Assembly (NCBI GenBank): GCA_002839675.1
Contig: PGYM01000001.1
Location: 548,683 to 612,682 of the forward strand
Direction: 5' to 3'
Source of the DNA: Methanomicrobiales archaeon HGW-Methanomicrobiales-1
GTDB lineage: Archaea; Halobacteriota; Methanomicrobia; Methanomicrobiales; Methanospirillaceae
DNA length: 64,000 bases
Shown here: positions 1 through 64,000 of the stretch, piece after piece
Layout: the number at the start of each line of letters is the position of its first letter
Numbering within the stretch: position 1 is the stretch's first letter
Notes under the pieces: generated by a model
What the model was told of the DNA's origin: nothing
The model's database searches: none
What the model saw: the letters and a program-made list of their open reading frames with translations, nothing else
Position numbers and translations under genes: made by a program

Positions 1-823
1 ACAGGGCATCGCGCTCAAGCCTTACAAAATCGAAAAACCCGAAGGGTTCGTTGAACCGGATTGCATCCGGGTCCACATCGATGTTGAATTGACGGATCTT
101 ATCACGGGTACGCGGGTGAAGGCTGCAGATCACCGGCACTCCGTATTTCTTGCTTATTGTGGTGAATGCCCGGATAAACTCGCGCAGCCGGTGTTCGAGA
201 TCTACGTTCTCCGCGCGATGGAGTGTGACTAGAACATATTTCTGCTTCTTGATTTTCAGACGTTTCAGGATGTCTGATCGGTTAATTGGATTCTCGTAAT
301 GGCTGATTACTTCGAGGATCGGGTTTCCTGTAACAAGGATGCGTTCGTTCGGGATCCCTTCCCTGACAAGATTTGCCCGGCTGCGTTCGGTGTACGGGAG
401 CAGAATGTCGCTGGAATGATCGATGATGCGACGGTTGACTTCCTCAGGAACGCGGTCATCATAACACCGGTTTCCCGCTTCCATGTGAACCACGGGGATC
501 CTGAGACGTTTGGCAATAATCGCTGACAGGCTGCTGTTGGTGTCCCCCAGTATCAGCACTTTATCAGGTCGCTCTTTTTCCATGACCTTTTCTGTTTCCA
601 TCAGGATATGAGCTATCTGTTCGCCAAATGTTGCACTTGTTACGCTCAGAAAATAATCCGGTTTCCTTATTTTCAGATCCTCAAAAAAGATGTCGCTTAG
701 GTTCTTATCGAAATTCTGACCTGTATGAACGAGAATATGGGTACAGTGCGAATCCAGTTTTTCGATAATGCGGCTCAGACGAATAATTTCAGGGCGTGTA
801 CCCAGAATCGTCATCACTTTCAT
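1..823 (-). CDS. wecB: UDP-N-acetylglucosamine 2-epimerase (3' end outside window)
   Basis: The first 274 codons of a non-hydrolysing UDP-GlcNAc 2-epimerase, which in the cytoplasm interconverts C2 epimers of UDP-N-acetylhexosamines. The N-terminus is complete and begins with GTRPEIIRLSR. Visible family motifs are HTGQNFD, GDTNSS, EAGNR, PEEVNRR and LHRAEN, which carry the Asp, two Glu and His used for catalysis. The family is normally about 370 residues, so roughly 100 are cut off at the window edge. The start overlaps the stop of the upstream dehydratase as ATGA. Placed after a CapE-like dehydratase and a reductase it matches the third enzyme (FnlC/CapG) of UDP-L-FucNAc synthesis. It could equally make UDP-ManNAc for the WecC homologue at 41.5-42.8 kb. 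Confidence 0.93.
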   Translation of the reverse strand, partial: MKVMTILGTRPEIIRLSRIIEKLDSHCTHILVHTGQNFDKNLSDIFFEDLKIRKPDYFLSVTSATFGEQIAHILMETEKVMEKERPDKVLILGDTNSSLSAIIAKRLRIPVVHMEAGNRCYDDRVPEEVNRRIIDHSSDILLPYTERSRANLVREGIPNERILVTGNPILEVISHYENPINRSDILKRLKIKKQKYVLVTLHRAENVDLEHRLREFIRAFTTISKKYGVPVICSLHPRTRDKIRQFNIDVDPDAIRFNEPFGFFDFVRLERDAL

Positions 824-1878
824 CGGAGCAATTCTCCATTTGTTATATGTTGCTCGTTGATCATCAGATCAAATCTCTCCAGTGTTTCTTTGAGCTCCCT
901 AAAAGTCATGACATTATCATTTGATGAATATTCATGCCCCAATGCAGTTTTTTTATCATCCATGGTGCAGAGTTCCGGAAGGATAGGTTGAATAACGTAG
1001 TAGTTGCCCCGCTCTATTGTCCTGTGTGCTTCTTCTTCGGAAACGAGAATTTCATGGATCTTCTCTCCGGGACGAATTCCGGTTATGACTGTTTCTATCT
1101 TACGATCTTCAATAAGGACCGCTGCAATATCCGTAACTTTTGACGATGGCACTTGTGGGATGTAGGTTTCACCACGTTTTGCATTGCGTAATGCTGCAAA
1201 GATGGTATCTACCGCTTGATCCAGACTCAGTAAAAACCGGGTCATATCCGCTGTTGTGATGGTTACCGGGCCTCCTGCAAGAATTTGTTCATGAAACAGG
1301 GGAATTACTGAACCACGGGACGCAAGTACGTTACCGTACCGCACACAGATAAACCGGGTGCGTGGACAATCAATATTCGCCGTTATAAAAATGCGTTCCT
1401 GGATTGCCTTTGTCATTCCCATGACATTTACCGGTTTGCATGCTTTATCTGTGGATATTCCGACAACGGTCTCGACTGGGATTTTTAATTCGCGAATCGC
1501 GCGAACTATGTTTTCAGGTCCGGAGATGTTTGTCCTGACTGCTTCGTAAGGGAAATATTCACAGGATGGAACCTGTTTTAATGCAGCAGCGTTGAAGACA
1601 ACATCGACTCCCTGAAGTGCAGAACTAACGCTATGGAAATCTCTTACATCCCCGATACGGAATTCGAGAAGTCTGCAGAAATTATTATAGATTATTTCAT
1701 CGGTAGGAGCTTTGCTGTTCAGATAGGAGATCCGCATATCATGCTGTTTTGCCTCGTCGCGGGACAGGACAATAATTTTTTTGGGTGTACCCACTTCCCC
1801 GGAAAGCAAACGGCGGATCAATACTTTACCAAGAGAGCCAGTCCCCCCGGTTACAAGGATGGTTTTATTGCTGAGCAT
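820..1878 (-). CDS. UDP-GlcNAc 4,6-dehydratase/5-epimerase, CapE/FnlA-like
   Basis: An extended short-chain dehydrogenase with an N-terminal NAD-binding loop (TGGTGSLGK). It is related to FlaA1/PseB/CapE, which remove water from UDP-GlcNAc to give a UDP-4-keto-6-deoxy sugar. The usual Tyr of the YxxxK motif is Met (VMGMTK), the signature of the CapE/FnlA/WbjB branch that starts UDP-L-FucNAc synthesis. STDKA, RYGNVLASRGS and GIRPGEKIHE are also present. I place the start at the ATG at 1878, with AGGGA six bases upstream, rather than at the ATG at 1899. The gene overlaps both its neighbours. The substrate is inferred from the family signature and the flanking reductase and 2-epimerase. Confidence 0.85.
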   Translation of the reverse strand: MLSNKTILVTGGTGSLGKVLIRRLLSGEVGTPKKIIVLSRDEAKQHDMRISYLNSKAPTDEIIYNNFCRLLEFRIGDVRDFHSVSSALQGVDVVFNAAALKQVPSCEYFPYEAVRTNISGPENIVRAIRELKIPVETVVGISTDKACKPVNVMGMTKAIQERIFITANIDCPRTRFICVRYGNVLASRGSVIPLFHEQILAGGPVTITTADMTRFLLSLDQAVDTIFAALRNAKRGETYIPQVPSSKVTDIAAVLIEDRKIETVITGIRPGEKIHEILVSEEEAHRTIERGNYYVIQPILPELCTMDDKKTALGHEYSSNDNVMTFRELKETLERFDLMINEQHITNGELLR

Positions 1879-2758
1879 GTTGTTCCCTGATTGCTGCATA
1901 GGGTGTGGGATCCCGATGCATCTGGTCTATCATATATTCCCATGATGGAATCTTAATGTTTGTTTCTTTTCTGAATTTTTCCGGGTTCAGACTGCGATCG
2001 TTGATAATGGTCTCGTCTGGTTCAATGGAAATCGTCATCGCATAGGTTTCTTTCACTAAACAGAGGAGATCATATTTGCTGATGGATTTGGATGCTATTT
2101 GTCGTACTCCATTCAGATCTGGATAATCAGAAATGATTGTATTGATAATTTCTGATAATGCCATCGTCGTTAATCCGGAAAAAATTACGTTTTTATAGCC
2201 AGGGACGGTCTTTCCTTCGTTGCTCATGAACCATTCAATGAGGCCATGTGTTGTATCAAGTTCACGGCCGATCATGGATGTTCTGATGGTGAGGCAACCC
2301 GGGTAATCTGTCTCCCCAAGATATTTTGTTTTACCATATAGATCTTCAGCCTCGGAAGGATCCTCCTCTGAATAGTAACCTCTCTGGCCGGAGAATACAC
2401 AATCCGTACTCATGTGAATGAGGCGAATGTTCTTTTGTCGGCAAATCTGAGCTAACTGGTGTGGGAAGAGTGCGTTGATGGCAATGCTCTGTAGGGGATC
2501 GTGTGCAGCAGGGAGTTGTTTTACTATCCCAATACAGTTGATGATGACTTCCGGGTTTGTTCGATCTATTGCTGTACGGACTGACTCAAAATTATCAGCT
2601 TTGATGTTCCCGATAATATCCATTCTGCGAAAGACCGGATGATCTACAAAAATGGATGCATTCCCTCGTACCGTACCGGCAACGGTATGTTCGTGCGAAA
2701 GCACCTGCATCAGCTTATGGCCGAGCATTCCGGTAGCGCCAAGGATGAGAATTTTCAT
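1865..2758 (-). CDS. NAD(P)-dependent sugar reductase, RmlD/FnlB-like
   Basis: A 297-residue Rossmann-fold SDR of the RmlD type, with ILGATGMLGHK at the N-terminus, STDCVFSG in the middle and YGKTKYLGE as the catalytic YxxxK. RmlD proteins reduce the 4-keto group of a nucleotide-activated 6-deoxy sugar. Between a CapE/FnlA-like dehydratase and a 2-epimerase it would reduce the 4-keto intermediate in UDP-L-FucNAc synthesis. It lacks the C-terminal cupin of bacterial CapF, so the role rests on context. The start overlaps the stop of the upstream glycosyltransferase by one base (TAATG). Confidence 0.82.
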   Translation of the reverse strand: MKILILGATGMLGHKLMQVLSHEHTVAGTVRGNASIFVDHPVFRRMDIIGNIKADNFESVRTAIDRTNPEVIINCIGIVKQLPAAHDPLQSIAINALFPHQLAQICRQKNIRLIHMSTDCVFSGQRGYYSEEDPSEAEDLYGKTKYLGETDYPGCLTIRTSMIGRELDTTHGLIEWFMSNEGKTVPGYKNVIFSGLTTMALSEIINTIISDYPDLNGVRQIASKSISKYDLLCLVKETYAMTISIEPDETIINDRSLNPEKFRKETNIKIPSWEYMIDQMHRDPTPYAAIREQHAQQ

Positions 2759-4002
2759 TATATCAACTCTGTTGTTTTCAAGGAAACGTTTGTGACGAGT
2801 TTTTTTATTTCTTTGCTCATTTTACTACTCTCCACTTCCTGTTTAATAAGAGTCAGGTTTTCCAGAATAAATCTTTCATTTATATTTTGCGGGTTTTCAA
2901 TAACTTTAATGATACATTCAGCAAGTTTTTCGGCATCTTTGACATGACAAAGATACCCGTTTTTACCATCAATTACCCAAGAACGGATCTGAGGTATATC
3001 TCCCATGATGAGTGGACACCCGCAAGCCATCGCTTCAAGCATGGTATTGGGCAGCGAATCATTAGATGAGATTGATATCATCATATTTGCTGCGGAATAG
3101 TAGTAGGGCATATCTTCAAATTGAATTTTGCTCAAGAGTGTATAATTTTTTTCAATACCTTTTACTTTGAGTTTTTCATGCACGGAAATATCAACTTCTT
3201 TATTGGCAAACAGGACGATGAAATGAACATTGCTATATTTTTTTAAGACGATCTGACTTGCTGCAACCAGTGTATCAAAGTTAAGGTAATCGGCTATCCC
3301 CCTTGGCCAGAAAATTATTTTTTGTGCATTCTGGCCGATATATATTTTGGCTGACGCTTTATCTATCGGGTGAAACCGCGAAATGTCAACTCCGGGATAC
3401 CTGATCAGATGAATGCACTTGGCAGTTTTTCCGTAATGTATACAGGCATTTTTCGCTTCGATAGAATTGACCGTAATTGCCGAGGCTTTTTTTATACCGC
3501 TGATTATTATTTGTTTTTTCAGCAGTCGTTCAATACCTGTCCATTTTGCCCACCAGGTTACATCGCCATTCCAGAAGGTAATGATAACAGGCGCTATTTT
3601 TCGTATCAACAATATGAGATAACATGGATACATCAGTGTTTGGAGAAAGATTACGTCCGGCCTTTTTTGTTCGATAGTTTTTTTAAGGATGAAATAATCC
3701 CGCACGATGTTTATCAGTTCCTGAATAAATTTCAAAAACAGTGAAACCGGATACAAAATTTTGTGTATTGCTGGATGATGGGAAGAGCGCTCAAAATTTT
3801 GTTTTTTGTGTGCCTGACTAAGCAAAATTATTGTTGCCCCGGGGAACTGGTAATTATACGTTGAAACTATCGTTACATCGAATAATGGATCATCGACAAA
3901 AATCTGCATTCTTCTTTGCGCATGGATTGAATAACCCCAAGCCAGAAAGAGGATTTTTTTCATTTCTGATGACTGATGTGAAAGCGGTACAGATTTATCC
4001 AT
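2758..4002 (-). CDS. Glycosyltransferase family 4 (GT-B)
   Basis: A 414-residue GT-B glycosyltransferase with an N-terminal acceptor domain (KKILFLAWGYSIH) and a C-terminal nucleotide-sugar domain. The latter contains the MLEAMACGCPLIM stretch, whose Glu is the usual donor-binding residue of family 4. It probably adds one sugar to a lipid-linked glycan at the cytoplasmic membrane face; donor and acceptor cannot be read. A hydrophobic stretch near residues 85-110 and another near 125-140 may hold it to the membrane. The start used overlaps the upstream asnB-like gene by 8 bases; a second ATG at 3963 would also give a full domain, and neither has a strong ribosome site. Confidence 0.85.
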   Translation of the reverse strand: MDKSVPLSHQSSEMKKILFLAWGYSIHAQRRMQIFVDDPLFDVTIVSTYNYQFPGATIILLSQAHKKQNFERSSHHPAIHKILYPVSLFLKFIQELINIVRDYFILKKTIEQKRPDVIFLQTLMYPCYLILLIRKIAPVIITFWNGDVTWWAKWTGIERLLKKQIIISGIKKASAITVNSIEAKNACIHYGKTAKCIHLIRYPGVDISRFHPIDKASAKIYIGQNAQKIIFWPRGIADYLNFDTLVAASQIVLKKYSNVHFIVLFANKEVDISVHEKLKVKGIEKNYTLLSKIQFEDMPYYYSAANMMISISSNDSLPNTMLEAMACGCPLIMGDIPQIRSWVIDGKNGYLCHVKDAEKLAECIIKVIENPQNINERFILENLTLIKQEVESSKMSKEIKKLVTNVSLKTTELI

Positions 4003-5977
4003 GACTTTGCACCAGGGGGGATTCTTCAGAAGTCAGAAGTGTATCCAGTACCTCACGGCACCATAATTCAATAATCATAAGTAACCAAATCTGCGCCCAA
4101 CTGACGTTGCCCCGAGAAAATTGTTTTTTTAATGCCTGTACTGCATCAACATCAAAAAGACCTCTCTTTCGTACCGATTCCGGGGAGAGTGCATCTTCCA
4201 TAATGTTTTTTAGCGGACCCTTCAGCCAGATTTCAAATGGCATACCAAATCCGCGTTTTTCCTGAAGATCGATATCCGGTGGAAGGAGATCCTTAAACGA
4301 ATCAATTAGTATTTTTTTTGCGCCTGTTTTTCTATATGATTCATAGGGTGATAAGATCTTTGAAATATCCCCAAGTTTTGTATCGTCAGGGAGGGATAAT
4401 GCCAGTTCCACGATATGATGATCGAGAAAGGGAACCCGGACTTCGAGTGAATGTGCCATGGAAACAGCATCGATGTCCCGCAGGAGCTGGTTCTGTGTAT
4501 ATCCTTGCAGACTCTGCATCGACACTCTCTGGTTGATGGAAATTCCTGATGAATTTTTTGGAACAATGCTATCTTTTGAATATTCACCCCCGATATGCAC
4601 TTCCTTTCTTATATTTGAAGATAACAAGGGGGATACATCCCGTGCAGGAAAAATCAGGAAAAATCGTGAATATCCTGACAAAAAGCCTTCCTGTTTTCGG
4701 ATATGATCAAGTATCCGACCAAGGCAACCCATAGTAACCCATTTGTCAAATGCGGTACTCTGGAAAAGACTGGCACACCCGCTGATAATGTGTGCCATCC
4801 AGGGATGATTCTTCCTGAATGCCTCCTCTTTTTCCATCTGGATAAACCAGGGATATCCGGCAAATATCTCATCTCCACCCGTACCGGAGATTGCCACTTT
4901 CACTAATCTGCTTGCAGCAAGGGATACGAAATATGAATTTAATCCATCTACTGATGGCTGATCAAGTGCGGAAGCAAAATGACAGATTCGCGCAGCGACC
5001 TCGGACCCGGTTACCATTACTCGCGAGTGATCTGTCCCAATAATACGTGCAATTCGCTCTGCATCATCTGATTCATCAGTAAGATACGTGCCTTGTTCAA
5101 AGCCAACAGAGAAGGTTTTTACCGGGTGATTACAGGTTCTTGCCATTATCGCCGTAAGTATTGAAGAGTCAATTCCTCCGCTGAGAAATGCACCAAGAGG
5201 AACATCGCTTACCATCTGTTGTCGGACGCATTCTTCAAGAGAAGTACGAAGAAGCGATTTGAGTTCTTCATAATTTTTTTCCTTAATTTCCGGTGATCTG
5301 GTATCCGTTTTTATTGTCCAATATTCTTCATCACGAAGAATAGTGTTTTCAATGATAAGGCGGTGCCCGGGAAGAAGCATTTGAACGCCGGATATAAATG
5401 TTCGTGGCTGGGGGATTGATCCATAAGTGAGCAGGAGTCTGAGTGCTTCAGGATCAATTTTTGAAGTGACTAATCTGCTTGAAAGTATGCTTTTCATCTC
5501 GGATGCAAAAATAAATTGTGTACCTATTTTTACATAGAGAAGTGGCTTTATTCCAAGCGGGTCACGCGCGAGAATCAAACGAGGATTTTTTTCATCTCTC
5601 AAATCATAAATTGCAAAGGCAAATATTCCCTGCATATGGAGCACGCAATCATCTCCATATTGCTCGTAGAGATGGAGTATGACTTCTGTGTCTGATTCAG
5701 AATGAAAATGATGGCCTTGTTCTTCCAGATGCTGGCGTATCTCTCTGAAATTGTAGGTTTCCCCATTATAAACAATCCAGATTGTTTTCTCCAGGTTTGA
5801 CATGGGTTGATGTCCACAAGGGGTTGTATCAATAATTGATAATCTTGTCATTCCCAAAGATATCTTATCAGAATAAAATTCACCCTTGTCATCAGGTCCC
5901 CGGTGACGCATCGCAGAAATCATTGCATGTATTGCCTGCTGATTATTTTCACCGAGAATCCCGCAAATGCCGCACAT
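3995..5977 (-). CDS. asnB: Asparagine synthetase (glutamine-hydrolysing) family amidotransferase
   Basis: A 660-residue class II amidotransferase. MCGICG exposes the N-terminal Cys nucleophile of the glutaminase domain (about residues 1-215), followed by an ATP-pyrophosphatase synthetase domain with the SGGIDSS P-loop near residue 265. The family moves ammonia from glutamine to an AMP-activated carboxylate. AsnB paralogues inside polysaccharide loci often amidate uronic acids instead of aspartate. A UDP-uronate-forming WecC homologue lies in this same locus, so glycan amidation is plausible but is an inference. It overlaps the downstream glycosyltransferase by 8 bases and follows a methyltransferase by 27. 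Confidence 0.9.
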   Translation of the reverse strand: MCGICGILGENNQQAIHAMISAMRHRGPDDKGEFYSDKISLGMTRLSIIDTTPCGHQPMSNLEKTIWIVYNGETYNFREIRQHLEEQGHHFHSESDTEVILHLYEQYGDDCVLHMQGIFAFAIYDLRDEKNPRLILARDPLGIKPLLYVKIGTQFIFASEMKSILSSRLVTSKIDPEALRLLLTYGSIPQPRTFISGVQMLLPGHRLIIENTILRDEEYWTIKTDTRSPEIKEKNYEELKSLLRTSLEECVRQQMVSDVPLGAFLSGGIDSSILTAIMARTCNHPVKTFSVGFEQGTYLTDESDDAERIARIIGTDHSRVMVTGSEVAARICHFASALDQPSVDGLNSYFVSLAASRLVKVAISGTGGDEIFAGYPWFIQMEKEEAFRKNHPWMAHIISGCASLFQSTAFDKWVTMGCLGRILDHIRKQEGFLSGYSRFFLIFPARDVSPLLSSNIRKEVHIGGEYSKDSIVPKNSSGISINQRVSMQSLQGYTQNQLLRDIDAVSMAHSLEVRVPFLDHHIVELALSLPDDTKLGDISKILSPYESYRKTGAKKILIDSFKDLLPPDIDLQEKRGFGMPFEIWLKGPLKNIMEDALSPESVRKRGLFDVDAVQALKKQFSRGNVSWAQIWLLMIIELWCREVLDTLLTSEESPLVQSHG

Positions 5978-6004
5978 CTGAAAACACCAATAATTAAAAA
6001 TTAT

Positions 6005-6994
6005 TTATTTTAAAGGTTTATTCGCTTTGGCTTCAATCCCATTTCCTGCCAATGCTATCTGAATGTTTTCCATTCCGCATTTTAATAATTGATTCTGAAT
6101 TTCTGAACTTGTGCGAAGGTGTTTATAGTGGTCAGTAAGTGTATCATGAGTATCAAGCATTGCCCATGTTTTGAGTTGTTCGTCTTGTAACTGTGGATAA
6201 GCATCGTGATAATCAACGAGCGGAGATATATTCAAAAAAATTGTACGACCCTTTTTTATCCAATTGTTTTGTTTTTGTGATCTCATATATTTGTGGATCG
6301 GCCATAAAATATTTGTCAAATACTTGACAAATGACATTGAAAATTGAGGAGGCATCCTAGTAAGAATAGCATGTAAAATTTTTCGGCTTGGTGTTTCCGG
6401 ATACCCATAAGTGTAGTGATCTATAACCAACAATCCTCCTGGTTTTACGTATGAACTAAGAGCATCTATTGTTTTTTCAGGGTCAGGTGTATGCTGTATT
6501 ACTCCAATACAGATAACAAGATCGAAGGTGTCAGAAGATACGGGTAAATTGGTGATATCCGCTTGACAAACGAAATAATTTTGATACATTTTACAATTAT
6601 CATAATTAGCTTCAACTGCTGCTGACAAATCTACTGAAAAGACATTTGCCCCGTTTTGCAGGAGAATCTCGGTAAACCGCCCTGCCCCACATCCCGCCTC
6701 CAATACATCTTTTCCCTGTAATATTTCAAACGTTCCACCTAAAAGGCGCTTTAACCGGTCTTGAGAAATTGTTGTTTTAGTAAATGAATCCAATTGCGTC
6801 TGTTTATATGTATTCCATTGAAGGCCAAAAGAATCGGCATAGTTTTTGTAAGGAACGAAACGTGGGATATTATTGATTATCGAAAACGAACACTTATTCT
6901 GACAAATGAAACGATTCTCTTTCTCATTATACTCCAGTTTCTTTTTATGAATGGGACAGATGAGTTGCACATCTTTTTTTACACCGGATATCAT
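6005..6994 (-). CDS. SAM-dependent methyltransferase with N-terminal zinc-ribbon-like segment
   Basis: A 329-residue class I methyltransferase. The first 35 residues carry a CPIH...CQNKC arrangement resembling a Trm112-type zinc ribbon. The Rossmann core shows DVLEAGCGAGRFTE (motif I), an acidic VDLS (motif II), VICIGVIQHTPD (motif IV) and LKPGG-like VKPGG. Such proteins are common in surface-polysaccharide clusters, where they methylate sugars or intermediates; the target here is unknown. AT-rich like its neighbours. About 130 bases separate it from the next upstream gene, so it may start a transcription unit with the AsnB-like gene. Confidence 0.85.
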   Translation of the reverse strand: MISGVKKDVQLICPIHKKKLEYNEKENRFICQNKCSFSIINNIPRFVPYKNYADSFGLQWNTYKQTQLDSFTKTTISQDRLKRLLGGTFEILQGKDVLEAGCGAGRFTEILLQNGANVFSVDLSAAVEANYDNCKMYQNYFVCQADITNLPVSSDTFDLVICIGVIQHTPDPEKTIDALSSYVKPGGLLVIDHYTYGYPETPSRKILHAILTRMPPQFSMSFVKYLTNILWPIHKYMRSQKQNNWIKKGRTIFLNISPLVDYHDAYPQLQDEQLKTWAMLDTHDTLTDHYKHLRTSSEIQNQLLKCGMENIQIALAGNGIEAKANKPLK

Positions 6995-7125
6995 TGCTAA
7001 TCATTTATTGATTTTAATGTTTTAATGTATACTATTACCGCATGTGGTATTCCGAATTAATTTACATGTATGACTCTTTTTGGGCATAGGATACATTCTT
7101 TTGTAATATACCTAATTTGAAGAAG

Positions 7126-8139
7126 TCAACATACGTTGTTTTTTAATCTTAACATTTTCCTTATGCAGTAGTTTCCCTTAGGAAGACAAAGAAAAAATCC
7201 AACGGTCAATATAACCAGAAAATCCAAAAATTTTTTAACGCGAACCCCAATCGAATCAGGTTCGATCATTGTCCACAACGTAAGGGCAAACCCAATGAAA
7301 ATCCGGGGCGAGAAGGATTTCATCGAATCTGATTGCCATATCCCTGCGTTAATGCACACATACATATATCCCCGGATCGCGATATTCATTTCGCGACGAC
7401 AAGATGCCACATCATCACCGATGTCCGTAATTATTCGTAAAAATATTTTGATGACATCAATATAACCCAAAGGTGTTTTTTGAAGGAACTGAGTGGACTC
7501 CGTATGGTCACCCTGCTGGTAAAAAAGAATGGCATTTGCTACAAATGCAAAATCAAAACGTCGTGAAATTTTGAGCCACTGATAGAAATCTCCCGCATAC
7601 GGATATTCACTGGAGTATAGTCCCATGGAATCATATACCTCCCGTTTCATCATGACAGAAGGACAAATAATCGGGTTATGGTTTTCCAAAATTTTTCTGA
7701 ATCCCTCAGGGGCTCGGTAAATAACATTCTTATCAGAAACTGCAATCTTTTTCTGCTCATTATTTATTATCATCCGGGCAGAACTGAACGTCATCATCAC
7801 ACCGGGATGTGATTCCATGAATTCAACACATGTCATGGTGAAATTGGAATCGATGAAGTCATCCGAGTGGAGGATGTGGATATATTCCCCATGCGATAAC
7901 TCAACACACCGGTTAAAATTTCCAAAAATACCCAGATTTTTTGGATTCTTATAAAAATGCAGCCTTGAATCGTTGTAACCCGTGATAACAGATTCAATCG
8001 CATCGTCAGATGCATTATCCACAACCAGCACTTCGATATTGGGGTAGGACTGGGAAAGAGCACTGTCTATGGCTTTTCCAACCATACCCGCCCGGTTATA
8101 TGTAGGGATGCAGATTGAAACGAGAGGAAGTGCGGTCAT
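7126..8139 (-). CDS. Glycosyltransferase family 2
   Basis: A 337-residue GT-A glycosyltransferase. It opens with PLVSICIPTYNRAGMVGKAI, has VVDNASDD for nucleotide binding and HSDDF as the metal-binding DxD-like motif, with an acceptor region around DFYQW. The C-terminal 40 residues are hydrophobic (FLDFLVILTVGFFLCL), suggesting a membrane anchor. It presumably transfers one sugar to the growing lipid-linked glycan. It ends a tight minus-strand operon that starts near 13.5 kb, lying 10 bases after the SDR at 8150-9049. Confidence 0.88.
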   Translation of the reverse strand: MTALPLVSICIPTYNRAGMVGKAIDSALSQSYPNIEVLVVDNASDDAIESVITGYNDSRLHFYKNPKNLGIFGNFNRCVELSHGEYIHILHSDDFIDSNFTMTCVEFMESHPGVMMTFSSARMIINNEQKKIAVSDKNVIYRAPEGFRKILENHNPIICPSVMMKREVYDSMGLYSSEYPYAGDFYQWLKISRRFDFAFVANAILFYQQGDHTESTQFLQKTPLGYIDVIKIFLRIITDIGDDVASCRREMNIAIRGYMYVCINAGIWQSDSMKSFSPRIFIGFALTLWTMIEPDSIGVRVKKFLDFLVILTVGFFLCLPKGNYCIRKMLRLKNNVC

Positions 8140-8149
8140 ATACGGGTAC

Positions 8150-9049
8150 TCATGAAATTAATGTGTGACCTGACGTTGATTGATACAATATCCCGATCAT
8201 CTGATCGAGATCGGGAATCCGGTAATTCAGTGTATGCTGTACCTTATCGGATGAAATGGTGCCATTATTTGGCCGGGTAACCACAAGAGAGCTCGAGTCA
8301 GTACTTTCAAGAAAATGACTGTCAAACTGAAATGCCTGGAGAATTTTTTTATTAAACTCATATTTACTGATCATCTCATTGGATCCCAGATTGTAAATTC
8401 CTGTAGCATCCTGTTCAATGGCTCTTCTCGTAATCTCAGCAACTACATCCACATGGACCGGGTTGAAATACTGGTCTGCAGGGGAACGCATTACTTTTTT
8501 CTTATTGACACTTTCAAGCAACTGCATGAAATAATTTTTACTTACCCTTTCGAACATGGTAAAACCAAAAATAACAGACGGCCTGAAAATCACTGAACCG
8601 GGCGTTGCCTTCATGAGTGTTTCACTTTGAAGTTTTGTCTCGATGTAATAGTTAGTTGAGCTTGTCGGTGCGGTTTCCTCACACTTTCCTTCCGGTGTAT
8701 TGTACACCGCGTAGGTCGAAAAATATACGAATTTTGTAGATCGATAGGTAGAACGAAGGTTCATGGTAGCGGTTACATTTGCTGCATAACATTTTTCTTT
8801 GTTATTTTCACATTCGTCCGTTTTCGAAAGGGCTGCGGTGTGGATGATAACATCCACAGGTGACGATTTACTAAGAGCTTTGACACAATCCAGATTGGTC
8901 AAATCAACGATGTGATCAACATATTCCCCTGAACTCCTGCTCGTTCCGATAATTTCCCAGTCGGTGAAAGATTTCAGGTATTCAAATAAACGGTGACCTA
9001 CCAGTCCTGTTGTTCCCGTGATAAGAACTCGTTTTTTTGGATTACCCAT
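8150..9049 (-). CDS. NAD-dependent sugar epimerase/reductase (extended SDR)
   Basis: A 299-residue SDR starting MGNPKKRVLITGTTGLVGHR. An open frame extends 28 codons further upstream, but the ATG at 9049 overlaps the stop of the preceding cupin gene by eight bases, as elsewhere in this operon, and begins exactly before the Rossmann fold. YFSTYAVY and YYIETK (YxxxK) form the catalytic site. Following rfbF, rfbG and a cupin epimerase, it is probably the 4-keto reductase that completes a CDP-6-deoxyhexose. Alternatives are a C4 epimerase or a reductase for another nucleotide sugar. Confidence 0.83.
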   Translation of the reverse strand: MGNPKKRVLITGTTGLVGHRLFEYLKSFTDWEIIGTSRSSGEYVDHIVDLTNLDCVKALSKSSPVDVIIHTAALSKTDECENNKEKCYAANVTATMNLRSTYRSTKFVYFSTYAVYNTPEGKCEETAPTSSTNYYIETKLQSETLMKATPGSVIFRPSVIFGFTMFERVSKNYFMQLLESVNKKKVMRSPADQYFNPVHVDVVAEITRRAIEQDATGIYNLGSNEMISKYEFNKKILQAFQFDSHFLESTDSSSLVVTRPNNGTISSDKVQHTLNYRIPDLDQMIGILYQSTSGHTLIS

Positions 9050-9497
9050 GCCGTATGCCCCAATCATAACCGATAGTAGGATCGAAAGGATCCAGTCGTG
9101 AAATCTCGCCTGGATCATGAGCGATTGATGCACAGTTTGCTACAATCGCTTTTTCATTGCCAATTGACTGGAAACCGTTGACTACGTGGGGAGGGACCTT
9201 TACAAGGACATAGTTATCTTCACCCATACAAATTTCCTGGATCTCCCCGTTCGTTGAATAATCTGTGCGGGCATCGTAGAGAACAAGTTTGATATTACCT
9301 GAAATTACCGCATAATTAAGTTCCATTTTCCTGTGTACATGCCAGGCTTTTACCGCATTTGGAAAAATTATTGAGAAATAGATCTCACCAAACTGGCTGA
9401 AGTGGGGATCGGTACATTTCAACATATGCCTGACCATACCGCGATCATCCAGTATGGTTTTTAAGGGAATAATCTGTACTCCTTCAATCATCGTCAA
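9042..9497 (-). CDS. dTDP-4-dehydrorhamnose 3,5-epimerase-like cupin
   Basis: A 151-residue single-domain cupin of the RmlC superfamily. Family enzymes epimerise C3 and/or C5 of nucleotide-linked 4-keto-6-deoxy sugars. The core shows KAWHVHRKMELNYAVISGNI, with the His pair expected at the active site, and the usual glycine-rich turns. At 151 residues it is shorter than classical RmlC (about 180), like the RfbC-type proteins of CDP-sugar loci. It sits between rfbG (4-base overlap) and an SDR reductase, so its substrate is probably CDP-4-keto-6-deoxyglucose. A 3-epimerase or 3,4-ketoisomerase activity cannot be excluded. Confidence 0.8.
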   Translation of the reverse strand: MTMIEGVQIIPLKTILDDRGMVRHMLKCTDPHFSQFGEIYFSIIFPNAVKAWHVHRKMELNYAVISGNIKLVLYDARTDYSTNGEIQEICMGEDNYVLVKVPPHVVNGFQSIGNEKAIVANCASIAHDPGEISRLDPFDPTIGYDWGIRHG

Positions 9498-10555
9498 CTC
9501 TCCATATATTCAATAATTTGTTGTTTGGTAATGGAACCCGTGTTTCCACCCTCATTAACTGATTTATACCATTTTGCAGTCTGTTCAACTGTTTTTCTGA
9601 AGTTCCATCTGGCAGACCATCCCAGATCATGATGTGCCCTATCACAGTTCAGGTGAAGAAGACCGGCTTCCTTTGGATCGTCATCTTTTTTCGTGAATTC
9701 AATATTACCGGCCCCCCAGATGGCAATTAATTCTTCAGCAAGGTCTTTTACCGTATGCATTTCTCCATTATCCGGGCCAAAGTTATAGGAGCTTCCGAAA
9801 GATTTTGGATTTTCATACAGGTGTGATGCGAGGAGAAGATATCCTGATAATGGCTCTAATACATGCTGCCAGGGTCTGGTAGCATCGGGATTTCTCAACT
9901 GGATGGGTTCATTATTTTTAAGAGCTCTGATGCAATCAGGTACTATCCGGTCAAGGGACCAGTCTCCTCCTCCGATGACATTTCCTGCCCGCACACTGGC
10001 AGCACCCAGGTGAGGTATCTGCTCAAAAAAGGAATCATTATACGCGGAAAATACCAGTTCTGCAGCTGCTTTTGAAGCACTGTAGGGATCTTTACCCCCC
10101 AGTTCATCATTCTCACGGTACCCCCAGCACCATTCTTTGTTTTTATAACATTTGTCGGAAGTTATTGCTATGAGGACTTTTACTGAAGGGGTTTCTTTTA
10201 CCGCTTCAAAAACATTGACCGATCCACCAATATTGGTATCGAACGTAAGTTTTGGATCCTTATAGGATTTTCTTACCAGGGGTTGAGCTGCGAGATGAAA
10301 AACAAATTCAGGATTGGTTTTTTCAAAAAAATTCCGAACCTGAGTATAATCCCTGATATCCCCATCCAAGTGATGAATTAGTTGTTCAAGACCCAGCGCA
10401 GTATAATGATCATAATCTCTTTCGGGAGGTAGAGCGAAGCCATATACTTTTGCCCCGAGATGATGGAGCCAGTAGGCCAGCCATGAACCCTTGAAACCGG
10501 TATCTCCGGTTATTAATACTTTTTTATTTTTGAAGTGCCCGTAGCCGGTTTTCAC
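9494..10555 (-). CDS. rfbG: CDP-glucose 4,6-dehydratase
   Basis: A 353-residue extended SDR that converts CDP-D-glucose to CDP-4-keto-6-deoxy-D-glucose with bound NAD. The NAD loop reads LITGDTGFKGSWLAYWL, a very characteristic RfbG start. ITSDKCY and DPYSASKAAAE (YxxxK) supply catalysis, and RAGNVIGGGDW and ATRPWQHVLEP are family hallmarks. Length matches the family (about 355). It overlaps rfbF by four bases at the start and the cupin gene by four at the end, so the three are certainly co-transcribed. Confidence 0.95.
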   Translation of the reverse strand: MKTGYGHFKNKKVLITGDTGFKGSWLAYWLHHLGAKVYGFALPPERDYDHYTALGLEQLIHHLDGDIRDYTQVRNFFEKTNPEFVFHLAAQPLVRKSYKDPKLTFDTNIGGSVNVFEAVKETPSVKVLIAITSDKCYKNKEWCWGYRENDELGGKDPYSASKAAAELVFSAYNDSFFEQIPHLGAASVRAGNVIGGGDWSLDRIVPDCIRALKNNEPIQLRNPDATRPWQHVLEPLSGYLLLASHLYENPKSFGSSYNFGPDNGEMHTVKDLAEELIAIWGAGNIEFTKKDDDPKEAGLLHLNCDRAHHDLGWSARWNFRKTVEQTAKWYKSVNEGGNTGSITKQQIIEYMES

Positions 10556-11334
10556 CAGATCACCCAGGGGGCTTTCTTTTGTTCATAGAGTTGATTGAGA
10601 AGATGGTATTCTCTTGAGGTATCCATCGGTTGCCAGAACCCATCATGTTTAAAGACCATCATTTCGCCGTCTTTTACAAGATTCCGGAGTGCTTCCTGCT
10701 CAAATATGGTGTCTTCCTTGTCGTTGATATAATCGAAAATATCATTACGACATACAAAAAAACCGCCCGATATTCTTCCTCCGGTTGTCTGTGGCTTTTC
10801 ATTGAACTCTGTGACAAGTCCTGAGTCGCTGCACTGGAGTTCTCCAAATCGCCCCGGTGGTCTTACTCCGGTAACTGTAAGGATTTTACCATGAGAGTTA
10901 TGAAAGTCCAGCAATTTTTTAATATCAATATTGCCAACCCCGTCCCCATAGGTTAACATAAAATTATCTTCATCATAAAGATATTTTTTCACCTGTTTCA
11001 CTCTTGCACCAGTCATTGCATTCATTCCGGTTTCGGCCAGGGTGACATTCCAGTTCTCAACGGTTTCTGCATTATGGTATTTTATCGGTTTTCTTCCACT
11101 GAGATCAATTGACATATCTGTTGTATGCGAACGGTAATTCATAAAAAAATCCCGTATACTGTCCCCCTTATACCCCAGGCACAGGACAAATTGATCAAGA
11201 TCCCACGATGCATAATATTTCATAATGTGCCAGAGAATCGGATATCCCCCGATTGGGATCATCGGTTTTGGAATATTATCTGCAACGTCGCGAATACGGG
11301 TCCCATACCCTCCACATAAAATACAGACTTTCAT
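10552..11334 (-). CDS. rfbF: Glucose-1-phosphate cytidylyltransferase
   Basis: A 260-residue nucleotidyltransferase making CDP-glucose from glucose-1-phosphate and CTP, the entry step to CDP-6-deoxy sugars. The N-terminus ILCGGYGTRIR with downstream KPMIPIGGYPILWH is the signature of RfbF rather than RmlA or GalU. YGDGVGNID holds the metal-binding Asp, and TGVRPPGRFGEL is also typical. It is immediately upstream of rfbG with an ATGA-type overlap and immediately downstream of a glycosyltransferase. Confidence 0.95.
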   Translation of the reverse strand: MKVCILCGGYGTRIRDVADNIPKPMIPIGGYPILWHIMKYYASWDLDQFVLCLGYKGDSIRDFFMNYRSHTTDMSIDLSGRKPIKYHNAETVENWNVTLAETGMNAMTGARVKQVKKYLYDEDNFMLTYGDGVGNIDIKKLLDFHNSHGKILTVTGVRPPGRFGELQCSDSGLVTEFNEKPQTTGGRISGGFFVCRNDIFDYINDKEDTIFEQEALRNLVKDGEMMVFKHDGFWQPMDTSREYHLLNQLYEQKKAPWVIW

Positions 11335-12584
11335 GACGAAATTTCCTCTGTGAGTTTGTTATAAATTTTCCTATAATGATTAATTGCGATTTTATCTTTA
11401 AATAATTCTTCAAATCGAACTTTAGCATTCTCTCCAAACAGGTTTTTCATTTCCGGGTGATCGAGCATGAATTTTATTGCCATAGCTAGATCTGATACAT
11501 CTCCCGGTTCAACAAGGTATCCGGATTTCATATGTTCGATCTGTTCCGGGATTCCAGAAAAATTACTGGCAATTATTGCTTTCCCAAGAGACATCGATTC
11601 GAGTATAACATTAGGAAAATCTTCATCTTTTATCGAAGGAAGAATGATACAGTCTGACGCACTGATTAAGTTGAAAATCTGTTCTTCATGTGGGATAAAA
11701 AGAACATCCGTTTTTAAATCGTTTTTATCGACAAATGTTTTTAGAATTTTGTCAGTTGATCCCGTTCCTTCAATCACACAGACCGGAATTGAGATACCAG
11801 GGTACATATCTTTAAGTTGTTTCAAACTCTTTAAAAGAAAAATGTGACCTTTTCGTTCTTCAAGATTCGCGATTACGGAAAGAATAAGCCGGTTGTTGGG
11901 AAGATGTAATCTTTGAATGACTTGTTCACGTGTCTCAGTGACTTTTCGGGAGGCAATGCCATTTGGAATGCACTGTATTTTATTAGAAGGTAATTTGAGT
12001 ATCTTTTTCAATGCATTTCCTGCATAAAGTGAACCCGTCACGAACATCTTTACCCAACAGACAACTATCTGGTCAAATACATAATCAAAACGTCGGTCAA
12101 GAGAGTTGTATCCTACGGCGATATTGTTAACCACATAAACGATACATGTGATGCCGCATAATCGTGCAGCAATGACCATTGAAATAGTACTTTGTGCGCC
12201 GGGGTATCCCCCGTTATTTACATGCAGGATTGTGACTTTTTTTTTCCGAATGATTCGAAATAAGATGATCGTATTAATAAATAAAAAAAAATATTTGACA
12301 AGTCCGAGGTTTATAAGAAAATTTAAAGGTCTTCGTAATATTATCAGAGATATTGAATCGATTGATACATACACATCATTTATCTCGTAAAGACGAACCG
12401 GAATGTTCTCGATTTGAAGGGGGACTCTGTTCTTAAACCCTTTTTCATATTGAGGAGACCAGCGGTAAATAAACAGAATATCATAGGAATCACGGAATTC
12501 CTGACTGTTAAAGAAATTCGCAAGCATATTTTCACATCCCGCAAAAAATGGACAATCTGAATAATAGAGGATAGATTGTTTCAA
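11331..12584 (-). CDS. Glycosyltransferase family 4 (GT-B)
   Basis: A 417-residue GT-B glycosyltransferase. The N-terminal half has a hydrophobic membrane-associating stretch (about residues 75-115, rich in Leu, Ile and Phe). The C-terminal half carries IPNGIASRK, SVIANLEERKGH and the donor site SDCIILPSIKDEDFPNVILESMSLGKAIIA, quoted here only for its E-x7-E-type region. It probably transfers a sugar to the undecaprenol- or dolichol-linked glycan; specificity is unknown. Four-base overlaps on both sides tie it to the CDP-sugar operon. Confidence 0.87.
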   Translation of the reverse strand: MKQSILYYSDCPFFAGCENMLANFFNSQEFRDSYDILFIYRWSPQYEKGFKNRVPLQIENIPVRLYEINDVYVSIDSISLIILRRPLNFLINLGLVKYFFLFINTIILFRIIRKKKVTILHVNNGGYPGAQSTISMVIAARLCGITCIVYVVNNIAVGYNSLDRRFDYVFDQIVVCWVKMFVTGSLYAGNALKKILKLPSNKIQCIPNGIASRKVTETREQVIQRLHLPNNRLILSVIANLEERKGHIFLLKSLKQLKDMYPGISIPVCVIEGTGSTDKILKTFVDKNDLKTDVLFIPHEEQIFNLISASDCIILPSIKDEDFPNVILESMSLGKAIIASNFSGIPEQIEHMKSGYLVEPGDVSDLAMAIKFMLDHPEMKNLFGENAKVRFEELFKDKIAINHYRKIYNKLTEEISS

Positions 12585-13528
12585 ATCCCCTTCACTTCCT
12601 GATAATATGCAATTGTTTTATTCAGACCATTTTCAAGTGAAGTTTTTGCATTCCATCCCAGAGTGTCCTTTGATTTCTCCAGATCTACATAATAATCCAT
12701 TATTTCGTTTTTCCTGTACGGTTTCCCGCCGAGGTTTACAAGACCTTTTTTGCCAATCATATTTTCAATCTTTTCTGCAATGTCTGCAAGTTTTATCGGA
12801 ATTCCACTTCCAATATTAATGATCTGTCCTTTCGCTTGGGGATTTTTAGCTGCCAGAAGGAGTGAATCGATTATGTCATCAACATATACAAAATCACGAG
12901 TCTGTTCCCCCAAGGTCATATTAAAAGGTTTATCCTCAAGAAGTGAAGTGATGAGGGCAGGTACAAACATATCAGTTCCCTGTCCCGGACCATATGCAAT
13001 TGTGGGACGAATGATAATAACCGGAAAATTGTAAAGGTGAAAAAATAATTCTCCCATATGTGAAACGCATGATTTTGAAAATGAGTATGGTGTAACGGGG
13101 TATTCCCGTAATTTTTCATCGAAAGGCGGTATACTATTTCCATATTCTTCCGCGGTGCAGGGAATTACTATTGATTGTAAAGAATTCAACTGTTTCGCCG
13201 CAGAAAACAAATTCAGCGATCCGATTACGTTTGTTTCAATTGATGAATAGAATGCCTGAATATCTTCATTTCGTTCTTTATACGCCGCCAAGTGAAAAAT
13301 ATACTCCGGTTTAAAATCATTTACGCAATTGGTGACAAATGATAAATCCCTGATATCTCCGGTATATTGGTTTGTTTCAGTAAGAGCACATTTTTTATCC
13401 TTTCTGGTAATTATTGAAATTATTGCTCCGCCCGCATGCAATTGTCTTATTAAGTGACTTCCTATAAAACCGGAACCACCTGTGATGAGAATCCTTTTAT
13501 TTAGAAAAAAATTATTTGAATTGTTCAT
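12581..13528 (-). CDS. NAD-dependent epimerase/dehydratase
   Basis: A 315-residue extended SDR, the first gene of the 13.5-7.1 kb operon. The NAD loop is ITGGSGFIGSHLI. A Thr replaces the usual Ser in PCTAEEYG, and YSFSKSC gives the YxxxK. RPTIAYGPGQG and DFVYVDDI are typical of GDP-mannose 4,6-dehydratase/UDP-glucose 4-epimerase relatives. The exact nucleotide sugar is not readable; a C4 epimerase or a reductase acting after RfbG are both possible. About 110 AT-rich bases separate it from the upstream radical SAM gene and probably hold the operon promoter. Confidence 0.83.
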   Translation of the reverse strand: MNNSNNFFLNKRILITGGSGFIGSHLIRQLHAGGAIISIITRKDKKCALTETNQYTGDIRDLSFVTNCVNDFKPEYIFHLAAYKERNEDIQAFYSSIETNVIGSLNLFSAAKQLNSLQSIVIPCTAEEYGNSIPPFDEKLREYPVTPYSFSKSCVSHMGELFFHLYNFPVIIIRPTIAYGPGQGTDMFVPALITSLLEDKPFNMTLGEQTRDFVYVDDIIDSLLLAAKNPQAKGQIINIGSGIPIKLADIAEKIENMIGKKGLVNLGGKPYRKNEIMDYYVDLEKSKDTLGWNAKTSLENGLNKTIAYYQEVKGI

Positions 13529-13639
13529 TTTTCATCTCCTGTAATATTCTGCAATCGTAATGAAAATCTCTTCGGCATTTCATTTTGTATACTTGTATCA
13601 CTTGATAATTCATTGAAGGTTGTTTTGAAGAACATTTTG

Positions 13640-15559
13640 TTATTTTTTAGTCTTATATTGATGTTCCAGCGCATAGAACTTATTATCTATATCCTTTAGC
13701 AGATGTATCAGTATCTCATATCGTTTATCGGGTTTATTCAACACCCGTAAAAGTTGATATCTCAAATAATTTTTGATTCCACTGATTGAGAAAGATGGTT
13801 GACAATATGCCGGTTCCAATATTGTGTATATTGAAGTGAGTCTTGAAATCTTTTTTGATACAGGTGAAGTAATTATATAATTATCAAGTTCGTCACGATT
13901 CTTGGGAGTGTTTAACCACACTAATTCTGTATTATCTGATTTTTGTTTGAAATCAATTATTTTGTAATAGTAATCATCTTTTACGAGAGATAATTTTTCA
14001 TACAGGCAAATTATTTCCTTAGCTAGATCTGGTGTTTTTAATTCATCTTCAAACGATTTTTTAAGATATCCAATTCCTGTTTTAAAGTCTTCATTTTTAA
14101 CATAATAATTTCCAAGCAGTTCGTTTTTGTTAATTAATTGATTAATATTGAATAAATTTGAATATCCTAATTCATTTGCATATTTACAGAATGTTTCAAA
14201 TTTTTCCATACGTTTCAGATAGGTGTTTTTTTGGTCTTTTGATGTCCAGTATAATTCCCCTTTTGACAGATCGATATTAAATTGATCCGGATGCAGATCG
14301 ATAGCACATCCTTTTGGAATATAACAATAATTTAAAGCGGGATTGACAACAATCCATTTTCGATCTTTACTATGTCGCTTGATAAAGCCAAGTTGATGAT
14401 TGAAATCGTCATCGGTTTCTCCGGGAAGACCGAACATCATATTTATGCCAATAGTTATTTTTGCCTTGACACCTTCAGAAATTACCTTGTCGAAATCAGC
14501 AGTTTGACATGCATGCTTTCCAATTGATTTTAATAATCTTTTGGAGGGATTTTCTAATCCATATCCAATTAAGGCACACCCTGATTTTTTCAACTTCTTA
14601 TAAAAAGGGGCATCCATTTCCTTTCTAATTACTGCATTTTCAAGGTTCCACCCGATCTTTACCTGATTAGCAATTAAAAGATCGCAAAATTTTTCCAGGT
14701 CTTTCATATTACCATTCGATACTGAATCGTGCAGACGGAAATATTCTGTTTGAGGATACAGCGACAATTGGTATAATATTTCATCGAACACTCGCTGGCC
14801 TGAGCGATTTCTGAATTTCGGGAAAAAATTTCTTTCTGTGCAAAAAATACAATTGTTGATACAGCCTCTGGAAAAATATGTTGGAAGCACATTGCGTCCC
14901 GCATATTGATTTAGATCAAAATCTGAAAAGTCCGCGAATGGAAGATTATCGAGGGAAGGGATTAAATCTCTGGTTCCTCCATCAACAATCTTCCCGCTAT
15001 CATTTCGAAATGCAACCCCAGGAATTTTTTGATCTTCAAGTATCCCTCTTCTGTTAAGGTACTCCGTAAGTGAGACTTCACCCTCCCCAAAAATGACCGC
15101 ATCCATAAGTTTTGAGGTAAGGAGTGGTTGCCAGACATCAGTATAATGAGCCACTTGGGGACCCCCACATATGAGAGGAATGTCCGGAGCGCATTCCCTG
15201 AATTTTTGTGCAAGAACTTTTGTTGCGATAAATGATGAAGAATGAACCGAAAACCCAATTACCCGTGGTTTTGATGAAAGAACCGAATAAATAAAGTTTA
15301 AAACTTCATCTGAATAATCTGAAAAAAACTGGTGAATATATGATTCTCTTTCCCATGTGAAATATCCATTTGAAATCTCCCAGGAGTTTTCGTATATCCC
15401 ATATTTTAAATTGAATAATTGAATATTTAAATCGAAAATTTTTACTGAGATTCCTTGATCTGATAAATAGCTCTTTAAGAGAGCAAGTCCGAGTGAAGGA
15501 TTCTGGACTGCCCATCCAGGAGGTTGTATCAGGGCAATATCCACTGATTTTGACATCAC
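13640..15559 (-). CDS. B12-binding-domain radical SAM protein
   Basis: A 639-residue protein. Residues 5-165 form a cobalamin-binding-like fold (IALIQPPGW, GFSVHSSS, ICGGPQ, VIFGEGE) without an obvious DxHxxG cobalamin ligand. A radical SAM core follows with C233, C237 and C240 (CxxxCxxC) and GYGLENPSKR and MMFGLPGETDDD motifs. The last 200 residues are charged, helical and of no family I know. The COG1032 superfamily contains methylases, methylthiolases and cyclases. Inside a sugar locus, C-methylation or radical modification of a nucleotide sugar or glycan lipid is possible but unproven. AT-rich and adjacent to transposase remnants. Confidence 0.85.
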   Translation of the reverse strand: MMSKSVDIALIQPPGWAVQNPSLGLALLKSYLSDQGISVKIFDLNIQLFNLKYGIYENSWEISNGYFTWERESYIHQFFSDYSDEVLNFIYSVLSSKPRVIGFSVHSSSFIATKVLAQKFRECAPDIPLICGGPQVAHYTDVWQPLLTSKLMDAVIFGEGEVSLTEYLNRRGILEDQKIPGVAFRNDSGKIVDGGTRDLIPSLDNLPFADFSDFDLNQYAGRNVLPTYFSRGCINNCIFCTERNFFPKFRNRSGQRVFDEILYQLSLYPQTEYFRLHDSVSNGNMKDLEKFCDLLIANQVKIGWNLENAVIRKEMDAPFYKKLKKSGCALIGYGLENPSKRLLKSIGKHACQTADFDKVISEGVKAKITIGINMMFGLPGETDDDFNHQLGFIKRHSKDRKWIVVNPALNYCYIPKGCAIDLHPDQFNIDLSKGELYWTSKDQKNTYLKRMEKFETFCKYANELGYSNLFNINQLINKNELLGNYYVKNEDFKTGIGYLKKSFEDELKTPDLAKEIICLYEKLSLVKDDYYYKIIDFKQKSDNTELVWLNTPKNRDELDNYIITSPVSKKISRLTSIYTILEPAYCQPSFSISGIKNYLRYQLLRVLNKPDKRYEILIHLLKDIDNKFYALEHQYKTKK

Positions 15560-15675
15560 TTTGTTAATTTGAACTTATTTGGTTAAAGATATTTTTCAGT
15601 ACATTTTAAAACCGTATTTTCTCGCAATGAGGCCCCCAGATCTCTGAGATAGTTGTAGAGTGCCAGTATTTTTGT

Positions 15676-15777
15676 CTAAAAATAGTGACAAAATTTATGT
15701 CCGCTTTCAAGAACACCCATCAGGTGCTTGAGGGTGAAAGCGACAATGGAGATCAGAACCAAAACAATCGTATTCTA
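15676..15777 (-). pseudogene. Possible transposase C-terminal fragment
   Basis: A minus-strand open stretch of about 33 codons ending at the TAG at 15676-15678. It reads VALVLIS-like hydrophobic residues and then HLMGVLESGHKFCHYF. It has no start and is cut where the IS481-type fragment begins. The ending resembles the C-termini of some archaeal transposases, but I cannot assign a family, so this is a tentative call based mostly on its position among other element remnants. Confidence 0.3.
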
Positions 15778-15790
15778 TGAAGAAGGGATA

Positions 15791-16022
15791 TGAAGTGTAA
15801 AGGAGATCGGAGAGACATATAATATCTCCGAAATGACGGTGAGACGATGGGCAAAAGCCCATAGTCATTATAATGAGAATGGATTACGGCCAAAAAAGAC
15901 CGGGTCGAAATGGTCTCTCCGGGCAATTTCCCGGTCGTTGGAACAACGAATTATCCGACTCAAAGAGAAATATCCGGCATGGGGCGCCCGTCGTATCAAG
16001 CATCAGTTTAATCTACCGAGAA
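15791..16022 (+). pseudogene. IS481-type transposase fragment (N-terminal HTH only)
   Basis: About 76 codons that translate to a helix-turn-helix (EIGETYNISEMTVRRWAKAH), a basic linker and KYPAWGARRIKHQF. This is the usual N-terminus of IS481/IS3-group transposases. No start codon precedes the HTH in frame; a TGA lies at 15791-15793. The DDE catalytic domain is absent: the frame diverges after the QFNLP region, where unrelated sequence starts. It is therefore a dead remnant. Confidence 0.65.
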
Positions 16023-16070
16023 CAGCTATAAACCCAATCTCACCTTTTTATATGCGAAGTTAAATAAAAA

Positions 16071-17026
16071 TATAGGGGCGATTTTGGAGATTATTTCTTC
16101 AAAGAGGAATATTCAAAGATCGCTGTGTTGGGGAATAAATTAGGCAATATTCGGGATACAATTGATTGGGAGCAATTTCGACCTATAATCAGCGATATGT
16201 ATCATGATAACAAAGAATCGGGAGGCCGACCACACACTGATGAAATTCTGATGATCAAAATGCACATCCCTGCCGGATGGCATGTATTGTCGGATTATGA
16301 ATTAGAACTACTCGCTACGGTCCAGGAATCATTTCGGCATTTCCTTAGGTATCCGGAGAAAATCCCGGATTGATCGACAATCTGGAAATTTTGTGAAGAC
16401 CTGTCGAAGAACGGAAAGATACCTCTCATCTGGGAAGATCTACAGCGCCAGCTGGGATAGAATGGGTATACGATAAAGCGCGGTAGCATTCAGGATGCGT
16501 CATTCATTACCTCAGATCCGGGACATGCGTCTTCCGAAAAGCCTCATGGGGGTATTGCAAAGACTCGACGAAGTCGTGATGGGACTTGGGCAAAGAAATA
16601 ATAAAAATCCGAATTTGGGTACAAAGTCCACACGATTATTGATAAAGAATATCAGTTCATCTGGAGATTTGACACAACAACTGCGCAATGGATGATAGTC
16701 AGATCGATCTGTCGCAAAAAGGTGAAACAGTTTACCGGGACAAAGAATATTTTAGTAAAACACCTTTTGCGTCGATAGATAAAACCATGCGAAGATCTGT
16801 TTGGGGTAAACCACTCTCCGAGAAGAACAAAAGGAGAAATTGGGCTATCAGCAATGTTCGAAGTCTTGTTGAATGACCATTTGCGGTGATTAAACGGGTG
16901 TTTCATTCCGGTCATGTAATGGTTACTACACACCTACGGGTCCATGCAAAAAATCTCTTTGCCGGTTTTTCTTACGATCTTTTTAATCTCGTAACTATTC
17001 AAAAAATTCATCCGGTTCAGCAATAA
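16071..17026 (+). pseudogene. Degenerate IS5-family transposase
   Basis: A nearly full-length transposase can be followed through four decay points. Codons from 16071 read DTIDWEQFRPIISDMYH, GGRPHTDEILMIKM and SFRHFLRYPEKIPD, then a TGA at 16371. In the same frame follow STIWKFCEDLSK, a TAG near 16470, IKRGSIQDASFITSDPGH, and a TAATAA near 16600 before FGYKVHTIIDKEY. A frameshift near 16690 moves to DDSQIDLSQKGETVYRDKEYF and KRRNWAIS. After a TGA near 16876 the end reads PFAVIKRVFHSGHV and stops at 17026. This layout is typical of IS5-family DDE transposases of Methanomicrobiales. It cannot make an active protein. Confidence 0.8.
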
Positions 17027-17567
17027 CTCTCAAAAAAAAGAAAAAATTTAGAGGAATTCAAGCAGAGAGCCAGATAGGATCCAATCCTTATTACTGCGTC
17101 ATCGTACTCGATATGTTTGGGTGAAAAATGAGGGAAATTAGCTATCCTCATTAACTATTCTCTGAGGGTTATGCATTTCGGACGACCCAGTTTCCATAAG
17201 GAATGATGACCATTTTTTTCATTGTTTTGTGAGGATAATTGATATTTGGAAGAGTTGATGTAAAAATACTTAACTTATTTCTCGGGCGTATTCTGTGGCT
17301 ATATTGATTTTATTTTTGGAAATGGGACCTGATTACCAATTGTATGCAGAATGAGAGAATTCGGATGTGTGCAGTGAACATGGTGAATCCTTTAAATTAC
17401 GGATTTTTAATATTTTCACTAATTAGGTCTAAATCTACCTATTATCAGGCATTTATTCACTTTTGCTGAACAAATAATTTCTTCAGGAATGACTGATCCA
17501 TACTTTTCGAGTGAGTAAATGATATTTGATAAAGGAATACATCAACACAAGTATGGGTGAATATACA
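17027..17567. other. AT-rich noncoding stretch after the transposase remnants
   Basis: About 540 bases without a credible gene. Only short random frames are present. I see no RNA gene and no clear inverted repeat that could be the end of the IS5 element. It presumably contains the promoter of the methyltransferase that starts at 17568 (an AT-rich CTTTAAATTA lies near 17391-17400). Confidence 0.5.
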
Positions 17568-18341
17568 ATGGATAAATTTGAACTTGCCAAACTAATCAAA
17601 ACATCCGAAGTTATTGAAAAGGTTGCTTTTATCCAAAATCGTTGTAGGGGTAAATCAATTCTTGACTTAGGCTGTATAAGGCATAATGCAGAATTTGCTA
17701 AAAAAGATCCAAATTGGCTGCACCAGAAGATAAAAGAAGTTGCAAAAAATGTAATCGGTATTGATTATCTTGAAAATGAAGTTAAAAAATTGAAAGATAT
17801 GGGATATGATATACGATTTGGAGATGTAACACAACCCCTTACTTTTAATGAACGTTTTGACGTTATTGTTGCGGGAGATATAATTGAGCATTTGTCCAAT
17901 TTTGATGGTTTTTTTGAAAATTGCTTAAAATACTTAAAGGATGATGGAATTCTAATTATTTCGACTCCAAATCCTTTTTTCACAGATGAATTTCACTATG
18001 TTTCTTTTAAAAGAAATTATATTATAAATCCTGAACACACTTGCTGGATAGATCCTCAAGCGCTTTCTCAATTGTCACAGCGATATAACCTTGCAATTAC
18101 TGAATTGCATTTCATTAAAAATCCCTGGAGCCTAAAAAATTTGATTTGCGAAAACGAAAATTATCAATATGATATTTTAAATGATAAATGGATTGACAAT
18201 TCCTCCACTTTCCCTCTATTAAGATATACAATTTGTAAAACATTTGGTATTTTTTATTATCTCTATAAAAGAGTTTTATTTACGAATACAAAATTGGTAG
18301 GGTATAGTGATTATCTTGCAGTTTTAAAGCGGAGTAATTGA
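17568..18341 (+). CDS. SAM-dependent methyltransferase (type 11-like)
   Basis: A 257-residue class I methyltransferase from the ATG at 17568, which has GGGTGA seven bases upstream. An ATG at 17553 and a TTG at 17526 are alternative starts. SILDLGC forms motif I, GIDYLENEV motif II, FDVIVAGDIIEHLSNFD motif IV and LKDDGILIISTPNPF motif VI. The C-terminus has a hydrophobic segment near FGIFYYLYKRVLF. Very AT-rich. It is the only plus-strand gene between the transposase remnants and the sulfation genes and converges on the sulfotransferase. Target unknown; glycan or sugar methylation is likely from context. Confidence 0.8.
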   Translation: MDKFELAKLIKTSEVIEKVAFIQNRCRGKSILDLGCIRHNAEFAKKDPNWLHQKIKEVAKNVIGIDYLENEVKKLKDMGYDIRFGDVTQPLTFNERFDVIVAGDIIEHLSNFDGFFENCLKYLKDDGILIISTPNPFFTDEFHYVSFKRNYIINPEHTCWIDPQALSQLSQRYNLAITELHFIKNPWSLKNLICENENYQYDILNDKWIDNSSTFPLLRYTICKTFGIFYYLYKRVLFTNTKLVGYSDYLAVLKRSN

Positions 18342-18466
18342 ATAATTAGTGAACTTTGGTAGTGTAAGGATCATGAATTACATCCACATTCGTATTCTAA
18401 TTGATATCAATTCTTATTGCCCGCCGAATTATGGTTATTTTTTGGAAAGATATGCTGCATAGTGTT

Positions 18467-19684
18467 TTAGGATTGTGGATAAAGTTTTCCTGTATTACAT
18501 TCATCTGTAGATTTTTTCAGTGTGGTATATAATAATAGCACCCTTTTAATATATTGGATTAATCCATAACAAAAATGCCGAAACTTAGAATTATATCCTT
18601 CCGCGAAAATTAGCGCTCGAATCATGAGAATAATTTCGTATTTCATGGGCAACAGAATCAAGCCATTCGCAAGTATTCTGAACACAAATGAATTCTTATG
18701 AGTGATATTAAATGTTGTTTTATATCCATACGCATTCATCTTAACATGTAAAATTGTTTCGAGAATAAGTACTTCCCACCAAAAAAATTTTCCATGCCAG
18801 CGAGGCTCATCTGCATTGGAACGGAAACCTTGCAAAAAGCCATTACCACTTTTGGTGCGTGTATCCCCCCACCATTGTTTACCATGTACAGTTGATTTCA
18901 GAAGTGATGGAGAGTAAGTAATGTTGTATTCAGTACAGAACGACCGCAATATATGTTCTGGATTAGCATGAAGGGATTCTAAAGTAATTACCCGATCATC
19001 TTTCATTAAATTGCCCTGATGGCAACATAAAACGTATCGTAAAACATAGTTAAAGAGTTTTTGAAATTCGTATATATTACCTTTGCATTCAATCTTACCA
19101 TTGAAATCACTTGGATGAAAATCGATACGACTACTTAAGCCATTCAGAGGATGGCGCGTCATTAGCAGAACTTTCACATCTGGGAAATCCACCCTAAAAT
19201 GCTTAGGAGCATCTTTCCAGTGGATATGATAAAATAATAAACGCGTTTTGTAAATATTTTGTCTGGTCACTAAGGCATACGCAATGTGAATTGCAATAAA
19301 AAAATTTTTCTTATTGAAAGTATGCACCTTAAATATATTATAGAGATGTTGTTGGAACTCAAATGAATCAAAAGAGAAGGATTCGTTCTGGTTCTCTCCC
19401 AGTTTATCCCATCGCTCCATTTCAAATATTTTTCCCTCAAACTTATGGGAATATTCTAGCGTAAATTCATTAATCAAAAACTTGAGATCCCGATCCTTGA
19501 ATTTAGATCTTTCCCAGAATTGATGGAAATTCCAAATTCCCCTAAACGTTAGAATCTCTTCATGACCATCGAGCAGACTATCAAAAAAGTCACTGCCCCC
19601 ACGTGCATCTACGGTTAATGCTAGAATGGGGAGCTCGGAAACATGGTTAAAAAGCTCTTGATAATTAATGGTTTGTTCTTTCAT
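18467..19684 (-). CDS. PAPS-dependent sulfotransferase
   Basis: A 405-residue protein that I read as a sulfotransferase, moving the sulfuryl group of PAPS to an acceptor. Residues 20-44 (LALTVDARGGSDFFDSLLDG) match the 5'-phosphosulfate loop of the family, in which small residues precede a Ser/Thr-rich turn and LLDxHPxI. Residues 170-188 (KVLLMTRHPLNGLSSRIDFH) match the 3'-phosphate site, with R177 and S184/S185 in the expected R-x7-S spacing. RVITLESLHANPEHIL resembles the later 'yEdL...P' region. Near the C-terminus is a hydrophobic helix. It lies 16 bases after the PHP phosphatase gene and opposite the PAPS-forming operon. The acceptor is probably a surface glycan. The P-loop is divergent (GGSDFF rather than SGTTLL), so the call is strong mainly through context. 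Confidence 0.75.
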   Translation of the reverse strand: MKEQTINYQELFNHVSELPILALTVDARGGSDFFDSLLDGHEEILTFRGIWNFHQFWERSKFKDRDLKFLINEFTLEYSHKFEGKIFEMERWDKLGENQNESFSFDSFEFQQHLYNIFKVHTFNKKNFFIAIHIAYALVTRQNIYKTRLLFYHIHWKDAPKHFRVDFPDVKVLLMTRHPLNGLSSRIDFHPSDFNGKIECKGNIYEFQKLFNYVLRYVLCCHQGNLMKDDRVITLESLHANPEHILRSFCTEYNITYSPSLLKSTVHGKQWWGDTRTKSGNGFLQGFRSNADEPRWHGKFFWWEVLILETILHVKMNAYGYKTTFNITHKNSFVFRILANGLILLPMKYEIILMIRALIFAEGYNSKFRHFCYGLIQYIKRVLLLYTTLKKSTDECNTGKLYPQS

Positions 19685-19700
19685 AGATTGACTTTACCCA

Positions 19701-20648
19701 TCAATTAAAAAAATATTCATATTGTCCTCGTAATTCTTTATTTCGATGAAATTTATAATATTTTAACGTTTCAACATATTGTTTTTCCAATCGAACCTCC
19801 CCCAAACGCACGTCCTCCCAACCATGGCAGTCCGATCCCCCGGTCATGATCACACCATACTTTAACGCGGCACATTTATAATATTCAACTTGTTTTGAAG
19901 TATGTTTACTATAAAACACCTCTACCCCATCAAGCCCATATCCAACATACCGCGCAATATCCTTTTCACCGAGGGCACTCCGGTCCCCAAGATACCCGGG
20001 ATGAGCAAGGACTGCCACCCCACCAGCCTTATGAATCAGCCCAATAGCACCCTCTGGCGATATCTTAAACCTCTCAACATACGCCCTTCCTCCGCTGCCA
20101 ATATATTCGGGAGTAAATGCTTCTGCTGGCTCCCTGATATAGCCCATCTCCAGCATTGCCCGTGCAATATGCGGCCTGCCGATAAATGGCGTTCCCGAAA
20201 TATCACGCACTCGGTCTAAAGAAATATCGACACCAAGATCATTAAGCTTTTCTACCATCTCTACAGTTCGGTTATCACGAGCACGAATCATTTTTGATAG
20301 GAAATCGATTAGCATTATATTGGAGGGATCAATAAAATAGCCCAAAATATGTACTTCTTTCTCACCATCCAAGGTAGATAATTCAATTCCTGGAATTACT
20401 TCGATCTCCAGTTCATTACCTGCACTAATCGCCTCTTCAAGTCCGCTCGTGGAATCATGGTCAGTAATTGCAATAGCAGATAAACCTGCATCTTTTGCAA
20501 ATTTCACCATCTGGTATGGCGTGAGTGTGCCATCGGAAGCGGTGGTATGGAGATGTAGATCCGCTCCTCCAATAAAATTGTCGTCATTGTTGTTGAGGCT
20601 GGCAAGTAAATTTCCAGTTCTCATCTTGATTGTCTCGTGATCAGTCAT
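19701..20648 (-). CDS. PHP-domain phosphoesterase, candidate 3',5'-nucleotide (PAP) phosphatase
   Basis: A 315-residue PHP-superfamily metalloenzyme. Metal-binding motifs are all present: ADLHLHTTASDGTLTP, ITDHDS, EVIPGIELST, HILGYFID, RPHIARAM, VLAHPGY, DGVEVFY and MTGGSDCHG. This is the COG0613 (TrpH/YciV) subgroup. In bacteria, members hydrolyse 3',5'-bisphosphate nucleotides such as PAP to AMP (characterised for the Chromobacterium protein Cv1693) or act as a 5'-exonuclease (RNase AM). It is the first gene of an operon whose second gene is a sulfotransferase, which releases PAP, so PAP removal is the natural inference. The start may be the ATG at 20648 or the internal Met at codon 9. Confidence 0.85.
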   Translation of the reverse strand: MTDHETIKMRTGNLLASLNNNDDNFIGGADLHLHTTASDGTLTPYQMVKFAKDAGLSAIAITDHDSTSGLEEAISAGNELEIEVIPGIELSTLDGEKEVHILGYFIDPSNIMLIDFLSKMIRARDNRTVEMVEKLNDLGVDISLDRVRDISGTPFIGRPHIARAMLEMGYIREPAEAFTPEYIGSGGRAYVERFKISPEGAIGLIHKAGGVAVLAHPGYLGDRSALGEKDIARYVGYGLDGVEVFYSKHTSKQVEYYKCAALKYGVIMTGGSDCHGWEDVRLGEVRLEKQYVETLKYYKFHRNKELRGQYEYFFN

Positions 20649-21065
20649 GTGTGTATTTTTCGGGTGTCCTTCGGTTTCTTTAGATCCTTAGAACGTTGAT
20701 AGGTTTTGTCGTTTTCCAAGTCCAGACCTACCAGAAAAATATAGGGAACTCTCTTTTTCCGGTATCTTGTATCGTCACTTCATAACTCTTCGATAAAATT
20801 TCTGACATAAGTGTGTCTTTTGTGATATTTAGTAATTGTCGAATGGGGAGGAGTGATAACACCGTCCTTTCTGAACCAGACTTGACTATTTCGTGTTATC
20901 AGACTGCCACAACCCTTCATAGGTATCGGGCTGGAAAATTTTCTCTCCATTCCATTTCTATTCAAACACTATTCTTGGGATCCTTGCTTAATAGTCACCT
21001 TACAAAACTCATTGTTTAAATTGTTAAAGTTAGGTACATATTATGTAGAGAAAATGTGATTCAAC
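20649..21065. other. Divergent promoter region between the two sulfation operons
   Basis: About 417 bases between the PHP gene (minus) and the pyruvate-kinase-like gene (plus). Short frames inside it have no start signals or recognisable domains. A minus-strand 61-codon frame at 20780-20965 ends in GVITPPHSTITKYHKRH and might be a gene remnant, but I cannot identify it. It must hold both divergent promoters; the plus-strand one is annotated separately. Confidence 0.5.
21014..21022 (+). promoter_or_regulatory. TATA-like box of the PK/APS-kinase/ATP-sulfurylase operon
   Basis: GTTTAAATT at 21014-21022, centred about 48 bases before the ATG at 21066, is the best archaeal TATA-like sequence there and would start transcription near 21044. 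A GTGAT at 21056-21060, five bases before the ATG, fits the archaeal ribosome-binding consensus GGTGAT. Confidence 0.4.
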
Positions 21066-22034
21066 ATGCGACAATTCGATATTACCGCTACAATTAATCC
21101 TAAAACAGTTGATGATAAATTTCTAATCGATTTACATCAATCAGGTGTTACAATATTCCGAATTAATGGTGCTCATATTGATCCGAGTGACATTACGGAA
21201 ATTTCAAAAAAAATAAAAAAATCGCTCAAAAATAAAGTGAAAATTCAAGTTGACCTCGAGGGATCAAAGATACGTACAAAAGATATCTATGAGCCAATAT
21301 GTATTAAAAAAGGGAAATTGATTGAATTAAAACAAACTAATTTTAACCGAACGGATTTTATTTCGATTCTCGATAAGGGGGACGTCATTCTTTCGAGTGA
21401 TGGGCAGTTGGAACTGACGGTTGAGAAGATCACAAAGGAGAAAGTATCATTATCTTCCCGTTGTGAAGGTTTTCTTCAGAATAACAAAGGGGTACATCTT
21501 ACAAGCAAATCACTTGCACATCTCCCGGTTTTTACACAAAAAGATCAGATATTAATAGAGCATATGAAAGAAAGTCAAATTGATTATGCAGGAATATCCT
21601 TTGTTCGCAGTCCTGAACAGGTTAAAGAGGTTCTATCTATATTCCATAATTCTCCGGTAAAACCAATTATTAAACTGGAGACAAAAGAAGCAACCAAAAA
21701 TGAGACCTTAAAGCAGATATTATCATTATATGATACATTTTCAATAGATCGGGGTGACCTGATGAGTGAAGTTGGGATAATTCAATTCCCAGAGGTATTT
21801 AACCATACGCTTGAGGCGTGCCTCTCATATAAGAAACGTATATTTGTAGCGACACAAATCTTTGCTTCAATGGTAAATCATAACTTACCATATATTTCTG
21901 AATTGATGGAATTTAGCAGATTATACCACGCTAACATTTCAGGAATCCAATTATCAGAAGAAATAGCTATTGGTAAATATCCATTCGAAATTCTCAAGTT
22001 GATCAATGAGATGAAAAAAAGCGGTGAAAAATAA
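21066..22034 (+). CDS. Pyruvate-kinase-like barrel protein lacking the C-terminal domain
   Basis: A 322-residue homologue of pyruvate kinase, which is normally about 470 residues. The A-domain start has FRINGAH (canonical RxNxSH). VDLEGSKIRT corresponds to LDTKGPEIRT, keeping the Asp and Arg but replacing Lys-Gly-Pro-Glu by Glu-Gly-Ser-Lys. An inserted B domain spans about residues 70-135. IIKLETKEA keeps the catalytic Lys and Glu (KIE in the family), SIDRGDLMSEVG keeps RGDL, and VATQIFASM matches ATQMLESM. The allosteric C-domain is wholly absent. It overlaps the APS kinase gene by one base (TAATG), so it belongs to the PAPS operon. It may recycle ADP to ATP with PEP for PAPS synthesis, or act on another substrate; the altered phosphate/metal-loop residues make standard kinase activity uncertain. 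Confidence 0.85.
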   Translation: MRQFDITATINPKTVDDKFLIDLHQSGVTIFRINGAHIDPSDITEISKKIKKSLKNKVKIQVDLEGSKIRTKDIYEPICIKKGKLIELKQTNFNRTDFISILDKGDVILSSDGQLELTVEKITKEKVSLSSRCEGFLQNNKGVHLTSKSLAHLPVFTQKDQILIEHMKESQIDYAGISFVRSPEQVKEVLSIFHNSPVKPIIKLETKEATKNETLKQILSLYDTFSIDRGDLMSEVGIIQFPEVFNHTLEACLSYKKRIFVATQIFASMVNHNLPYISELMEFSRLYHANISGIQLSEEIAIGKYPFEILKLINEMKKSGEK

Positions 22035-22570
22035 TGGGACCCGTTATTTGGTTTATTGGTCTGTCCGGGTCGGGAAAAACAACTCTGGCATTAAAAACCA
22101 GGGAATTTCTGGAGAAACACCCGAATATTTACCCTGATGTATCACACTGGGAAATAATTGATGGAGATATTGTGAGAGGATTTCTCGAATCTGAAATTGG
22201 TTACAATTTTGAAGACCGTAGGAAATCTGTTATTATTATGGGTCTTCTTGCATATTACCTGTCAAAAAATAATAATATCGGGGTAATTGTTGCAAACATT
22301 TCCCCTTTCCATGATATAAGACAAAAGTTCAGGAAGGAAATCCCTAGGTATACGGAAATTTTTTGTCAGTGCACAATATCTGCATGTATGAGCAGAGATC
22401 CAAAAGGTCATTATAAAAACCAATGCAGGAATGGAATTAAAAATTTTATAGGTCTCGATATACCATTTCAAGTGCCAGAAAATCCTCATTTGATATTGAA
22501 TACTGAATCTAATACCATTGATCAATGTATGGTATTAATCTCAAATTTTTTTTATGAATTAGAACAATGA
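22034..22570 (+). CDS. cysC: Adenylylsulfate (APS) kinase
   Basis: A 178-residue P-loop kinase that phosphorylates APS at the 3' position to make PAPS, the sulfuryl donor. GLSGSGKTT is the Walker A. IDGDIVRGF, NFEDRRKS, ANISPFHDIRQKFRKEI and RDPKGHYK follow in CysC order, with FIGLDIPFQVPENPHL in place of the usual FTGIDxPYExPxxPE. Length fits the stand-alone family (about 180-200). It overlaps the pyruvate-kinase-like gene by one base and ATP sulfurylase by four, so translation of the three is coupled. Very AT-rich. Confidence 0.93.
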   Translation: MGPVIWFIGLSGSGKTTLALKTREFLEKHPNIYPDVSHWEIIDGDIVRGFLESEIGYNFEDRRKSVIIMGLLAYYLSKNNNIGVIVANISPFHDIRQKFRKEIPRYTEIFCQCTISACMSRDPKGHYKNQCRNGIKNFIGLDIPFQVPENPHLILNTESNTIDQCMVLISNFFYELEQ

Positions 22571-23724
22571 GGTTAAAAATGATCGATCCATATGGCTCTA
22601 ATAAACTGGTTAATGGTTTTATCAAGGATAATCAGGAAAAAATCATTGAAGAGTTACAGGCTGAAAATACACCTTCGATTACTTGCAATGATGATATAAT
22701 TATTGAATGTAATCGTATTGCCGATGGCAGCTTGACTCCCGTTGATGGTTTTTTCAGAGAAAACGATCTTGATTCACTTATAGAAACAAATAAAACTGAA
22801 AATGGCTATTATTTTCCTATTCCTATTTTATTACAGACTCCGAAAATTACTAATGATGCCAAACTCGAAACGATGTTATTGAAAGATGAGGGTGGTAACA
22901 TTGTTGGCATTCTTGACGATATATCATTTTTTAAATATGATACTAAAAAAATTTGTGATTATATTTTTGGAAATTATGATCAACATCATCCCGGTGTAAA
23001 AAAAATATTATCAATGGGAAATAAATTTGTTGGAGGAAAAATTCAAATCGTCCCATCAGATTCCCCGTTATCACATTACTGCATGAGTCCTACTAATTCC
23101 AGAAAAGAGATAATAAAACGTAAATGGAAAACCTGTGTCGGTTTCCAGACTCGAAACATTCCCCATAGATCTCATGAGTATTTGCAGAGAATTGCATTAG
23201 AATTTTTTGATGGTCTTTTAATTCACCCAATTATTGGATGGAAAAAAAATAATGACTATCGACCAGAAGTCGTAATGGAAGTATACAAATATCTTGTGAA
23301 TACCTACTATCCAAAAAACCGGGTGATTTTAAGTGGATTAGAAGCCCAAATGAGGTATGCTGGGCCAAAAGAGGCAGTACTTCATGCAATTATACGACAG
23401 AACTATGGTTGCAGTCACTTTATTGTTGGAAGAGATCATGCCGGAGTGAATAATTATTACGGGAAGTATGACGCCCATTTGATATTTGATTCCGTTCAAA
23501 AATATTTAGACATTTCAATATTAAAACTCAAAGGACCATATTATTGTAAAAAATGCAAATGCATCACCACTGAAAATTCCTGCGGTCATGACACACGGTA
23601 TCATATAGATGTCAGTGGAACAAAAATTAGAAATTTCCTGCAATCTTCGCACTCACCCCCAGCTACACTTATTCGAAAAGACATAACAAACCGAATTCTA
23701 CAATTTGATGAGATTTTTATCTGA
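22567..23724 (+). CDS. sat: ATP sulfurylase (sulfate adenylyltransferase)
   Basis: A 385-residue homo-oligomeric-type ATP sulfurylase that forms APS and pyrophosphate from ATP and sulfate. An N-terminal PUA-like domain (IADGSLTPVDGFF) precedes the catalytic domain with GFQTRNIPHRSHEYLQ (canonical QTRNPxHxxH), GRDHAGVNNYYG and VSGTKIRNFL. A zinc-binding Cys set, YYCKKCKCIT to NSCGH, near residues 330-348 matches the bacterial/archaeal single-domain form. It is the last gene of the three-gene operon. The RNP is RNI-P here, a small deviation in the nucleotide loop. Together with APS kinase it supplies PAPS. Confidence 0.95.
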   Translation: MRLKMIDPYGSNKLVNGFIKDNQEKIIEELQAENTPSITCNDDIIIECNRIADGSLTPVDGFFRENDLDSLIETNKTENGYYFPIPILLQTPKITNDAKLETMLLKDEGGNIVGILDDISFFKYDTKKICDYIFGNYDQHHPGVKKILSMGNKFVGGKIQIVPSDSPLSHYCMSPTNSRKEIIKRKWKTCVGFQTRNIPHRSHEYLQRIALEFFDGLLIHPIIGWKKNNDYRPEVVMEVYKYLVNTYYPKNRVILSGLEAQMRYAGPKEAVLHAIIRQNYGCSHFIVGRDHAGVNNYYGKYDAHLIFDSVQKYLDISILKLKGPYYCKKCKCITTENSCGHDTRYHIDVSGTKIRNFLQSSHSPPATLIRKDITNRILQFDEIFI

Positions 23725-23806
23725 ACTGGCAAAGGAATTCACCACAAAACCGGAATGTCGATTCCGCACCTTTCTAAAATGATTGAGAAATATGATGAAG
23801 GGATTT

Positions 23807-25714
23807 TCAGGATCGAGCCTTAACCTCGTTTTCTATAATTTCAAGAGCACGTTTTGATACATTTCCATCTAGTTTGTGAACACCGTACATTTCAAGATAT
23901 TCGATATTTTCCATATCAGGACTCTGTTTTACATCAATTCCCTTCATATAATCGGAGATCAACTTAACAAATTCTTCCACATCATCACTCCAGTAAACCC
24001 TTTTTTTGAGGAGAGTAAGTGCTTCTGTTCTCAGGTGCGGAGAGGCGAGCAACACAAAAATAGTTTTATGAGCTGCGATTGCTTCAATAACCGGGGTACT
24101 GGGATAATCGCAAATAACGATATCTGCTTCATTAAGAAGTTCGACAAATGACCGTTCAAAATGAATCAGGGAAATATTAGTGAATCCATTTTCATTTATA
24201 TATTCTGAAAATAGGGGAGTCTCGTATTCTTGGGGCATAAGTTTGAAAATAGTAGGGACCTGAGAGTTGCCTAACAGATTAAGAATGGTTTTTTGATAGT
24301 GCCACTGTGTATTATCAGGAATGGGATAATTGTTTACATTAAGATTGCTATAATAAAATTGTGCTGTTACATACAGAATCTTGTTTTCATGTTTAATCGT
24401 TGTATTTTTCTGATAGATTTTTTCGAGAATCAATGATCCAACCGATTCAATGCGGGAGTTAAAATGATTATGGGGCGCTTCACGTAACATTACCTGATGT
24501 CCAGGTCCATAGCTCATATGAACATCCGAGTCTCTGATTTCAATAAAAATCTGCATTGGGGGGTAAAACGGACCATCGCCATGCTGCCATGCGATAACCG
24601 GAATATTTCTGGACTGAGCGATATGAGCATACATGTGTTCATAAAAGAACGCTTTTTCTGAACTAAGAAACGCTACAGGTTTATATTTATCAATTTTCAG
24701 TTTAAGATTTTGCACTATTTCCGGGGCGTAACTGAAATACTTCTCAAGAACAGGAAAAAATCTTTCTTCAAAAATTTGGGAAAAATCAATACCACGATAG
24801 ACACAAACATCTCTGAATATTTCAACAAGTTGTTTATTTATTGTAATATCAAAATCAGATTCCTGCGAAAAAGACTCTGTTATTTCAGACAAATTTACTA
24901 CATGGTACCCATGACGGTATAATGCACCGTTCATGGGAATCCAACTGGGTTCATCCCTAAAAAGAAACAGGGTCTTTTTGTTGCAGATTGGATTTATGAG
25001 TTTTAAATATCTGAATTCAAGCATGTTCCAATTAGGATTTAATATAAAATCCTTTATCGCGATAACCCTACGATAAATAAAACGATATTGTCTAAAAATT
25101 CCTGCGAACGAGCTGGATAATGAACATCTATTATGTGCCGGTTTATTGACAGGACTTTTATTTTTTCTCTGAAGCAGTTTTATTTCAGGATTCCAGCTGT
25201 TAATACCTAAAAGAATGTTAAATATACTCTCATTGAGACCAAAAGGCGTGTAAAACGGCATGTTTTGAACGCTGGGAGACCTTTTTTCGGAAGAAAAAGT
25301 GATAATTTCATCAGGTTTTTCACGCTCAATAATTGAATGAATTATAGATATTCGTAATGTCAGGTTGTCAAAAAGTATCTTCAGAAAACGAAAATTATCA
25401 AATGCCGGTTTAAAAGAATATTTTTTTAATTCAGGCTTGGATTCCTGAAGAACAGAATCGATTTTAGAACAGATAGACTCAACGGTTTCATAATTTTTTA
25501 TTCCTTGTGAATAAATTAGGTCTGAATCATAATAAATTTCAATTCCTCTATATAAAACACCTTTTTTTTCAAGTTCCCAGCATACATCCGGAATAGTGGC
25601 AATAACAATATGTGATCCATGAATGTTTTCCCGGATTTCAAGATACTCAAATACATCATTACGATGTTCCAGAAAAATTACGACTTTATGATCTAAACCT
25701 GATATATCTGCCAT
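23807..25714 (-). CDS. Putative GT-B glycosyltransferase of a nonulosonate-type locus
   Basis: A 635-residue protein of two halves. The last 320 residues look like a GT-B nucleotide-sugar domain with FLSSEKAFFYEHMYAHIA, VIAWQHGDGPFYP, a SYGPGHQV segment and a late ADIVICDYPSTPVIEAIAAHK region. This resembles capsule, CDP-glycerol and sialyl-type transferases. The first half (DHKVVIFLEHRNDVFEYLEI) may be the acceptor domain. It closes the operon carrying the PseI/NeuB synthase, so transfer of the resulting CMP-nonulosonic acid is a reasonable guess. I cannot name the family with certainty. It converges on the ATP sulfurylase gene with about 80 bases between them. Confidence 0.6.
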   Translation of the reverse strand: MADISGLDHKVVIFLEHRNDVFEYLEIRENIHGSHIVIATIPDVCWELEKKGVLYRGIEIYYDSDLIYSQGIKNYETVESICSKIDSVLQESKPELKKYSFKPAFDNFRFLKILFDNLTLRISIIHSIIEREKPDEIITFSSEKRSPSVQNMPFYTPFGLNESIFNILLGINSWNPEIKLLQRKNKSPVNKPAHNRCSLSSSFAGIFRQYRFIYRRVIAIKDFILNPNWNMLEFRYLKLINPICNKKTLFLFRDEPSWIPMNGALYRHGYHVVNLSEITESFSQESDFDITINKQLVEIFRDVCVYRGIDFSQIFEERFFPVLEKYFSYAPEIVQNLKLKIDKYKPVAFLSSEKAFFYEHMYAHIAQSRNIPVIAWQHGDGPFYPPMQIFIEIRDSDVHMSYGPGHQVMLREAPHNHFNSRIESVGSLILEKIYQKNTTIKHENKILYVTAQFYYSNLNVNNYPIPDNTQWHYQKTILNLLGNSQVPTIFKLMPQEYETPLFSEYINENGFTNISLIHFERSFVELLNEADIVICDYPSTPVIEAIAAHKTIFVLLASPHLRTEALTLLKKRVYWSDDVEEFVKLISDYMKGIDVKQSPDMENIEYLEMYGVHKLDGNVSKRALEIIENEVKARS

Positions 25715-25754
25715 TATTGTGTGTCAGTCCTGGAAAATCATCGTTTTTATATTT

Positions 25755-26303
25755 TTATATGATATTCATGTTGTTGTGGTTTTTATCAGATTTTAATGTG
25801 CCATACATCAGAGAATCATTCCATTTTCCCTCAGACCAGTGTGTTTCACGAAGGGTTCCCTCAAGTTTAAAACCGAGAATAGCCATGAGTTTCTGTTTGG
25901 GAGTATCAAACTCAAAAACTTCAGCGTATATACGATGGAGATTCAATTCGTCAAATCCGTACTTGATAAGAATGGATCCTGCGTCAGAAGCAAATTTTTC
26001 ATCAATATATATATTGCCTGCACCAATATAGAGCGAAAAATCGGCATTCCTTTGTATCCAGTTGATGTAACATAGTCCACATGCCCCAATTAATATATCA
26101 TTATTAAGGTCAACAATAGCAAACATGATGGTGTTTCTGTCATTTTGAATAATGTTTTCGAACCAGTTTTCCTGATTTATATAACTTAACTCTCGGTATT
26201 CCCGGAAATACCTCCGTAATTGAGGTAAATTTCGCCATTCCAGCATCTGGTGGATATCCTCTTTTTCAATTGCTCTTAATCCTATGATATTTCCGTGAAT
26301 CAT
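25755..26303 (-). CDS. GNAT N-acetyltransferase, PseH-like
   Basis: A 182-residue acetyltransferase of the RimJ/PseH type: LRAIEKEDIHQMLEWRN at the N-terminus, IGACGLCYINWIQRNADFSLYIG in the core and IYIDEKFASDAGSILIKYGFDELNLHRI over the acetyl-CoA region. PseH acetylates the 4-amino group of UDP-4-amino-4,6-dideoxy-AltNAc in pseudaminic acid synthesis. The gene touches the PseI/NeuB-type synthase, which supports that role. The acyl group (acetyl or another) cannot be read. Confidence 0.8.
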   Translation of the reverse strand: MIHGNIIGLRAIEKEDIHQMLEWRNLPQLRRYFREYRELSYINQENWFENIIQNDRNTIMFAIVDLNNDILIGACGLCYINWIQRNADFSLYIGAGNIYIDEKFASDAGSILIKYGFDELNLHRIYAEVFEFDTPKQKLMAILGFKLEGTLRETHWSEGKWNDSLMYGTLKSDKNHNNMNII

Positions 26304-27385
26304 CAGGATAACTCCATGTCTGTTAGGGAAATATCTTCCCCGTGTTGCTTATACGTTTTAATCTTTTTTCCCAGCAACAAATCAATATCGTATGGTTGGA
26401 CTGCACCCAATATTGATGGCCGTAAAATTTCCAGATCATCCCGGTTTATTATAGATTCTGGTTTAAGTTCATGAGCCGCTCTGATACACCGCCGCTGGAT
26501 TATTGCAGTCTCATTCTCATTTTTTTCAATAGTTTTGATACCTGAGCCGAGTGCAACTTCTAGATCCCGGGTATTTTCTACCATATCTTTCCATGATCTA
26601 GGATTCATTGAGAACGAATGATCCGGACCTACCCGGTTATTATCATCGGTAAAATGTTTTTCGATGACTCTTGCCCCAAGGGAAACTGCTCCAAGCACAG
26701 CGGTATATCCTGGCGTATGGTCGGAAAACCCAAGGACCATTCTGGGAAATTGTTTTGCATATGTTTTTAATACGTTTAAATTTACATAACGGAAATTATC
26801 ACGACATCCGGTGTAATTAGTATTACATTGGAGAAGGACAAGATTGCGGTTATGTTTCAGGACTGCTGCTACGGCCCTTTCAACGTCTCCCATGGAGGAT
26901 GCCCCTGTTGCAAGAAGTACTGGCTTTCCTTGCAGTGCTATGTATTCCAGAAATTCAGTCCACGTGATATCCCCGGATCCAATTTTAAATGCGGGGATAA
27001 CGTTCTTGAAGAGATCAACCGCTTCAAAATCATATGGTGTTGTAAGAAGATCAATGCCTTCTTTTCGGGCAGTCTCTATGAGATCCAAGGTCCATTCTCT
27101 TGGACATTCATACTCCTTATATGTATCAAATACTGATTTTTTCCATTCATTCTGATGTCCAATTTTCGTTTTTAAGTGAGAAAATCCGTAATCACTTACA
27201 ATTTTGGTTGCCCGAAAATGCTGGAATTTAACTGCATCTGCACCACTTTGTTTGGCAAGCCGAATAAGATCATGAGCACGATCAAGATTACCATCATGGT
27301 TCGATGCAATATCCGCAATGAAATAAACAGAATCATTGATCGAGATTTTCCTATCATTAATTTTAATAAATTGGTTATATTTCAA
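26303..27385 (-). CDS. pseI: N-acetylneuraminate/pseudaminic acid synthase family
   Basis: A 360-residue NeuB/PseI-type synthase that condenses phosphoenolpyruvate with a 2,4-diacetamido or N-acetyl hexose to form a nine-carbon nonulosonic acid. The TIM barrel starts IADIASNHDGNLDRAHDLI and has DAVKFQHF, TTPYDFEAVD, KIGSGDITW, LLATGASS, GFSDHTPGY and EKHFTDD. These contain the usual Glu/His metal and PEP residues, and a C-terminal antifreeze-like SAF domain begins near residue 300. It is 11 bases into the RmlD-like gene upstream. The specific product (Pse, Leg or Neu) is an inference; the PseB, PseH-like and PseA-like genes favour pseudaminic or legionaminic type. Confidence 0.92.
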   Translation of the reverse strand: MKYNQFIKINDRKISINDSVYFIADIASNHDGNLDRAHDLIRLAKQSGADAVKFQHFRATKIVSDYGFSHLKTKIGHQNEWKKSVFDTYKEYECPREWTLDLIETARKEGIDLLTTPYDFEAVDLFKNVIPAFKIGSGDITWTEFLEYIALQGKPVLLATGASSMGDVERAVAAVLKHNRNLVLLQCNTNYTGCRDNFRYVNLNVLKTYAKQFPRMVLGFSDHTPGYTAVLGAVSLGARVIEKHFTDDNNRVGPDHSFSMNPRSWKDMVENTRDLEVALGSGIKTIEKNENETAIIQRRCIRAAHELKPESIINRDDLEILRPSILGAVQPYDIDLLLGKKIKTYKQHGEDISLTDMELS

Positions 27386-28256
27386 TGTGGACCCCCTGTA
27401 GATATTCCTCTGAAAGTTTGTTAATCACTTCATGAAGACCAGGCATCCGGTACCCAAGTATGGTCTCTGCTTTCGTTACATCCAGTCCCAGACTTTCAGC
27501 ATGCCTGACACCTTTCTGCCCGCAGACGCTACCGGATGCAGTATAGGATGTATCCAGATTCAATCCTTCAGCAAGTGACTCAATAAATAATTTCTTGCTG
27601 GTCACATCTCTGCTGGATATATTAAGTAAACCTGTTATTTTCTTATCTGCAATATCTAATAAAATTTCAGAAAAATTACTGACATCAATACTCGATGTAT
27701 AAAAATCGTCAAAGAGAATTGCCGGTTTTTTATTTATTAATGTATTAATACACCATTCAATAAATGTTGGATTTTCATCAAGACCTCTGAAACCAACGAT
27801 ATTGGTTCTGACAATAAGCGAGTTTTCGTATGTATTGGTGAGACATTCAGCCAAAAATTTTGTTCTTGCATATTCATTAACAAGAGTGACAGGGTATTTT
27901 TCATCATGCAATTTCGGTCCGTCACCCGTATAATAGTTATCCGTTGAGATTTGAATCAAATATATATTATATTCACGAGCAAGATTTGCAAGAAACGATA
28001 GCGGGCGTGCATTTATTAAATATGCATCTTGTGGATTTCGCTCACAATATTCAAGGTTCGTGATGGCAACAGTATTGATTATCATCTCTGGATTTTGATT
28101 AACGATCAGTTCCCTTAATTCTCCCTCATTACGGATATCAACTGCTATATCCGTTCCCGATCGAGCCGCACCCGTAACAGAATGATTCCTGTTTTCTGCA
28201 GTGCGGTACAATGCTTTACCCAGCATCCCTGTTGCACCAAGAAGAAGGACATTCAT
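27375..28256 (-). CDS. RmlD-like NAD(P)-dependent sugar reductase
   Basis: A 293-residue SDR starting MNVLLLGATGMLGKALYR. STDNYYTG and YARTKFLAE (YxxxK) are the catalytic motifs; the Asn of STDNYYTG takes the place of the more common Cys/Val seen in the 2-kb homologue. It is RmlD-type by fold and length. It heads a small operon with the NeuB-type synthase and the GNAT, so it might reduce or epimerise an intermediate of the nonulosonate or a linked 6-deoxy sugar. A TATA-like box lies about 40 bases upstream, and AGAGG near the ATG could be its ribosome site. Confidence 0.82.
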   Translation of the reverse strand: MNVLLLGATGMLGKALYRTAENRNHSVTGAARSGTDIAVDIRNEGELRELIVNQNPEMIINTVAITNLEYCERNPQDAYLINARPLSFLANLAREYNIYLIQISTDNYYTGDGPKLHDEKYPVTLVNEYARTKFLAECLTNTYENSLIVRTNIVGFRGLDENPTFIEWCINTLINKKPAILFDDFYTSSIDVSNFSEILLDIADKKITGLLNISSRDVTSKKLFIESLAEGLNLDTSYTASGSVCGQKGVRHAESLGLDVTKAETILGYRMPGLHEVINKLSEEYLQGVHIEI

Positions 28257-28291
28257 ACGTGGAAACCTCTTACTAGTATGTTGAAATTGGA

Positions 28292-28300
28292 TTTATTTAA
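28292..28300 (-). promoter_or_regulatory. TATA-like box upstream of the RmlD/NeuB/GNAT operon
   Basis: On the minus strand TTAAATAAAT-type sequence lies about 36-44 bases before the ATG at 28256, in a 175-base gap downstream of the amidase gene. Spacing predicts transcription starting some 12 bases before the ATG, leaving room for the AGAGG ribosome site. Confidence 0.4.
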
Positions 28301-28431
28301 AGATCTTATACGAGTATTCTGTACAATTGAAACCGTACAACAAATAACAATCGAAAATTAATTCATAATTAAATCAGTGAGGTTGTCTGTTGCATTATTC
28401 AAGAGTTATTGATCATCAGAATTTTTTACTA

Positions 28432-29796
28432 TTATAGACTGATTTTTGGGTTTGATCTCTCCGGAATGAAATTGCATTTCCTAAGATAATTACAAAATTT
28501 GAATAGTAAAAGATCATTATATCTGCGGGCAACAATCTGGACCCCGAAGGGCAATCCACTGGGTGATGTAAAAACAGGAGCACTTATTACCGGTAAGTGA
28601 CACATCGTCCACATAAGGGCAGGGTCAGGTTTTTCTATCTCTTCCCTCAGGGGAGCCTCTCCTGCTGTACTCAAAGAAATGAGGATGTCAAATTTATCAA
28701 AAAATACATCCATCCGCTGTTCCATAATCTCCTGTCTTTTTAATGCAGTCAGATATTCCCCGGGGGTTATGGTATTACCGTCTTTTATGAGATCTATCAT
28801 TATCGGTGAAATTAAAGTATTATCTTTGAATTCTTCCTTGAAATAATACGAAAGTGTCTTGTTATATATCGTTTTATGGATTGCATGTGCGGATTTTGTT
28901 TCTTCCGGTAGATCTGCATGCTTCACATCAAAATTTGTTTCAGACATGAGCTTACCCGTCCACTCCAGTATTGCTTTTTGTGCGTAGGGGGGTGCGTCAT
29001 CCCATACATGTGTTTTCACAAATGCAATTCGATATGGACGGCTTTCGGGTTTACTCTGCCTCAAGGGATTTGTAAGAGCATTATTACTGATTGGATAATT
29101 CGGACCATGAACGCGGAGTACATTGAAAACTCTTTCGAGATCTATAAAATGGAGGCAGAAATAACCGATGGTGTCGAGACTATCTGTCGTTTTTAACATC
29201 CCTGTTCTTGGAATCAGACCAAACGAGGGCTTGCATCCATAAATTCCACAGAAACTCGCGGGTCTTACAATTGAACCTGCTGTCTGTGTACCTATAGCAA
29301 CCGGAATCATCCCCGTTGCAACTGCAACTGCAGAACCACTTGAGGATGTACCCGGTGTCTTTGTTGGATCATGGGGGTTCAAAGTTTTTCCAAGTGTATG
29401 TACTGCAAATTCAGCGGTGACCGTTTTTCCCGGAATTAATCCCCCTTCTTTCTTTAAATAAAAAACAACTCTTGCATCATTTCCCGGAGTGAAATCTTTC
29501 CAGATTGGACTACCCATTTCGGTTGGAAAATCTGTAGTATTATAAATGTCCTTTATTCCAACGGGAATTCCCTCTATCTGTCGAAGGGGTTCATGACGTT
29601 CGATCCTCTTATCTCCGGATTCAGCCTGAAGCATAAGTAATTCAGGATTAAAGGTGACCCAAGCAAGGGAACTGGCCTCCATCCGGTTGACACGATCAAT
29701 GCAAATCCTTGCGATATCCGTTGGTACGAGTGCCCCATTCTGATATTCATCAAAGATTTTCTCAATACTTAATTCAAAAAAACCGTTATATCCCAT
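28432..29796 (-). CDS. Amidase signature family protein (GatA-like)
   Basis: A 454-residue serine amidase. The Ser-cisSer-Lys triad is visible: Lys in GIPVGIKDIYNT, cis-Ser in GTSSSGSAVAVATG, and the nucleophilic Ser in TAGSIVRPASFCG. The family hydrolyses carboxamides or, as GatA with GatB, supplies ammonia for tRNA amidation. No GatB/GatC partner is near; instead the next gene is an N-acetyl sugar amidotransferase, 39 bases upstream. The usual ammonia donor pair HisH/HisF of that enzyme is not seen in the window, so an ammonia-supply role is a testable idea, not established. Its C-terminus is of usual length. Confidence 0.88.
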   Translation of the reverse strand: MGYNGFFELSIEKIFDEYQNGALVPTDIARICIDRVNRMEASSLAWVTFNPELLMLQAESGDKRIERHEPLRQIEGIPVGIKDIYNTTDFPTEMGSPIWKDFTPGNDARVVFYLKKEGGLIPGKTVTAEFAVHTLGKTLNPHDPTKTPGTSSSGSAVAVATGMIPVAIGTQTAGSIVRPASFCGIYGCKPSFGLIPRTGMLKTTDSLDTIGYFCLHFIDLERVFNVLRVHGPNYPISNNALTNPLRQSKPESRPYRIAFVKTHVWDDAPPYAQKAILEWTGKLMSETNFDVKHADLPEETKSAHAIHKTIYNKTLSYYFKEEFKDNTLISPIMIDLIKDGNTITPGEYLTALKRQEIMEQRMDVFFDKFDILISLSTAGEAPLREEIEKPDPALMWTMCHLPVISAPVFTSPSGLPFGVQIVARRYNDLLLFKFCNYLRKCNFIPERSNPKISL

Positions 29797-29835
29797 CAGG
29801 TATCACTTCCTTCACCTGTAAATCCGTGGAATTTC

Positions 29836-31017
29836 TCAAATATCCCCGTCCACAATTTGTTCGGCAACCGGCTTGATTTTTTCCCGGTTAGGACGTTCTT
29901 TTTTGTTAATCGGTATATCCACATCTTCCAACTGGGGCATCCGATGTTTTTTCATTGTTTCATAGAATTCGTCTTCAGTCATCCCGGTAATTTTAAGATA
30001 ATAATCGAGGGCCTCGGGCCTTACTGGATCATATTGATTGATAAGTCTGAATCCTTCCTCTCTCGTCAATAAACCATTTCTTACATCCAAACATGCATGC
30101 CAGGTTGCCCGGCCAAATCCTCTTTTCAGGTAACAGGTAAAATCATGCATGCCTGGCATAATGCACTCGGCACTCTTGTATCCCTTATACGTGCCTTCAA
30201 GCTCGGTCTCCTTCCAACTATATGTGTCCCGGACGAATTCGGTTTGGCGCTCGTCGTCCCAGAAGATATAGTCCCCGAGGTGAATTCCCACGAGTCCTGC
30301 TTTCTCATATTCTTCTGCAGTCGGGATCCTGAAAGGGATCAGGTCTTTTGGCGTCAGGTAGTCGCAGACCATCTCGTCGGGTTTTCGTTTGGCAGACACT
30401 CTCTCGAAATATTCCCGGTCGAATTTCTGAACGCGATCCTTATACGAGGTTCTCCCGGAATCTTCTGCAATGGACTCTCCCCAGATAAGAAGGGGGATTT
30501 TGAATTTTATCGCGATTTGCTGGGGGAACGCCCCAACCCCCGAGTGGCAGTGCCAGCAGGTATCTCCAATCGCTTCGAGGGATTTTTTCGCACACCGGTT
30601 CACGAGACTACGGTTCGGTGTGAACATGATATGATCGACATTGAACTTTTCCAGGGAGTTGATCAGATTGTACCAGCCGGTCTTACTGTACCAGTTGTGG
30701 TTGAAAGTCACGGCAAGGGGTTTCATGCCATAGACATTGACGAGTACGTGCAGCTGGAAGGTGCTGTCCTTTCCCCCGCTTATCGGGATGATACAATCGT
30801 AATTGTCACCGGCCTTTGCTTTGGCATCGGCGAGAATTTTCTGCAATTCTCTCTCCCGTTCGGTCCAGTTGATGTGTATCTTCTGTTCCGAGGACTGACA
30901 TGCCTGGCAGATCCCGAGTTCATCGAAGACAACGCCTTCGAGTGTCTCGGGCATGCAGCACCGGACACAGTATTTCATATTCCTGAATGGTGGTTCGTTT
31001 GAAGGTTCAGCAGGCAT
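29836..31017 (-). CDS. pseA: N-acetyl sugar amidotransferase (PseA/WbpG-like)
   Basis: A 393-residue PP-loop ATP-pyrophosphatase (SGGKDST near residue 80) preceded by the family-typical zinc motif CVRCCMPETLEGV with CQAC. These enzymes turn an N-acetyl group of a sugar into an acetamidino group, using ammonia from a glutaminase. PseA makes the acetamidino form of pseudaminic acid in Campylobacter and WbpG works in Pseudomonas B-band O antigen. TCWHCHSGVGAF, GESIAED and DYIFWDDE are conserved hallmarks. Base composition and codon use are visibly more GC-rich than the flanking genes (for example around 30.1-31.0 kb), hinting at a different origin. Confidence 0.88.
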   Translation of the reverse strand: MPAEPSNEPPFRNMKYCVRCCMPETLEGVVFDELGICQACQSSEQKIHINWTERERELQKILADAKAKAGDNYDCIIPISGGKDSTFQLHVLVNVYGMKPLAVTFNHNWYSKTGWYNLINSLEKFNVDHIMFTPNRSLVNRCAKKSLEAIGDTCWHCHSGVGAFPQQIAIKFKIPLLIWGESIAEDSGRTSYKDRVQKFDREYFERVSAKRKPDEMVCDYLTPKDLIPFRIPTAEEYEKAGLVGIHLGDYIFWDDERQTEFVRDTYSWKETELEGTYKGYKSAECIMPGMHDFTCYLKRGFGRATWHACLDVRNGLLTREEGFRLINQYDPVRPEALDYYLKITGMTEDEFYETMKKHRMPQLEDVDIPINKKERPNREKIKPVAEQIVDGDI

Positions 31018-31033
31018 GATCGATCTCCATAAT

Positions 31034-31588
31034 TTATCTGGTTTTACGTTCGTAATCCGATTTCAGAATTCCGAATTCGACAAAATCGATATATTTCCCG
31101 TTTTTATAGGCAGCCTCAATTCTCCGCCCCTCCTCTTTCATACCCAGAACAAGAGCGAGTTTTTTCATTGCCTGGTTTGTATCAAATGTTGCACAGGAAA
31201 TCCGATGGAGGTTCATTGTATTGAATCCATGATGAAGTACAAGTTCAGCTGCTTCACGTCCGTACCCTTTTCCCCATGCCGATTTATCACCGATTATTAT
31301 CGTAAGATCGGCAGAACGGTAAATACGGTTAATATCCTGAAGGGCGATGTTGCCAATATGTCTATCATTCGTTTTTAACACAATCGCAAGAATAAATTCG
31401 TCATCCGTCTGATGAGAATGATGGATATATTCCTGTATTTTACTTTTTGTATGTGGGTATACATGATGTGAATTGCCATGGCACACTTCTTCATCATTGA
31501 ACCATTTGAGGTATTCTCCTTCCACATCTTCATCGATAAGAGAGCGAAGATAGAGGCGTTTGCTGGTGAGAAACGCAAGATTTGACAC
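31034..31588 (-). CDS. GNAT N-acetyltransferase (RimJ-like)
   Basis: A 184-residue acetyltransferase: LYLRSLIDEDVEGEYLKWFND at the N-terminus, HIGNIALQDINRIYRSADLTIIIG in the core, and GKGYGREAAELVLHHGFNTMNLHRI as the acetyl-CoA loop (GxGxGxxA-like). It is the second GNAT of this operon (the other is at 25755-26303) and either could be the PseH that N-acetylates the 4-amino sugar. It follows the DegT aminotransferase by 3 bases, the position of PseH relative to PseC in known clusters. Confidence 0.82.
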   Translation of the reverse strand: MSNLAFLTSKRLYLRSLIDEDVEGEYLKWFNDEEVCHGNSHHVYPHTKSKIQEYIHHSHQTDDEFILAIVLKTNDRHIGNIALQDINRIYRSADLTIIIGDKSAWGKGYGREAAELVLHHGFNTMNLHRISCATFDTNQAMKKLALVLGMKEEGRRIEAAYKNGKYIDFVEFGILKSDYERKTR

Positions 31589-31590
31589 GA

Positions 31591-32865
31591 TTATTTTAAC
31601 TCCTGAATGTGATTAAAGATTTTTTCAAACGCCTCGAGAACATTGTTCAGATCTTCTTGAGTAATATTTGCATGACAAATATTTGTGGTCATTACTTCAG
31701 TGTAATGCATGAGCTCTGTTACCGGGCACAATCCCTTTTTATAATTTAATGTGCCTTTATACCCCTCATACGTAAAGGGAAAACCATTTTTCCCAAATGC
31801 GATTCTCTGCTGATAAACAGGTTCAAGGTATAGTGGTTGGACATACCCTGAATCAAAGGGTATACCTTCTGCATTTAGTGCCCGGGTAACATTTTCCCGG
31901 GATACTCCTGTCACTGAAGCATCATAGCGCAGAGGATATACATAATAGCCATGGCGTACGCCTTTCCTGATGAGTGGGGTCTTAAGTCCTGGATATTCCC
32001 TTAAGTGCGTAGTGAGGTAATTTGCAGCTTGAATCCTCGGTATGAGCAGTTTCTCCAATTTTTTCAATTGTTCTGAAGCAATTGCTGCTTCAATTTCTGT
32101 CATCCGGAAATTAAATCCAATAAGATTTACAAGATTTTTTACTTCCTTATGGTTTACTACGACTTCTGCATGATTTCTTATCAACCTCATGCGTTCTGCA
32201 AGGTCCTCATCGTTTGTGACAACGACTCCCCCCTCACCACATTGAATGGTTTTATGGTAATTAAGGCTGTAAACACCCATGTGACCCAGTGTTCCTGCAT
32301 ACCTGCCATGATAAGTAGCTCCTGGTGCCTGCGCAGCATCTTCAATAACAATGAGATCATGTTCCTCAGCGATTTCCATGATTTCATCCATATCAGCGGG
32401 ATGACCAAAGATATCAACAACAATAATCGCTCTGGTCCTGGGGGTAATCCGTTCACGAATTGATTCAGGTGTTATACAAAAAATATCCGGATCGATATCT
32501 GCAAATACAGGAATAGCCCCGTAAACCAACGCAGCGGTTGCTGATGCCGACATTGTATATGGTGAGACAATGACTTCATCTCCAGGACCAATTCCTGATG
32601 CCCCGACTGCAGCATAAAGTCCTGATGTTGCTGAATTCACACTCACGGCATATTTTACCTGAAAATAGTCAGCCCATTCCTTTTCAAGCTTCTGAACTCT
32701 CGGACCTCCGTAGAAATCCGGGGACCATTCTCCAAGAAATTTTGAAAGCACTTTACTATCCATTACCTCAATTACTGCTTGTTTCTCCTCTTCCCCTGTT
32801 GATATATAGGGTGGAAATGGTTTTTTTCTGACCGGCCTGCCTCCAAAAATTGCGAGCTCTGTCAT
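31591..32865 (-). CDS. DegT/DnrJ/EryC1/StrS aminotransferase (PseC-like)
   Basis: A 424-residue PLP-dependent sugar aminotransferase. SVNSATSGLYAAVGA binds PLP phosphate, IEDAAQAPGA contains the Asp that contacts the ring nitrogen, and the internal aldimine Lys sits in YSLNYHKTIQCGEGG. Such enzymes aminate 4-keto or 3-keto nucleotide sugars. The PseB 4-keto product made by the neighbouring dehydratase is the obvious substrate, making this the PseC-equivalent. A C-terminal insertion around residues 355-385 makes it slightly longer than PseC (about 380). It is between the GNAT and a GT-B-like gene. Confidence 0.85.
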   Translation of the reverse strand: MTELAIFGGRPVRKKPFPPYISTGEEEKQAVIEVMDSKVLSKFLGEWSPDFYGGPRVQKLEKEWADYFQVKYAVSVNSATSGLYAAVGASGIGPGDEVIVSPYTMSASATAALVYGAIPVFADIDPDIFCITPESIRERITPRTRAIIVVDIFGHPADMDEIMEIAEEHDLIVIEDAAQAPGATYHGRYAGTLGHMGVYSLNYHKTIQCGEGGVVVTNDEDLAERMRLIRNHAEVVVNHKEVKNLVNLIGFNFRMTEIEAAIASEQLKKLEKLLIPRIQAANYLTTHLREYPGLKTPLIRKGVRHGYYVYPLRYDASVTGVSRENVTRALNAEGIPFDSGYVQPLYLEPVYQQRIAFGKNGFPFTYEGYKGTLNYKKGLCPVTELMHYTEVMTTNICHANITQEDLNNVLEAFEKIFNHIQELK

Positions 32866-32878
32866 AGTCTCCTCATAG

Positions 32879-34018
32879 TTAGATTATACCTGACATTACG
32901 TATATTTGTTGGACAACGCGCCCGGTTGCATTTCCATCAGACCTTATTTTGGAAATATTTTCATAGACTTTATTTCTTCTGTGTGAGTCAAGTAACAGTG
33001 TCCGTAGTACCGGAGTAACATTCTCCACAGAGTAAATAGGGTAACTATAACCTAACCTGTTTGTTGGAAGAATATCCTTCTGTATTAGGCCGGGTTGAAC
33101 ACTTACTACTATACACCCAAGATAACATGCTTCCACCAGCAGAGCGGTAGTCATACCCGTGACAAGATCCGCCGCCATTATTATTTCCCGCGAGTTCCCA
33201 GTTGTTGATATAATAATATGAATTCGCTCTCCTAGTTCCCCTGCAAATTCATTCGGGTTCTCCCTGGGATGAGGACGTATAATGAGGGTAATTTTCTGGT
33301 TACAAGTCCTCTGAATCTCATCGAGAGCTGAAATAACAGAATGCAGGACCTCCTTTTTCGTATAACCCGGATATGATGGTCTGGATGGAGTACCAGAAAA
33401 AAGAGGTTCAGAAGCAAAGACAACAAGGAGTTCACCAGGATTCACCCCCAGTTTTTTTCTCAACGCTTCACGCTTCTCCGTTGAAAACGCGGATTTCCAT
33501 GACCCCAGATCATCGTAAGCAGGTTGGCCAGTAACCATGATTATATCCGGTTCAAATCCTTCGCTGACCATTTCATCCCGTGTGGTAGCATCCATAACAG
33601 CAATTTTATCGGGCAGATATACAGGATTACCTGTAATATCACTAAACCGAATTGTATAATTTGATGGATAATCAATAATCGCAATTGATGGGATGGAAAG
33701 CCTTCGGGCTACAAGTAAAAACGTTTTCTCAAATTCCTGTTGATTCCAAGATGTACTTGTAAACAATAGTTTTGCGTTACACTTTGAAAGAATTTCAGAT
33801 GCGGAAAGAACGGTGGTATTGTCAGGAAGTTGGGTAAATGGAATATTTTTCTCTTTCCACAAGTTGCATGCTTCACGGTATGCAAAAGCCATAACTTTGA
33901 CTCTATCATCATTGATTAATCGGATTATTACCGGTGCTGCCGCATTCGCCCCCCCCGGGTCCCCGCTCACGACAATAACGGTTGGGACGGTGTTGGATGA
34001 TATCTTGCATTCATTCAT
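32879..34018 (-). CDS. GT-B-fold protein of unknown function (PseG/NeuC position)
   Basis: A 379-residue protein. The N-terminus VVSGDPGGANAAAPVIIRL and the C-terminal IIRPHPRENPNEF and SREIIMAADLVTGMTTALLVEACYLG suggest a GT-B/UDP-sugar 2-epimerase-like fold. The pathway drawn from its neighbours still lacks a UDP-sugar hydrolase (PseG) or hydrolysing epimerase (NeuC/LegG), both of which have this fold, and this gene is in the right place. I do not see the usual PseG motif, so the alternative of a glycosyltransferase stays open. The gene overlaps the Gfo/Idh gene by eight bases. Confidence 0.55.
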   Translation of the reverse strand: MNECKISSNTVPTVIVVSGDPGGANAAAPVIIRLINDDRVKVMAFAYREACNLWKEKNIPFTQLPDNTTVLSASEILSKCNAKLLFTSTSWNQQEFEKTFLLVARRLSIPSIAIIDYPSNYTIRFSDITGNPVYLPDKIAVMDATTRDEMVSEGFEPDIIMVTGQPAYDDLGSWKSAFSTEKREALRKKLGVNPGELLVVFASEPLFSGTPSRPSYPGYTKKEVLHSVISALDEIQRTCNQKITLIIRPHPRENPNEFAGELGERIHIIISTTGNSREIIMAADLVTGMTTALLVEACYLGCIVVSVQPGLIQKDILPTNRLGYSYPIYSVENVTPVLRTLLLDSHRRNKVYENISKIRSDGNATGRVVQQIYVMSGII

Positions 34019-35009
34019 TGTGAAACACGATTTTTTTTCCGGTTAGGGCAGATTCTCGAATTGATTGCCCGATTCTTAATGCTTCAAGACCATCAAGTCC
34101 AGAGCAGATTGGCTCCCCACCCGTTTTCAAACACCTCACAATATCTTCTACTGCATGGAGTAAGGAGTCAGTCAATCCCCCGGAGTTCCTCAAACCTATT
34201 GCAAGAGCCAGATAGCCAGAATAATTTGGATCATCTTCAACGTGATACTTTTCTATAGTGTGACCGGAATCAAGGATCCTTATACGCCCCTTGGTACCGA
34301 TAATATCCATTTCAAAAATATCAAACATTTTCTCATCGCAGCCAAAAAGAAATCCCGATGCTCCGTTGTTAAATAATAAATACGCACTCACGGTTGGATC
34401 ATCGGTGATTATACTGGTTACGGGAAACCCCTGAACCAAGTTAATCTCCCCAATAAGGAAACGGGCTAAATCCAACCAGTGACTGCCATTATGCAATATT
34501 CCTTTTGTATAATATCCGCTGACTGTCTGAATCTCACCAATATTGGTCTTATCCTGTAAAAATAGGGACAATTCACGGTGGTTCGGAGCGTACCTCCGGA
34601 AATAATTAACTGACACGATTATTTTTTTTTCCTGAGCACGGTGAATTAGTTCTTTTGCTTCGGAAATATTCAGTGCAAGCGGTTTTTCTGCAAAGATCGC
34701 TCGTATACAATTATATTCCATAATTTCCTGGATTATCTGATAATGGGTTGCATCTGGAGTACAAACACTAATTATTTCAGGTCTGGATTCTTCCAACATC
34801 GTTCGAAAATCACTATATACCTCAGGTACTCCCCAACGGTTCGCACATTTTTGAGCTTTTCCCAAATCTGAATCGCATACTGCTATGAGATTGGTATCGG
34901 GGCATGAACTGTATGCACCACTATGCGTATAGATATCTTTGATCCGAGGATCGTCTGAAAATTCACTTCCGATTTTACCGCATCCAATGATTGCAGCACG
35001 ATATTTCAT
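34011..35009 (-). CDS. Gfo/Idh/MocA-family oxidoreductase
   Basis: A 332-residue NAD(P)-dependent oxidoreductase. AAIIGCGKIGSEF opens the Rossmann fold, VSVCTPDATHY and FAEKPLALNISEA (the EKP signature with catalytic Lys) follow, and a C-terminal substrate domain starts near residue 125. Sugar-specific members oxidise or reduce a ring carbon of nucleotide or free sugars. Its stop overlaps the next gene and its start meets the SpsF-like stop (one-base overlap), placing it firmly in the nonulosonate-type operon. A paralogue at 39099-40088 sits beside a second SpsF-like gene. Confidence 0.85.
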   Translation of the reverse strand: MKYRAAIIGCGKIGSEFSDDPRIKDIYTHSGAYSSCPDTNLIAVCDSDLGKAQKCANRWGVPEVYSDFRTMLEESRPEIISVCTPDATHYQIIQEIMEYNCIRAIFAEKPLALNISEAKELIHRAQEKKIIVSVNYFRRYAPNHRELSLFLQDKTNIGEIQTVSGYYTKGILHNGSHWLDLARFLIGEINLVQGFPVTSIITDDPTVSAYLLFNNGASGFLFGCDEKMFDIFEMDIIGTKGRIRILDSGHTIEKYHVEDDPNYSGYLALAIGLRNSGGLTDSLLHAVEDIVRCLKTGGEPICSGLDGLEALRIGQSIRESALTGKKIVFHNE

Positions 35010-35743
35010 TAATGTACCTTTTTCTGCTGGATCTGTTTATTAATATTGATCAAATCTGGTTTTTTATCTAACAGATCTAATATATCCTCAAGAGTGAATC
35101 TTGGATTTTTAGGATATAATTCTTCATATATGGAATTGATTAACCCAAAATCCTCTATTGTATCAACGGTCAGACGCAGATCCCAATATTTTTCAGGAAG
35201 ACCGCTTTCCAGATTAAATAATGTATATCTCTCCGGATGCTCATAGATATAAAGAGAAACATGTTCATGATCCACAGGGTCCAGGGTCAGGGAGGCAACT
35301 TCTTCTAATGTTTTTAATGAAAATACCTGTGCATCAAGTCCATTGGGGTATGTCTGTTTAAGGGTATTACTGACATAATCATACGAATTATGCAGGAAAA
35401 TCTCAATGAGATGATCAATGACTTTTGGATCAAGTAATGGGCAATCACCGGTAATCTCAACAATAATATCTGCATCATAGGACTGAGCAGCTTTTATGAC
35501 CCGATCAAGAACATCATCTTCACTACCCCGGTAACAACCAATCCCAAGGCGACATGCTAATTCTTCTACAACATCGTCGGTACGGTTTGAAGTCGTTGCA
35601 ACAACAATTTGATCAATTTGTCTGACATGGGCCAACCGTTCGATCAGCAGTTCTAATGTAGGTTTACCGAGTATCGGGCGAAGAATTTTACCGGGAAGGC
35701 GGTTCGAGGTCATTCTTGCCTCTATTGTCGCAACAATTTTCAT
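35009..35743 (-). CDS. spsF: SpsF/PseF-type cytidylyltransferase
   Basis: A 244-residue nucleotidyltransferase of the COG1861/SpsF type. It opens VATIEARMTSNRLPGKILRPILGKP (the R-x-S/N-RLPGK signature), has YRGSEDDVLDRVI and ITGDCPLLDP. Relatives activate nonulosonic acids with CMP before transfer. It is the first gene of the 35.7-23.8 kb minus-strand operon and is divergent from pseB, whose product would start the same pathway. Chemical specificity is not readable. Confidence 0.85.
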   Translation of the reverse strand: MKIVATIEARMTSNRLPGKILRPILGKPTLELLIERLAHVRQIDQIVVATTSNRTDDVVEELACRLGIGCYRGSEDDVLDRVIKAAQSYDADIIVEITGDCPLLDPKVIDHLIEIFLHNSYDYVSNTLKQTYPNGLDAQVFSLKTLEEVASLTLDPVDHEHVSLYIYEHPERYTLFNLESGLPEKYWDLRLTVDTIEDFGLINSIYEELYPKNPRFTLEDILDLLDKKPDLININKQIQQKKVH

Positions 35744-35949
35744 AAAAATTTTCCGTAACCCTCTGATTTTAAATGCATTACTTTAGTTTGATTCCTGCGC
35801 GCTGCTTCTGCATCGATATTTTTGATTCAAAGAAATAAAAATGATTGTCAAGGAATATGAACACGGATTAATATTCTCGGTTATGATTTACTTCTCTCAC
35901 AATCAAAAATTCCAAATAATTAAAATCTTCACGCTCGTATTTTATTACA
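35744..35949. promoter_or_regulatory. Divergent promoter region between spsF-like and pseB-like genes
   Basis: About 206 AT-rich bases, with a plus-strand TATA-like AAATAATTAAAA near 35914-35925 that would start transcription a few bases before the pseB ATG at 35950 (leaderless or nearly so). No gene is visible. Opposite promoters for the two halves of the nonulosonate set would allow joint control. Confidence 0.45.
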
Positions 35950-36924
35950 ATGACGCATCATCTTGATGGAAAAATTATTCTCCTCACCGGTGGAACAGGT
36001 TCATTCGGTCAAAAATTTACTGAAATTGTTCTAAAAAATCATAATCCTGAACGTATCAGAATATTTTCCCGCGGGGAGCTCCTGCAATATGAAATGGAGA
36101 AACGGTTTTCTGACGAACGGCTCAGATTTTTTATAGGAGACGTACGGGATAAGGAAAGACTTTCCCGGGCAATGAATGACGTTGATATTGTAATCCACGC
36201 TGCCGCATTAAAACATGTTACGGCGTGTGAATATAACCCCATTGAAGCGGTCAAGACCAATATTGATGGTACAAAAAATATTATTGATACTGCCATTGAC
36301 AATGATGTAAAACGAGTTATTGGATTGAGTACAGACAAAGCGGTTCATCCCGTAAATTTATATGGTGCCACTAAAATGGTAGCTGAAAAATTATATGTTC
36401 AGGGGAATTATTATTCTGGCCAAAAAAACACAAGGTTTTCGTGCGTAAGATACGGGAATGTAGCAGGCAGTCGAGGTAGTGTAATTCCATTATTTATGGA
36501 CCAGAAAAAAACCGGAACTATCACAATAACAGATGAGCGAATGACCCGGTTCTGGCTTACTCTGGACCAAGGTGTGCAATTTGTCATTAATAGTGCTGAA
36601 AAAATGCAAGGGGGAGAGATCTTTGTTCCAAAAATTCCCAGCATGAAGGTAACGGATCTTGCAAAATCTATTGCCCCGGATGCCAAGATCAAATTCATCG
36701 GAATTCGGCCTGGTGAAAAATTACATGAAGTCCTTCTCACTGAAGATGAAGCCCGCCATTCACGTGAATTTGATAATTATTATGTAATCGAGCCGGAGTT
36801 AGAATTCTGGGATAAAAATGCATTCTCCCATGGAAAAATCCCCCCGGAAGGGTTCCGGTATTCAAGTGATATTAATGACACCTGGTTGAGTGTATCCGAT
36901 ATGAAAAACCTGCAATTAAACTAA
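35950..36924 (+). CDS. pseB: UDP-GlcNAc 4,6-dehydratase (inverting)
   Basis: A 324-residue FlaA1/PseB-type SDR that makes UDP-2-acetamido-2,6-dideoxy-arabino-hexos-4-ulose, the first step of pseudaminic acid. LLTGGTGSFGQKF binds NAD. HAAALKHVTACEYNP, GLSTDKAVHPVNLYGATKMVAE (with YxxxK intact), VRYGNVAGSRGS and GIRPGEKLHE are the PseB hallmarks. The retained Tyr separates it from the CapE-like enzyme at 820-1878, where Tyr is Met. It is the only plus-strand gene between 23.7 and 45.2 kb. Confidence 0.93.
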   Translation: MTHHLDGKIILLTGGTGSFGQKFTEIVLKNHNPERIRIFSRGELLQYEMEKRFSDERLRFFIGDVRDKERLSRAMNDVDIVIHAAALKHVTACEYNPIEAVKTNIDGTKNIIDTAIDNDVKRVIGLSTDKAVHPVNLYGATKMVAEKLYVQGNYYSGQKNTRFSCVRYGNVAGSRGSVIPLFMDQKKTGTITITDERMTRFWLTLDQGVQFVINSAEKMQGGEIFVPKIPSMKVTDLAKSIAPDAKIKFIGIRPGEKLHEVLLTEDEARHSREFDNYYVIEPELEFWDKNAFSHGKIPPEGFRYSSDINDTWLSVSDMKNLQLN

Positions 36925-37004
36925 TTTTTTTATGGTTATAATAATATAGTTTTTACTTCTTCCTCTCAAATGCAGCGCAAAGATTGGTGTTTTAGTTATC
37001 TCAG

Positions 37005-38324
37005 TCAAGTAAGCCGTTTGAATCCTGAATATGCCAGGGGGCCGTCCAAACATTGGTTCAGAGTACCTTTTTCTAATTCATTGCTGATTTTATGGAATAC
37101 CGGGTCCAAAACCTGAATGTATTGATCAACAACCTCTTTTTTATGGGGATACGAGACATACACACTCTCGCGAGCGAGATAATCTGATTTGAGCATTTCT
37201 TGTGTGATAAATGTCTGTATTGTGAGTGCCTCCGGATGATTGAATCCAAGATGGACGAGTGGTGGTATACCATCCTCAATCTTGAACGGAAGATCATTAC
37301 TTTTTATAAGTTTATTCCATTCCTGACCAATATAACGACCAATCGATGTAATTTGTCGAGGAACATCAAGTCTCTGTATCTTCTCAATAGTAGTAATTGC
37401 TGCAGCAAATCCCACACTTTCAGTCCAGTAAGTGCTGCTGATAAATGTGTCCTGTGCGGTATCCATTACCTCTTTTTTTCCAATTATTGTAGCAATCGGG
37501 TGACCGTTACCCATTGCTTTTCCGAATATCGCAATGTCAGGAACTACCTGATAACGAAGATGGATCCCTCCTACATTCATTCTCCAGCCGGATGTTATTT
37601 CATCGAAGATTAATATGGCGTCATGTTCGTCGACAATTTTTCTTACTTTATTAAGAAAATCATGTTCAGGTTCCCTGTACCTTATTGGTTCCATTATTAC
37701 CGTACCAATTTCATTGGGATACTGTGAAAACAATGCTTCGAGTTCTTCAGGGTGATTGTACCGGAAAGGAAGCGCAGTTCCTTTTAGCCCTCTCGGAACC
37801 CCTTTTGGGGAAAGTCCCGGTAAAAGATGCCCGTCAAGACCTGAATCATCTGCCAGGTTTGCTGCAAGGTACCAGTCATGCCAGCCATGATATCCACAAA
37901 ATGCAACCCGGTCCTTACCGCTACAAGTTCTCGCAATGCGAACTGCTATTACGGCAGCTTCTCCACCGGTTCGTGCAAATCTTACCATGTCAGCCCACGG
38001 GTGTAGCTTTAGCATGATTTCTGCGAGTTCGATTTCTTCCGGACAATTGAGAGTACTCATTGACCCATTCTTTACTGCATTTATCACCGCTGCATTGACA
38101 TCATCATCTGCATACCCGAGTGTACATGCACCGACTCCTACAATTGACATGTCAATATATCGCCTGTTATCGAGATCCCAGATTTCGATGCCTTTAGCTT
38201 TTTTATAATAAGACGGCCAGTGTTCGGGAAGGAACTGCTCACTTCGTTTCGACAAAAGCTGATTTCCTCCTGGAATGATTTGTTTGGCTTTTTTCCAGAG
38301 TTTATTTCCACTAGATTCAGACAT
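37005..38324 (-). CDS. Class III aminotransferase (GSA-aminotransferase-like)
   Basis: A 439-residue PLP enzyme of the glutamate-1-semialdehyde aminomutase/class III family. RTGGEAAVIAVRIAR binds PLP phosphate, FDEITSGWRMN holds the ring-contacting Asp, and the Schiff-base Lys is in FGKAMGNGHP. In glycan loci such proteins aminate sugars or nonulosonate precursors; a role in haem synthesis is unlikely here. It is the last gene of a three-gene set with an SpsF-like cytidylyltransferase (8-base overlap) and a Gfo/Idh oxidoreductase. An oxidoreductase followed by an aminotransferase reads like oxidation to a keto sugar and its amination. Confidence 0.85.
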   Translation of the reverse strand: MSESSGNKLWKKAKQIIPGGNQLLSKRSEQFLPEHWPSYYKKAKGIEIWDLDNRRYIDMSIVGVGACTLGYADDDVNAAVINAVKNGSMSTLNCPEEIELAEIMLKLHPWADMVRFARTGGEAAVIAVRIARTCSGKDRVAFCGYHGWHDWYLAANLADDSGLDGHLLPGLSPKGVPRGLKGTALPFRYNHPEELEALFSQYPNEIGTVIMEPIRYREPEHDFLNKVRKIVDEHDAILIFDEITSGWRMNVGGIHLRYQVVPDIAIFGKAMGNGHPIATIIGKKEVMDTAQDTFISSTYWTESVGFAAAITTIEKIQRLDVPRQITSIGRYIGQEWNKLIKSNDLPFKIEDGIPPLVHLGFNHPEALTIQTFITQEMLKSDYLARESVYVSYPHKKEVVDQYIQVLDPVFHKISNELEKGTLNQCLDGPLAYSGFKRLT

Positions 38325-39111
38325 TTTTTACCTCCTGAAATTTTTCGTCCATTTTAAGAGATTTTTTATATCCTTCATCCCGGCCTATTGAATTATTTAA
38401 AAGAATCAATTCCGGTCTTCTTCTTAACAAATCAAGGATGTCCCTCATTTTAAAAAATTTTTCAGGATTATACAGACTTTTATAAACCTCATTAATAAAA
38501 TCATAGTCTTCCTGCTGATCGAGTGTCCAGCGCATTGAAGAATGATTAAAATCATCCGTTACGTTAAGCCTTTTGATACCAGGAGTCGTTTTGAGATAGG
38601 AAGTGACATGTTCTCTTTCAGAGGGAAGACGGGCTTTCGAATCTGCATCCATCAGTGCTGATAAGGTACACACTTCTACATCAAGACCATCCGGATAAGT
38701 CGGTTCAAGAGTGTTACTTACATAATCATAATCGCCTTTTATCATCGCAATAATTACCTTATCAATAATGTCCGGATCGATCATTGGACAGTCAGAAGTT
38801 ATCCTTACAATTAATGAAAGATCAATTTTTTTTTCTTTTAACATCCGGGCAGTATCCACATACCGTTTCAGAACATCTTCAGAAGATCCCCGGAAGACCA
38901 TGATATTATTGTTAATACAGAAATTTTCAATTACATCATCCTCTTTTCCGGATGTTGTCGCTACAATCACATAATCAGCCAGAGTTGCCCTTGCGACCCG
39001 ATCAACAACATGCCATAAAACCGGTTTTCCCGAGAGCACCCTCATGACTTTCCCCGGCAGTCTTGTGGACCCCATACGGGCCTGTATTATTGCTGCAATC
39101 ATATTTGACAC
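38317..39111 (-). CDS. SpsF-type cytidylyltransferase (second copy)
   Basis: A 264-residue nucleotidyltransferase with AAIIQARMGSTRLPGKVMRVLSGKP, FRGSSEDVLKRYV and ITSDCPMIDP, the same signature as the copy at 35009-35743 but clearly diverged (for example the acidic GDCPLLDP is SDCPMIDP). Length is about 20 residues greater at the C-terminus. It is coupled to the class III aminotransferase and a Gfo/Idh oxidoreductase by overlaps, so it probably activates a second, different sugar or nonulosonate. CMP donor assignment is inference from the family. Confidence 0.85.
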   Translation of the reverse strand: MSNMIAAIIQARMGSTRLPGKVMRVLSGKPVLWHVVDRVARATLADYVIVATTSGKEDDVIENFCINNNIMVFRGSSEDVLKRYVDTARMLKEKKIDLSLIVRITSDCPMIDPDIIDKVIIAMIKGDYDYVSNTLEPTYPDGLDVEVCTLSALMDADSKARLPSEREHVTSYLKTTPGIKRLNVTDDFNHSSMRWTLDQQEDYDFINEVYKSLYNPEKFFKMRDILDLLRRRPELILLNNSIGRDEGYKKSLKMDEKFQEVKNV

Positions 39112-40088
39112 TCATGCTTTGCCGCAAGTGCAATTTCCATAATTTTCTTTCCATTCTGCAGACCGGATTCAGGATGGACTTTTTTATCAATACATTCGAG
39201 AAAATATCGCATTTCATCAATATATAATTGATTTACATCAAATGTGTCAGCATATGAGAATACCGATTCACCGTGCTTATCAGATACATGCACAGAATTT
39301 CCAAATATCCATTCAAAAGTATATCCCTCCCTGTCGCAAATTTTACATTTCCGTGAATATTTTCTTTGGAGGTAATCTGAGTGAATACTTACAATTTTAT
39401 CTGGATATTCGAAATTTATCATTGCTGTATCTTCGACATCAATTGTAAAAGAGCTAAACTTTCCAAAAACACTCGTGACATGTTTTGGATATCCAAATAA
39501 CCAACAGGCGTAATCAAGCTCGTGGACATCATCAAGGATTGTACCTCCCCCCATAGAACGGTTTGCACTGTATACTGTTCGGTAATCGACACCTTTTCGC
39601 CAGAGTGGCATATGAGAGCCAAACTCGAGCTGGCCAAATGCAACTTTATCTTCTTCAATCCGGGTCTTAAGGAATCGCAATCCTGGTTCAAAGCGGAGCA
39701 TAAATCCAACCATTGCAATACAATGATTATTTTCCGCAAGTGATATGAGATCGTCAACTCCATCAAGGGTATGAGACAGAGGTTTTTCAATAAAAAGATT
39801 GATTCCACGTTCTGCAACTTTTTGCGCAACTGGTATATGTAAATGTGTAGGTGTGCAAATAATTGCCCCCTCAAAATGTGTTTTTTCAATTGCCTGGTCT
39901 AAATCAACACATGGGACGAATCCTTCTTCATGGCATATCCTCAATAATAATTCAATGTTAACATCAAAAAGGTGCACAACTGCGCCAAGGGCCTGTAAAT
40001 TTTTAGCATGACGCTTTCCAATAGACCCGGCGCCAATAACGATAATCTTGGGTCGTGATGCGATGGTATTGTTTTTGATATTGACCAT
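39099..40088 (-). CDS. Gfo/Idh/MocA-family oxidoreductase (second copy)
   Basis: A 329-residue oxidoreductase: IIVIGAGSIGKRHAKNL opens the Rossmann fold, GAIICTPTHLH and LFIEKPLSHT (catalytic Lys of EKP) follow, then a C-terminal substrate domain. A KCKICDREG segment near residue 245 is a CxxC that could bind metal and is not a family hallmark. It starts the three-gene operon of oxidoreductase, cytidylyltransferase and class III aminotransferase. Confidence 0.83.
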   Translation of the reverse strand: MVNIKNNTIASRPKIIVIGAGSIGKRHAKNLQALGAVVHLFDVNIELLLRICHEEGFVPCVDLDQAIEKTHFEGAIICTPTHLHIPVAQKVAERGINLFIEKPLSHTLDGVDDLISLAENNHCIAMVGFMLRFEPGLRFLKTRIEEDKVAFGQLEFGSHMPLWRKGVDYRTVYSANRSMGGGTILDDVHELDYACWLFGYPKHVTSVFGKFSSFTIDVEDTAMINFEYPDKIVSIHSDYLQRKYSRKCKICDREGYTFEWIFGNSVHVSDKHGESVFSYADTFDVNQLYIDEMRYFLECIDKKVHPESGLQNGKKIMEIALAAKHECQI

Positions 40089-40213
40089 TAGTACTTATTT
40101 TGGGCATTCTTCATTTGTATTATTTGTGGGGGGAATCGTTAAGAATCGGTATTATCTTACAAAAATCATTAATTTACTTTAATTCCCGATACTGAAACGT
40201 TTATGTAATAATC

Positions 40214-41467
40214 TCATTTCCAGTCATGGTTAATATAAAAAATCCCATGATAACCTTTTACAATATTATAGCCAGATCCTTTCGGATCACAAGAATCAAT
40301 AGAAAATGAGTATGCATCATGTACACGATCTATGTGTTCCTGTCCATGAATATTCAATTCACATTTAATCAAATAATCTCCTGCATATAAGTTCAGCGGA
40401 CTCATATAGCATTCAATAATATTCATGCCAGGTTTTAAGGAGACATCCCGTCCATCGATCAATTGGGTATCAAACATACAAATATTTTGAATTTCATCTG
40501 AAATATAGAGTGTCGCGGAACATCTCACATCAGATTTAGCTTCCACAGTAAGTTGAACAATCAGTGGTTTGAATGGATTGATCATTTTTGGATTTCTTTG
40601 TTCATCGGAAATTACAGTAATCTCCATAATTTTTGCACGGAGATTGCAATATCTTTCCCGCGTTCGTTCAGCAATCGGAATTATTTCTTCATCTGGTGAA
40701 TTTTTGTAACCTAGATAATAATCTATGGCTTCATTGGTGTCCCCGTCAAATTGGATCTGACCTGCACTAATAACAATACAACGATTGCATAATGCTTTCA
40801 CTGCAGTCAGGTTATGGCTTACAAAAATTACTGTTCTCCCCTCTCTTCCCACTTCCCCCATTTTACCAAGGCATTTTTTCTGAAAGCTTGCATCTCCCAC
40901 TGCAAGCACTTCATCTACCAGTAATATTTCCGGTTCGAGATGAGCTGCAACCGCAAATGCCAGCCGGACATACATACCGCTTGAATACCGTTTCACCGGG
41001 GTATCGATAAATTGTTCAATCTCAGAAAATTTTACAATATCATCGAATTTTCGTTCAACTTCATGCCTCTTCATTCCAAGGATGGATCCCGATAAAAAAA
41101 TATTTTCACGTCCAGTCAGTTCCGAATGAAATCCGGTTCCGACTTCAAGAAGAGAACCGACCCTCCCATGGAGTTCAACACAACCTTCTGTTGGTGTAGT
41201 AATGCGGGATAAAATTTTCAGCAGTGTGCTCTTTCCAGCACCGTTATGGCCAATGATACCGACAATTTCCCCTGATTCAATCTGAAATGATACCCCCTTC
41301 AGCGCCCAGAATCCATCCTCCGGTGGAGTACGATGTAATATCTTAAATGGTGCTTTTAATGAATTGACAATCGCATCGCGAAGTGTGTGATATTGTTCCT
41401 GCAGTCCGCCAATGGCGTATTTCTTGCCGAGATGGCTGACACGGATGGCGATATTATAGGACGACAT
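40214..41467 (-). CDS. wzt: O-antigen-type ABC transporter ATP-binding protein with C-terminal carbohydrate-binding domain
   Basis: A 417-residue ATPase driving export of a completed lipid-linked glycan. Walker A is GHNGAGKST, the signature is YSSGM, Walker [13 protein letters not shown] and the switch His lies in FVSHN. Residues from about 265 to the end form the extra beta-sandwich domain found in Wzt proteins that recognise the terminal modification of the polysaccharide before export. That fits a locus with terminal-type modifications such as methylation, sulfation or amidination. Its permease partner is at 43828-44682. Confidence 0.93.
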
Positions 41468-41508
41468 ACTTCAATAAATCCATTTTTGTTGGTTTTTATA
41501 AACCTATA

Positions 41509-42756
41509 TTATAATCGGTAGTAGGTGATCCCATTTTCTTCTGCAGTTGTCTTGGCAATCATTCCACGGACATCAACGAGAAGGGGGTGGGCATTCATCA
41601 GGTTGTGGATGTAATCAATATTCATCGTTCTGAATGCATTATGCGCGACAGCAACGATAATAGCATCCACTTTTCTATCAAGTTCCGGAAGCGGTATTGC
41701 GCCGAATTTTTGGATGATGCTATCGGGCAACAGTGGATCATAACCGTACACATGAACGCCAAACTCTTTTAATTCCTTTACCATCTCTTCAACTGGGGAT
41801 TCCCGGGTATCCGGAACATTTTCCTTATAGGTAAGCCCCATAATCAGGACACTCGATCCTTTGATAACTTTCCCTGCATTATTCAGCCCCTTGACCGCCA
41901 TATCTGCAACATACTTGGGCATGGAATCATTGATTGAACGGCCTGCAAGAATTACCTGGGGATGATACCCGTATTCCTGTGCACGGGCAACAAGATAGTA
42001 CGGATCGACGGGGATACAATGCCCGCCAACAAGACCCGGGGTAAAATGCATGAAGTTCCATTTCGTGCCGGCAGCTTCCAGAACATCTGCCGTATTGATA
42101 CCGAGGCGGTGGAAAATAACCGTAAGTTCATTCATCAGCGCGATATTGAGATCCCTTTGGATATTCTCGATCACCTTTGCTGCTTCGGCAACCTGAATAC
42201 TTCTTGCACGGTATACGGTTGTCACGTTCCCATACAGTATGGCGAGATCATCTAGTGTCTCATTATCCATGCCGGCGACAATCTTGATAATCTTTGCGAG
42301 TTCGTGTGCATCATCTCCAGGATTGATCCGTTCTGGAGAATATCCAATCCTGAACCCTTCCCCGCATTTCATACCGGATTCTTTCTCAAGGATAGGAAGG
42401 ACGATCTCTTCTGTCACTCCCGGGTAAACCGTGGATTCAAGGACGACGGTTGCCCCTTTTTTCAGATGCCTGCCGGCAATTTCCACGGCGCCCCGGACCG
42501 GTGAGAGATCGGGCTGTTTGTTTTTTGTCACCGGTGTCGGGACACAAATCAGAATATAATCCGCGTTGTGAATCTCTTCGGGATTGCTGGTAGCATGAAT
42601 TTTTGATCCGGATTTTTGTATTTGATCAATTTTGTTCCGATCAATATCAAACCCAATCGTCTCTACGTGCTGAGAAAACGCTTCAGCGAGAGGATAGCCG
42701 ACATATCCAAGACCGATTACACATACCGTTACTTTGTCATCCTGTCCTGATACCAT
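41509..42756 (-). CDS. wecC: UDP-N-acetyl-D-mannosamine dehydrogenase
   Basis: A 415-residue NAD-dependent UDP-sugar 6-dehydrogenase oxidising the C6 alcohol of a UDP-N-acetylhexosamine to a uronic acid. CVIGLGYVGYPLAEAF is the NAD loop. ESTVYPGVTEEI, GYSPERINPGD, GTKWNFMHFTPGLVGGHCIPVDPYYL (catalytic Cys in GGHCIPVDP) and GLTYKENVPDTRESP are hallmarks of WecC/WbpO rather than plain UDP-glucose dehydrogenase. UDP-ManNAc is the likeliest substrate because a WecB homologue is in the same locus, though UDP-GlcNAc or UDP-GalNAc cannot be ruled out. It overlaps the epimerase gene by 28 bases. Its product is a candidate for amidation by the AsnB-type enzyme. Confidence 0.88.
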   Translation of the reverse strand: MVSGQDDKVTVCVIGLGYVGYPLAEAFSQHVETIGFDIDRNKIDQIQKSGSKIHATSNPEEIHNADYILICVPTPVTKNKQPDLSPVRGAVEIAGRHLKKGATVVLESTVYPGVTEEIVLPILEKESGMKCGEGFRIGYSPERINPGDDAHELAKIIKIVAGMDNETLDDLAILYGNVTTVYRARSIQVAEAAKVIENIQRDLNIALMNELTVIFHRLGINTADVLEAAGTKWNFMHFTPGLVGGHCIPVDPYYLVARAQEYGYHPQVILAGRSINDSMPKYVADMAVKGLNNAGKVIKGSSVLIMGLTYKENVPDTRESPVEEMVKELKEFGVHVYGYDPLLPDSIIQKFGAIPLPELDRKVDAIIVAVAHNAFRTMNIDYIHNLMNAHPLLVDVRGMIAKTTAEENGITYYRL

Positions 42757-43667
42757 TGTATAGTCTCCTGTAATCCAGTCTTCACTGTGTATCGGGGATG
42801 ATACCCGAAAGCTTCACGAGCACGGGAACTATCCGCGAGCGAATCATGAATATCCCCTGGGCGTGCCGGCTCGTAGACCGGAGTTGTCCTGATTCCGGTA
42901 ATATCCATAATGAGTTCGGCAAGGGAGTTAAGATCAATCTGTTGGCCATACGCGATGTTGTATAATCCTTCAGCCGTGCTCCCCATCCCCCGAACATTTG
43001 CTTCTGCGACATCTTTCACGTAGGTAAAATCACGGGTTTGTGTACCATCGCCAAAGATGATCGGATGCTCGTGAGCAAGGATGCGGGTGATGAATTTCGG
43101 GATGACCGCAGCATAATCTGATTTTGGATCCTGTCGAGGACCAAAGACGTTGAAATACCGGAATGAAAGGGTCTTGAGTCCATAAAGTTCAGAGAAAACC
43201 CGTAAATACTCTTCGCCGGCATGTTTTGATACCGCGTAGGGAGATTTCGGACTGGGACACATGGATTCCTTTTTTGGGAGAGTCGGGGTGTCACCATATA
43301 CGGAAGAAGAAGAAGCAAAGACAACTTTTTTCACACCTGCATCGCGTGCTGCCACAAGTATATTTAATGTTCCGGTTATATTAGCCTCATTGGTGGCAAT
43401 AGGATTATTCACCGATCGTGCAACCGATGCAATAGCTGCTTCATGAAATATACCGTCAACGGATTCACATGCCGTTTTAAGCGTTGCCCTGTCTGTAATA
43501 CTTCCGTGAATAAAGCGAATTTTTTTAATCCCTTCAAGGTGAAAAATATTTTCTTCCCTGCCGGAAAAAAAGTTATCGAGAATTATGATCTCATGACCGC
43601 ATTCAGAGAGATTATCAACAATATGGGAACCAATAAATCCGGCTCCGCCCGTAACGAGATATTTCAT
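42729..43667 (-). CDS. UDP-sugar 4-epimerase (GalE/WbpP-like)
   Basis: A 312-residue extended SDR. VTGGAGFIGSHIVDNL, ASSSSVYGD, SPYAVSKHAGEEYLRVF (YxxxK), RYFNVFGPRQDP and IFGDGTQTRDFTYVKD are the GalE/WbpP set. It interconverts C4 epimers of UDP-hexoses or UDP-N-acetylhexosamines. Followed at once by a 6-dehydrogenase, the pair resembles the WbpP/WbpO arrangement that forms UDP-GalNAcA from UDP-GlcNAc, which is an alternative to ManNAcA for this operon. Confidence 0.86.
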   Translation of the reverse strand: MKYLVTGGAGFIGSHIVDNLSECGHEIIILDNFFSGREENIFHLEGIKKIRFIHGSITDRATLKTACESVDGIFHEAAIASVARSVNNPIATNEANITGTLNILVAARDAGVKKVVFASSSSVYGDTPTLPKKESMCPSPKSPYAVSKHAGEEYLRVFSELYGLKTLSFRYFNVFGPRQDPKSDYAAVIPKFITRILAHEHPIIFGDGTQTRDFTYVKDVAEANVRGMGSTAEGLYNIAYGQQIDLNSLAELIMDITGIRTTPVYEPARPGDIHDSLADSSRAREAFGYHPRYTVKTGLQETIQWYQDRMTK

Positions 43668-43827
43668 ATGATCCGTCTCAAAGATCTGATTGGGATTGTA
43701 ATAATAGATTCCCTCCGTGTGCGGTAACTGTTGGATAATTTTAATTTAAATTTATTTTGAAAAATTCGATATAGTTGGTGTGACTATCAGATAACATGGA
43801 ACTGTTCCCAGGGAGTTATCTATAATT

Positions 43828-44682
43828 TTAAACGATGTCCGCGTAATACTGCTCCATCCTACGGAAATAGAACATCCCGGAAACCAGCAGAACCACAACA
43901 ACCCCAACGGAAACAAATATCATCGCTCCTGGAATTTCCGTACCTAGTAATGCCCACCGGAATCCTTCAATCACACCAGCCATTGGGTTCAGGCCATACA
44001 AGGGACGTATCGCTTCAGGGATCATGCTTGCAGGGTAGACAACCGGTGACGCATACATCCAGAGCTGAATGATGAAGGGGACCGTATACTGGAAATCCCG
44101 GTACTTGACATTCAGCGCTGAAAGCCAGAGCCCGATACCCAGTGAGGTAGCAAGTGCAAGCAGGATAAACAGGGGAAGGAAAACGACATTGATGGTTGGC
44201 ACAAAACCATAGTATGCCATCATCAGGATAAGAATTGAAATGGAAACGGCAAAGTCCACAACCGGGGAGAGTATGCCAGAAATCGGCATGATTAGCCGGG
44301 GGAAGTACACCTTTGTCATGATGTTTGCATTTGCCACCATGCTCATCGTTGAGCGGGTGAGCCCTTCAGAAAATAGCATCCAGGGGAGGAGTGCAGCAAA
44401 AGAGAAGAGCGGGTATGGTATACCCTCAGATGGGATTTTTGCAAATCCTCCGAATATGACGGTAAAGATCACCATCATGAACAGTGGCTGAATGATTGCC
44501 CATAGGAAACCCAGAGCGGTCTGTTTGTAGCGGATTTTAATATCCCGTATCGTGAATGAAGTAAGAAGTTCCCGGTAATTCCAGAGTTCATGTAGATCAA
44601 CCGGTACCCATTTACGCGGTGGACGTATGATTAGCGTGGGTGGTGAATCTTGAACATGTTCGGATTCTGTCATGAAAGCCAA
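43828..44682 (-). CDS. wzm: O-antigen-type ABC transporter permease
   Basis: A 284-residue ABC-2 integral membrane protein with six predicted hydrophobic segments. The cytoplasmic N-terminus holds RELLTSFTIRDIKIRYKQTALGFLWAI, the coupling-helix signature of Wzm/TagG permeases. The segments fall near residues 60-80, 90-110, 135-160, 165-190, 200-225 and 255-275. With the Wzt ATPase three genes downstream it would export the assembled polysaccharide across the cytoplasmic membrane. It appears to be the first gene of the 44.7-40.2 kb operon. Confidence 0.92.
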   Translation of the reverse strand: MAFMTESEHVQDSPPTLIIRPPRKWVPVDLHELWNYRELLTSFTIRDIKIRYKQTALGFLWAIIQPLFMMVIFTVIFGGFAKIPSEGIPYPLFSFAALLPWMLFSEGLTRSTMSMVANANIMTKVYFPRLIMPISGILSPVVDFAVSISILILMMAYYGFVPTINVVFLPLFILLALATSLGIGLWLSALNVKYRDFQYTVPFIIQLWMYASPVVYPASMIPEAIRPLYGLNPMAGVIEGFRWALLGTEIPGAMIFVSVGVVVVLLVSGMFYFRRMEQYYADIV

Positions 44683-44702
44683 CTATGTTTTTGTATTGTC
44701 AT

Positions 44703-44711
44703 TACATAAAT
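44703..44711 (-). promoter_or_regulatory. TATA-like box upstream of wzm
   Basis: On the minus strand AATTTATGTA-type sequence is centred about 25 bases before the wzm ATG at 44682, which would make the transcript nearly leaderless. No ribosome-binding motif precedes that ATG, in agreement. Confidence 0.35.
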
Positions 44712-44847
44712 TCTAGTGATTTTGTGAACGTGATAAATTCCACGTGAACATTTTCACAAACTGCATGATTTGCCATTCCATATCTTTGAATTCCTTGATA
44801 TTATGAAGAAAAAAATTCATTTTTTTAAATTAAATCGAAAAGTGTTC

Positions 44848-44852
44848 AAAAA
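44848..44852 (-). terminator. Oligo-T terminator of tRNA-Thr
   Basis: The minus strand runs into consecutive T residues directly after the tRNA acceptor stem, the usual archaeal oligo-T transcription stop. Confidence 0.5.
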
Positions 44853-44925
44853 AGCCTCAGCCGTGATTTGAACACGGGACCTGCTGATTACAAGTCAGCC
44901 GCTCTGCCAACTAAGCCACTGAGGC
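44853..44925 (-). tRNA. tRNA-Thr (anticodon TGT)
   Basis: A complete cloverleaf on the minus strand. The acceptor stem GCCTCAG/CTGAGGC pairs fully, the D stem is GCTT/AGAGC, the anticodon stem GCTGA/TCAGC encloses CTTGTAA with anticodon TGT, and the T arm CGTG/CACG has loop TTCAAAT. Length is about 73 with an unpaired U discriminator. No CCA is encoded. It reads ACA codons. Confidence 0.93.
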
Positions 44926-45173
44926 GCCATATACTATAGGAATTAACTGGTAAAAAAGATGGTGCTGATTTCAAACGATCCACGGGTAGAATTGCCTTCT
45001 TTCACTTACGATCACAGGGTCCATAATTATTCCATTAAACAGCCCGGTATTCATTCCGCTTAAAGGATTATGATGCCAATCACTCATTTTTTCGCAAGTA
45101 CCCTGAATAAAACATCATGAAATATGCTCGTAATATAAGCGGAATCTCCCATATGGATCATTTTCCTCGCTCC

Positions 45174-45181
45174 CTATAAGT
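45174..45181 (+). promoter_or_regulatory. TATA-like box upstream of mmp10
   Basis: CCTATAAG at about 45174-45181 predicts a start near 45203 and a short leader before the ATG at 45243. The rest of the 317 bases between tRNA-Thr and mmp10 shows no gene. Confidence 0.4.
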
Positions 45182-45242
45182 ATCACCCATCACCACCTTT
45201 CCAAACACATTTTACCGACAACAACCGACATAACATACAAAG

Positions 45243-46487
45243 ATGGCTCACCTGACTGTTGACATCGGAGGAAGCCCGGGCATTAACTGCCACGGTTTCT
45301 GTGAATACTGCTACTTCAAACAGGTCAAGGGTGTCCAGCCGCTGGGGTGCCGGTACTGCCTCCCGTTCAAGAAAGGATGTGACTACTGCACCCGTGGGGT
45401 AAAGGAAGAGTACAGCGGATTTAAAGATCTAAAAACCATCGCTGATGAGACTCTTGCAAATCTCCAGACAAAACGAGGAGATATCGAACGGATCACTATC
45501 AGCGGTGGCGGGGACCCCAGTTGCTATCCACGATTCACCGAACTCATTGAACTGCTCGGAACTATGGAGGCTCCGCTCCATATCGGTTATACCAGCGGCA
45601 AAGGCTGGGATGATCCGGCAGTAGCCGATCTCCTGATCGACAACGGCCTGTCGGAAATATCATTCACCGTCTTTGCATCTGACCCGGCCCTTCGCAAACG
45701 TTACATGCACGATCCGACTCCGGAAGCCTCGTTGAAAATTGTGGAACGGTTATGTGAGGATGCCGATGTATACGCAGCAGCAGTTATCCTTCCGGGCATC
45801 AACGATGGAACAGTTCTCGAACAGACCTGTGAATGGCTGGATACCTACGGCGCAAAAGGATTAATCCTGATGCGGTTTGCTAATACAACCGAACATGGTC
45901 TTATCCTGGACAATGGCCCGATCATCCAAAACCAGCCGGTGCAGACCGTGGAATCTTTTCGTGATCTGATCGCGGATTTGAGCGTGAAATATAACCTGAA
46001 AATTTCTGGAACTCCCCTATGGGACCCGGATATCGGATCTCCGTTTGCGATTATCAGCGAACCGCAACTGGTACAGAAACTCCCCCGGGTAACCCGGAGG
46101 GCAACGGTCATCAGCGGGAGTGTGGCCACCCCCTATATCGAAAAAATCCTGTCTGCCTGTGGCTCTGACGTGCCTGTTATTCCCGTGAATAAAGAGATTG
46201 CGTGCCTCATCACAACCGATGATCTCCGGAAACTCGATCTATCTTCACTTGAACGCGCAGTTATCCTCCCCGGGCGGGCGTTTGTGTTTGACCCGGAAGC
46301 GCAGGAAATCCTTTCGGCCGATGGTATGGATCGCGAGGTTATCCGTGGGCCGGATATGCTGACAGCGGATGCTGAAACGAGTATGGGTATGACCCGCGAT
46401 CAGGTTCTCGCTATGGAGATGGAAGGCTTTGCTGAACTGATACAGACTATAAACATGTACGGAAGCTCAAAAACTGTTAGCAAGTGA
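45243..46487 (+). CDS. mmp10: Methyl-coenzyme M reductase arginine methyltransferase (methanogenesis marker 10)
   Basis: A 414-residue B12-dependent radical SAM methylase that puts the C5-methyl group on an active-site arginine of McrA. The N-terminus is unmistakable: HLTVDIGGSPGIN, then C16xxxC20xxC23 for the radical SAM cluster, and a second Cys set C36, C39, C46 and C49 (LGCRYC, GCDYC). ISGGGDPSCYP and FRDLI-type barrel residues follow. The gene is found in methanogens and their relatives, so it marks the host as one. It stands alone between a tRNA gene and a hairpin terminator. Confidence 0.93.
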   Translation: MAHLTVDIGGSPGINCHGFCEYCYFKQVKGVQPLGCRYCLPFKKGCDYCTRGVKEEYSGFKDLKTIADETLANLQTKRGDIERITISGGGDPSCYPRFTELIELLGTMEAPLHIGYTSGKGWDDPAVADLLIDNGLSEISFTVFASDPALRKRYMHDPTPEASLKIVERLCEDADVYAAAVILPGINDGTVLEQTCEWLDTYGAKGLILMRFANTTEHGLILDNGPIIQNQPVQTVESFRDLIADLSVKYNLKISGTPLWDPDIGSPFAIISEPQLVQKLPRVTRRATVISGSVATPYIEKILSACGSDVPVIPVNKEIACLITTDDLRKLDLSSLERAVILPGRAFVFDPEAQEILSADGMDREVIRGPDMLTADAETSMGMTRDQVLAMEMEGFAELIQTINMYGSSKTVSK

Positions 46488-46523
46488 TGGGGAACTGTTG
46501 AAAAGGGATTCCCCATCTTTTTT
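46487..46523 (+). terminator. Hairpin-type terminator of mmp10
   Basis: A perfect 8-base inverted repeat (ATGGGGAA at 46487-46494 and TTCCCCAT at 46509-46516) with a 14-base loop, followed by C and a run of six T at 46518-46523, directly at the mmp10 stop codon. It has the form of an intrinsic terminator. Confidence 0.7.
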
Positions 46524-46897
46524 ATGGGGCTGTATTTTGCATGGGGATTACCTTGAACGATATTCCCAGTAATCTCATGATTCCACCCCTGTCACTCAGG
46601 CATCCCCAACTATTTTGATAACCAGAATCATATTGACAAAGCTCCGGGGAAAATGTATTCTGCCTCATTACTCCCGTGAGGAAATCAGGCACTCACTTCA
46701 CCTCAAAAATTCATCCCCGAAGAACTGCCTGCCTGTGGCGGTAGTTCGAGAGCGTTATCCTAATTCTGAACGTTTCAGGTCAAATGTAAGCATTCAATTT
46801 GATTTGTGTTCTAAATTTTCTTAAGTTGCTTGGTAGGACGCTGTCATGGTGGTTCAAGCGACACAATGGATAATGAATTCATCATTATTTTACCCAC
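46524..46897. other. Intergenic stretch without clear gene
   Basis: About 370 bases between the mmp10 terminator and the small frame at 46898. A 69-codon frame at 46615-46824 has no recognisable domain or ribosome site. I see no RNA gene. Confidence 0.45.
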
Positions 46898-47002
46898 ATG
46901 AAAAACGAAGAACCTAAAATAAATGCCTACCCAAACCGGGACCCACAAAGAAACCAAAACCCTCGCGAAATCGGAGGCGACTACCTAAAAAAAGAAGTTT
47001 AG
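46898..47002 (+). CDS. Possible small protein (34 residues)
   Basis: A 34-codon frame reading MKNEEPKINAYPNRDPQRNQ and ending in IGGDYLKKEV. Its hydrophilic, Asn/Pro/Arg-rich composition is unlike random AT-rich translation. It ends by overlapping the stop of the convergent DUF350 gene. There is no clear ribosome site and no neighbour to suggest a role. It could be chance. Confidence 0.25.
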   Translation: MKNEEPKINAYPNRDPQRNQNPREIGGDYLKKEV

Positions 47003-47499
47003 AGAATTGCTGCAGTGATGCCAATAACACCTGACTGGATAATAACAGCAACAGCGATAATGACTCCACCCATCTCAAGCGCAACTGCAACGTTACCCTT
47101 CTTGAGCTCTTCGAACTCCTCAACACCTTTTGTCAGTTTGTCGAGGATGTTGAGCGCAAGGTAGATAGCGCCAACTGCGAGCACAATGCCCAGAACGAGC
47201 TGAATGATTGCGACACCGACAACAGTCATTCCATCGACAGAGAGAATGCCTAATGACAGTGCTTTATTGATTCCAACTGAAAGTCCCGAAACTCCTGACT
47301 GGACTACAAGCGCAATTGCAACAAATACTGCTGCGACAAGGATACCGACAGCAACGTTACCTTTTGCAAGTTCCTTTTCTTCATCAATTCCCTTGGTGAT
47401 CTTTCCGAGCACCGAAAAGCCGATATACAGTGCCACAACGGCAAATATAATGGCAATTACCAATTGGACTAATCCAACAATTGCATTTTCCAAAAGCAT
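46999..47499 (-). CDS. DUF350-type membrane protein with duplicated domain
   Basis: A 166-residue membrane protein of two similar halves, each with two hydrophobic helices and a polar linker. LGKITKGIDEEKELAKGNVAVGILVAA in the first half repeats as LDKLTKGVEEFEELKKGNVAVALEMGG in the second, so it is an internal duplication with four membrane segments. DUF350 proteins have this design; no function is established. I start it at the ATG at 47499, with GGAGTGA just upstream, not at the longer frame start at 47535. It stands alone between mmp10 and tRNA-Met. Confidence 0.75.
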   Translation of the reverse strand: MLLENAIVGLVQLVIAIIFAVVALYIGFSVLGKITKGIDEEKELAKGNVAVGILVAAVFVAIALVVQSGVSGLSVGINKALSLGILSVDGMTVVGVAIIQLVLGIVLAVGAIYLALNILDKLTKGVEEFEELKKGNVAVALEMGGVIIAVAVIIQSGVIGITAAIL

Positions 47500-47660
47500 A
47501 ATTTCACTCCAGATTGCGTTATTATGTTCAATCAATCGGCAAATAAATATATCGTCAACTTATGAAAAATTCAAGGATATACATTGGATATTTTGTCGAT
47601 CTGGATGAGAAATGAACGTTTATTTATCAAAGTTCCAAAAAAAATACAATAAAAACAGTA

Positions 47661-47772
47661 TGCTGCGGGAGGGTTACGATCCCCCGATCTCCAGATGTCT
47701 CAAGCCTGAACGCTAAAAAACGTTCGATAAACCCTATGAGTCTGGCGCCCTAACCAGCTAGGCCACCGCAGC
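47661..47772 (-). tRNA. tRNA-Met (CAT), elongator, with intron
   Basis: A minus-strand tRNA. The acceptor GCTGCGG/CCGCAGC is fully paired, the D stem is GCCT/GGGC, and the anticodon stem CCAGA/TCTGG encloses CTCATA plus A, with anticodon CAT. A 38-base insert at 47697-47734 sits after position 37, the canonical archaeal intron site, and contains a GAACG/CGTTC hairpin, as expected for splicing-endonuclease recognition. The mature length is 74. The non-initiator acceptor and the intron argue for elongator Met; an Ile2 (CAU) tRNA is the alternative. Confidence 0.88.
47697..47734 (-). other. Intron of tRNA-Met
   Basis: Thirty-eight bases between tRNA positions 37 and 38. A five-base stem with a T-rich loop lies inside, and the flanks can form the bulge-helix-bulge cut by archaeal splicing endonuclease. 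Boundaries were set by keeping a 7-base anticodon loop. Confidence 0.75.
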
Positions 47773-47838
47773 ACAAAAGTGCATAATAAAAACGCGGTAA
47801 AAACAATTAAAGGTTCTGATGAGAGTTACTCTCGAATA

Positions 47839-49314
47839 TCATACCTTTTTCTGCTGCAGGTAGGTATTGACTGCAGCAGTGATCGCGGCGACTTTTTTAC
47901 CCTGGTCGAATGAACCCGCGAGGGTTTGCATTCGCGTCTCCTCGTCACGCTTGTACCGTTCCAGTGTACTTAAGATGTGCTCTTCTTGCAGGAAGTGAGT
48001 ATGGGTATTTCCTTCGATATACTGCTGGTTGTTCATGATCGCGTAGTGGAGGGGAAGTGTGGTCTTCACTCCGAGGATAATGTACTCCGATATCGCTCTG
48101 CGCATGCGTCTGATCGCATCCGCACGGGTTTGATCCCATGCACAGAGCTTCGCGATCATGGAGTCATAGATGGGGGAAATGGTGTATCCCATGTGGATTC
48201 CGCTGTCGATCCTGATACCCGGTCCTCCGGGTGAGCGGTAACGGACAATCTTTCCGGGATCTGCCGCAAAATTGTTGAGGGGGTCCTCAGCATTGATCCT
48301 GCACTCGATAGCATGGCCCCGGATGGAGATATCCTGTTGTTCGAAGGGTAAGGACTCACCGGCTGCAATCGCAAGCTGCTGTTTGACAATATCTACACCC
48401 GTGATGAACTCTGTAATCGTATGCTCGACCTGAAGGCGGGTGTTCATCTCCATAAAGTAATAATTGCCATTGCTGTAGAGGAACTCTACTGTCCCTGCAT
48501 TGGTGTAATCCGATGCCCTGGCTGCCCTGAGTGCGGAGTCTGCCATACGCTCCCGTAATTCCGGGGTCATGATCGGGCAGGGTGCCTCTTCTATCAGTTT
48601 CTGGTGCCGGCGCTGGATAGAACATTCACGTTCATAGAGATGGACGGCGTTACCGTGTTCATCGGCAAAAATCTGGAATTCAATATGCCGGGGTTTGACC
48701 AGATATTTCTCAATGAAGACCGTGGCATCGCCAAATGCAGACTGGGCGATTCGCATGCTGGCCGAGATCGCCTCATCCATATCTTTCTCATCGTTTACGA
48801 TCTGCATCCCGATACCGCCACCACCGGCACTGGCCTTGACAATGACCGGGTACCCAATCTCGGATGCGATCTTCTTTGCCTCTTCAGGATCTTTGATGCC
48901 ACCTTCCGTGCCTGGGACAACCGGGACCCCGTGCTCTTTCATCATCTGCTTGCTGCCGATCTTGGATCCCATCGCTTTGATGGTCTTCCAGCGCGGTCCG
49001 ACAAAGGTGACGTTTTCTTCAAGACAGAGTTTTGCGAATTTATAGTTCTCGGCTAAAAATCCGTATCCCGGGTGCACCGCATCCGCCCCGCTTTTTTTGG
49101 CGATATCGATGATTCGCTCCATATTGAGGTAGCTTTTTGACGGGTGGGCTTCCCCGACCTGGAATGCCTCATCGGCATATCTTACATGGAGTGCATTTTT
49201 ATCGGCAGTGGAATAGATTGCTACCGTCTCGATATCGAGCTCGCGGCAGGCTCTCATTACGCGGATGGCGATCTCGCCCCGGTTTGCTATCAGCAGTTTT
49301 TCGAAATATTTCAT
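47839..49314 (-). CDS. pycA: Pyruvate carboxylase subunit A (biotin carboxylase)
   Basis: A 491-residue biotin carboxylase that carboxylates the biotin on PycB with ATP and bicarbonate. KLLIANRGEIAIRVMRACREL opens the N-domain. HPGYGFLAEN, KASAGGGGIGMQIV (ATP grasp loop), ERECSIQRRHQKLIEEAPCP and MEMNTRLQVEHTITE are the standard motifs. Length equals that of methanogen PycA, and the biotin carrier is on the separate PycB. It follows pycB with a four-base overlap. Methanogens need this anaplerotic step to make oxaloacetate from pyruvate. Confidence 0.95.
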   Translation of the reverse strand: MKYFEKLLIANRGEIAIRVMRACRELDIETVAIYSTADKNALHVRYADEAFQVGEAHPSKSYLNMERIIDIAKKSGADAVHPGYGFLAENYKFAKLCLEENVTFVGPRWKTIKAMGSKIGSKQMMKEHGVPVVPGTEGGIKDPEEAKKIASEIGYPVIVKASAGGGGIGMQIVNDEKDMDEAISASMRIAQSAFGDATVFIEKYLVKPRHIEFQIFADEHGNAVHLYERECSIQRRHQKLIEEAPCPIMTPELRERMADSALRAARASDYTNAGTVEFLYSNGNYYFMEMNTRLQVEHTITEFITGVDIVKQQLAIAAGESLPFEQQDISIRGHAIECRINAEDPLNNFAADPGKIVRYRSPGGPGIRIDSGIHMGYTISPIYDSMIAKLCAWDQTRADAIRRMRRAISEYIILGVKTTLPLHYAIMNNQQYIEGNTHTHFLQEEHILSTLERYKRDEETRMQTLAGSFDQGKKVAAITAAVNTYLQQKKV

Positions 49315-51050
49315 TGCACCACCAGCAGAACATCGCCATTTTTGACGATATCTCCGGTATCAACAAAGATCTCTGTAACTTTACCGTCAATCGGGCTGTG
49401 AATGGGATTTTCCATCTTCATTGCTTCAAGAACGACCAGCGTGTCACCTTTCTTGACTACTGCACCCCTGCTGACATTGACCTTCAGGACCATGCCCTGC
49501 ATATTGCTCTTGATGCCGCCTTCAAAATTTCCCTGGGGTATCTTCTGCTGGGAGACGCTTGCCACTTCCACCTTGCTGCCCCCGACAGATACAATGCGTA
49601 CGGTAAATACTTCCCCGTCAACTTCGACTTCCATCTCGCTGGGGACATCCGTCTTAGGCTGCATGGCCATCTGCATCTGGGGTAGCGGCTCGGGTGGTCG
49701 TTCACCTTTCAGGAATGCCGGGGCAATTGCCGGGTAGATGATATAGGTAAGAATGTCCTCTTCCTTTTTTACGAGGCCCGCTGCGGTTGCTTCTGCTTTC
49801 ATTTTCTCGTACGATGGTTCCAGTAAGTCAGCAGGCCGGACCGTGACAACTGCGTCATTACCAATGATCAGGTGACGTATTTTCTCGCTGACCGGCGCCG
49901 GGGATTTCCCATAGAGCCCGTGAATATAGTCTTTTACTTCCTTAGTTACGTTCTTGTAACGATCCCCGCCTACGAGAACATTCAGGACGGCCTGTGTCCC
50001 GACAATCTGGCTGGTGGGAGTAACGAGTGGAGGATAGCCGAGATCCTCTCGCACGCGGGGTATCTCGGCAAGCACTTCCTCCATCCGGTTGAGGGCATCC
50101 TGTTCCTGAAGCTGTGATACGAGGTTGGAGATCATACCGCCGGGAAGCTGGTAGATGAGGACATCGGAATCAACCCTTTCTGATATCGGGTTGACCAGGG
50201 CGCCATATTTTTCGCGTATCTGTAAACAGGTATTCCGCACAGGCCGCAGTCTCAGCAGGTCAATGCCGGTGTCATAGGGTGTTCCCTTCAACGCGGCTAC
50301 GATGCTTTCTGTAGGGGGTTGCGAAGTACCCATTGAGAACGGGGACATGGCCGTATCAAGGATATCCACTCCGGCCTCTACCGCAGCCTGGTAGCTCATC
50401 GGAGCAATCCCGCTCGTTGAATGGCTGTGCAGGCAGACTTTGATGTCCACCGCTTTTTTGATCCCCGTTATGAGTTCCCGCGCCGCTTCGGGCATGATAA
50501 GCCCTGCCATGTCCTTGATACAGATCGAATCACAATCATGCGCAGCGAGTTCTTTTGCCATTTCGATGAAGGTGCTGGTGTTATGGACCGGGCTCGTTGT
50601 ATAGCATATGGTGCCCTGCAGGTGCGCACCGGCCAACTTTACCTGGTCCATCGATCGTTTCATATTCCGGATATCATTTAATGCATCAAAGACTCGGAAG
50701 ACATCCACACCATTTTTATGTGCCGCTGCCACGAATTTATCGACAACATCATCGGAATAATGCCGGTACCCGACAAGGTTCTGGCCCCGGAGAAGCATCT
50801 GGATCGGTGTGCGTTTTAGTTCTGCTTTGAGTTGACGAAGACGGTCCCATGGGTCGTCGTTTAAAAACCGGATGCACGTATCGAAGGTTGCCCCGCCCCA
50901 TGCTTCAACGGAAAAAAAACCGCACTTGTCGAGTCCCTCTGCCAGGGGAATCATGTCCTCTGTCCGGAGTCTCGTGGCTATAAGCGACTGGTGCGCGTCA
51001 CGGAGGGTGGTATCCGTGATTTTGACTTTGTGAGGAGCGGCGGAGTACAT
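49311..51050 (-). CDS. pycB: Pyruvate carboxylase subunit B (carboxyltransferase and biotin carrier)
   Basis: A 579-residue protein: residues about 5-280 are an HMGL-like carboxyltransferase barrel (ITDTTLRDAHQSLIATRLRT, FRVFDALND, MAGLIMPE, CLHSHSTSG), then the conserved carboxylase domain, and a C-terminal biotinyl domain with VLEAMKMEN holding the biotinylated Lys. I start at the ATG at 51050 with AGGTCA upstream; a longer frame at 51080 adds ten residues with no ribosome site. It lies next to the biotin import and attachment genes, which supply the cofactor it consumes. Confidence 0.95.
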   Translation of the reverse strand: MYSAAPHKVKITDTTLRDAHQSLIATRLRTEDMIPLAEGLDKCGFFSVEAWGGATFDTCIRFLNDDPWDRLRQLKAELKRTPIQMLLRGQNLVGYRHYSDDVVDKFVAAAHKNGVDVFRVFDALNDIRNMKRSMDQVKLAGAHLQGTICYTTSPVHNTSTFIEMAKELAAHDCDSICIKDMAGLIMPEAARELITGIKKAVDIKVCLHSHSTSGIAPMSYQAAVEAGVDILDTAMSPFSMGTSQPPTESIVAALKGTPYDTGIDLLRLRPVRNTCLQIREKYGALVNPISERVDSDVLIYQLPGGMISNLVSQLQEQDALNRMEEVLAEIPRVREDLGYPPLVTPTSQIVGTQAVLNVLVGGDRYKNVTKEVKDYIHGLYGKSPAPVSEKIRHLIIGNDAVVTVRPADLLEPSYEKMKAEATAAGLVKKEEDILTYIIYPAIAPAFLKGERPPEPLPQMQMAMQPKTDVPSEMEVEVDGEVFTVRIVSVGGSKVEVASVSQQKIPQGNFEGGIKSNMQGMVLKVNVSRGAVVKKGDTLVVLEAMKMENPIHSPIDGKVTEIFVDTGDIVKNGDVLLVVQ

Positions 51051-51101
51051 GGGTTGACCTCTGCGGGACAATTCTATCAAATTTAGCCTCTCAAAAATTC
51101 A

Positions 51102-51752
51102 TCAGGATAGTATAAAAAATGCACTAACGGGAATCATGGCGATGACTGCTGCGCATACAGCAAAAAATGCGGCAACAAAATCTCCCTTCTCCCGGGTAAA
51201 GACCGGAACGCAGGTTCCGCCATGGATGTATCCTCTTATTGCCAGAAGTTCTGCAGTATCTTCTGCCCGCAGGAGCGTCTCATGGATAAGAACTCTGCCG
51301 ACAGGAATGATGCTCTGTAAACCAGATCGGATCCCTTTCATCCGCTCCGCAGCGAGTATCCGGTCAAAATCGATGGTAAGTGCGTTCAAATTCTGTAGCG
51401 CCATCTCAGCAAGCATGCCGAGTTCGAAACCATTGCGGTTTCCAAAGAGCCAGCAACCGAGGTTCAAAAACTCCCCCCGTTTCTGCCCGGAAAGAAACCA
51501 GATCCCTATGAGAATGACAATCATCATCCGGAAGAAGTAGGAGAGTCCGCCTCCCCCGGTAATTTCGAGTATAATACTGAAAACCCCAATAAGTGCTATG
51601 GAGGGAAGGACAAGCCGGTATTTCAGCACAAGGTGGAGATTAGGAGTAAAGATCATCCACCAGAAAAATGCTGCAATGGCCCCCGGAATGCTTAAGAATG
51701 CTATGAGGGACAGGAGTGTTGCCACTCCGGTCCGCAGCCTTATGTCCTGCAT
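51102..51752 (-). CDS. ecfT: Energy-coupling factor transporter membrane protein EcfT
   Basis: A 216-residue CbiQ/EcfT protein linking the ATPases to the substrate-binding BioY. Hydrophobic segments are near residues 12-35, 45-62, 68-85 and the C-terminal 195-215. The cytoplasmic ERMKGIRSG and VLIHETLLRAEDTAELLAIRGY hold the A-R-G-type coupling motifs (ERMKGIRS and AIRG). It overlaps the ATPase gene upstream by 13 bases and ends the bioY-ecf operon. Confidence 0.87.
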   Translation of the reverse strand: MQDIRLRTGVATLLSLIAFLSIPGAIAAFFWWMIFTPNLHLVLKYRLVLPSIALIGVFSIILEITGGGGLSYFFRMMIVILIGIWFLSGQKRGEFLNLGCWLFGNRNGFELGMLAEMALQNLNALTIDFDRILAAERMKGIRSGLQSIIPVGRVLIHETLLRAEDTAELLAIRGYIHGGTCVPVFTREKGDFVAAFFAVCAAVIAMIPVSAFFILS

Positions 51753-52432
51753 GCCACCTCTATAAGATCATCAGGAGAGATGTTCCCCGGTATTTTGCCT
51801 GAGGCAACCAGTGTTCTGATCAGGGATGGTATGTGGTGCCAGTTCCGAAGACCTTCGGGCGGTGAGCCGCAGTTCCTGAGCTGGCCGTCCTCAATTTCCC
51901 AGATATGCCCAATCCGGGGAAAGATTGCCTGTTCATGGGTAAACAGTATGGTAATGCCATGGGAACGCCCGGAAAGGATGTTGCATATGCGCTGTTTCTC
52001 GCAAACATCGAGAGAACTGAATGGTTCATCAAGGATGAGGAGATCGTACTGGTTTGCAAGGACACAAGCCAGGTGGAGCCGCATCAATTCGCCCCTGCTT
52101 AAGCGGAAGGGATCATAATCCCTTTTCGCCTCAAGATTGATTGACGAGAGGATGATGGTCGGGTCAAGACCCCATGATTCACATTCCTCACGGACGGTTG
52201 TTCCCGTTATATGGTATTCGGGAAACTGGAACGAGATCATGAGCGAGGAGACCTGGTCGCGAATGACCGAGCCCGACGCTGCGGAAAACAGGCCCGCCAT
52301 CATCAGTGCGAGTGTGGATTTTCCACTGCCTACATCCCCGCTGATGAGGTGAATCCCCTCAGTGAAGCTTCCCTCCGCAGAAAGACGCCAGTTTCCGCGT
52401 TTTATTTCTACACCCTCAAGCCCCAGTCTCAT
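51740..52432 (-). CDS. ECF transporter ATP-binding protein (second)
   Basis: A 230-residue ABC ATPase of the ECF type. GDVGSGKSTLA is Walker A, LSRGELMRLHLA the signature (Arg in place of Gly-Gly), LLILDEPFSSLD Walker B and FTHEQ the switch. The start is taken as the ATG at 52432, overlapping the upstream ATPase stop as ATGA. With its sister at 52429-53100 it forms the heterodimer that powers the biotin importer. Confidence 0.88.
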   Translation of the reverse strand: MRLGLEGVEIKRGNWRLSAEGSFTEGIHLISGDVGSGKSTLALMMAGLFSAASGSVIRDQVSSLMISFQFPEYHITGTTVREECESWGLDPTIILSSINLEAKRDYDPFRLSRGELMRLHLACVLANQYDLLILDEPFSSLDVCEKQRICNILSGRSHGITILFTHEQAIFPRIGHIWEIEDGQLRNCGSPPEGLRNWHHIPSLIRTLVASGKIPGNISPDDLIEVACRT

Positions 52433-53100
52433 ACTCTGCACTTCCATGCGAGTGGAAAAAAGGGCGAGTCTTCAAGAGCTGAAAAGACCTTCTCCGGTGT
52501 TCCGGAAAACCGGACCCGGCCATTTTCCAGAAATATGAGGTGATCACTCACTGAAGCGGTTTCCATATCCTGCGTACTACGGATTATGAAGGGAATATTC
52601 GAATGTTGGATGATCCCATCTATCGATTGCATACACCGCGCATCCATATGCGAGTCACATTCATCGAGAATGAGAACCCGGGGATTCTGGATCATCGCTG
52701 CTGCGAGAGCAACGAGTACTTTTTCGCCCCCGGATAGTTCTCTCACCGGCCGATCTGACAGCCGGGCAATCCCGAACCGTTCCAGGACTTCATCCATACG
52801 CCGGGTGATCTCTTCAATTGGGCGGTGCTTGAAGCGGAGCGAGGATGCAATTTCATCAGCAACAGTCTCGAACAGGAAATTGCGATCGGGAAATTCATTG
52901 ACCCATCCGATCTCTGACCGGCGTGGTTCTATGCCTTCAATGAGGATAGTGCCCGTATTCGGAAGAAAAATGCCGGCACAGAGTTTCAGGAGCGTGGTCT
53001 TCCCGCTGCCATTTGCTCCGATAACCGAAGTAACTCCGGTTCTAATCGTGAGTGACTCAATCGCCAAAGTACGATAGCGGAGATTTTCAATGCGGATCAT
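52429..53100 (-). CDS. ECF transporter ATP-binding protein (first)
   Basis: A 223-residue ABC ATPase. GANGSGKTTLL is Walker A, VRELSGGEKVLVALAAA the signature, VLILDECDSHMD Walker B. The last is DEC-D rather than the usual DEPT, so the residue after the catalytic Glu is Cys. It sits between bioY (4-base overlap) and the second ATPase. It pairs with the other ATPase, EcfT and BioY as a biotin importer. Confidence 0.87.
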   Translation of the reverse strand: MIRIENLRYRTLAIESLTIRTGVTSVIGANGSGKTTLLKLCAGIFLPNTGTILIEGIEPRRSEIGWVNEFPDRNFLFETVADEIASSLRFKHRPIEEITRRMDEVLERFGIARLSDRPVRELSGGEKVLVALAAAMIQNPRVLILDECDSHMDARCMQSIDGIIQHSNIPFIIRSTQDMETASVSDHLIFLENGRVRFSGTPEKVFSALEDSPFFPLAWKCRV

Positions 53101-53606
53101 GAGAGTCGCTTTCCGATTAGATATGCGGCAGCAGCTTTGATCACGTCGCCCGGGAAAAATGGCAGCGCGCCGGTAACGATCGCCGGAATGAATCCGAGTT
53201 GTAAGGAATACATCAGCCAGGTGACCCCAAACAGGTAGATTACTGCGGTTGCAGCAATGATCCCACTAATACGGATTACTCGTGACTTGTTTTCCCAGGC
53301 AAGTCCTGTGATAAGAGCGGCGAAGATAAACCCGATAAGGTAGCCCCCGCTGGGCCCGAGGAGTACGCCAATTCCTGCCATGCCATTATGGAACAGGGGC
53401 AGGCCCAATACCCCCAGGATTACGTAGAGCAGTACCGGGATCGCGCCATAACGATGCATGACGATCCCGGCCAGTAAGACAAAGAGGGTCTGGATCGTAA
53501 AAGGGATGTTTCCGATGGGAAGCGAGATCCAGCTGCCCAGTGCTATAAGCCCGATAAATGCTGCGGAATAGGCAATAATCCGGGATCGCTGCAAATCTCC
53601 AAACAT
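53097..53606 (-). CDS. bioY: Biotin ECF transporter S component BioY
   Basis: A 169-residue membrane protein, the biotin-binding subunit of an ECF importer. Six hydrophobic segments are visible. SLPIGNIPFTIQTLFVLLAGI and GPSGGYLIGFIFAALITG are the biotin-binding BioY hallmarks (conserved PxT-Q and GP-GGY). The ATG at 53606 is preferred; a TTG start two codons earlier is possible. It is the first gene of the operon, and a perfect inverted repeat that resembles a BirA operator lies across its start. Confidence 0.93.
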   Translation of the reverse strand: MFGDLQRSRIIAYSAAFIGLIALGSWISLPIGNIPFTIQTLFVLLAGIVMHRYGAIPVLLYVILGVLGLPLFHNGMAGIGVLLGPSGGYLIGFIFAALITGLAWENKSRVIRISGIIAATAVIYLFGVTWLMYSLQLGFIPAIVTGALPFFPGDVIKAAAAYLIGKRLS

Positions 53607-53637
53607 CGTCAACCATTAAAAAAATGATGGTTGACGA
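53606..53637. promoter_or_regulatory. Candidate BirA operator at bioY
   Basis: A perfect inverted repeat TCGTCAACC-N14-GGTTGACGA (53606-53637), part of a 12-base palindrome with 10-base spacer at 53605-53638. The known BirA signal of bacteria and archaea is TTGTAAACC-N14/15-GGTTTACAA, so arm length, the ACC/GGT core, flanking T/A and the 14-base spacing agree. A TATA-like TTTTTTATC near 53637-53645 (minus strand) is just upstream, so a bound repressor would cover the start point. The birA gene, 16 bases upstream of the repeat, encodes an N-terminal winged helix. Operator function is inferred. Confidence 0.7.
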
Positions 53638-53652
53638 TAAAAAAGTGTCCGT

Positions 53653-54633
53653 TTACTGTTGATAACAATCGCCGGCGATTACCCGCTCCAGTTTCCCATT
53701 GTCCTTCCGGACAATGAGCGCGCCGAACTCGTCGATATCGATCGCCTCGCCTTCAAAACTATTCTTGAGGGTCCGTATCTGGACACGGTTCTCCAGTGTG
53801 GCTGAGAGGCTCTTCCATTCCTGGGTGATCGCATCATACTCACCGCTTTCTACGAGCTGGTACCGGTTTTCAAATTCCCGTAATATGCGTGCAAGGAATG
53901 ATGCCCGGTCAACCTCGTGCCCGACCTCCGCGCTGATGGAGGTGATATCCCGCTGGAGGTCTGCGGTGAAATCCTTGACCGGGTTATTGACATCGATCCC
54001 GATACCGAGCAGGCAGTAGTGGACCGTATCAGCTTCTGCAGCCATCTCGAGAAGCAGGCCGCCTATTTTTTTCTTCCCGATGAAAATATCATTGGGCCAT
54101 TTGATCAATGCCCCGATCTCGAATTCTTTCCTGATTGCCCGTGCTACCGCCACAGAACCGGCCATTGTGATCATAAAGATATGGTCAACCGGGACCTGTG
54201 GTTTTAAGATCACCGTGATCCAGATCCCTCCGGAAGGCGAGATCCAGGCTCTTCCCATCCTCCCAACGCCACCGGTCTGTTCTTCAGCAATAATTACCGT
54301 GCCATGAAGTTTTTTTGGTTCCCCATCAGAACAGAGCTGTTTTCCCACACTATTCGTCGAGGGTGTGTGCTCGAAATACCGGAGGTTTGTGCCAAAAACC
54401 TGGGTGTGAAGTTTCTTATGAACCTCATAGGGCAGGAGTTTGCTGCTGGAATGCACGAGCCGGTAACCTTCCTTCTGGGATGACTGGATATCATAACCCA
54501 TAAGCCGGAGTTCCTTGATGTTCTTCCAGACCGCCGAGCGGGTGACGCCGAGCTCGTTGCTGATAGCTTCTCCGGATATCGGCGCGATGGCCCGTTCAAG
54601 AATCTCAAGCACTTTGAATGCGGAATTCGGCAT
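53653..54633 (-). CDS. birA: Biotin-protein ligase with N-terminal winged-helix repressor domain (BirA)
   Basis: A 326-residue bifunctional protein. Residues 1-62 form a winged helix (SGEAISNELGVTRSAVWKNIKELRLMGY), absent from ligases that do not regulate. The catalytic domain has STNSVGK, AEEQTGGVGRMGRAW (biotin loop), ISPSGGIWITVIL, LIKWPNDIF and GKKKIGGLLLEM. The last 50 residues match the C-terminal SH3-like domain. It attaches biotin to the PycB carrier domain and, by its HTH, may repress bioY through the nearby inverted repeat. Confidence 0.94.
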   Translation of the reverse strand: MPNSAFKVLEILERAIAPISGEAISNELGVTRSAVWKNIKELRLMGYDIQSSQKEGYRLVHSSSKLLPYEVHKKLHTQVFGTNLRYFEHTPSTNSVGKQLCSDGEPKKLHGTVIIAEEQTGGVGRMGRAWISPSGGIWITVILKPQVPVDHIFMITMAGSVAVARAIRKEFEIGALIKWPNDIFIGKKKIGGLLLEMAAEADTVHYCLLGIGIDVNNPVKDFTADLQRDITSISAEVGHEVDRASFLARILREFENRYQLVESGEYDAITQEWKSLSATLENRVQIRTLKNSFEGEAIDIDEFGALIVRKDNGKLERVIAGDCYQQ

Positions 54634-54638
54634 GGAAT

Positions 54639-55061
54639 TTACCGCCGTGAATCACTTTGTTCTGAAGGCAGCGGACAGGGATCTTTACCACAGACCTGTT
54701 TGATGATGGCCGACTGGTTTTCCATCAGGGTGGCAAGATCGAAGATGCCGGTGATGTCAACAATGCCAATTGCCCCGATTGCATTTCCGTCATTATCCCT
54801 GATTGGAGAAACGGTTACCGGGACCCCTTTATACGCACCACTGGAGGGGATGGTTTTGATCATCCGGTTTGTTGAGATTGCCTCCATTAGGATCGGACCG
54901 TTATAGTTGCGATCGATCACTGTTCCATCTTCAATACGTATACCGTTTTTATCCCGTGATTTGGCGGTAACCGGCAGGTGGTGGATCAGTTCGTGGACTG
55001 CAAGGATAACTGGTTCGAGATCGCCTGCATCAGCGCTGCAGGACAAAGTATAGTGGTGCAT
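54639..55061 (-). CDS. DUF2111-like small methanogen protein
   Basis: A 140-residue soluble protein with YKGVPVTVSPIRDNDGNAIGAIGIVDITGI as its most conserved-looking core, resembling a PAS/GAF-type sensor strand arrangement, and a C-terminal Cys pair (VCGKDPC). I believe it matches the archaeal family DUF2111, whose function is unknown. It is 5 bases after the birA stop in the upstream direction and may share its promoter. Confidence 0.6.
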   Translation of the reverse strand: MHHYTLSCSADAGDLEPVILAVHELIHHLPVTAKSRDKNGIRIEDGTVIDRNYNGPILMEAISTNRMIKTIPSSGAYKGVPVTVSPIRDNDGNAIGAIGIVDITGIFDLATLMENQSAIIKQVCGKDPCPLPSEQSDSRR

Positions 55062-55170
55062 GGAATTCGCCTCATATGTCTGGTGATTTTCTATCTAGAT
55101 GAATATTGTGTATAACGATATGCGATCCCGGTGGAGGAATTCAAAAAAAAAAGATAAGAAAAAATGAGGT

Positions 55171-55746
55171 CTAAAGGTTTGTCTGCGACCCTTCGCAACA
55201 GAACTTTTTTAAGAAATTTCGCGAGGGATATTCGTGAACGCTGGTGATGACAATTTTTCCTTTTCCCACTTGTTTTTCTATGATTACATCCGCAGATTCT
55301 GCTTTACCAACGCAAATGCCATCATGGGATAGGAACGAGCCATCGCACTCGATACAGTCGGGATCATAATCTTCAATCAGGGAAGTCGTATCGGACGATT
55401 CACTACAATCAATCCGGCGGGGATGGCAGTCGTGCTGGTAGGTAACGCTGAACGGAAGCCAGTCATAGACGTCCGCCTTTTCTGTTGAGGCACCAAAAAC
55501 AAGGAGATTTCCGCCATTTTCTACAAATTTTTTGATTCTTGGGGAAGATGCACGGAGCGCCGGGAGAAGATTGGAATAGAGGTGATTTGCAAATCCTGTC
55601 GGGATGATCAGGCAGTTGAAGGTCCCCCGGTAGAACGGAGCTGCAAGCATATAGGGGGTGACGAGTTCGCATGCAATCCCGCAATCCTCAATATACCTGT
55701 TAAAATGCTGGGGTGTCCCCCACACAAACCCTGCGCGGCAACTCAA
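55171..55746 (-). CDS. Glutamine amidotransferase-like protein of unknown function
   Basis: A 191-residue protein. GIACELVTPYMLAAPFYRGTFNCLIIPTGFAN and IKKFVENGGNLLVFGAST resemble the class I glutaminase-like/BPL_N fold, but a GxCxG nucleophile elbow is not seen, so it is probably not an active glutaminase. Cysteines CIECDGSF and the C-terminal FCCEG are of interest. It overlaps the rtcB stop by four bases, hence linked to RNA ligation genes in transcription at least. Confidence 0.5.
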   Translation of the reverse strand: MSCRAGFVWGTPQHFNRYIEDCGIACELVTPYMLAAPFYRGTFNCLIIPTGFANHLYSNLLPALRASSPRIKKFVENGGNLLVFGASTEKADVYDWLPFSVTYQHDCHPRRIDCSESSDTTSLIEDYDPDCIECDGSFLSHDGICVGKAESADVIIEKQVGKGKIVITSVHEYPSRNFLKKFCCEGSQTNL

Positions 55747-57176
55747 CCCTTGATCACTCCCAGGGGGGAAAGGCGTGCAACCAGCCGGGAGATCCCCACA
55801 TCGTGCACCACGTTTACCACTTCATCGCTGGATTTATAGACCTCCGGTGCTTCATCGGCAATCGCATTCTCGCTGTGGGCCCGCACAATAATTCCCGCTT
55901 TCAGCAGATTTGCGGTAATATCCTTGCCGCTCAGCATCTTTTTTGCCTGGGAACGGCTCATGATGCGTCCAGCCCCGTGACAGGTACTGCCAAAGGTCTT
56001 TTCCATCGCAGTCTTTGTTCCCCGCAGGACAAAGGATGACGTTCCCATGCTGCCGGGAATAATCACCGGCTGGCCGATCCGGAGCAGATCAGCAGGAAGT
56101 TCTTCCGAACCGGGACCGAAGGCCCGGGTAGCACCCTTTCGGTGGACGCAGACTTTGGTCTGTTTTCCATCAACATCATGTTCTTCGAACTTTGCAACAT
56201 TATGTGCCACATCATAGACCAGTGGCATGTCGTCGTACTCGATCCTGAACATCCTTGCAAGTACCTGCCGGACGGTATGGGTGATGAGCTGCCGGTTTGC
56301 CCAGGCATAATTTGCCGAGGCAGCCATTGCACCAAAATAGTCCTTTCCTTCAGGAGACATGATAGGTGCACAGGCAAGTTGCCGATCCGGCAGGGTGATA
56401 TGATATTTTTTTGTTGCACTTTCAAGAAGTTTCAGGTGATCGGTGCATACCTGGTGTCCGAGCCCCCGCGAACCGCAGTGGATCATACAGCAGACCTGTC
56501 CCAGGCTGATACCAAATGCCTGTGCCGCCTCCGGATCGAAGATCTCCCGGACTACCTGCATTTCAAGAAAATGGTTGCCGGATCCTAATGTCCCCCCCTG
56601 AGGGACTCCCCGCTGTTTTGCCTTGGCAGAAACCACGTGACTGTCAGCCTGTTTCATAAACCCGCCATCTTCGCACCGGAGAAGATCGTGACGGGTCCCA
56701 TATCCTGCATCAACCGCCCAGGCTGCCCCTTTTATCATCATTCCGTCAAGATTCTGGGGGGATATCCGGAGGGAACTCTTTCCTCCAACACCGGTGGGTA
56801 CTGCCTTGAAAAGTTCTTCGATCAGGTCACGGCGCCCGGAAACGTCTTTTTGTTCCAGGGGTGTGGTGAGCAACCTCACCCCGCAGTTGATATCAAACCC
56901 GACACCCCCGGGAGATATCACCCCTTCATCCAGTGAGAATGCTGCAACGCCCCCGATGGGAAAACCATACCCCCAGTGAATGTCCGGCATGGCGAGCGAA
57001 TGCCGGATAATCCCGGGCATGGTTGCCACGTTTGCCAGCTGCTGGATTGCGCCGGATTCCAGGCTGGCTCCCAATGCTTCAGAAAGGAAAAATTTTCCCG
57101 GAACTCTCATGCCCGGGACAAACCCCACCGGTATTTCCCATTCGTTTATACCGGTTTGTAGCACACCGTCAAGCAT
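55743..57176 (-). CDS. rtcB: tRNA-splicing ligase RtcB
   Basis: A 477-residue GTP- and Mn-dependent RNA ligase that joins tRNA exons after intron removal. GFDINCGVR gives the metal-binding Asp and Cys, GSGNHFLE and MIHCGSRGLGHQ the metal His residues, DVAHNVAKFEE another His, and STCHGAGRIMSR the guanylated His. No intein is present (length is the plain 480). It is directly useful for the intron-containing tRNA-Met in this window. It lies between the GATase-like gene and archease. Confidence 0.96.
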   Translation of the reverse strand: MLDGVLQTGINEWEIPVGFVPGMRVPGKFFLSEALGASLESGAIQQLANVATMPGIIRHSLAMPDIHWGYGFPIGGVAAFSLDEGVISPGGVGFDINCGVRLLTTPLEQKDVSGRRDLIEELFKAVPTGVGGKSSLRISPQNLDGMMIKGAAWAVDAGYGTRHDLLRCEDGGFMKQADSHVVSAKAKQRGVPQGGTLGSGNHFLEMQVVREIFDPEAAQAFGISLGQVCCMIHCGSRGLGHQVCTDHLKLLESATKKYHITLPDRQLACAPIMSPEGKDYFGAMAASANYAWANRQLITHTVRQVLARMFRIEYDDMPLVYDVAHNVAKFEEHDVDGKQTKVCVHRKGATRAFGPGSEELPADLLRIGQPVIIPGSMGTSSFVLRGTKTAMEKTFGSTCHGAGRIMSRSQAKKMLSGKDITANLLKAGIIVRAHSENAIADEAPEVYKSSDEVVNVVHDVGISRLVARLSPLGVIKG

Positions 57177-57263
57177 CAGTCTTCATCCTCATCTTCTGGA
57201 TAATTGTATTGAAGGACATACCTTTGATCATATACTGGTCTGTCCCAATTTTTATGTTTAGAT

Positions 57264-57671
57264 CTATACATCAAATAAGATATCCAGCATATATCCGTTC
57301 GCATCTTTCTGGATTATTAATCCTGAATAGGAAATCCCTTTCACTTCGGTTCCTGATGAATGCCGCAATGGATCAAATAATTCCCCTTTGAGAATTGCGG
57401 TCAGGTTCAGACCATCGATTATTATATCCGCTTGAGAAAAAACCAATCCTTCAACTTCAGCAATAAAGAGCACTTCAGAGAGAAAATCGATGAGAAGTGA
57501 TTCGATCGTATCTGATTCTATCCGGATCTCTTTTGTTATTGCAACCTTTCGGTCTGTTCCATATACGACCTGCATTAGCGCAAGGAATGCATCGGTAAAC
57601 AGGGCATCGAGCGTTAATGCCCGTGCCCGAATTTTTACATCAGCCGTATGAGAGATCTCTTCAAAACTCAT
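57264..57671 (-). CDS. Archease
   Basis: A 135-residue activator of RtcB. EEISHTADVKIRARALTLDALFTDAFLAL is the typical start with the metal-binding Asp, SDTIESLLIDFLSEVLF the conserved helix, and IKAVTYH-like GISYSGLIIQKDANGY-ILDILFDV the end. Length is standard. It lies 87 bases upstream of rtcB on the same strand and overlaps the preceding small gene by one base. Confidence 0.94.
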   Translation of the reverse strand: MSFEEISHTADVKIRARALTLDALFTDAFLALMQVVYGTDRKVAITKEIRIESDTIESLLIDFLSEVLFIAEVEGLVFSQADIIIDGLNLTAILKGELFDPLRHSSGTEVKGISYSGLIIQKDANGYMLDILFDV

Positions 57672-57958
57672 CAGTATTCGTGCCTGGCCAGATCGTTATC
57701 ATCAAAGAACGGTATCATTTCCATATGGATACTGTGCAGGAACCGTGCCTGGTGGATAGAGATATAGATGGTATGATTTCCCGCTTTTAAGAGAAGGTCT
57801 GTTTTTTTCGGTGGCTTTACCTGAACCGGTAAAAGAATCGGCCCCCCGCAGGATGTACTGATACGAAAATCACAGTTCCGCTTATTGATAAAATCGATTA
57901 CTTCGGGAACAATTGTGACCTCGCTTACACCAGCGCGGTCATAAGAATCGGAATGCAT
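57671..57958 (-). CDS. Conserved small protein upstream of archease
   Basis: A 95-residue protein, GVSEVTIVPEVIDFINKRN at the start, TSCGGPILLPVQVKPPKKTDL in the middle and SIHQARFLHSIHMEMIPFF near the end. I do not recognise a domain. Its coupling to archease (TGATG overlap) suggests a role near RNA ligation, but that is only position. Confidence 0.7.
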   Translation of the reverse strand: MHSDSYDRAGVSEVTIVPEVIDFINKRNCDFRISTSCGGPILLPVQVKPPKKTDLLLKAGNHTIYISIHQARFLHSIHMEMIPFFDDNDLARHEY

Positions 57959-58014
57959 GATGCTATAATGATAGGAAGGGTAGGGTAAAAACGGTATTGG
58001 ATCCGGTGGAATAA

Positions 58015-58326
58015 TCAGCAGACGTCTACAATCCTGATAACAATGTCGTAATATTTTTCCTTGAGTTCATAGCTGTTCACTCCATCGGTATTTCGCGTTG
58101 CATGGAGTATACCGAGCCGGGAAGCAATGATGCCAACCATGGATGCAATTGCATGGAATGTTACAACATACTGCTTTTGCAGTTCTGCAACAATTTCTGC
58201 AATGGTGATGGATTTTATCTTTACAAAGAGCCTGAGTACTTCACGCCGGATTCCTGTCCTGTCCCGGGAAAGGTAGGATCGCAGGCGTCCTTCAATGACT
58301 CTCTTGATCTCTGAGGGAGATCTCAT
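58015..58326 (-). CDS. DUF2551-like small methanogen protein
   Basis: A 103-residue protein beginning MRSPSEIKRVIEGRLRSYLS and containing RTGIRREVLRLFVKIKSITIAEI. It looks like a winged-helix DNA-binding protein (a TIAEIVAELQKQY helix and a SMVGIIASRLGIL helix, followed by a wing) and I believe it is the archaeal family DUF2551. It might be a regulator; nothing shows the target. It is divergent from secF. Confidence 0.65.
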   Translation of the reverse strand: MRSPSEIKRVIEGRLRSYLSRDRTGIRREVLRLFVKIKSITIAEIVAELQKQYVVTFHAIASMVGIIASRLGILHATRNTDGVNSYELKEKYYDIVIRIVDVC

Positions 58327-58512
58327 ACTTTTAGTGTCAAAGTTCCAGGTATATATATTTATTGAAATTGCGCGTTTTAAAATCGCAGAATGGAAATCCA
58401 GCCATTTTAAAAAGGAACAATTTTTTTCTGCGAAATTGGAAAAATGCGAACAATTGGAGAAAAAACTGCAGCAGATATCACCAGATTCAAATACGGTCTA
58501 TTGCGACTCTGG

Positions 58513-58521
58513 TAACTATTT
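58513..58521 (+). promoter_or_regulatory. TATA-like box of the secFD operon
   Basis: TAACTATTTAA-type sequence about 30 bases before the ATG at 58549 would give a nearly leaderless transcript, consistent with the lack of a ribosome site there. Confidence 0.4.
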
Positions 58522-58548
58522 AATTGTCGATTGACAGATGATTATGAC

Positions 58549-59403
58549 ATGGGATTTATCAAATATGATATTGAAAAATATTCACCAAAACAACTGGTGA
58601 TAATCCCGCTCGTACTTCTTGTAATTGCTCTCATACTGCTGGCTCTGAATACGGCATCAACGGGAATGCCCGTGACTCCGGGTATTGATTTTTCCGGTGG
58701 GATAGCGGTTACAGTAGTTACTACGGATACGCGGGATCAGATTCAGGCAACCTTTTCTGAATATCCGCTGATCGATATCAGCGAAGGTGTGAACGATGGG
58801 AAGTTTTTGAAATTCAAATCAATGGATGATGCAAAATTCAAGTCGCTGACATCCTTGATCACCCAGAAATATCCGGATGCAAAGATCGACCAGATTGGAG
58901 AATCTTTTGGGAAAACCCTGCAATCCCAGGCTCTTGTGGCACTGCTGTTTTCCTTTATTGGTATGGCAATTGTAATCTTTTTAGCATTCAGGACCTTTGT
59001 TCCGGCAGTTGCGGTCATTCTTTCAGCGTTTGCTGACATGGTGATGACTGCAGCAGCGATGAATATCGTTGGAATTCCGCTGACCCTGGGAACTGTTGCA
59101 GCACTACTCATGCTTATCGGGTATTCCGTTGACAGTGATATCCTTCTTACCAACCGTGTTCTGAAGCGGCAGGGAAAACTCAATGAAAAACTTGTCGGGG
59201 CATTTAATACGGGTATCACCATGACCACAACAACGCTTGCGGCAACGGTGGCGCTGTTCCTCGTTTCATGGTTTGGCTCGGTGCAGATACTCATGGAGAT
59301 ATCCGCTGTGCTTCTGATTGGCCTGATATTTGATATCATGAATACCTGGCTGACGAATGCCGGCATCCTGAAATGGTATGCGCAGAAAGGTGGTGTCAAA
59401 TGA
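58549..59403 (+). CDS. secF: Protein translocase subunit SecF
   Basis: A 284-residue membrane protein helping pull exported proteins through SecYEG. The first TM (LVIIPLVLLVIALILLAL) is followed by a periplasmic/extracytoplasmic domain starting GIDFSGGIAV, and five more TMs, the last after residue 200, with MIGYSVDSDILLTNRV as the SecF/RND motif. I use the ATG at 58549 rather than the TTG at 58531. It overlaps secD by ATGA. Confidence 0.95.
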   Translation: MGFIKYDIEKYSPKQLVIIPLVLLVIALILLALNTASTGMPVTPGIDFSGGIAVTVVTTDTRDQIQATFSEYPLIDISEGVNDGKFLKFKSMDDAKFKSLTSLITQKYPDAKIDQIGESFGKTLQSQALVALLFSFIGMAIVIFLAFRTFVPAVAVILSAFADMVMTAAAMNIVGIPLTLGTVAALLMLIGYSVDSDILLTNRVLKRQGKLNEKLVGAFNTGITMTTTTLAATVALFLVSWFGSVQILMEISAVLLIGLIFDIMNTWLTNAGILKWYAQKGGVK

Positions 59404-60860
59404 ATACCTCTGCGTTAAAGGCACTCGTTTCTGACTGGCGGGTTGCCATGCTCATCATCCTTGTCGTTCTTTCCGTAGTGGCGATATATCCCCATTACGA
59501 TCAGGATGGGAAAATGGTCTCGAATCTCCAGTATGGCCTGGATCTCCAGCAGGGGTCGTGGTTGCAGCTGGAATTCCGCGCAGAAGTGGTAGGTTTTTCT
59601 ACTGACCGCCCTCTTGAAGAGTTCGTCACGGATTTATCCGAGAAACTGGATACTGAAGTAATACTCGTGGATCCGACGCATATTGAGATCCGGAAATATT
59701 ATTCACAAGATGCGCTCGAACCCATCTTTACAACCGCGGGAGGAAAAATCAATACGTACCAGCAGGGTGTTTCAAAAGCCACTGCTGAGGATGTCAAACG
59801 TATTCTTGAAAATAAGATTAACACTCTTGGGACCAAGGATGCAAAGGTCAACACCCTGACCGGTATGAATAATATTGCCCGCTATATCCGTGTCGAACTC
59901 GCCGGTGTGGATATGAAACAGGCACAGGAAATTGTCGGGAAACAGGGTAAATTTGAGATCCGTATCCAGACGGTTGGTGACCAGAGCGAACATGTCCTGT
60001 TTGGCGATGCGATCACCAGTGTCCAGAATCCCACCCAGGTGCCTGCCGGCAGTGATCACTGGGGTGTTGGATTTACCTTAAGTGATTCCGGTGCAGCTGC
60101 ATTCCGGAACGGGGCAATAAAATATGGGGCAACGGTCGATCCGGCAAATCACTACCTGGTCATGCTCCTTGACAACAAGACGGTTTATTCAGCACCGCTA
60201 TCTGAGGACCTTGCCGGAAAACTTCAGGCAGAGGATACCCGGCAGCTCTTTGCCTCAACCGGAACGGGCAAAACCGGAACCCAGCAGGCAACCACTCTTG
60301 AAATCCACCTCAGAGCAGGAGCCCTGCCCGTTGATGTGAATATAGCCGGTTCTGGCGGAGTATCCGCCCCGCTCGGTGAACGGTATAAGATGATGGCACT
60401 GCTTGCCGGTATCTTTGCTCTGATCACCGTTGGCTTTGTAATCTACTTCCGGTACCGCGAATCCAGCATTGTGTTACCCATGGTGTTGATCAATGCCTCT
60501 GAAATTGTCATCCTTCTCGGGATCATCAGTCTCATCAAGTTCCAGTTGGATCTTCCGACCATTGCCGGTTTAATTGCGGTAGTAGGTACAGGTATTGATC
60601 AGCTGGTCGTGATCACCGATGAGATCCTGCATGAAGGAAAGGTACCTTCACCGAATCTCTACCTCAAGAGACTTTCGCGTGCACTGGGTATTATCGTCGT
60701 TGCCGCAGCAACGGTAGTGATCGCAATGCTGCCCCTTGCGCTGATGGATCTCTCCACGCTCAAGGGATTTGCCATCATCACGATTCTCGGTGTACTCGTC
60801 GGGGTCTTAATCACCCGTCCGGCATACGGGAAGATCATCATGCAGATCCTCTCCAAGTAA
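59400..60860 (+). CDS. secD: Protein translocase subunit SecD
   Basis: A 486-residue partner of SecF. LVSDWRVAMLIILVVLSVVAIY is the first TM and YGLDLQQGSWLQLEFR the SecD signature at the start of the external domain. The TM domain near residues 330-485 contains VGTGIDQLVVITDEIL, the conserved DDLV-type Asp region with Gln-Leu-Val. The ATG at 59400 overlaps the secF stop. Gene order secF-secD is usual in euryarchaea. Surface glycoprotein export probably depends on it. Confidence 0.95.
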   Translation: MNTSALKALVSDWRVAMLIILVVLSVVAIYPHYDQDGKMVSNLQYGLDLQQGSWLQLEFRAEVVGFSTDRPLEEFVTDLSEKLDTEVILVDPTHIEIRKYYSQDALEPIFTTAGGKINTYQQGVSKATAEDVKRILENKINTLGTKDAKVNTLTGMNNIARYIRVELAGVDMKQAQEIVGKQGKFEIRIQTVGDQSEHVLFGDAITSVQNPTQVPAGSDHWGVGFTLSDSGAAAFRNGAIKYGATVDPANHYLVMLLDNKTVYSAPLSEDLAGKLQAEDTRQLFASTGTGKTGTQQATTLEIHLRAGALPVDVNIAGSGGVSAPLGERYKMMALLAGIFALITVGFVIYFRYRESSIVLPMVLINASEIVILLGIISLIKFQLDLPTIAGLIAVVGTGIDQLVVITDEILHEGKVPSPNLYLKRLSRALGIIVVAAATVVIAMLPLALMDLSTLKGFAIITILGVLVGVLITRPAYGKIIMQILSK

Positions 60861-60913
60861 CAATACCATAGATTTATCTTTTTTTTAATCGACTAATCTT
60901 CCGGGTATGTTTA

Positions 60914-61186
60914 ATGAGCAAACCAGTGTTGTTTGATTTTTTTGCCACATGGTGCGGACCCTGCAAAATGCAGACGCCCATTCTCGAAGAACTTGCAAAA
61001 AAGATGGGGGACTCGGTTGATATCCGGAAAGTAGATGTCGACCAGAACATGGAACTTGCAGAAAAATACGGGATACGTGTGGTCCCGACGCTCATCATTG
61101 AGAAAGATGGGAAGGTTGTACAGTCCATGGAAGGTGTGACGGACCTGTCAACCCTTGAAAAACTCTTGAAACCTCTGGTGGAATAA
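60914..61186 (+). CDS. trxA: Thioredoxin
   Basis: A 90-residue thioredoxin-fold protein with FFATWCGPCKMQTP, the WCGPC active site, and RVVPTLI containing the cis-Pro. Short like many archaeal thioredoxins. It reduces disulfides in the cytoplasm with electrons from a reductase, in methanogens often ferredoxin- or F420-linked. The next gene starts two bases after its stop. Confidence 0.93.
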   Translation: MSKPVLFDFFATWCGPCKMQTPILEELAKKMGDSVDIRKVDVDQNMELAEKYGIRVVPTLIIEKDGKVVQSMEGVTDLSTLEKLLKPLVE

Positions 61187-61187
61187 C

Positions 61188-61838
61188 GTGAAGATAGGGA
61201 TTGTCGGGGGAACGGGCGATATCGGGGAAGGGATGGCGATGCGCCTATCTCCAATCTTTGATGTCGTTGTCGGATCCCGGGAGATCGAGAAGGCCGAAGC
61301 GACCTGCAGGATGAGCTCTGAAACCCAGAAAAAAAGAGGCGTGAACTGTTCCCTCACGGGTGTTACAAACCAGTCTGCCATTGATGATGCGGATATTGTG
61401 ATTCTTGCAATTCCTTTTAAGCATCTTGCAGGCACACTCGAAACACTGCACGGATTTGAAGGAAAGACCGTTATCAGTCCGGTAAATCCTATGGAAAAAC
61501 GTGATTTCTTCACGTCTGTTCCACCGGCAGAAGGATCAGCGGCACTCATGATAAAAAAACTCCTTCCCGCAAGTGCAAAAATCTGTACCGCTTTCAACAC
61601 CATTGCAGCCAACAAGTGGAAGGCACTCGATGAAGAGTTAGTCTATTCCGTACCGGTGTGTGGCGACGATTCTTCTGCAAAACATGAGGTAATGGATATT
61701 GTCAACCAAGTGTCGAAACTCCAGGCATTCGATGCCGGCCCCCTTGCAGCGTCCGGAATGGTGGAGTCGCTCACGCCGCTTCTTCTCAATATCGCGCGCT
61801 ATAACAAGATGAGAGATGTTGGTATCCAGTTCCGTTAA
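61188..61838 (+). CDS. npdG: F420H2-dependent NADP reductase
   Basis: A 216-residue enzyme transferring hydride between F420H2 and NADP+. GIVGGTGDIGEGMAMRLS forms the NADP loop, IVILAIPFKHL and TVISPVNPM the pocket, and FNTIAANKWKAL is a family hallmark. It starts with GTG at 61188, two bases after the thioredoxin stop. Its end overlaps the next gene by 23 bases. Confidence 0.93.
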   Translation: MKIGIVGGTGDIGEGMAMRLSPIFDVVVGSREIEKAEATCRMSSETQKKRGVNCSLTGVTNQSAIDDADIVILAIPFKHLAGTLETLHGFEGKTVISPVNPMEKRDFFTSVPPAEGSAALMIKKLLPASAKICTAFNTIAANKWKALDEELVYSVPVCGDDSSAKHEVMDIVNQVSKLQAFDAGPLAASGMVESLTPLLLNIARYNKMRDVGIQFR

Positions 61839-62451
61839 GGTCCGGCATATTGTCCGGTCCCTGGCCGGCCATTATGGCACGATTGCCTGGTGGCCGGGAG
61901 ATACAGACGAAGTAATGATCGGTGCCATTCTGACCCAGCAGACCCGGTGGGAGAATGTTGAACGTGCGCTTCTTGAGCTTCAGGAGAGACAGCTGAACAC
62001 CATGCACTCGTTATTTTCTGCCGATAAGCAGGATATTGAGGATGCAATCCGGTGTACGGGTTTTTTCCGGATCAAGGCTCAGCGCCTGCAATCCCTTGCT
62101 TCTCATGTTATGGAATCCTATGGCAGCGTGGACCGGATGCGGCAGATCCCTACAGAAAAACTCCGGGAAGGGTTGCTCAGTGTCAAAGGAATTGGTGAAG
62201 AGACTGCTGACAGTATCCTCTGTTTTGGTTTTTTACGCACCAGTTTTGTGATTGATGCGTATACGGAAAAAATTGTGCGATGCGCAGGTGTGCAGGAAAA
62301 ACGGCAGGAATTAAAACCCCTGTTTGAAAAAGTCCTGGCCTGTGACCCGGAGGTGTACCGGCAGACTCATGCTCATATGGTGGAATATGCAAAAGAATTC
62401 TGTGGGAAGAAGAGGTGCAGTGAATGTATTCTGGTGAATTTGAACGGATAG
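61816..62451 (+). CDS. HhH-GPD DNA glycosylase (endonuclease III-related)
   Basis: A 211-residue base-excision repair enzyme of the EndoIII superfamily. AILTQQTRWENVE, LLSVKGIGEETADSILCFGF (helix-hairpin-helix) and FVIDAYTEKI (catalytic Asp) are visible. The catalytic Lys of EndoIII is absent, so it may be a monofunctional glycosylase like MIG or the endoIII-related proteins. The iron-sulfur Cys set is reduced to three Cys with short spacing (C-x4-C-x2-C at EFCGKKRCSEC), so a normal 4Fe-4S cluster is doubtful. It overlaps npdG and the aldolase. Confidence 0.85.
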   Translation: MLVSSSVKVRHIVRSLAGHYGTIAWWPGDTDEVMIGAILTQQTRWENVERALLELQERQLNTMHSLFSADKQDIEDAIRCTGFFRIKAQRLQSLASHVMESYGSVDRMRQIPTEKLREGLLSVKGIGEETADSILCFGFLRTSFVIDAYTEKIVRCAGVQEKRQELKPLFEKVLACDPEVYRQTHAHMVEYAKEFCGKKRCSECILVNLNG

Positions 62452-62960
62452 GGAAACGATTGTTTGCCGAACACCTTGTGGGTGGCAACTTTGGCAATAT
62501 GAGTGTGAGATCCGCAGATGGTGGTTTTTTCATCAAGCGCACCGGGACCTGTCTTGATGTTGCTACTGAACTGGTGCACGTACCGCTTTCGGGTGATGCG
62601 CCCAAAGCTGCCTCCAGTGAGTACCGGGTGCATCGTGCTGTATATGCCACAACAAACCATGCCGCGATTGTTCACGCCCATCCCCCGTACGCGGTTGCAG
62701 CATCGCTGGTCATGGATGCGATTGTCCCGGAAGACAGTGAAGGGGAGATGTTCTGCCCGCTGATTCCGGTGGTGACGGGTGCACCCGGCTCGCAGGAAGT
62801 TGCCGATAATGTTGCGCGTGCCCTTTCCACTTCGAAACTGGTGATTGCCCGGGGACACGGCACGTTTGCCGCGGGTGCAACGCTCGATGACGCGTATGTG
62901 TTGACTTCGCTTGCCGAACATTCCTGCCGGGTGCTCGCGCTCAAGCGGCAGTTTCTCTGA
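62424..62960 (+). CDS. Class II aldolase (fuculose-1-phosphate aldolase-like)
   Basis: A 178-residue zinc-dependent aldolase/epimerase-family protein. EHLVGGNFGNMSVR, IKRTGTCLD, SSEYRVHRAVY, the metal pair HAHPPY and ARGHGTFAAG with its His are visible. Methanogens use a related L-fuculose-1-phosphate aldolase (MJ1418) to make lactaldehyde, a candidate precursor of the lactate part of F420. It overlaps the glycosylase gene by 28 bases and ends the trxA-npdG operon. Confidence 0.85.
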   Translation: MYSGEFERIGKRLFAEHLVGGNFGNMSVRSADGGFFIKRTGTCLDVATELVHVPLSGDAPKAASSEYRVHRAVYATTNHAAIVHAHPPYAVAASLVMDAIVPEDSEGEMFCPLIPVVTGAPGSQEVADNVARALSTSKLVIARGHGTFAAGATLDDAYVLTSLAEHSCRVLALKRQFL

Positions 62961-63814
62961 TTATTTTTTGATAAGGAAAAATTGTACAAAAAATTCCTGA
63001 ACCGGATTTTTCCGGAATAAAAAAAACCGGGAATTCGTGATCCCGGGTTCCGGAAATAATTTTTTAAAAAATTCCTGGCGATTTTTTTTGAATGAAAAAA
63101 TATTTTTTTGGATATTCCGAAAAATAAAAAACCAAACGGCTCGGTGTTCCTGATAAAATCCTGAATCTTTCGTATCGGTCCCAGTCGCCCCCGGATAATC
63201 CCCAAAATCCACCCCCGTCAGGAGTTTATGGGGGTCATGAAAAAGGGGGGTTTGATCCCTCGAAAACCCTGTAAAATGCCCGGTTTGCCAAACGGAGCAT
63301 TTCCCAAAAACCCCGCAAAACGCCCGGATTCCATCAGGGCAATTAGCATGGAGAAAATTAAAAAAAGGGTTCATTCCGGGGTTTTCAGGATCTGGGTGGA
63401 TTTTCCTTCCGGATTTTCGGAAGATAGGAAGGTAGCGGCTCGGAAAAAAAGTGCTGCCAAAGCGCAATAATGTGCATCAGAATGCATTATATGCGCCTCA
63501 AATTGTGCCTATTTTTGTGATTGGAGCGATTTAAGCCGAAATAATTGGAGAATAACTGGGGGTGGCGGGATTTCAGGGTACCGGGTGGGATCCCCCGGGT
63601 CGGACTGGTGTGCGTGGCAGGCCGGGAATTTTTCCGGAAATTCTTATGAGAAAAATTTCCGGAATTTTCTAAAAATAATTTTCGGATCCGGATTTTTTCC
63701 TGTACAAAAAACCGGGCCGGGAAAAATTACGGATCGGATAATTGTTTGCTGGGAAAAAATCCAGATAACCCAATCAATCGTATGAGAATTTTTTTTCTGA
63801 TTAGTAAAAAAAAA
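62961..63814. other. Low-complexity, hairpin-rich noncoding region
   Basis: About 850 bases with no credible gene. Short inverted repeats recur: an AACCGG-type arm followed by CCGGAA near 63000-63020, CCGGGA...TCCCGG near 63030-63050, and TTCCGG copies near 63630-63665. A run of A/T-rich spacers surrounds them. Frames translated here (for example minus-strand 62961-63467) are composed of Phe, Lys and Arg runs and lack signals. A minus-strand terminator of the GT2 gene or an element remnant is possible. Confidence 0.5.
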
Positions 63815-64000
63815 TTACTTGGGATATTTCGGGGATTGCAGGATCTGTATCTCCCGGATGATCTCGCGGTGGAAGACCAGCAGCATATCGCTGATCATCC
63901 CAAACATGAAGATCTCAATACCCACCACGATCAGAAGCACGGTAAGGATAGTGAGCGGAATGTGTTCGATGTTGTGCATCCATTCGAGAACCACAAAGAC
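63815..64000 (-). CDS. Membrane glycosyltransferase family 2, C-terminal end (5' end outside window)
   Basis: The last 61 codons of a minus-strand gene. They read VFVVLEWMHNIEHIPLTILT, then a membrane helix (LLIVVGIEIFMFGM) and a charged HREIIREIQILQ tail. Dolichol-phosphate sugar transferases of archaea end like this, but the catalytic domain is not in the window. The stop is the TAA at 63815-63817. Confidence 0.6.
   Translation of the reverse strand, partial: VFVVLEWMHNIEHIPLTILTVLLIVVGIEIFMFGMISDMLLVFHREIIREIQILQSPKYPK

Follow-up and report, generated by a model that had tools for sequence, protein, structure and literature searches.

Between positions 18,467 and 23,724 of the window (the whole 64-kb stretch of DNA that was analysed), five intact open reading frames without internal stops lie where the original prediction had placed them. 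They form two divergent operons: on the plus strand, the gene of a pyruvate-kinase (PK) protein is followed by those of an APS kinase (APSK) and an ATP sulfurylase (ATPS), and on the minus strand, the gene of a PHP-family phosphoesterase lies 16 bp upstream of that of a sulfotransferase-like protein. The divergent arrangement, with 417 bp between the operons, was recovered as described earlier, as were the overlaps within the plus-strand operon, 1 base between PK and APSK (TAATG) and 4 bases between APSK and ATPS (ATGA). The module and its context comprise the following features:

15833-16373, plus strand: transposase remnants adjoining the module, of two kinds (HTH_32 and DUF772 fragments)
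18467-19684, minus strand: sulfotransferase-like group transferase, 405 aa; sub-threshold PF13469 match, 5'-PSB-like and 3'-PB-like motifs
19701-20648, minus strand: PHP-family phosphoesterase, proposed 3',5'-bisphosphonucleotide (PAP) phosphatase, 315 aa; PF02811
20649-21065, no strand: divergent intergenic region of 417 bp separating both operons
21066-22034, plus strand: PK A+B-domain protein without C domain, 322 aa; PF00224, 4e-38
22034-22570, plus strand: APS kinase (APSK, CysC-type), 178 aa; PF01583, 1.6e-32
22567-23724, plus strand: ATP sulfurylase (ATPS, Sat-type, PUA_2 and catalytic domain), 385 aa; PF01747, 1.1e-79
40214-41467, minus strand: Wzt-type ABC ATPase with Wzt C-terminal domain (context, surface-glycan exporter); PF00005, PF14524
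43828-44682, minus strand: ABC-2 type (Wzm-like) permease (context); PF01061

The module is located within a glycan-gene island that has a G+C content of 38.6%, versus 50.4% for the stretch from 45 to 57 kb, and that encodes sugar-nucleotide enzymes, glycosyltransferases, NeuB, the amidotransferase WbuX and the Wzm/Wzt-type exporter, which bears out the proposed surface-glycan setting. The host is a methanogen, as had also been proposed, since an F420 reductase gene and Mmp10, the arginine methyltransferase of methyl-coenzyme M reductase, are both present in the window above their cut-offs. Within the module, the PHP gene differs from its four partners in G+C content (43% versus 34-35%), suggesting a different recent history. 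All ORFs in the stretch from 15.6 to 17.5 kb of the window are shorter than 100 aa. Within the 64-kb window, no sulfate transporter came to light, and no reductase was found in or near the module. A dissimilatory use of sulfate activation was considered and dropped, because neither APS reductase nor sulfite reductase lies beside the module.

Family matches and catalytic motifs of the five proteins

Profile searches with the five proteins gave strong matches in Pfam and NCBIfam for PK, APSK, ATPS and PHP, but for the sulfotransferase-like protein the match was sub-threshold. ATPS, of which this genome has only one, matches PF01747 with 267 bits and PUA_2 (PF14306) with 104 bits (7.5e-30), and it scores above the cut-off of PRK04149 (414.7 versus 387 bits) and slightly below that of TIGR00339 (313 versus 323 bits). 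It keeps the motifs QTRN at position 194, HRSH (HxxH) at 200-203 and GRDHAG at 288 as well as a zinc-like Cys/His motif, is approximately 40% identical to ordinary archaeal ATPSs, and aligns along its whole length with its closest PDB entry, 8a8d, a characterised ATPS of Methanothermococcus. APSK scores 113 bits against PF01583 (cut-off 21.1), misses the equivalog cut-off of TIGR00455 (127.6 versus 138.7 bits), and displays the P-loop GLSGSGKTT together with DGD-x-x-R, ISP and NFxG. An alignment with its phosphoramidate-type homologue from another genome of the order (G014, locus L093) showed ISN and NVVG there in place of ISP and NFxG. Furthermore, the L093 homologue lies above the cut-off of 127 bits for the CDP-amidate-kinase-like group PRK05541, with 157 bits, whereas the APSK of the window lies below it, with 106 bits. 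In their catalytic motifs, ATPS and APSK are thus the canonical pair that had been predicted.

The PHP protein matches PF02811 with an E-value of 1.9e-13, and its metal-ligand motifs are all recognisable (HxH, SDG, DHD, GIE, VHI, LAHPG and SDxH). Its best NCBIfam model is NF041577 (3',5'-nucleoside bisphosphate phosphatase) with 177 bits, which misses the equivalog cut-off of 400, and the second-best is RNase RNM with 163 bits, likewise below its cut-off; in the PDB, it matches 7ug9, a 5'-3' exoribonuclease. Its placement in the PAP-phosphatase subgroup therefore agrees with the best model, the motifs and the gene layout at locus L066 (see below), but not with the NF041577 cut-off. A search of this genome for a DHH phosphatase of the MtPAPP type, using the DHH protein of an archaeal ATPS operon as a query, found no match, and the positive control (G252) did match.

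The PK protein (PF00224, 131.7 bits) comprises an A and a B domain and stops at 322 aa, short of a C domain; its TIGR01064 score is 175 bits versus a cut-off of 306. An alignment with 12 full-length PKs showed that the catalytic residues R, N, D, R, K, E, D, T and S are kept, which align with R73, N75, D113, R120, K270, E272, D296, T328 and S362 of muscle PK. The protein has an alanine at the K+-site serine and a lysine in the 'GPxIR' position, the latter of which we take to mark K+-independent PKs. PDB entry 8iw2 is a pyruvate kinase of 321 aa.

For the transferase, the match to PF13469 reached E = 0.03 and 15 bits, under the gathering cut-off of 27, NCBIfam gave no match, and a scan of its own genome for the sulfotransferase Pfam families (PF13469 and PF00685) was empty at 0.01. 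When a profile of the protein and its one homologue was compared to the PDB, five matches were obtained up to E = 5, all of them sulfotransferases (E 0.085-0.57). The best Foldseek match was tyrosylprotein sulfotransferase 2 (TPST2) with PAP (probability 0.90, E 0.042), which is no more than suggestive in view of the low confidence of the query model (pLDDT 50), built from a two-row alignment. The protein contains an R-G-G-S loop that resembles a 5'-PSB (R28-S31), conserved in the L093 homologue apart from loop details, and a 3'-phosphate-binding (3'-PB-like) R-x7-S motif, whose R177 and S185 are invariant in that homologue. Taken together, these lines of evidence, none of which is decisive alone, indicate a likely PAPS- or 3'-phosphonucleotide-dependent transferase. 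The original sulfotransferase call thus finds motif, sub-threshold Pfam match and PDB profile matches in agreement with it, but the protein stays below every curated threshold.

Distribution in the order and related loci

The exact five-gene set, whose co-occurrence in relatives had been named as a check, is present in none of the relatives sampled, a sample of about 230 genomes of the order and very few bacteria. Of 231 genomes of the order, this one alone has an ATPS homologue, and a search of 229 genomes of the order gave a single homologue of the transferase. The PK of the module is the only pyruvate kinase among 39 genomes of the genus, with none detectable in the 38 others. Since none of the 38 congeners has a PK and this ATPS is missing from the remaining 230 genomes of the order, the module is horizontally acquired, not inherited. 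Likewise, no PK was found beside APSK or ATPS among approximately 30 ATPS loci of the phylum. When the single PK protein was used as a query against genome contigs, all hits were ordinary PKs, either full-length or cut by a contig end, and none had PAPS genes beside it; plasmid searches returned ordinary PK, cysC and sat genes, with the PK-APSK-ATPS arrangement in none of the four loci examined. Searches for viral contigs with PK, ATPS and sulfotransferase and for phages with ATPS gave nothing. No PK was detected at E <= 1e-36 in 247 genomes (the phylum of a Bacteroidales genome), a search that shows little, being without a positive control. The PK-APSK-ATPS trio thus occurs in no other sampled genome, such that conservation lends no support to a role of PK in it.

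CysC-CysD-CysN genes are found in three other genomes of the order, two congeners (L133, L135) and one other methanogen (L134). One CysC-CysD-CysN genome (G116) has a CysQ above cut-off, and in another (G159), a sulfotransferase of family PF00685 lies at a distance of about 18 kb. Hence, sulfate activation in this order is rare and patchy and has at least two origins. The CysC-CysD-CysN loci (L133, L134, L135 and L137), which amount to another PAPS route, unrelated to that of the window, in methanogens of this genus and order, adjoin a Pst-like ABC transporter.

PHP was found in three of 229 genomes of the order, that of the window and two others, each of which has a full APS-kinase-family gene, itself present in only six. 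A full APSK gene is present in 5 of 228 genomes, and both other carriers are among these 5 (p ~4e-4 if independent). As the two are near-identical congeners, the co-occurrence counts only once, and the link between PHP and APSK is better supported by adjacency. At locus L066, from an unrelated archaeon that belongs to a different family of the phylum, a PHP gene (37% identical) and ATPS-APSK diverge from each other as they do in the window, and two sulfotransferases confirmed by Pfam (PF00685 and PF13469) lie nearby, an arrangement that supports PHP as a PAP phosphatase. At L093, the PHP gene (73% identical) follows the APSK-family gene with a 4-base overlap and precedes the transferase homologue (35-36%); PHP is farther from APSK in L066 than in L093. 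Two sulfatase-like genes also lie beside the two sulfotransferases and the PHP-ATPS-APSK set of L066, all in one archaeal glycan island (L066:1873-13244). In other archaeal ATPS operons (L068, L070, L075), ATPS and APSK are paired with a DHH phosphatase, and the gene order is ATPS, DHH phosphoesterase, type I phosphodiesterase family protein, APSK and membrane protein.

Upstream in L093 lie genes for a PPDK-like protein that scores 879 bits against PRK05849 (cut-off 501), which we take to be the family of Cj1418, for an amidotransferase resembling gamma-glutamyl-CDP-amidate hydrolase (103 bits, below 250), and for a nucleotidyltransferase. This gene content is that of the Campylobacter pathway making CDP-phosphoramidate 3'-phosphate (PMC11800397). 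In G012, the same cassette is divided across contig ends (L136/L132), and another gene follows PHP. Two methanogens of the order harbor a Campylobacter-like CDP-phosphoramidate 3'-phosphate cassette followed by PHP (L093:3764-10215 in G014; L136/L132 in G012), and no mention of an archaeal cassette of this kind was found in the literature searched. With respect to the full sulfation cycle that had been claimed, ATPS and APSK are canonical and PHP lies near ATPS-APSK in L066, but the closest homologues of PHP and the transferase belong to a cassette without ATPS, and the pair alone is thus no proof of sulfate. Judging from its genomic neighbours, the pair goes with donors that bear a 3'-phosphate, whichever group is moved.

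A proposed sulfation cycle and its alternatives

We consider it reasonably likely that the locus as a whole, PK included, is a module for sulfation that a methanogen has acquired horizontally and carries in its surface-polysaccharide island. ATPS would convert sulfate to APS and APSK would convert APS to PAPS, whose sulfo group the sulfotransferase would pass to a glycan, and the Wzm/Wzt-type ABC transporter of the neighbourhood would later export the sulfated glycan. The PHP enzyme would hydrolyse the released PAP, a toxic by-product, to AMP, which adenylate kinase would turn into ADP, and the translationally coupled PK would convert the ADP from APSK to ATP while spending PEP, such that PAPS synthesis would be driven by PEP. 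That sulfate is the transferred group we infer, with considerable confidence, from the presence of ATPS in the window; PAP is quite probably the substrate of PHP, and a glycan is probably the acceptor. PK is no part of the textbook PAPS or sulfation cycle and had been assigned no role in the original prediction; the coupling of PAPS synthesis to PEP via pyruvate kinase is in vitro practice of biochemists. ADP recycling would be its simplest role, because APSK releases ADP and adenylate kinase yields ADP from the AMP made by PHP, though we are evenly divided on whether PK does recycle ADP at the expense of PEP.

PK, with its catalytic residues intact, might instead be an ordinary glycolytic pyruvate kinase that was brought along by chance. 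We regard this as unlikely, given that its gene overlaps that of APSK by one base, that it has no C domain, and that the 38 congeners, which have no PK, need none. It is a good deal more doubtful that PHP is a 5'-3' exonuclease of the RNase AM type, or another phosphoesterase, that came to lie beside PAPS genes by chance. While RNase RNM scores close to the bisphosphatase model and 7ug9 is a PDB match, all three carriers in the order have the full APS-kinase-family gene, and the two genes are neighbours in the divergent pair of the window, in L093, where they overlap by 4 bp, and, at a greater distance, in L066.

The chances are slimmer still that the trio builds another 3'-phosphonucleotide donor, following the logic of Campylobacter phosphoramidate and not that of sulfate. 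The PK-like protein would then phosphorylate a small acceptor, the ATPS-like protein would adenylylate the resulting sulfate-like oxyanion, the APSK-like protein would add the 3'-phosphate, and the transferase would move the group. Pyruvate kinases can indeed phosphorylate small acceptors other than ADP in vitro, PK comes first in its operon, the place that the glutamine kinase gene takes in L093 at the head of the segment from kinase to transferase, and the same PHP (73%) and transferase (36%) serve the phosphoramidate cassette there. However, ATPS retains all motifs checked and has about 40% identity to ordinary archaeal ATPSs, and APSK is like APS kinases, not like the CDP-amidate kinase group above whose PRK05541 cut-off the L093 protein scores. 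It seems highly improbable that the operon would make a 3'-phosphoadenylyl donor other than PAPS for a surface-glycan modification of new chemistry. Just as improbable is a remnant of assimilatory sulfate reduction, in which PAPS would serve a PAPS reductase elsewhere and the PHP/transferase pair would be unrelated: ATPS loci of other archaea in the phylum (L073, L077, L082, L084) do lie, by eye, beside CysH-like reductases, but here there is no reductase in or near the module, which sits in a glycan island and abuts the divergent PHP/transferase operon.

The acquired sulfation module that we favour would bear on a question raised by Jespersen et al. (2023; PMC10322725), namely which function ATPS and APSK have in methanogens unable to use sulfate; these authors propose that the two may feed a non-canonical sulfotransferase in other methanogens. 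The module, in which a transferase is accompanied by its own by-product phosphatase, offers a candidate reason for the retention of ATPS and APSK in methanogens without sulfate assimilation. Through gene order, it would also connect the PHP family with the disposal of PAP in archaea, and it suggests that in nature, too, a dedicated pyruvate kinase may link PEP to the synthesis of PAPS. In this context, related methanogens use the same phosphatase/transferase pair in an apparent phosphoramidate pathway, and glycan decorations thus look like exchangeable cassettes.

Among known proteins, Cv1693, whose structure is presumably PDB entry 2yb1, is the counterpart of the PHP protein. The latter shares the fold, the recognisable metal-ligand motifs and a full-length alignment with Cv1693, which is cited in PMC8268124 as a PHP pAp phosphatase of Chromobacterium violaceum, but it is archaeal, operon-linked to a transferase and well below the equivalog cut-off. 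As in Methanothermococcus thermolithotrophicus with its ATPS, APSK and MtPAPP (PMC10322725), a methanogen here has an APSK and an ATPS of the Sat type whose gene neighbourhood includes a PAP phosphatase of their own, a putative one in the window; that organism, however, has a PAPS reductase and a DHH-type PAP phosphatase, whereas the window has no reductase and instead a transferase, PHP and PK. Sulfation cluster VI of Campylobacter jejuni HS:19 (PMC8743553) likewise combines sulfate activation, an APS kinase and a putative sulfotransferase in a glycan locus of a host that does not reduce sulfate, but it has a CysDN-type sulfurylase and a sulfate permease, with no PAP phosphatase or PK listed. 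The CysC-CysD-CysN loci of the order (L133, L134, L135) are rare PAPS-making loci like the module, but with an unrelated sulfurylase, a CysQ-type phosphatase where one was seen, and no PK. Finally, the Cj1415-1418 pathway of C. jejuni (PMC11800397), in which an APSK homologue makes a 3'-phosphonucleotide donor, is of the same type as L093, and where that pathway has a glutamine kinase, a cytidylyltransferase and a hydrolase, the window has ATPS and PK instead.

Follow-up and report, generated by a model that had tools for sequence, protein, structure and literature searches.

A pyruvate kinase subfamily with its own sequence signature, linked and in places fused to ATP sulfurylase in bacteria and archaea

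Few nucleotide-transfer reactions in metabolism are as unfavourable as sulfate activation, which is known to be aided by pyrophosphatase, APS kinase and the CysN GTPase. Pyruvate kinases (PKs) without a C-terminal domain are already known, as are K+-independent PKs and fusions of ATP sulfurylase (Sat) with APS kinase (CysC). The published marks of the K+-independent enzymes are a Leu at position 113 and a Lys at position 117 of the rabbit protein (PMC8835810, PMC4284704). With human PAPS synthase in vitro, PAPS synthesis nearly stopped when the PK/PEP module was left out, because APS kinase was trapped with APS and ADP (PMC9885120). No description of a PK linked or fused to sat or cysC was found in the open-licence PMC literature searched, nor was one of the PK subfamily reported here, which has its own signature and is linked or fused to ATP sulfurylase.

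The window, that is, the whole 64,000-nucleotide stretch of DNA that was analysed, comes from Methanomicrobiales archaeon HGW-Methanomicrobiales-1. Its PK-like gene (21066..22034, + strand) starts with ATG and encodes 322 aa, with the PK barrel (A) and B domains. PF00224, the PK barrel, spans residues 2-308 and profile positions 2-326 of 328 (E 4.2e-38; 131.7 bits, cut-off 30). The Pfam search gave no match to the PK_C domain (PF02887) in this protein, whose ORF ends at 322 aa; both the coordinates and the loss of the whole C-terminal domain are as the original prediction had them. Against the full-length equivalog TIGR01064 the protein reaches 175.2 bits, under the cut-off of 306.4, owing to its short length and its divergence. 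An AlphaFold2 model built from 28 aligned sequences (mean pLDDT 94.4, pTM 0.90) has the PK fold over its full length, and its closest matches in the PDB are pyruvate kinases without exception: the top VIA match has Z 34.8, with 319 residues aligned at rmsd 2.0, and Foldseek gives TM 0.84-0.91 against the PDB pyruvate kinases. The alignment places the PK catalytic residues at R32, N34, D63, K141, K203, E205, R-G-D231 and T263, including those of the Lys, Glu, RGDL and ATQ motifs that had been named beforehand, and they are conserved across the subfamily, which we call D-type and define below. Judged by this alignment, D-type PKs retain every residue that PEP, Mg and phosphoryl transfer require.

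The stop codon of the PK gene (TAA, 22032-22034) gives its last A to the cysC ATG at 22034, in agreement with the one-base overlap first noticed there, and cysC and sat in turn share 4 bp (ATGA); because of these overlaps of 1 bp and 4 bp, the three genes look translationally coupled. The cysC gene (22034..22570, + strand) encodes a probable APS kinase of 178 aa whose solved relatives are APS kinases; PF01583 is above its cut-off (E 1.6e-32), and TIGR00455, with 127.6 bits, is below its own (138.7). The sat gene (22567..23724, + strand) encodes an ATP sulfurylase of 385 aa (PF01747, E 1.1e-79; NCBIfam PRK04149, 414.7 bits, cut-off 387), to which the closest solved structure is M. thermolithotrophicus Sat 8a8d. 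A PHP-domain phosphatase gene (19701..20648, - strand; NF041577, E 3.8e-52, 177 bits, below the cut-off of 400) likely encodes a 3',5'-nucleoside bisphosphate (PAP) phosphatase that would recycle the by-product of sulfation. Next to it lies the gene of a putative sulfotransferase of 405 aa (18467..19684, - strand), which matches Sulfotransfer_3 only at E 0.03; a homologue with 30% identity, encoded beside cysC-sat-PK in Acidobacterium, matches at E 1.5e-10, and the window protein is likely a PAPS user. Together, the PK, cysC, sat, sulfotransferase-like and PHP genes would be parts of a cycle in which PAPS is made, used and recycled.

By context, this module sits in or beside a surface-glycan cluster with a NeuB-family nonulosonate synthase gene (26303..27385, - strand; Pfam NeuB, E 2e-72), and NeuB homologues recur in sat-PK loci. 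Between the module and the NeuB cluster, directly convergent with sat, there is a gene for a 635-aa protein (23807-25714, - strand), which matches no Pfam family up to E 10 and is possibly a glycan transferase. As a separate observation, PK-linked APS kinases of other loci (L070, L076, L078, L089, L090) carry Gln, and the window CysC (22034-22570) carries Ser, at the site where E. coli APS kinase has the Asn of its R-x-x-N-I-R-R motif; these replacements may affect APS binding.

The residue just before the catalytic R-G-D distinguishes this protein from ordinary PKs. D-type PKs, as defined here, carry the signature [IV]DRGDL, and ordinary PKs have [IV]ARGD[LM]: the residue is Asp in 58/58 D-type PKs and Ala in 71/71 non-redundant ordinary ones. 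In the window it is Asp228 (codon GAT, 21747..21749, + strand, in SIDRGDL), diagnostic of the sat-linked subfamily, and the alignment has Asp in the window PK and in all 38 of the 38 sat-adjacent PKs, and in none of the compared ordinary PKs. We take the Ala of ordinary PKs to lie near the methyl group of pyruvate. Position 35 is Gly in D-type PKs and a bulky residue in ordinary ones, position 67 is Arg, Asn, Lys or Ser (S67 in the window) as against Pro, and positions 233 and 277 are likewise class-specific. The original prediction had instead pointed to the VDLEGSKIRT motif (21249..21278, + strand), as unusual for the family and as a possible mark of a new activity. This motif is partly ordinary, and its standing as such a mark is not supported: its L64 and K68 are of the K+-independent type and agree with two of the positions that describe that class (Lys117, Leu113/Gln114/(L,I,V)120), the window PK having Glu at 114 and Thr at 120. 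Even so, EGS[KQ][IV]RT is common to the window PK and the Woesearchaeota PK-Sat fusions described below; the residue that separates the classes is D228. A quick ML tree groups the window PK, on a very long branch (4.69), with the D-type PKs of Planctomycetota and Omnitrophota (SH-aLRT 94).

When 84,980 species genomes were scanned for designed motifs ([FI]VATQ[IVM]F[AES]S or the DRGDL type), 80 loci were obtained, and in about half of them Sat adjoins the PK. The order cysC-sat-PK was found in Pelagibacterales, Rhodospirillaceae, SAR116, Gammaproteobacteria, Bacteroidota, Elusimicrobiota, Acidimicrobiia and Acidobacteria, and Parcubacteria and Woesearchaeota have PK with Sat. For comparison, 20 ordinary PKs were fetched from the same genomes, and none (0/20) is near Sat. 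When these and the scan loci are counted together, Sat is close by for 37/57 D-type PKs and for 1/43 of the others (Fisher p about 1e-11), a value that is slightly conservative, as the single exception is a DRGDL protein misread by the regular expression.

Since the motif-based scan is enriched for D-type PKs, two phylum surveys were run in which PKs were sought independently of both Sat and the motif. Among the best 25 PK loci of the Woesearchaeota phylum (279 genomes), all 8 D-type PKs are Sat-linked, six by fusion and two by adjacency, as against 0/17 ordinary PKs. The Planctomycetota (246 genomes) gave D-type PKs with Sat in 13/13 cases and ordinary PKs with Sat in 0/17, which brings the two surveys to 0/34 for ordinary PKs; one planctomycete locus has a 333-aa PK ORF adjoining Sat, like that of the window. 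A sample of 385 alphaproteobacterial genomes, in which close matches only were taken in and ordinary PKs did not serve as controls, had 15 with a close relative, 15/15 of them D-type and 15/15 beside Sat. Many relatives adjoin Sat without CysC, and for this reason the partner of D-type PKs is, by gene neighbourhood, Sat more than APS kinase; six Sat-PK genomes without a nearby CysC, probably incomplete MAGs, show no APS kinase anywhere. An ordinary PK above the cut-off is also carried by 14 of 22 sat-linked genomes, and the D-type gene is therefore a paralogue there, while it is the only clear PK found in Pelagibacterales, Parcubacteria, Woesearchaeota and some single-cell or incomplete genomes. 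In Aquirufa and Elusimicrobia the triple has a CysQ-type PAP phosphatase and a sulfotransferase in its neighbourhood. In viral contigs, the designed pattern sets gave no hits, and a generic PK alignment found ordinary PKs only.

Two loci add observations of their own. In one (L089, 1315-4102, - strand), phosphonopyruvate decarboxylase-like and PEP-mutase-like genes, as read from the sequence, lie 2-5 kb from the cysC-sat-PK triple. In an Elusimicrobia MAG (L079, 8001-9014), a one-barrel PK of 339 aa has the ordinary ARGDL motif and no Sat nearby.

In six genomes of the Woesearchaeota phylum the PK is fused to Sat, and two of these fusions continue into APS kinase. A single ORF of 931 aa (L135) comprises PK, PUA_2, ATP-sulfurylase and APS_kinase domains, another of 759 aa (L161) is PK-PUA_2-ATP-sulfurylase, and tblastn shows PK-Sat or PK-Sat-CysC at four further loci (L162-L165). 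That such fusions occur in several genomes is strong evidence for joint action of PK and Sat. A different fusion is found in Planctomycetota (L060-L066, L112) and Omnitrophota (L059), where the D-type barrel is joined to a MobA-like nucleotidyltransferase that is nearest to inositol-1-phosphate cytidylyltransferases; Sat comes next, often with a CDP-alcohol phosphotransferase, and genes of the latter type recur near D-type PKs. This arrangement is suggestive of a head-group pathway that includes sulfate activation. Chance adjacency of PK and Sat was considered and rejected on the grounds of recurrence and fusions. The tie between a PK homologue and sulfate activation, as originally predicted from the operon in the window, is thus borne out by gene association or fusion in about ten phyla, and the PK-cysC-sat triple, far from being unique to one genome, recurs across phyla.

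Not all D-type PKs are accompanied by Sat. In the quick ML tree, 16 proteobacterial Sat-free sequences form one clade inside the D-type PKs (SH-aLRT 99), and nearly all of them belong to a conserved three-gene operon with a TauE/SafE-like permease and an AEC-type permease, which was seen in Pseudomonas, Enterobacterales, Burkholderiaceae and Azospirillaceae (L077, L080, L082, L084, L087, L092, L103, L104, L106, L111, L115, L116, L123, L137). Annotation of the PKs of these operons as glycolytic may be mistaken. A Komagataeibacter plasmid carries the gene of a 337-aa one-barrel D-type PK that overlaps a sulfotransferase gene and has no Sat nearby, and in Aquirufa a TauE-family protein follows the triple, ahead of CysQ and the sulfotransferase.

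The host genome (2.47 Mb, 97.7% complete) encodes methyl-coenzyme M reductase and is therefore that of a methanogen. The window PK is its sole PK-family protein, and it has one PPDK_N protein, of PEP-synthase type. No PK was found in 35 other genomes of the genus, and ATP sulfurylase is present in 1/39 genomes of the genus, that of the host. That a single species has both PK and Sat, which the genus otherwise lacks, is what is expected of an imported unit, and the PK-cysC-sat module looks to have been imported as one operon. Searches of 232 genomes of the class and 392 of the phylum found no closer relatives of the window PK and yielded only ordinary, full-length PKs with at most 33% identity to it.

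We regard a functional link between D-type PKs and sulfate activation as very nearly certain. The predicted fold, the catalytic residues, the operon, the association and fusion with Sat, the signature and the joint occurrence of PK and Sat are all drawn from sequence, and the mechanism that we propose on this basis runs as follows. Sat would form APS from ATP and sulfate, and CysC would convert APS to PAPS with formation of ADP, which the PK-like enzyme, presumably acting next to Sat and CysC, would re-phosphorylate with PEP. A sulfotransferase would then spend PAPS on a surface glycan, and the PHP phosphatase would clear PAP. Removal of ADP would prevent the dead-end complex of APS kinase with ADP and APS and keep ATP high at Sat. 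Given the retained catalytic residues, the ADP formed by CysC, the dead-end complex and the in vitro precedent, ATP regeneration is the simplest reading, and recycling of ADP by PEP would be a reasonable mechanism. Local formation of ATP from PEP by the window PK, with removal of the ADP inhibitory to APS kinase, has in our judgement an even chance of being the right explanation.

Several features speak against ATP regeneration. It does not call for the invariant Asp beside R-G-D or for the changes at positions 35, 67, 233 and 277; many Sat-linked loci lack CysC, and Sat releases PPi and not ADP; and the Sat-free PK-TauE-AEC operons and the nucleotidyltransferase fusion of Planctomycetota count against it as well. 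The invariant Asp, the CysC-less clusters, the transporter operons and the nucleotidyltransferase fusions suggest another substrate for at least part of the subfamily. In this regard, we tentatively entertain, as a sizeable minority view, that D-type PKs have a new activity that does not make ATP but uses PEP or an enolate to act on APS/PAPS, PPi or a sulfation acceptor; the PK barrel that carries it would have been reshaped at D228, G35 and position 67, and in some archaea it is fused to ATP sulfurylase. Somewhat more doubtful, though possible, is that PK-type phosphoryl transfer is kept and acts on a changed substrate of sulfation or head-group metabolism, for example as a PEP-dependent kinase of APS, PAP, AMP, a small alcohol or a hydroxy acid, its pocket being reshaped by D228 and G35. 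The fully class-specific change from Ala to Asp with its correlated changes would fit such a role, as would the presence of D-type PKs with Sat even where CysC is missing, the planctomycete nucleotidyltransferase fusion with its CDP-alcohol phosphotransferase downstream, the Sat-free permease operons and the overlapping sulfotransferase-PK pair of the Komagataeibacter plasmid; however, the catalytic residues listed above are all in place, and no candidate substrate has come to light.

The more constant linkage of PK to Sat than to CysC could also mean that PK pulls Sat thermodynamically by consuming PPi or another Sat product, as a PEP-driven counterpart of the GTP-driven CysDN, and both fused partners, Sat and the NTP-transferase domain, release PPi. 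Yet we know of no PK that uses PPi, pyrophosphatases are common, and this conjectural reading is in our view improbable. It is very improbable that the window PK is the general cellular pyruvate kinase of its host. The original prediction had raised this possibility in case a normal PK was absent, and a second PK is indeed absent from the host genome; the general role does not follow, since the 35 genomes of the same genus also live without a PK, the host has the PEP synthase-type PPDK_N protein, and the gene shares an operon with cysC and sat, Sat being equally missing from the rest of the genus. Fusion to Sat could, finally, befit a non-catalytic scaffold or a PEP-sensing regulator of Sat, a role that conservation of the catalytic residues across the subfamily makes highly improbable.

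A PK subfamily that travels and fuses with ATP sulfurylase in bacteria and archaea would power or extend sulfate activation in an unrecognised manner, and its gene associations point to a step in sulfation, energy-coupling or catalytic, that has so far escaped recognition. The PK-Sat fusion is a ready single-chain enzyme, and genes annotated as pyruvate kinase that encode DRGDL may not be glycolytic.

Among described systems, the K+-independent PKs (EC 2.7.1.40; PykA-like, Lys117/Leu113) resemble the window PK in barrel and B domain, in catalytic residues and in the Lys and Leu at the K+-site positions; the window PK differs from them in that the residue before R-G-D is Asp and not Ala, R-x-N is followed by Gly, the C-terminal domain is missing, identity is about 30%, and the gene shares an operon with sulfate activation. 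The one-barrel PK of Entamoeba histolytica (PDB 8iw2, 321 aa; Z 33.7) is of similar length and also lacks the C-terminal domain, but it is eukaryotic and has 22% identity to the window PK in this structural comparison. Bifunctional PAPS synthases (Sat-CysC, e.g. 2gks and human PAPSS1) likewise join successive enzymes of sulfate activation in one chain; they have no PK domain, whereas in the D-type fusions PK stands N-terminal to Sat or Sat-CysC. CysDN, the GTPase-coupled ATP sulfurylase, may be an analogue in purpose, as an extra high-energy phosphate favours APS formation there, although the proteins are unrelated and the coupling by PK is hypothetical. In the engineered in-vitro PAPS cascades, PK and PEP regenerate ATP for APS kinase (PMC9885120), as in the mechanism proposed here; those are artificial mixtures with an ordinary PK, whereas D-type PKs meet sulfate activation in natural operons and fusions.
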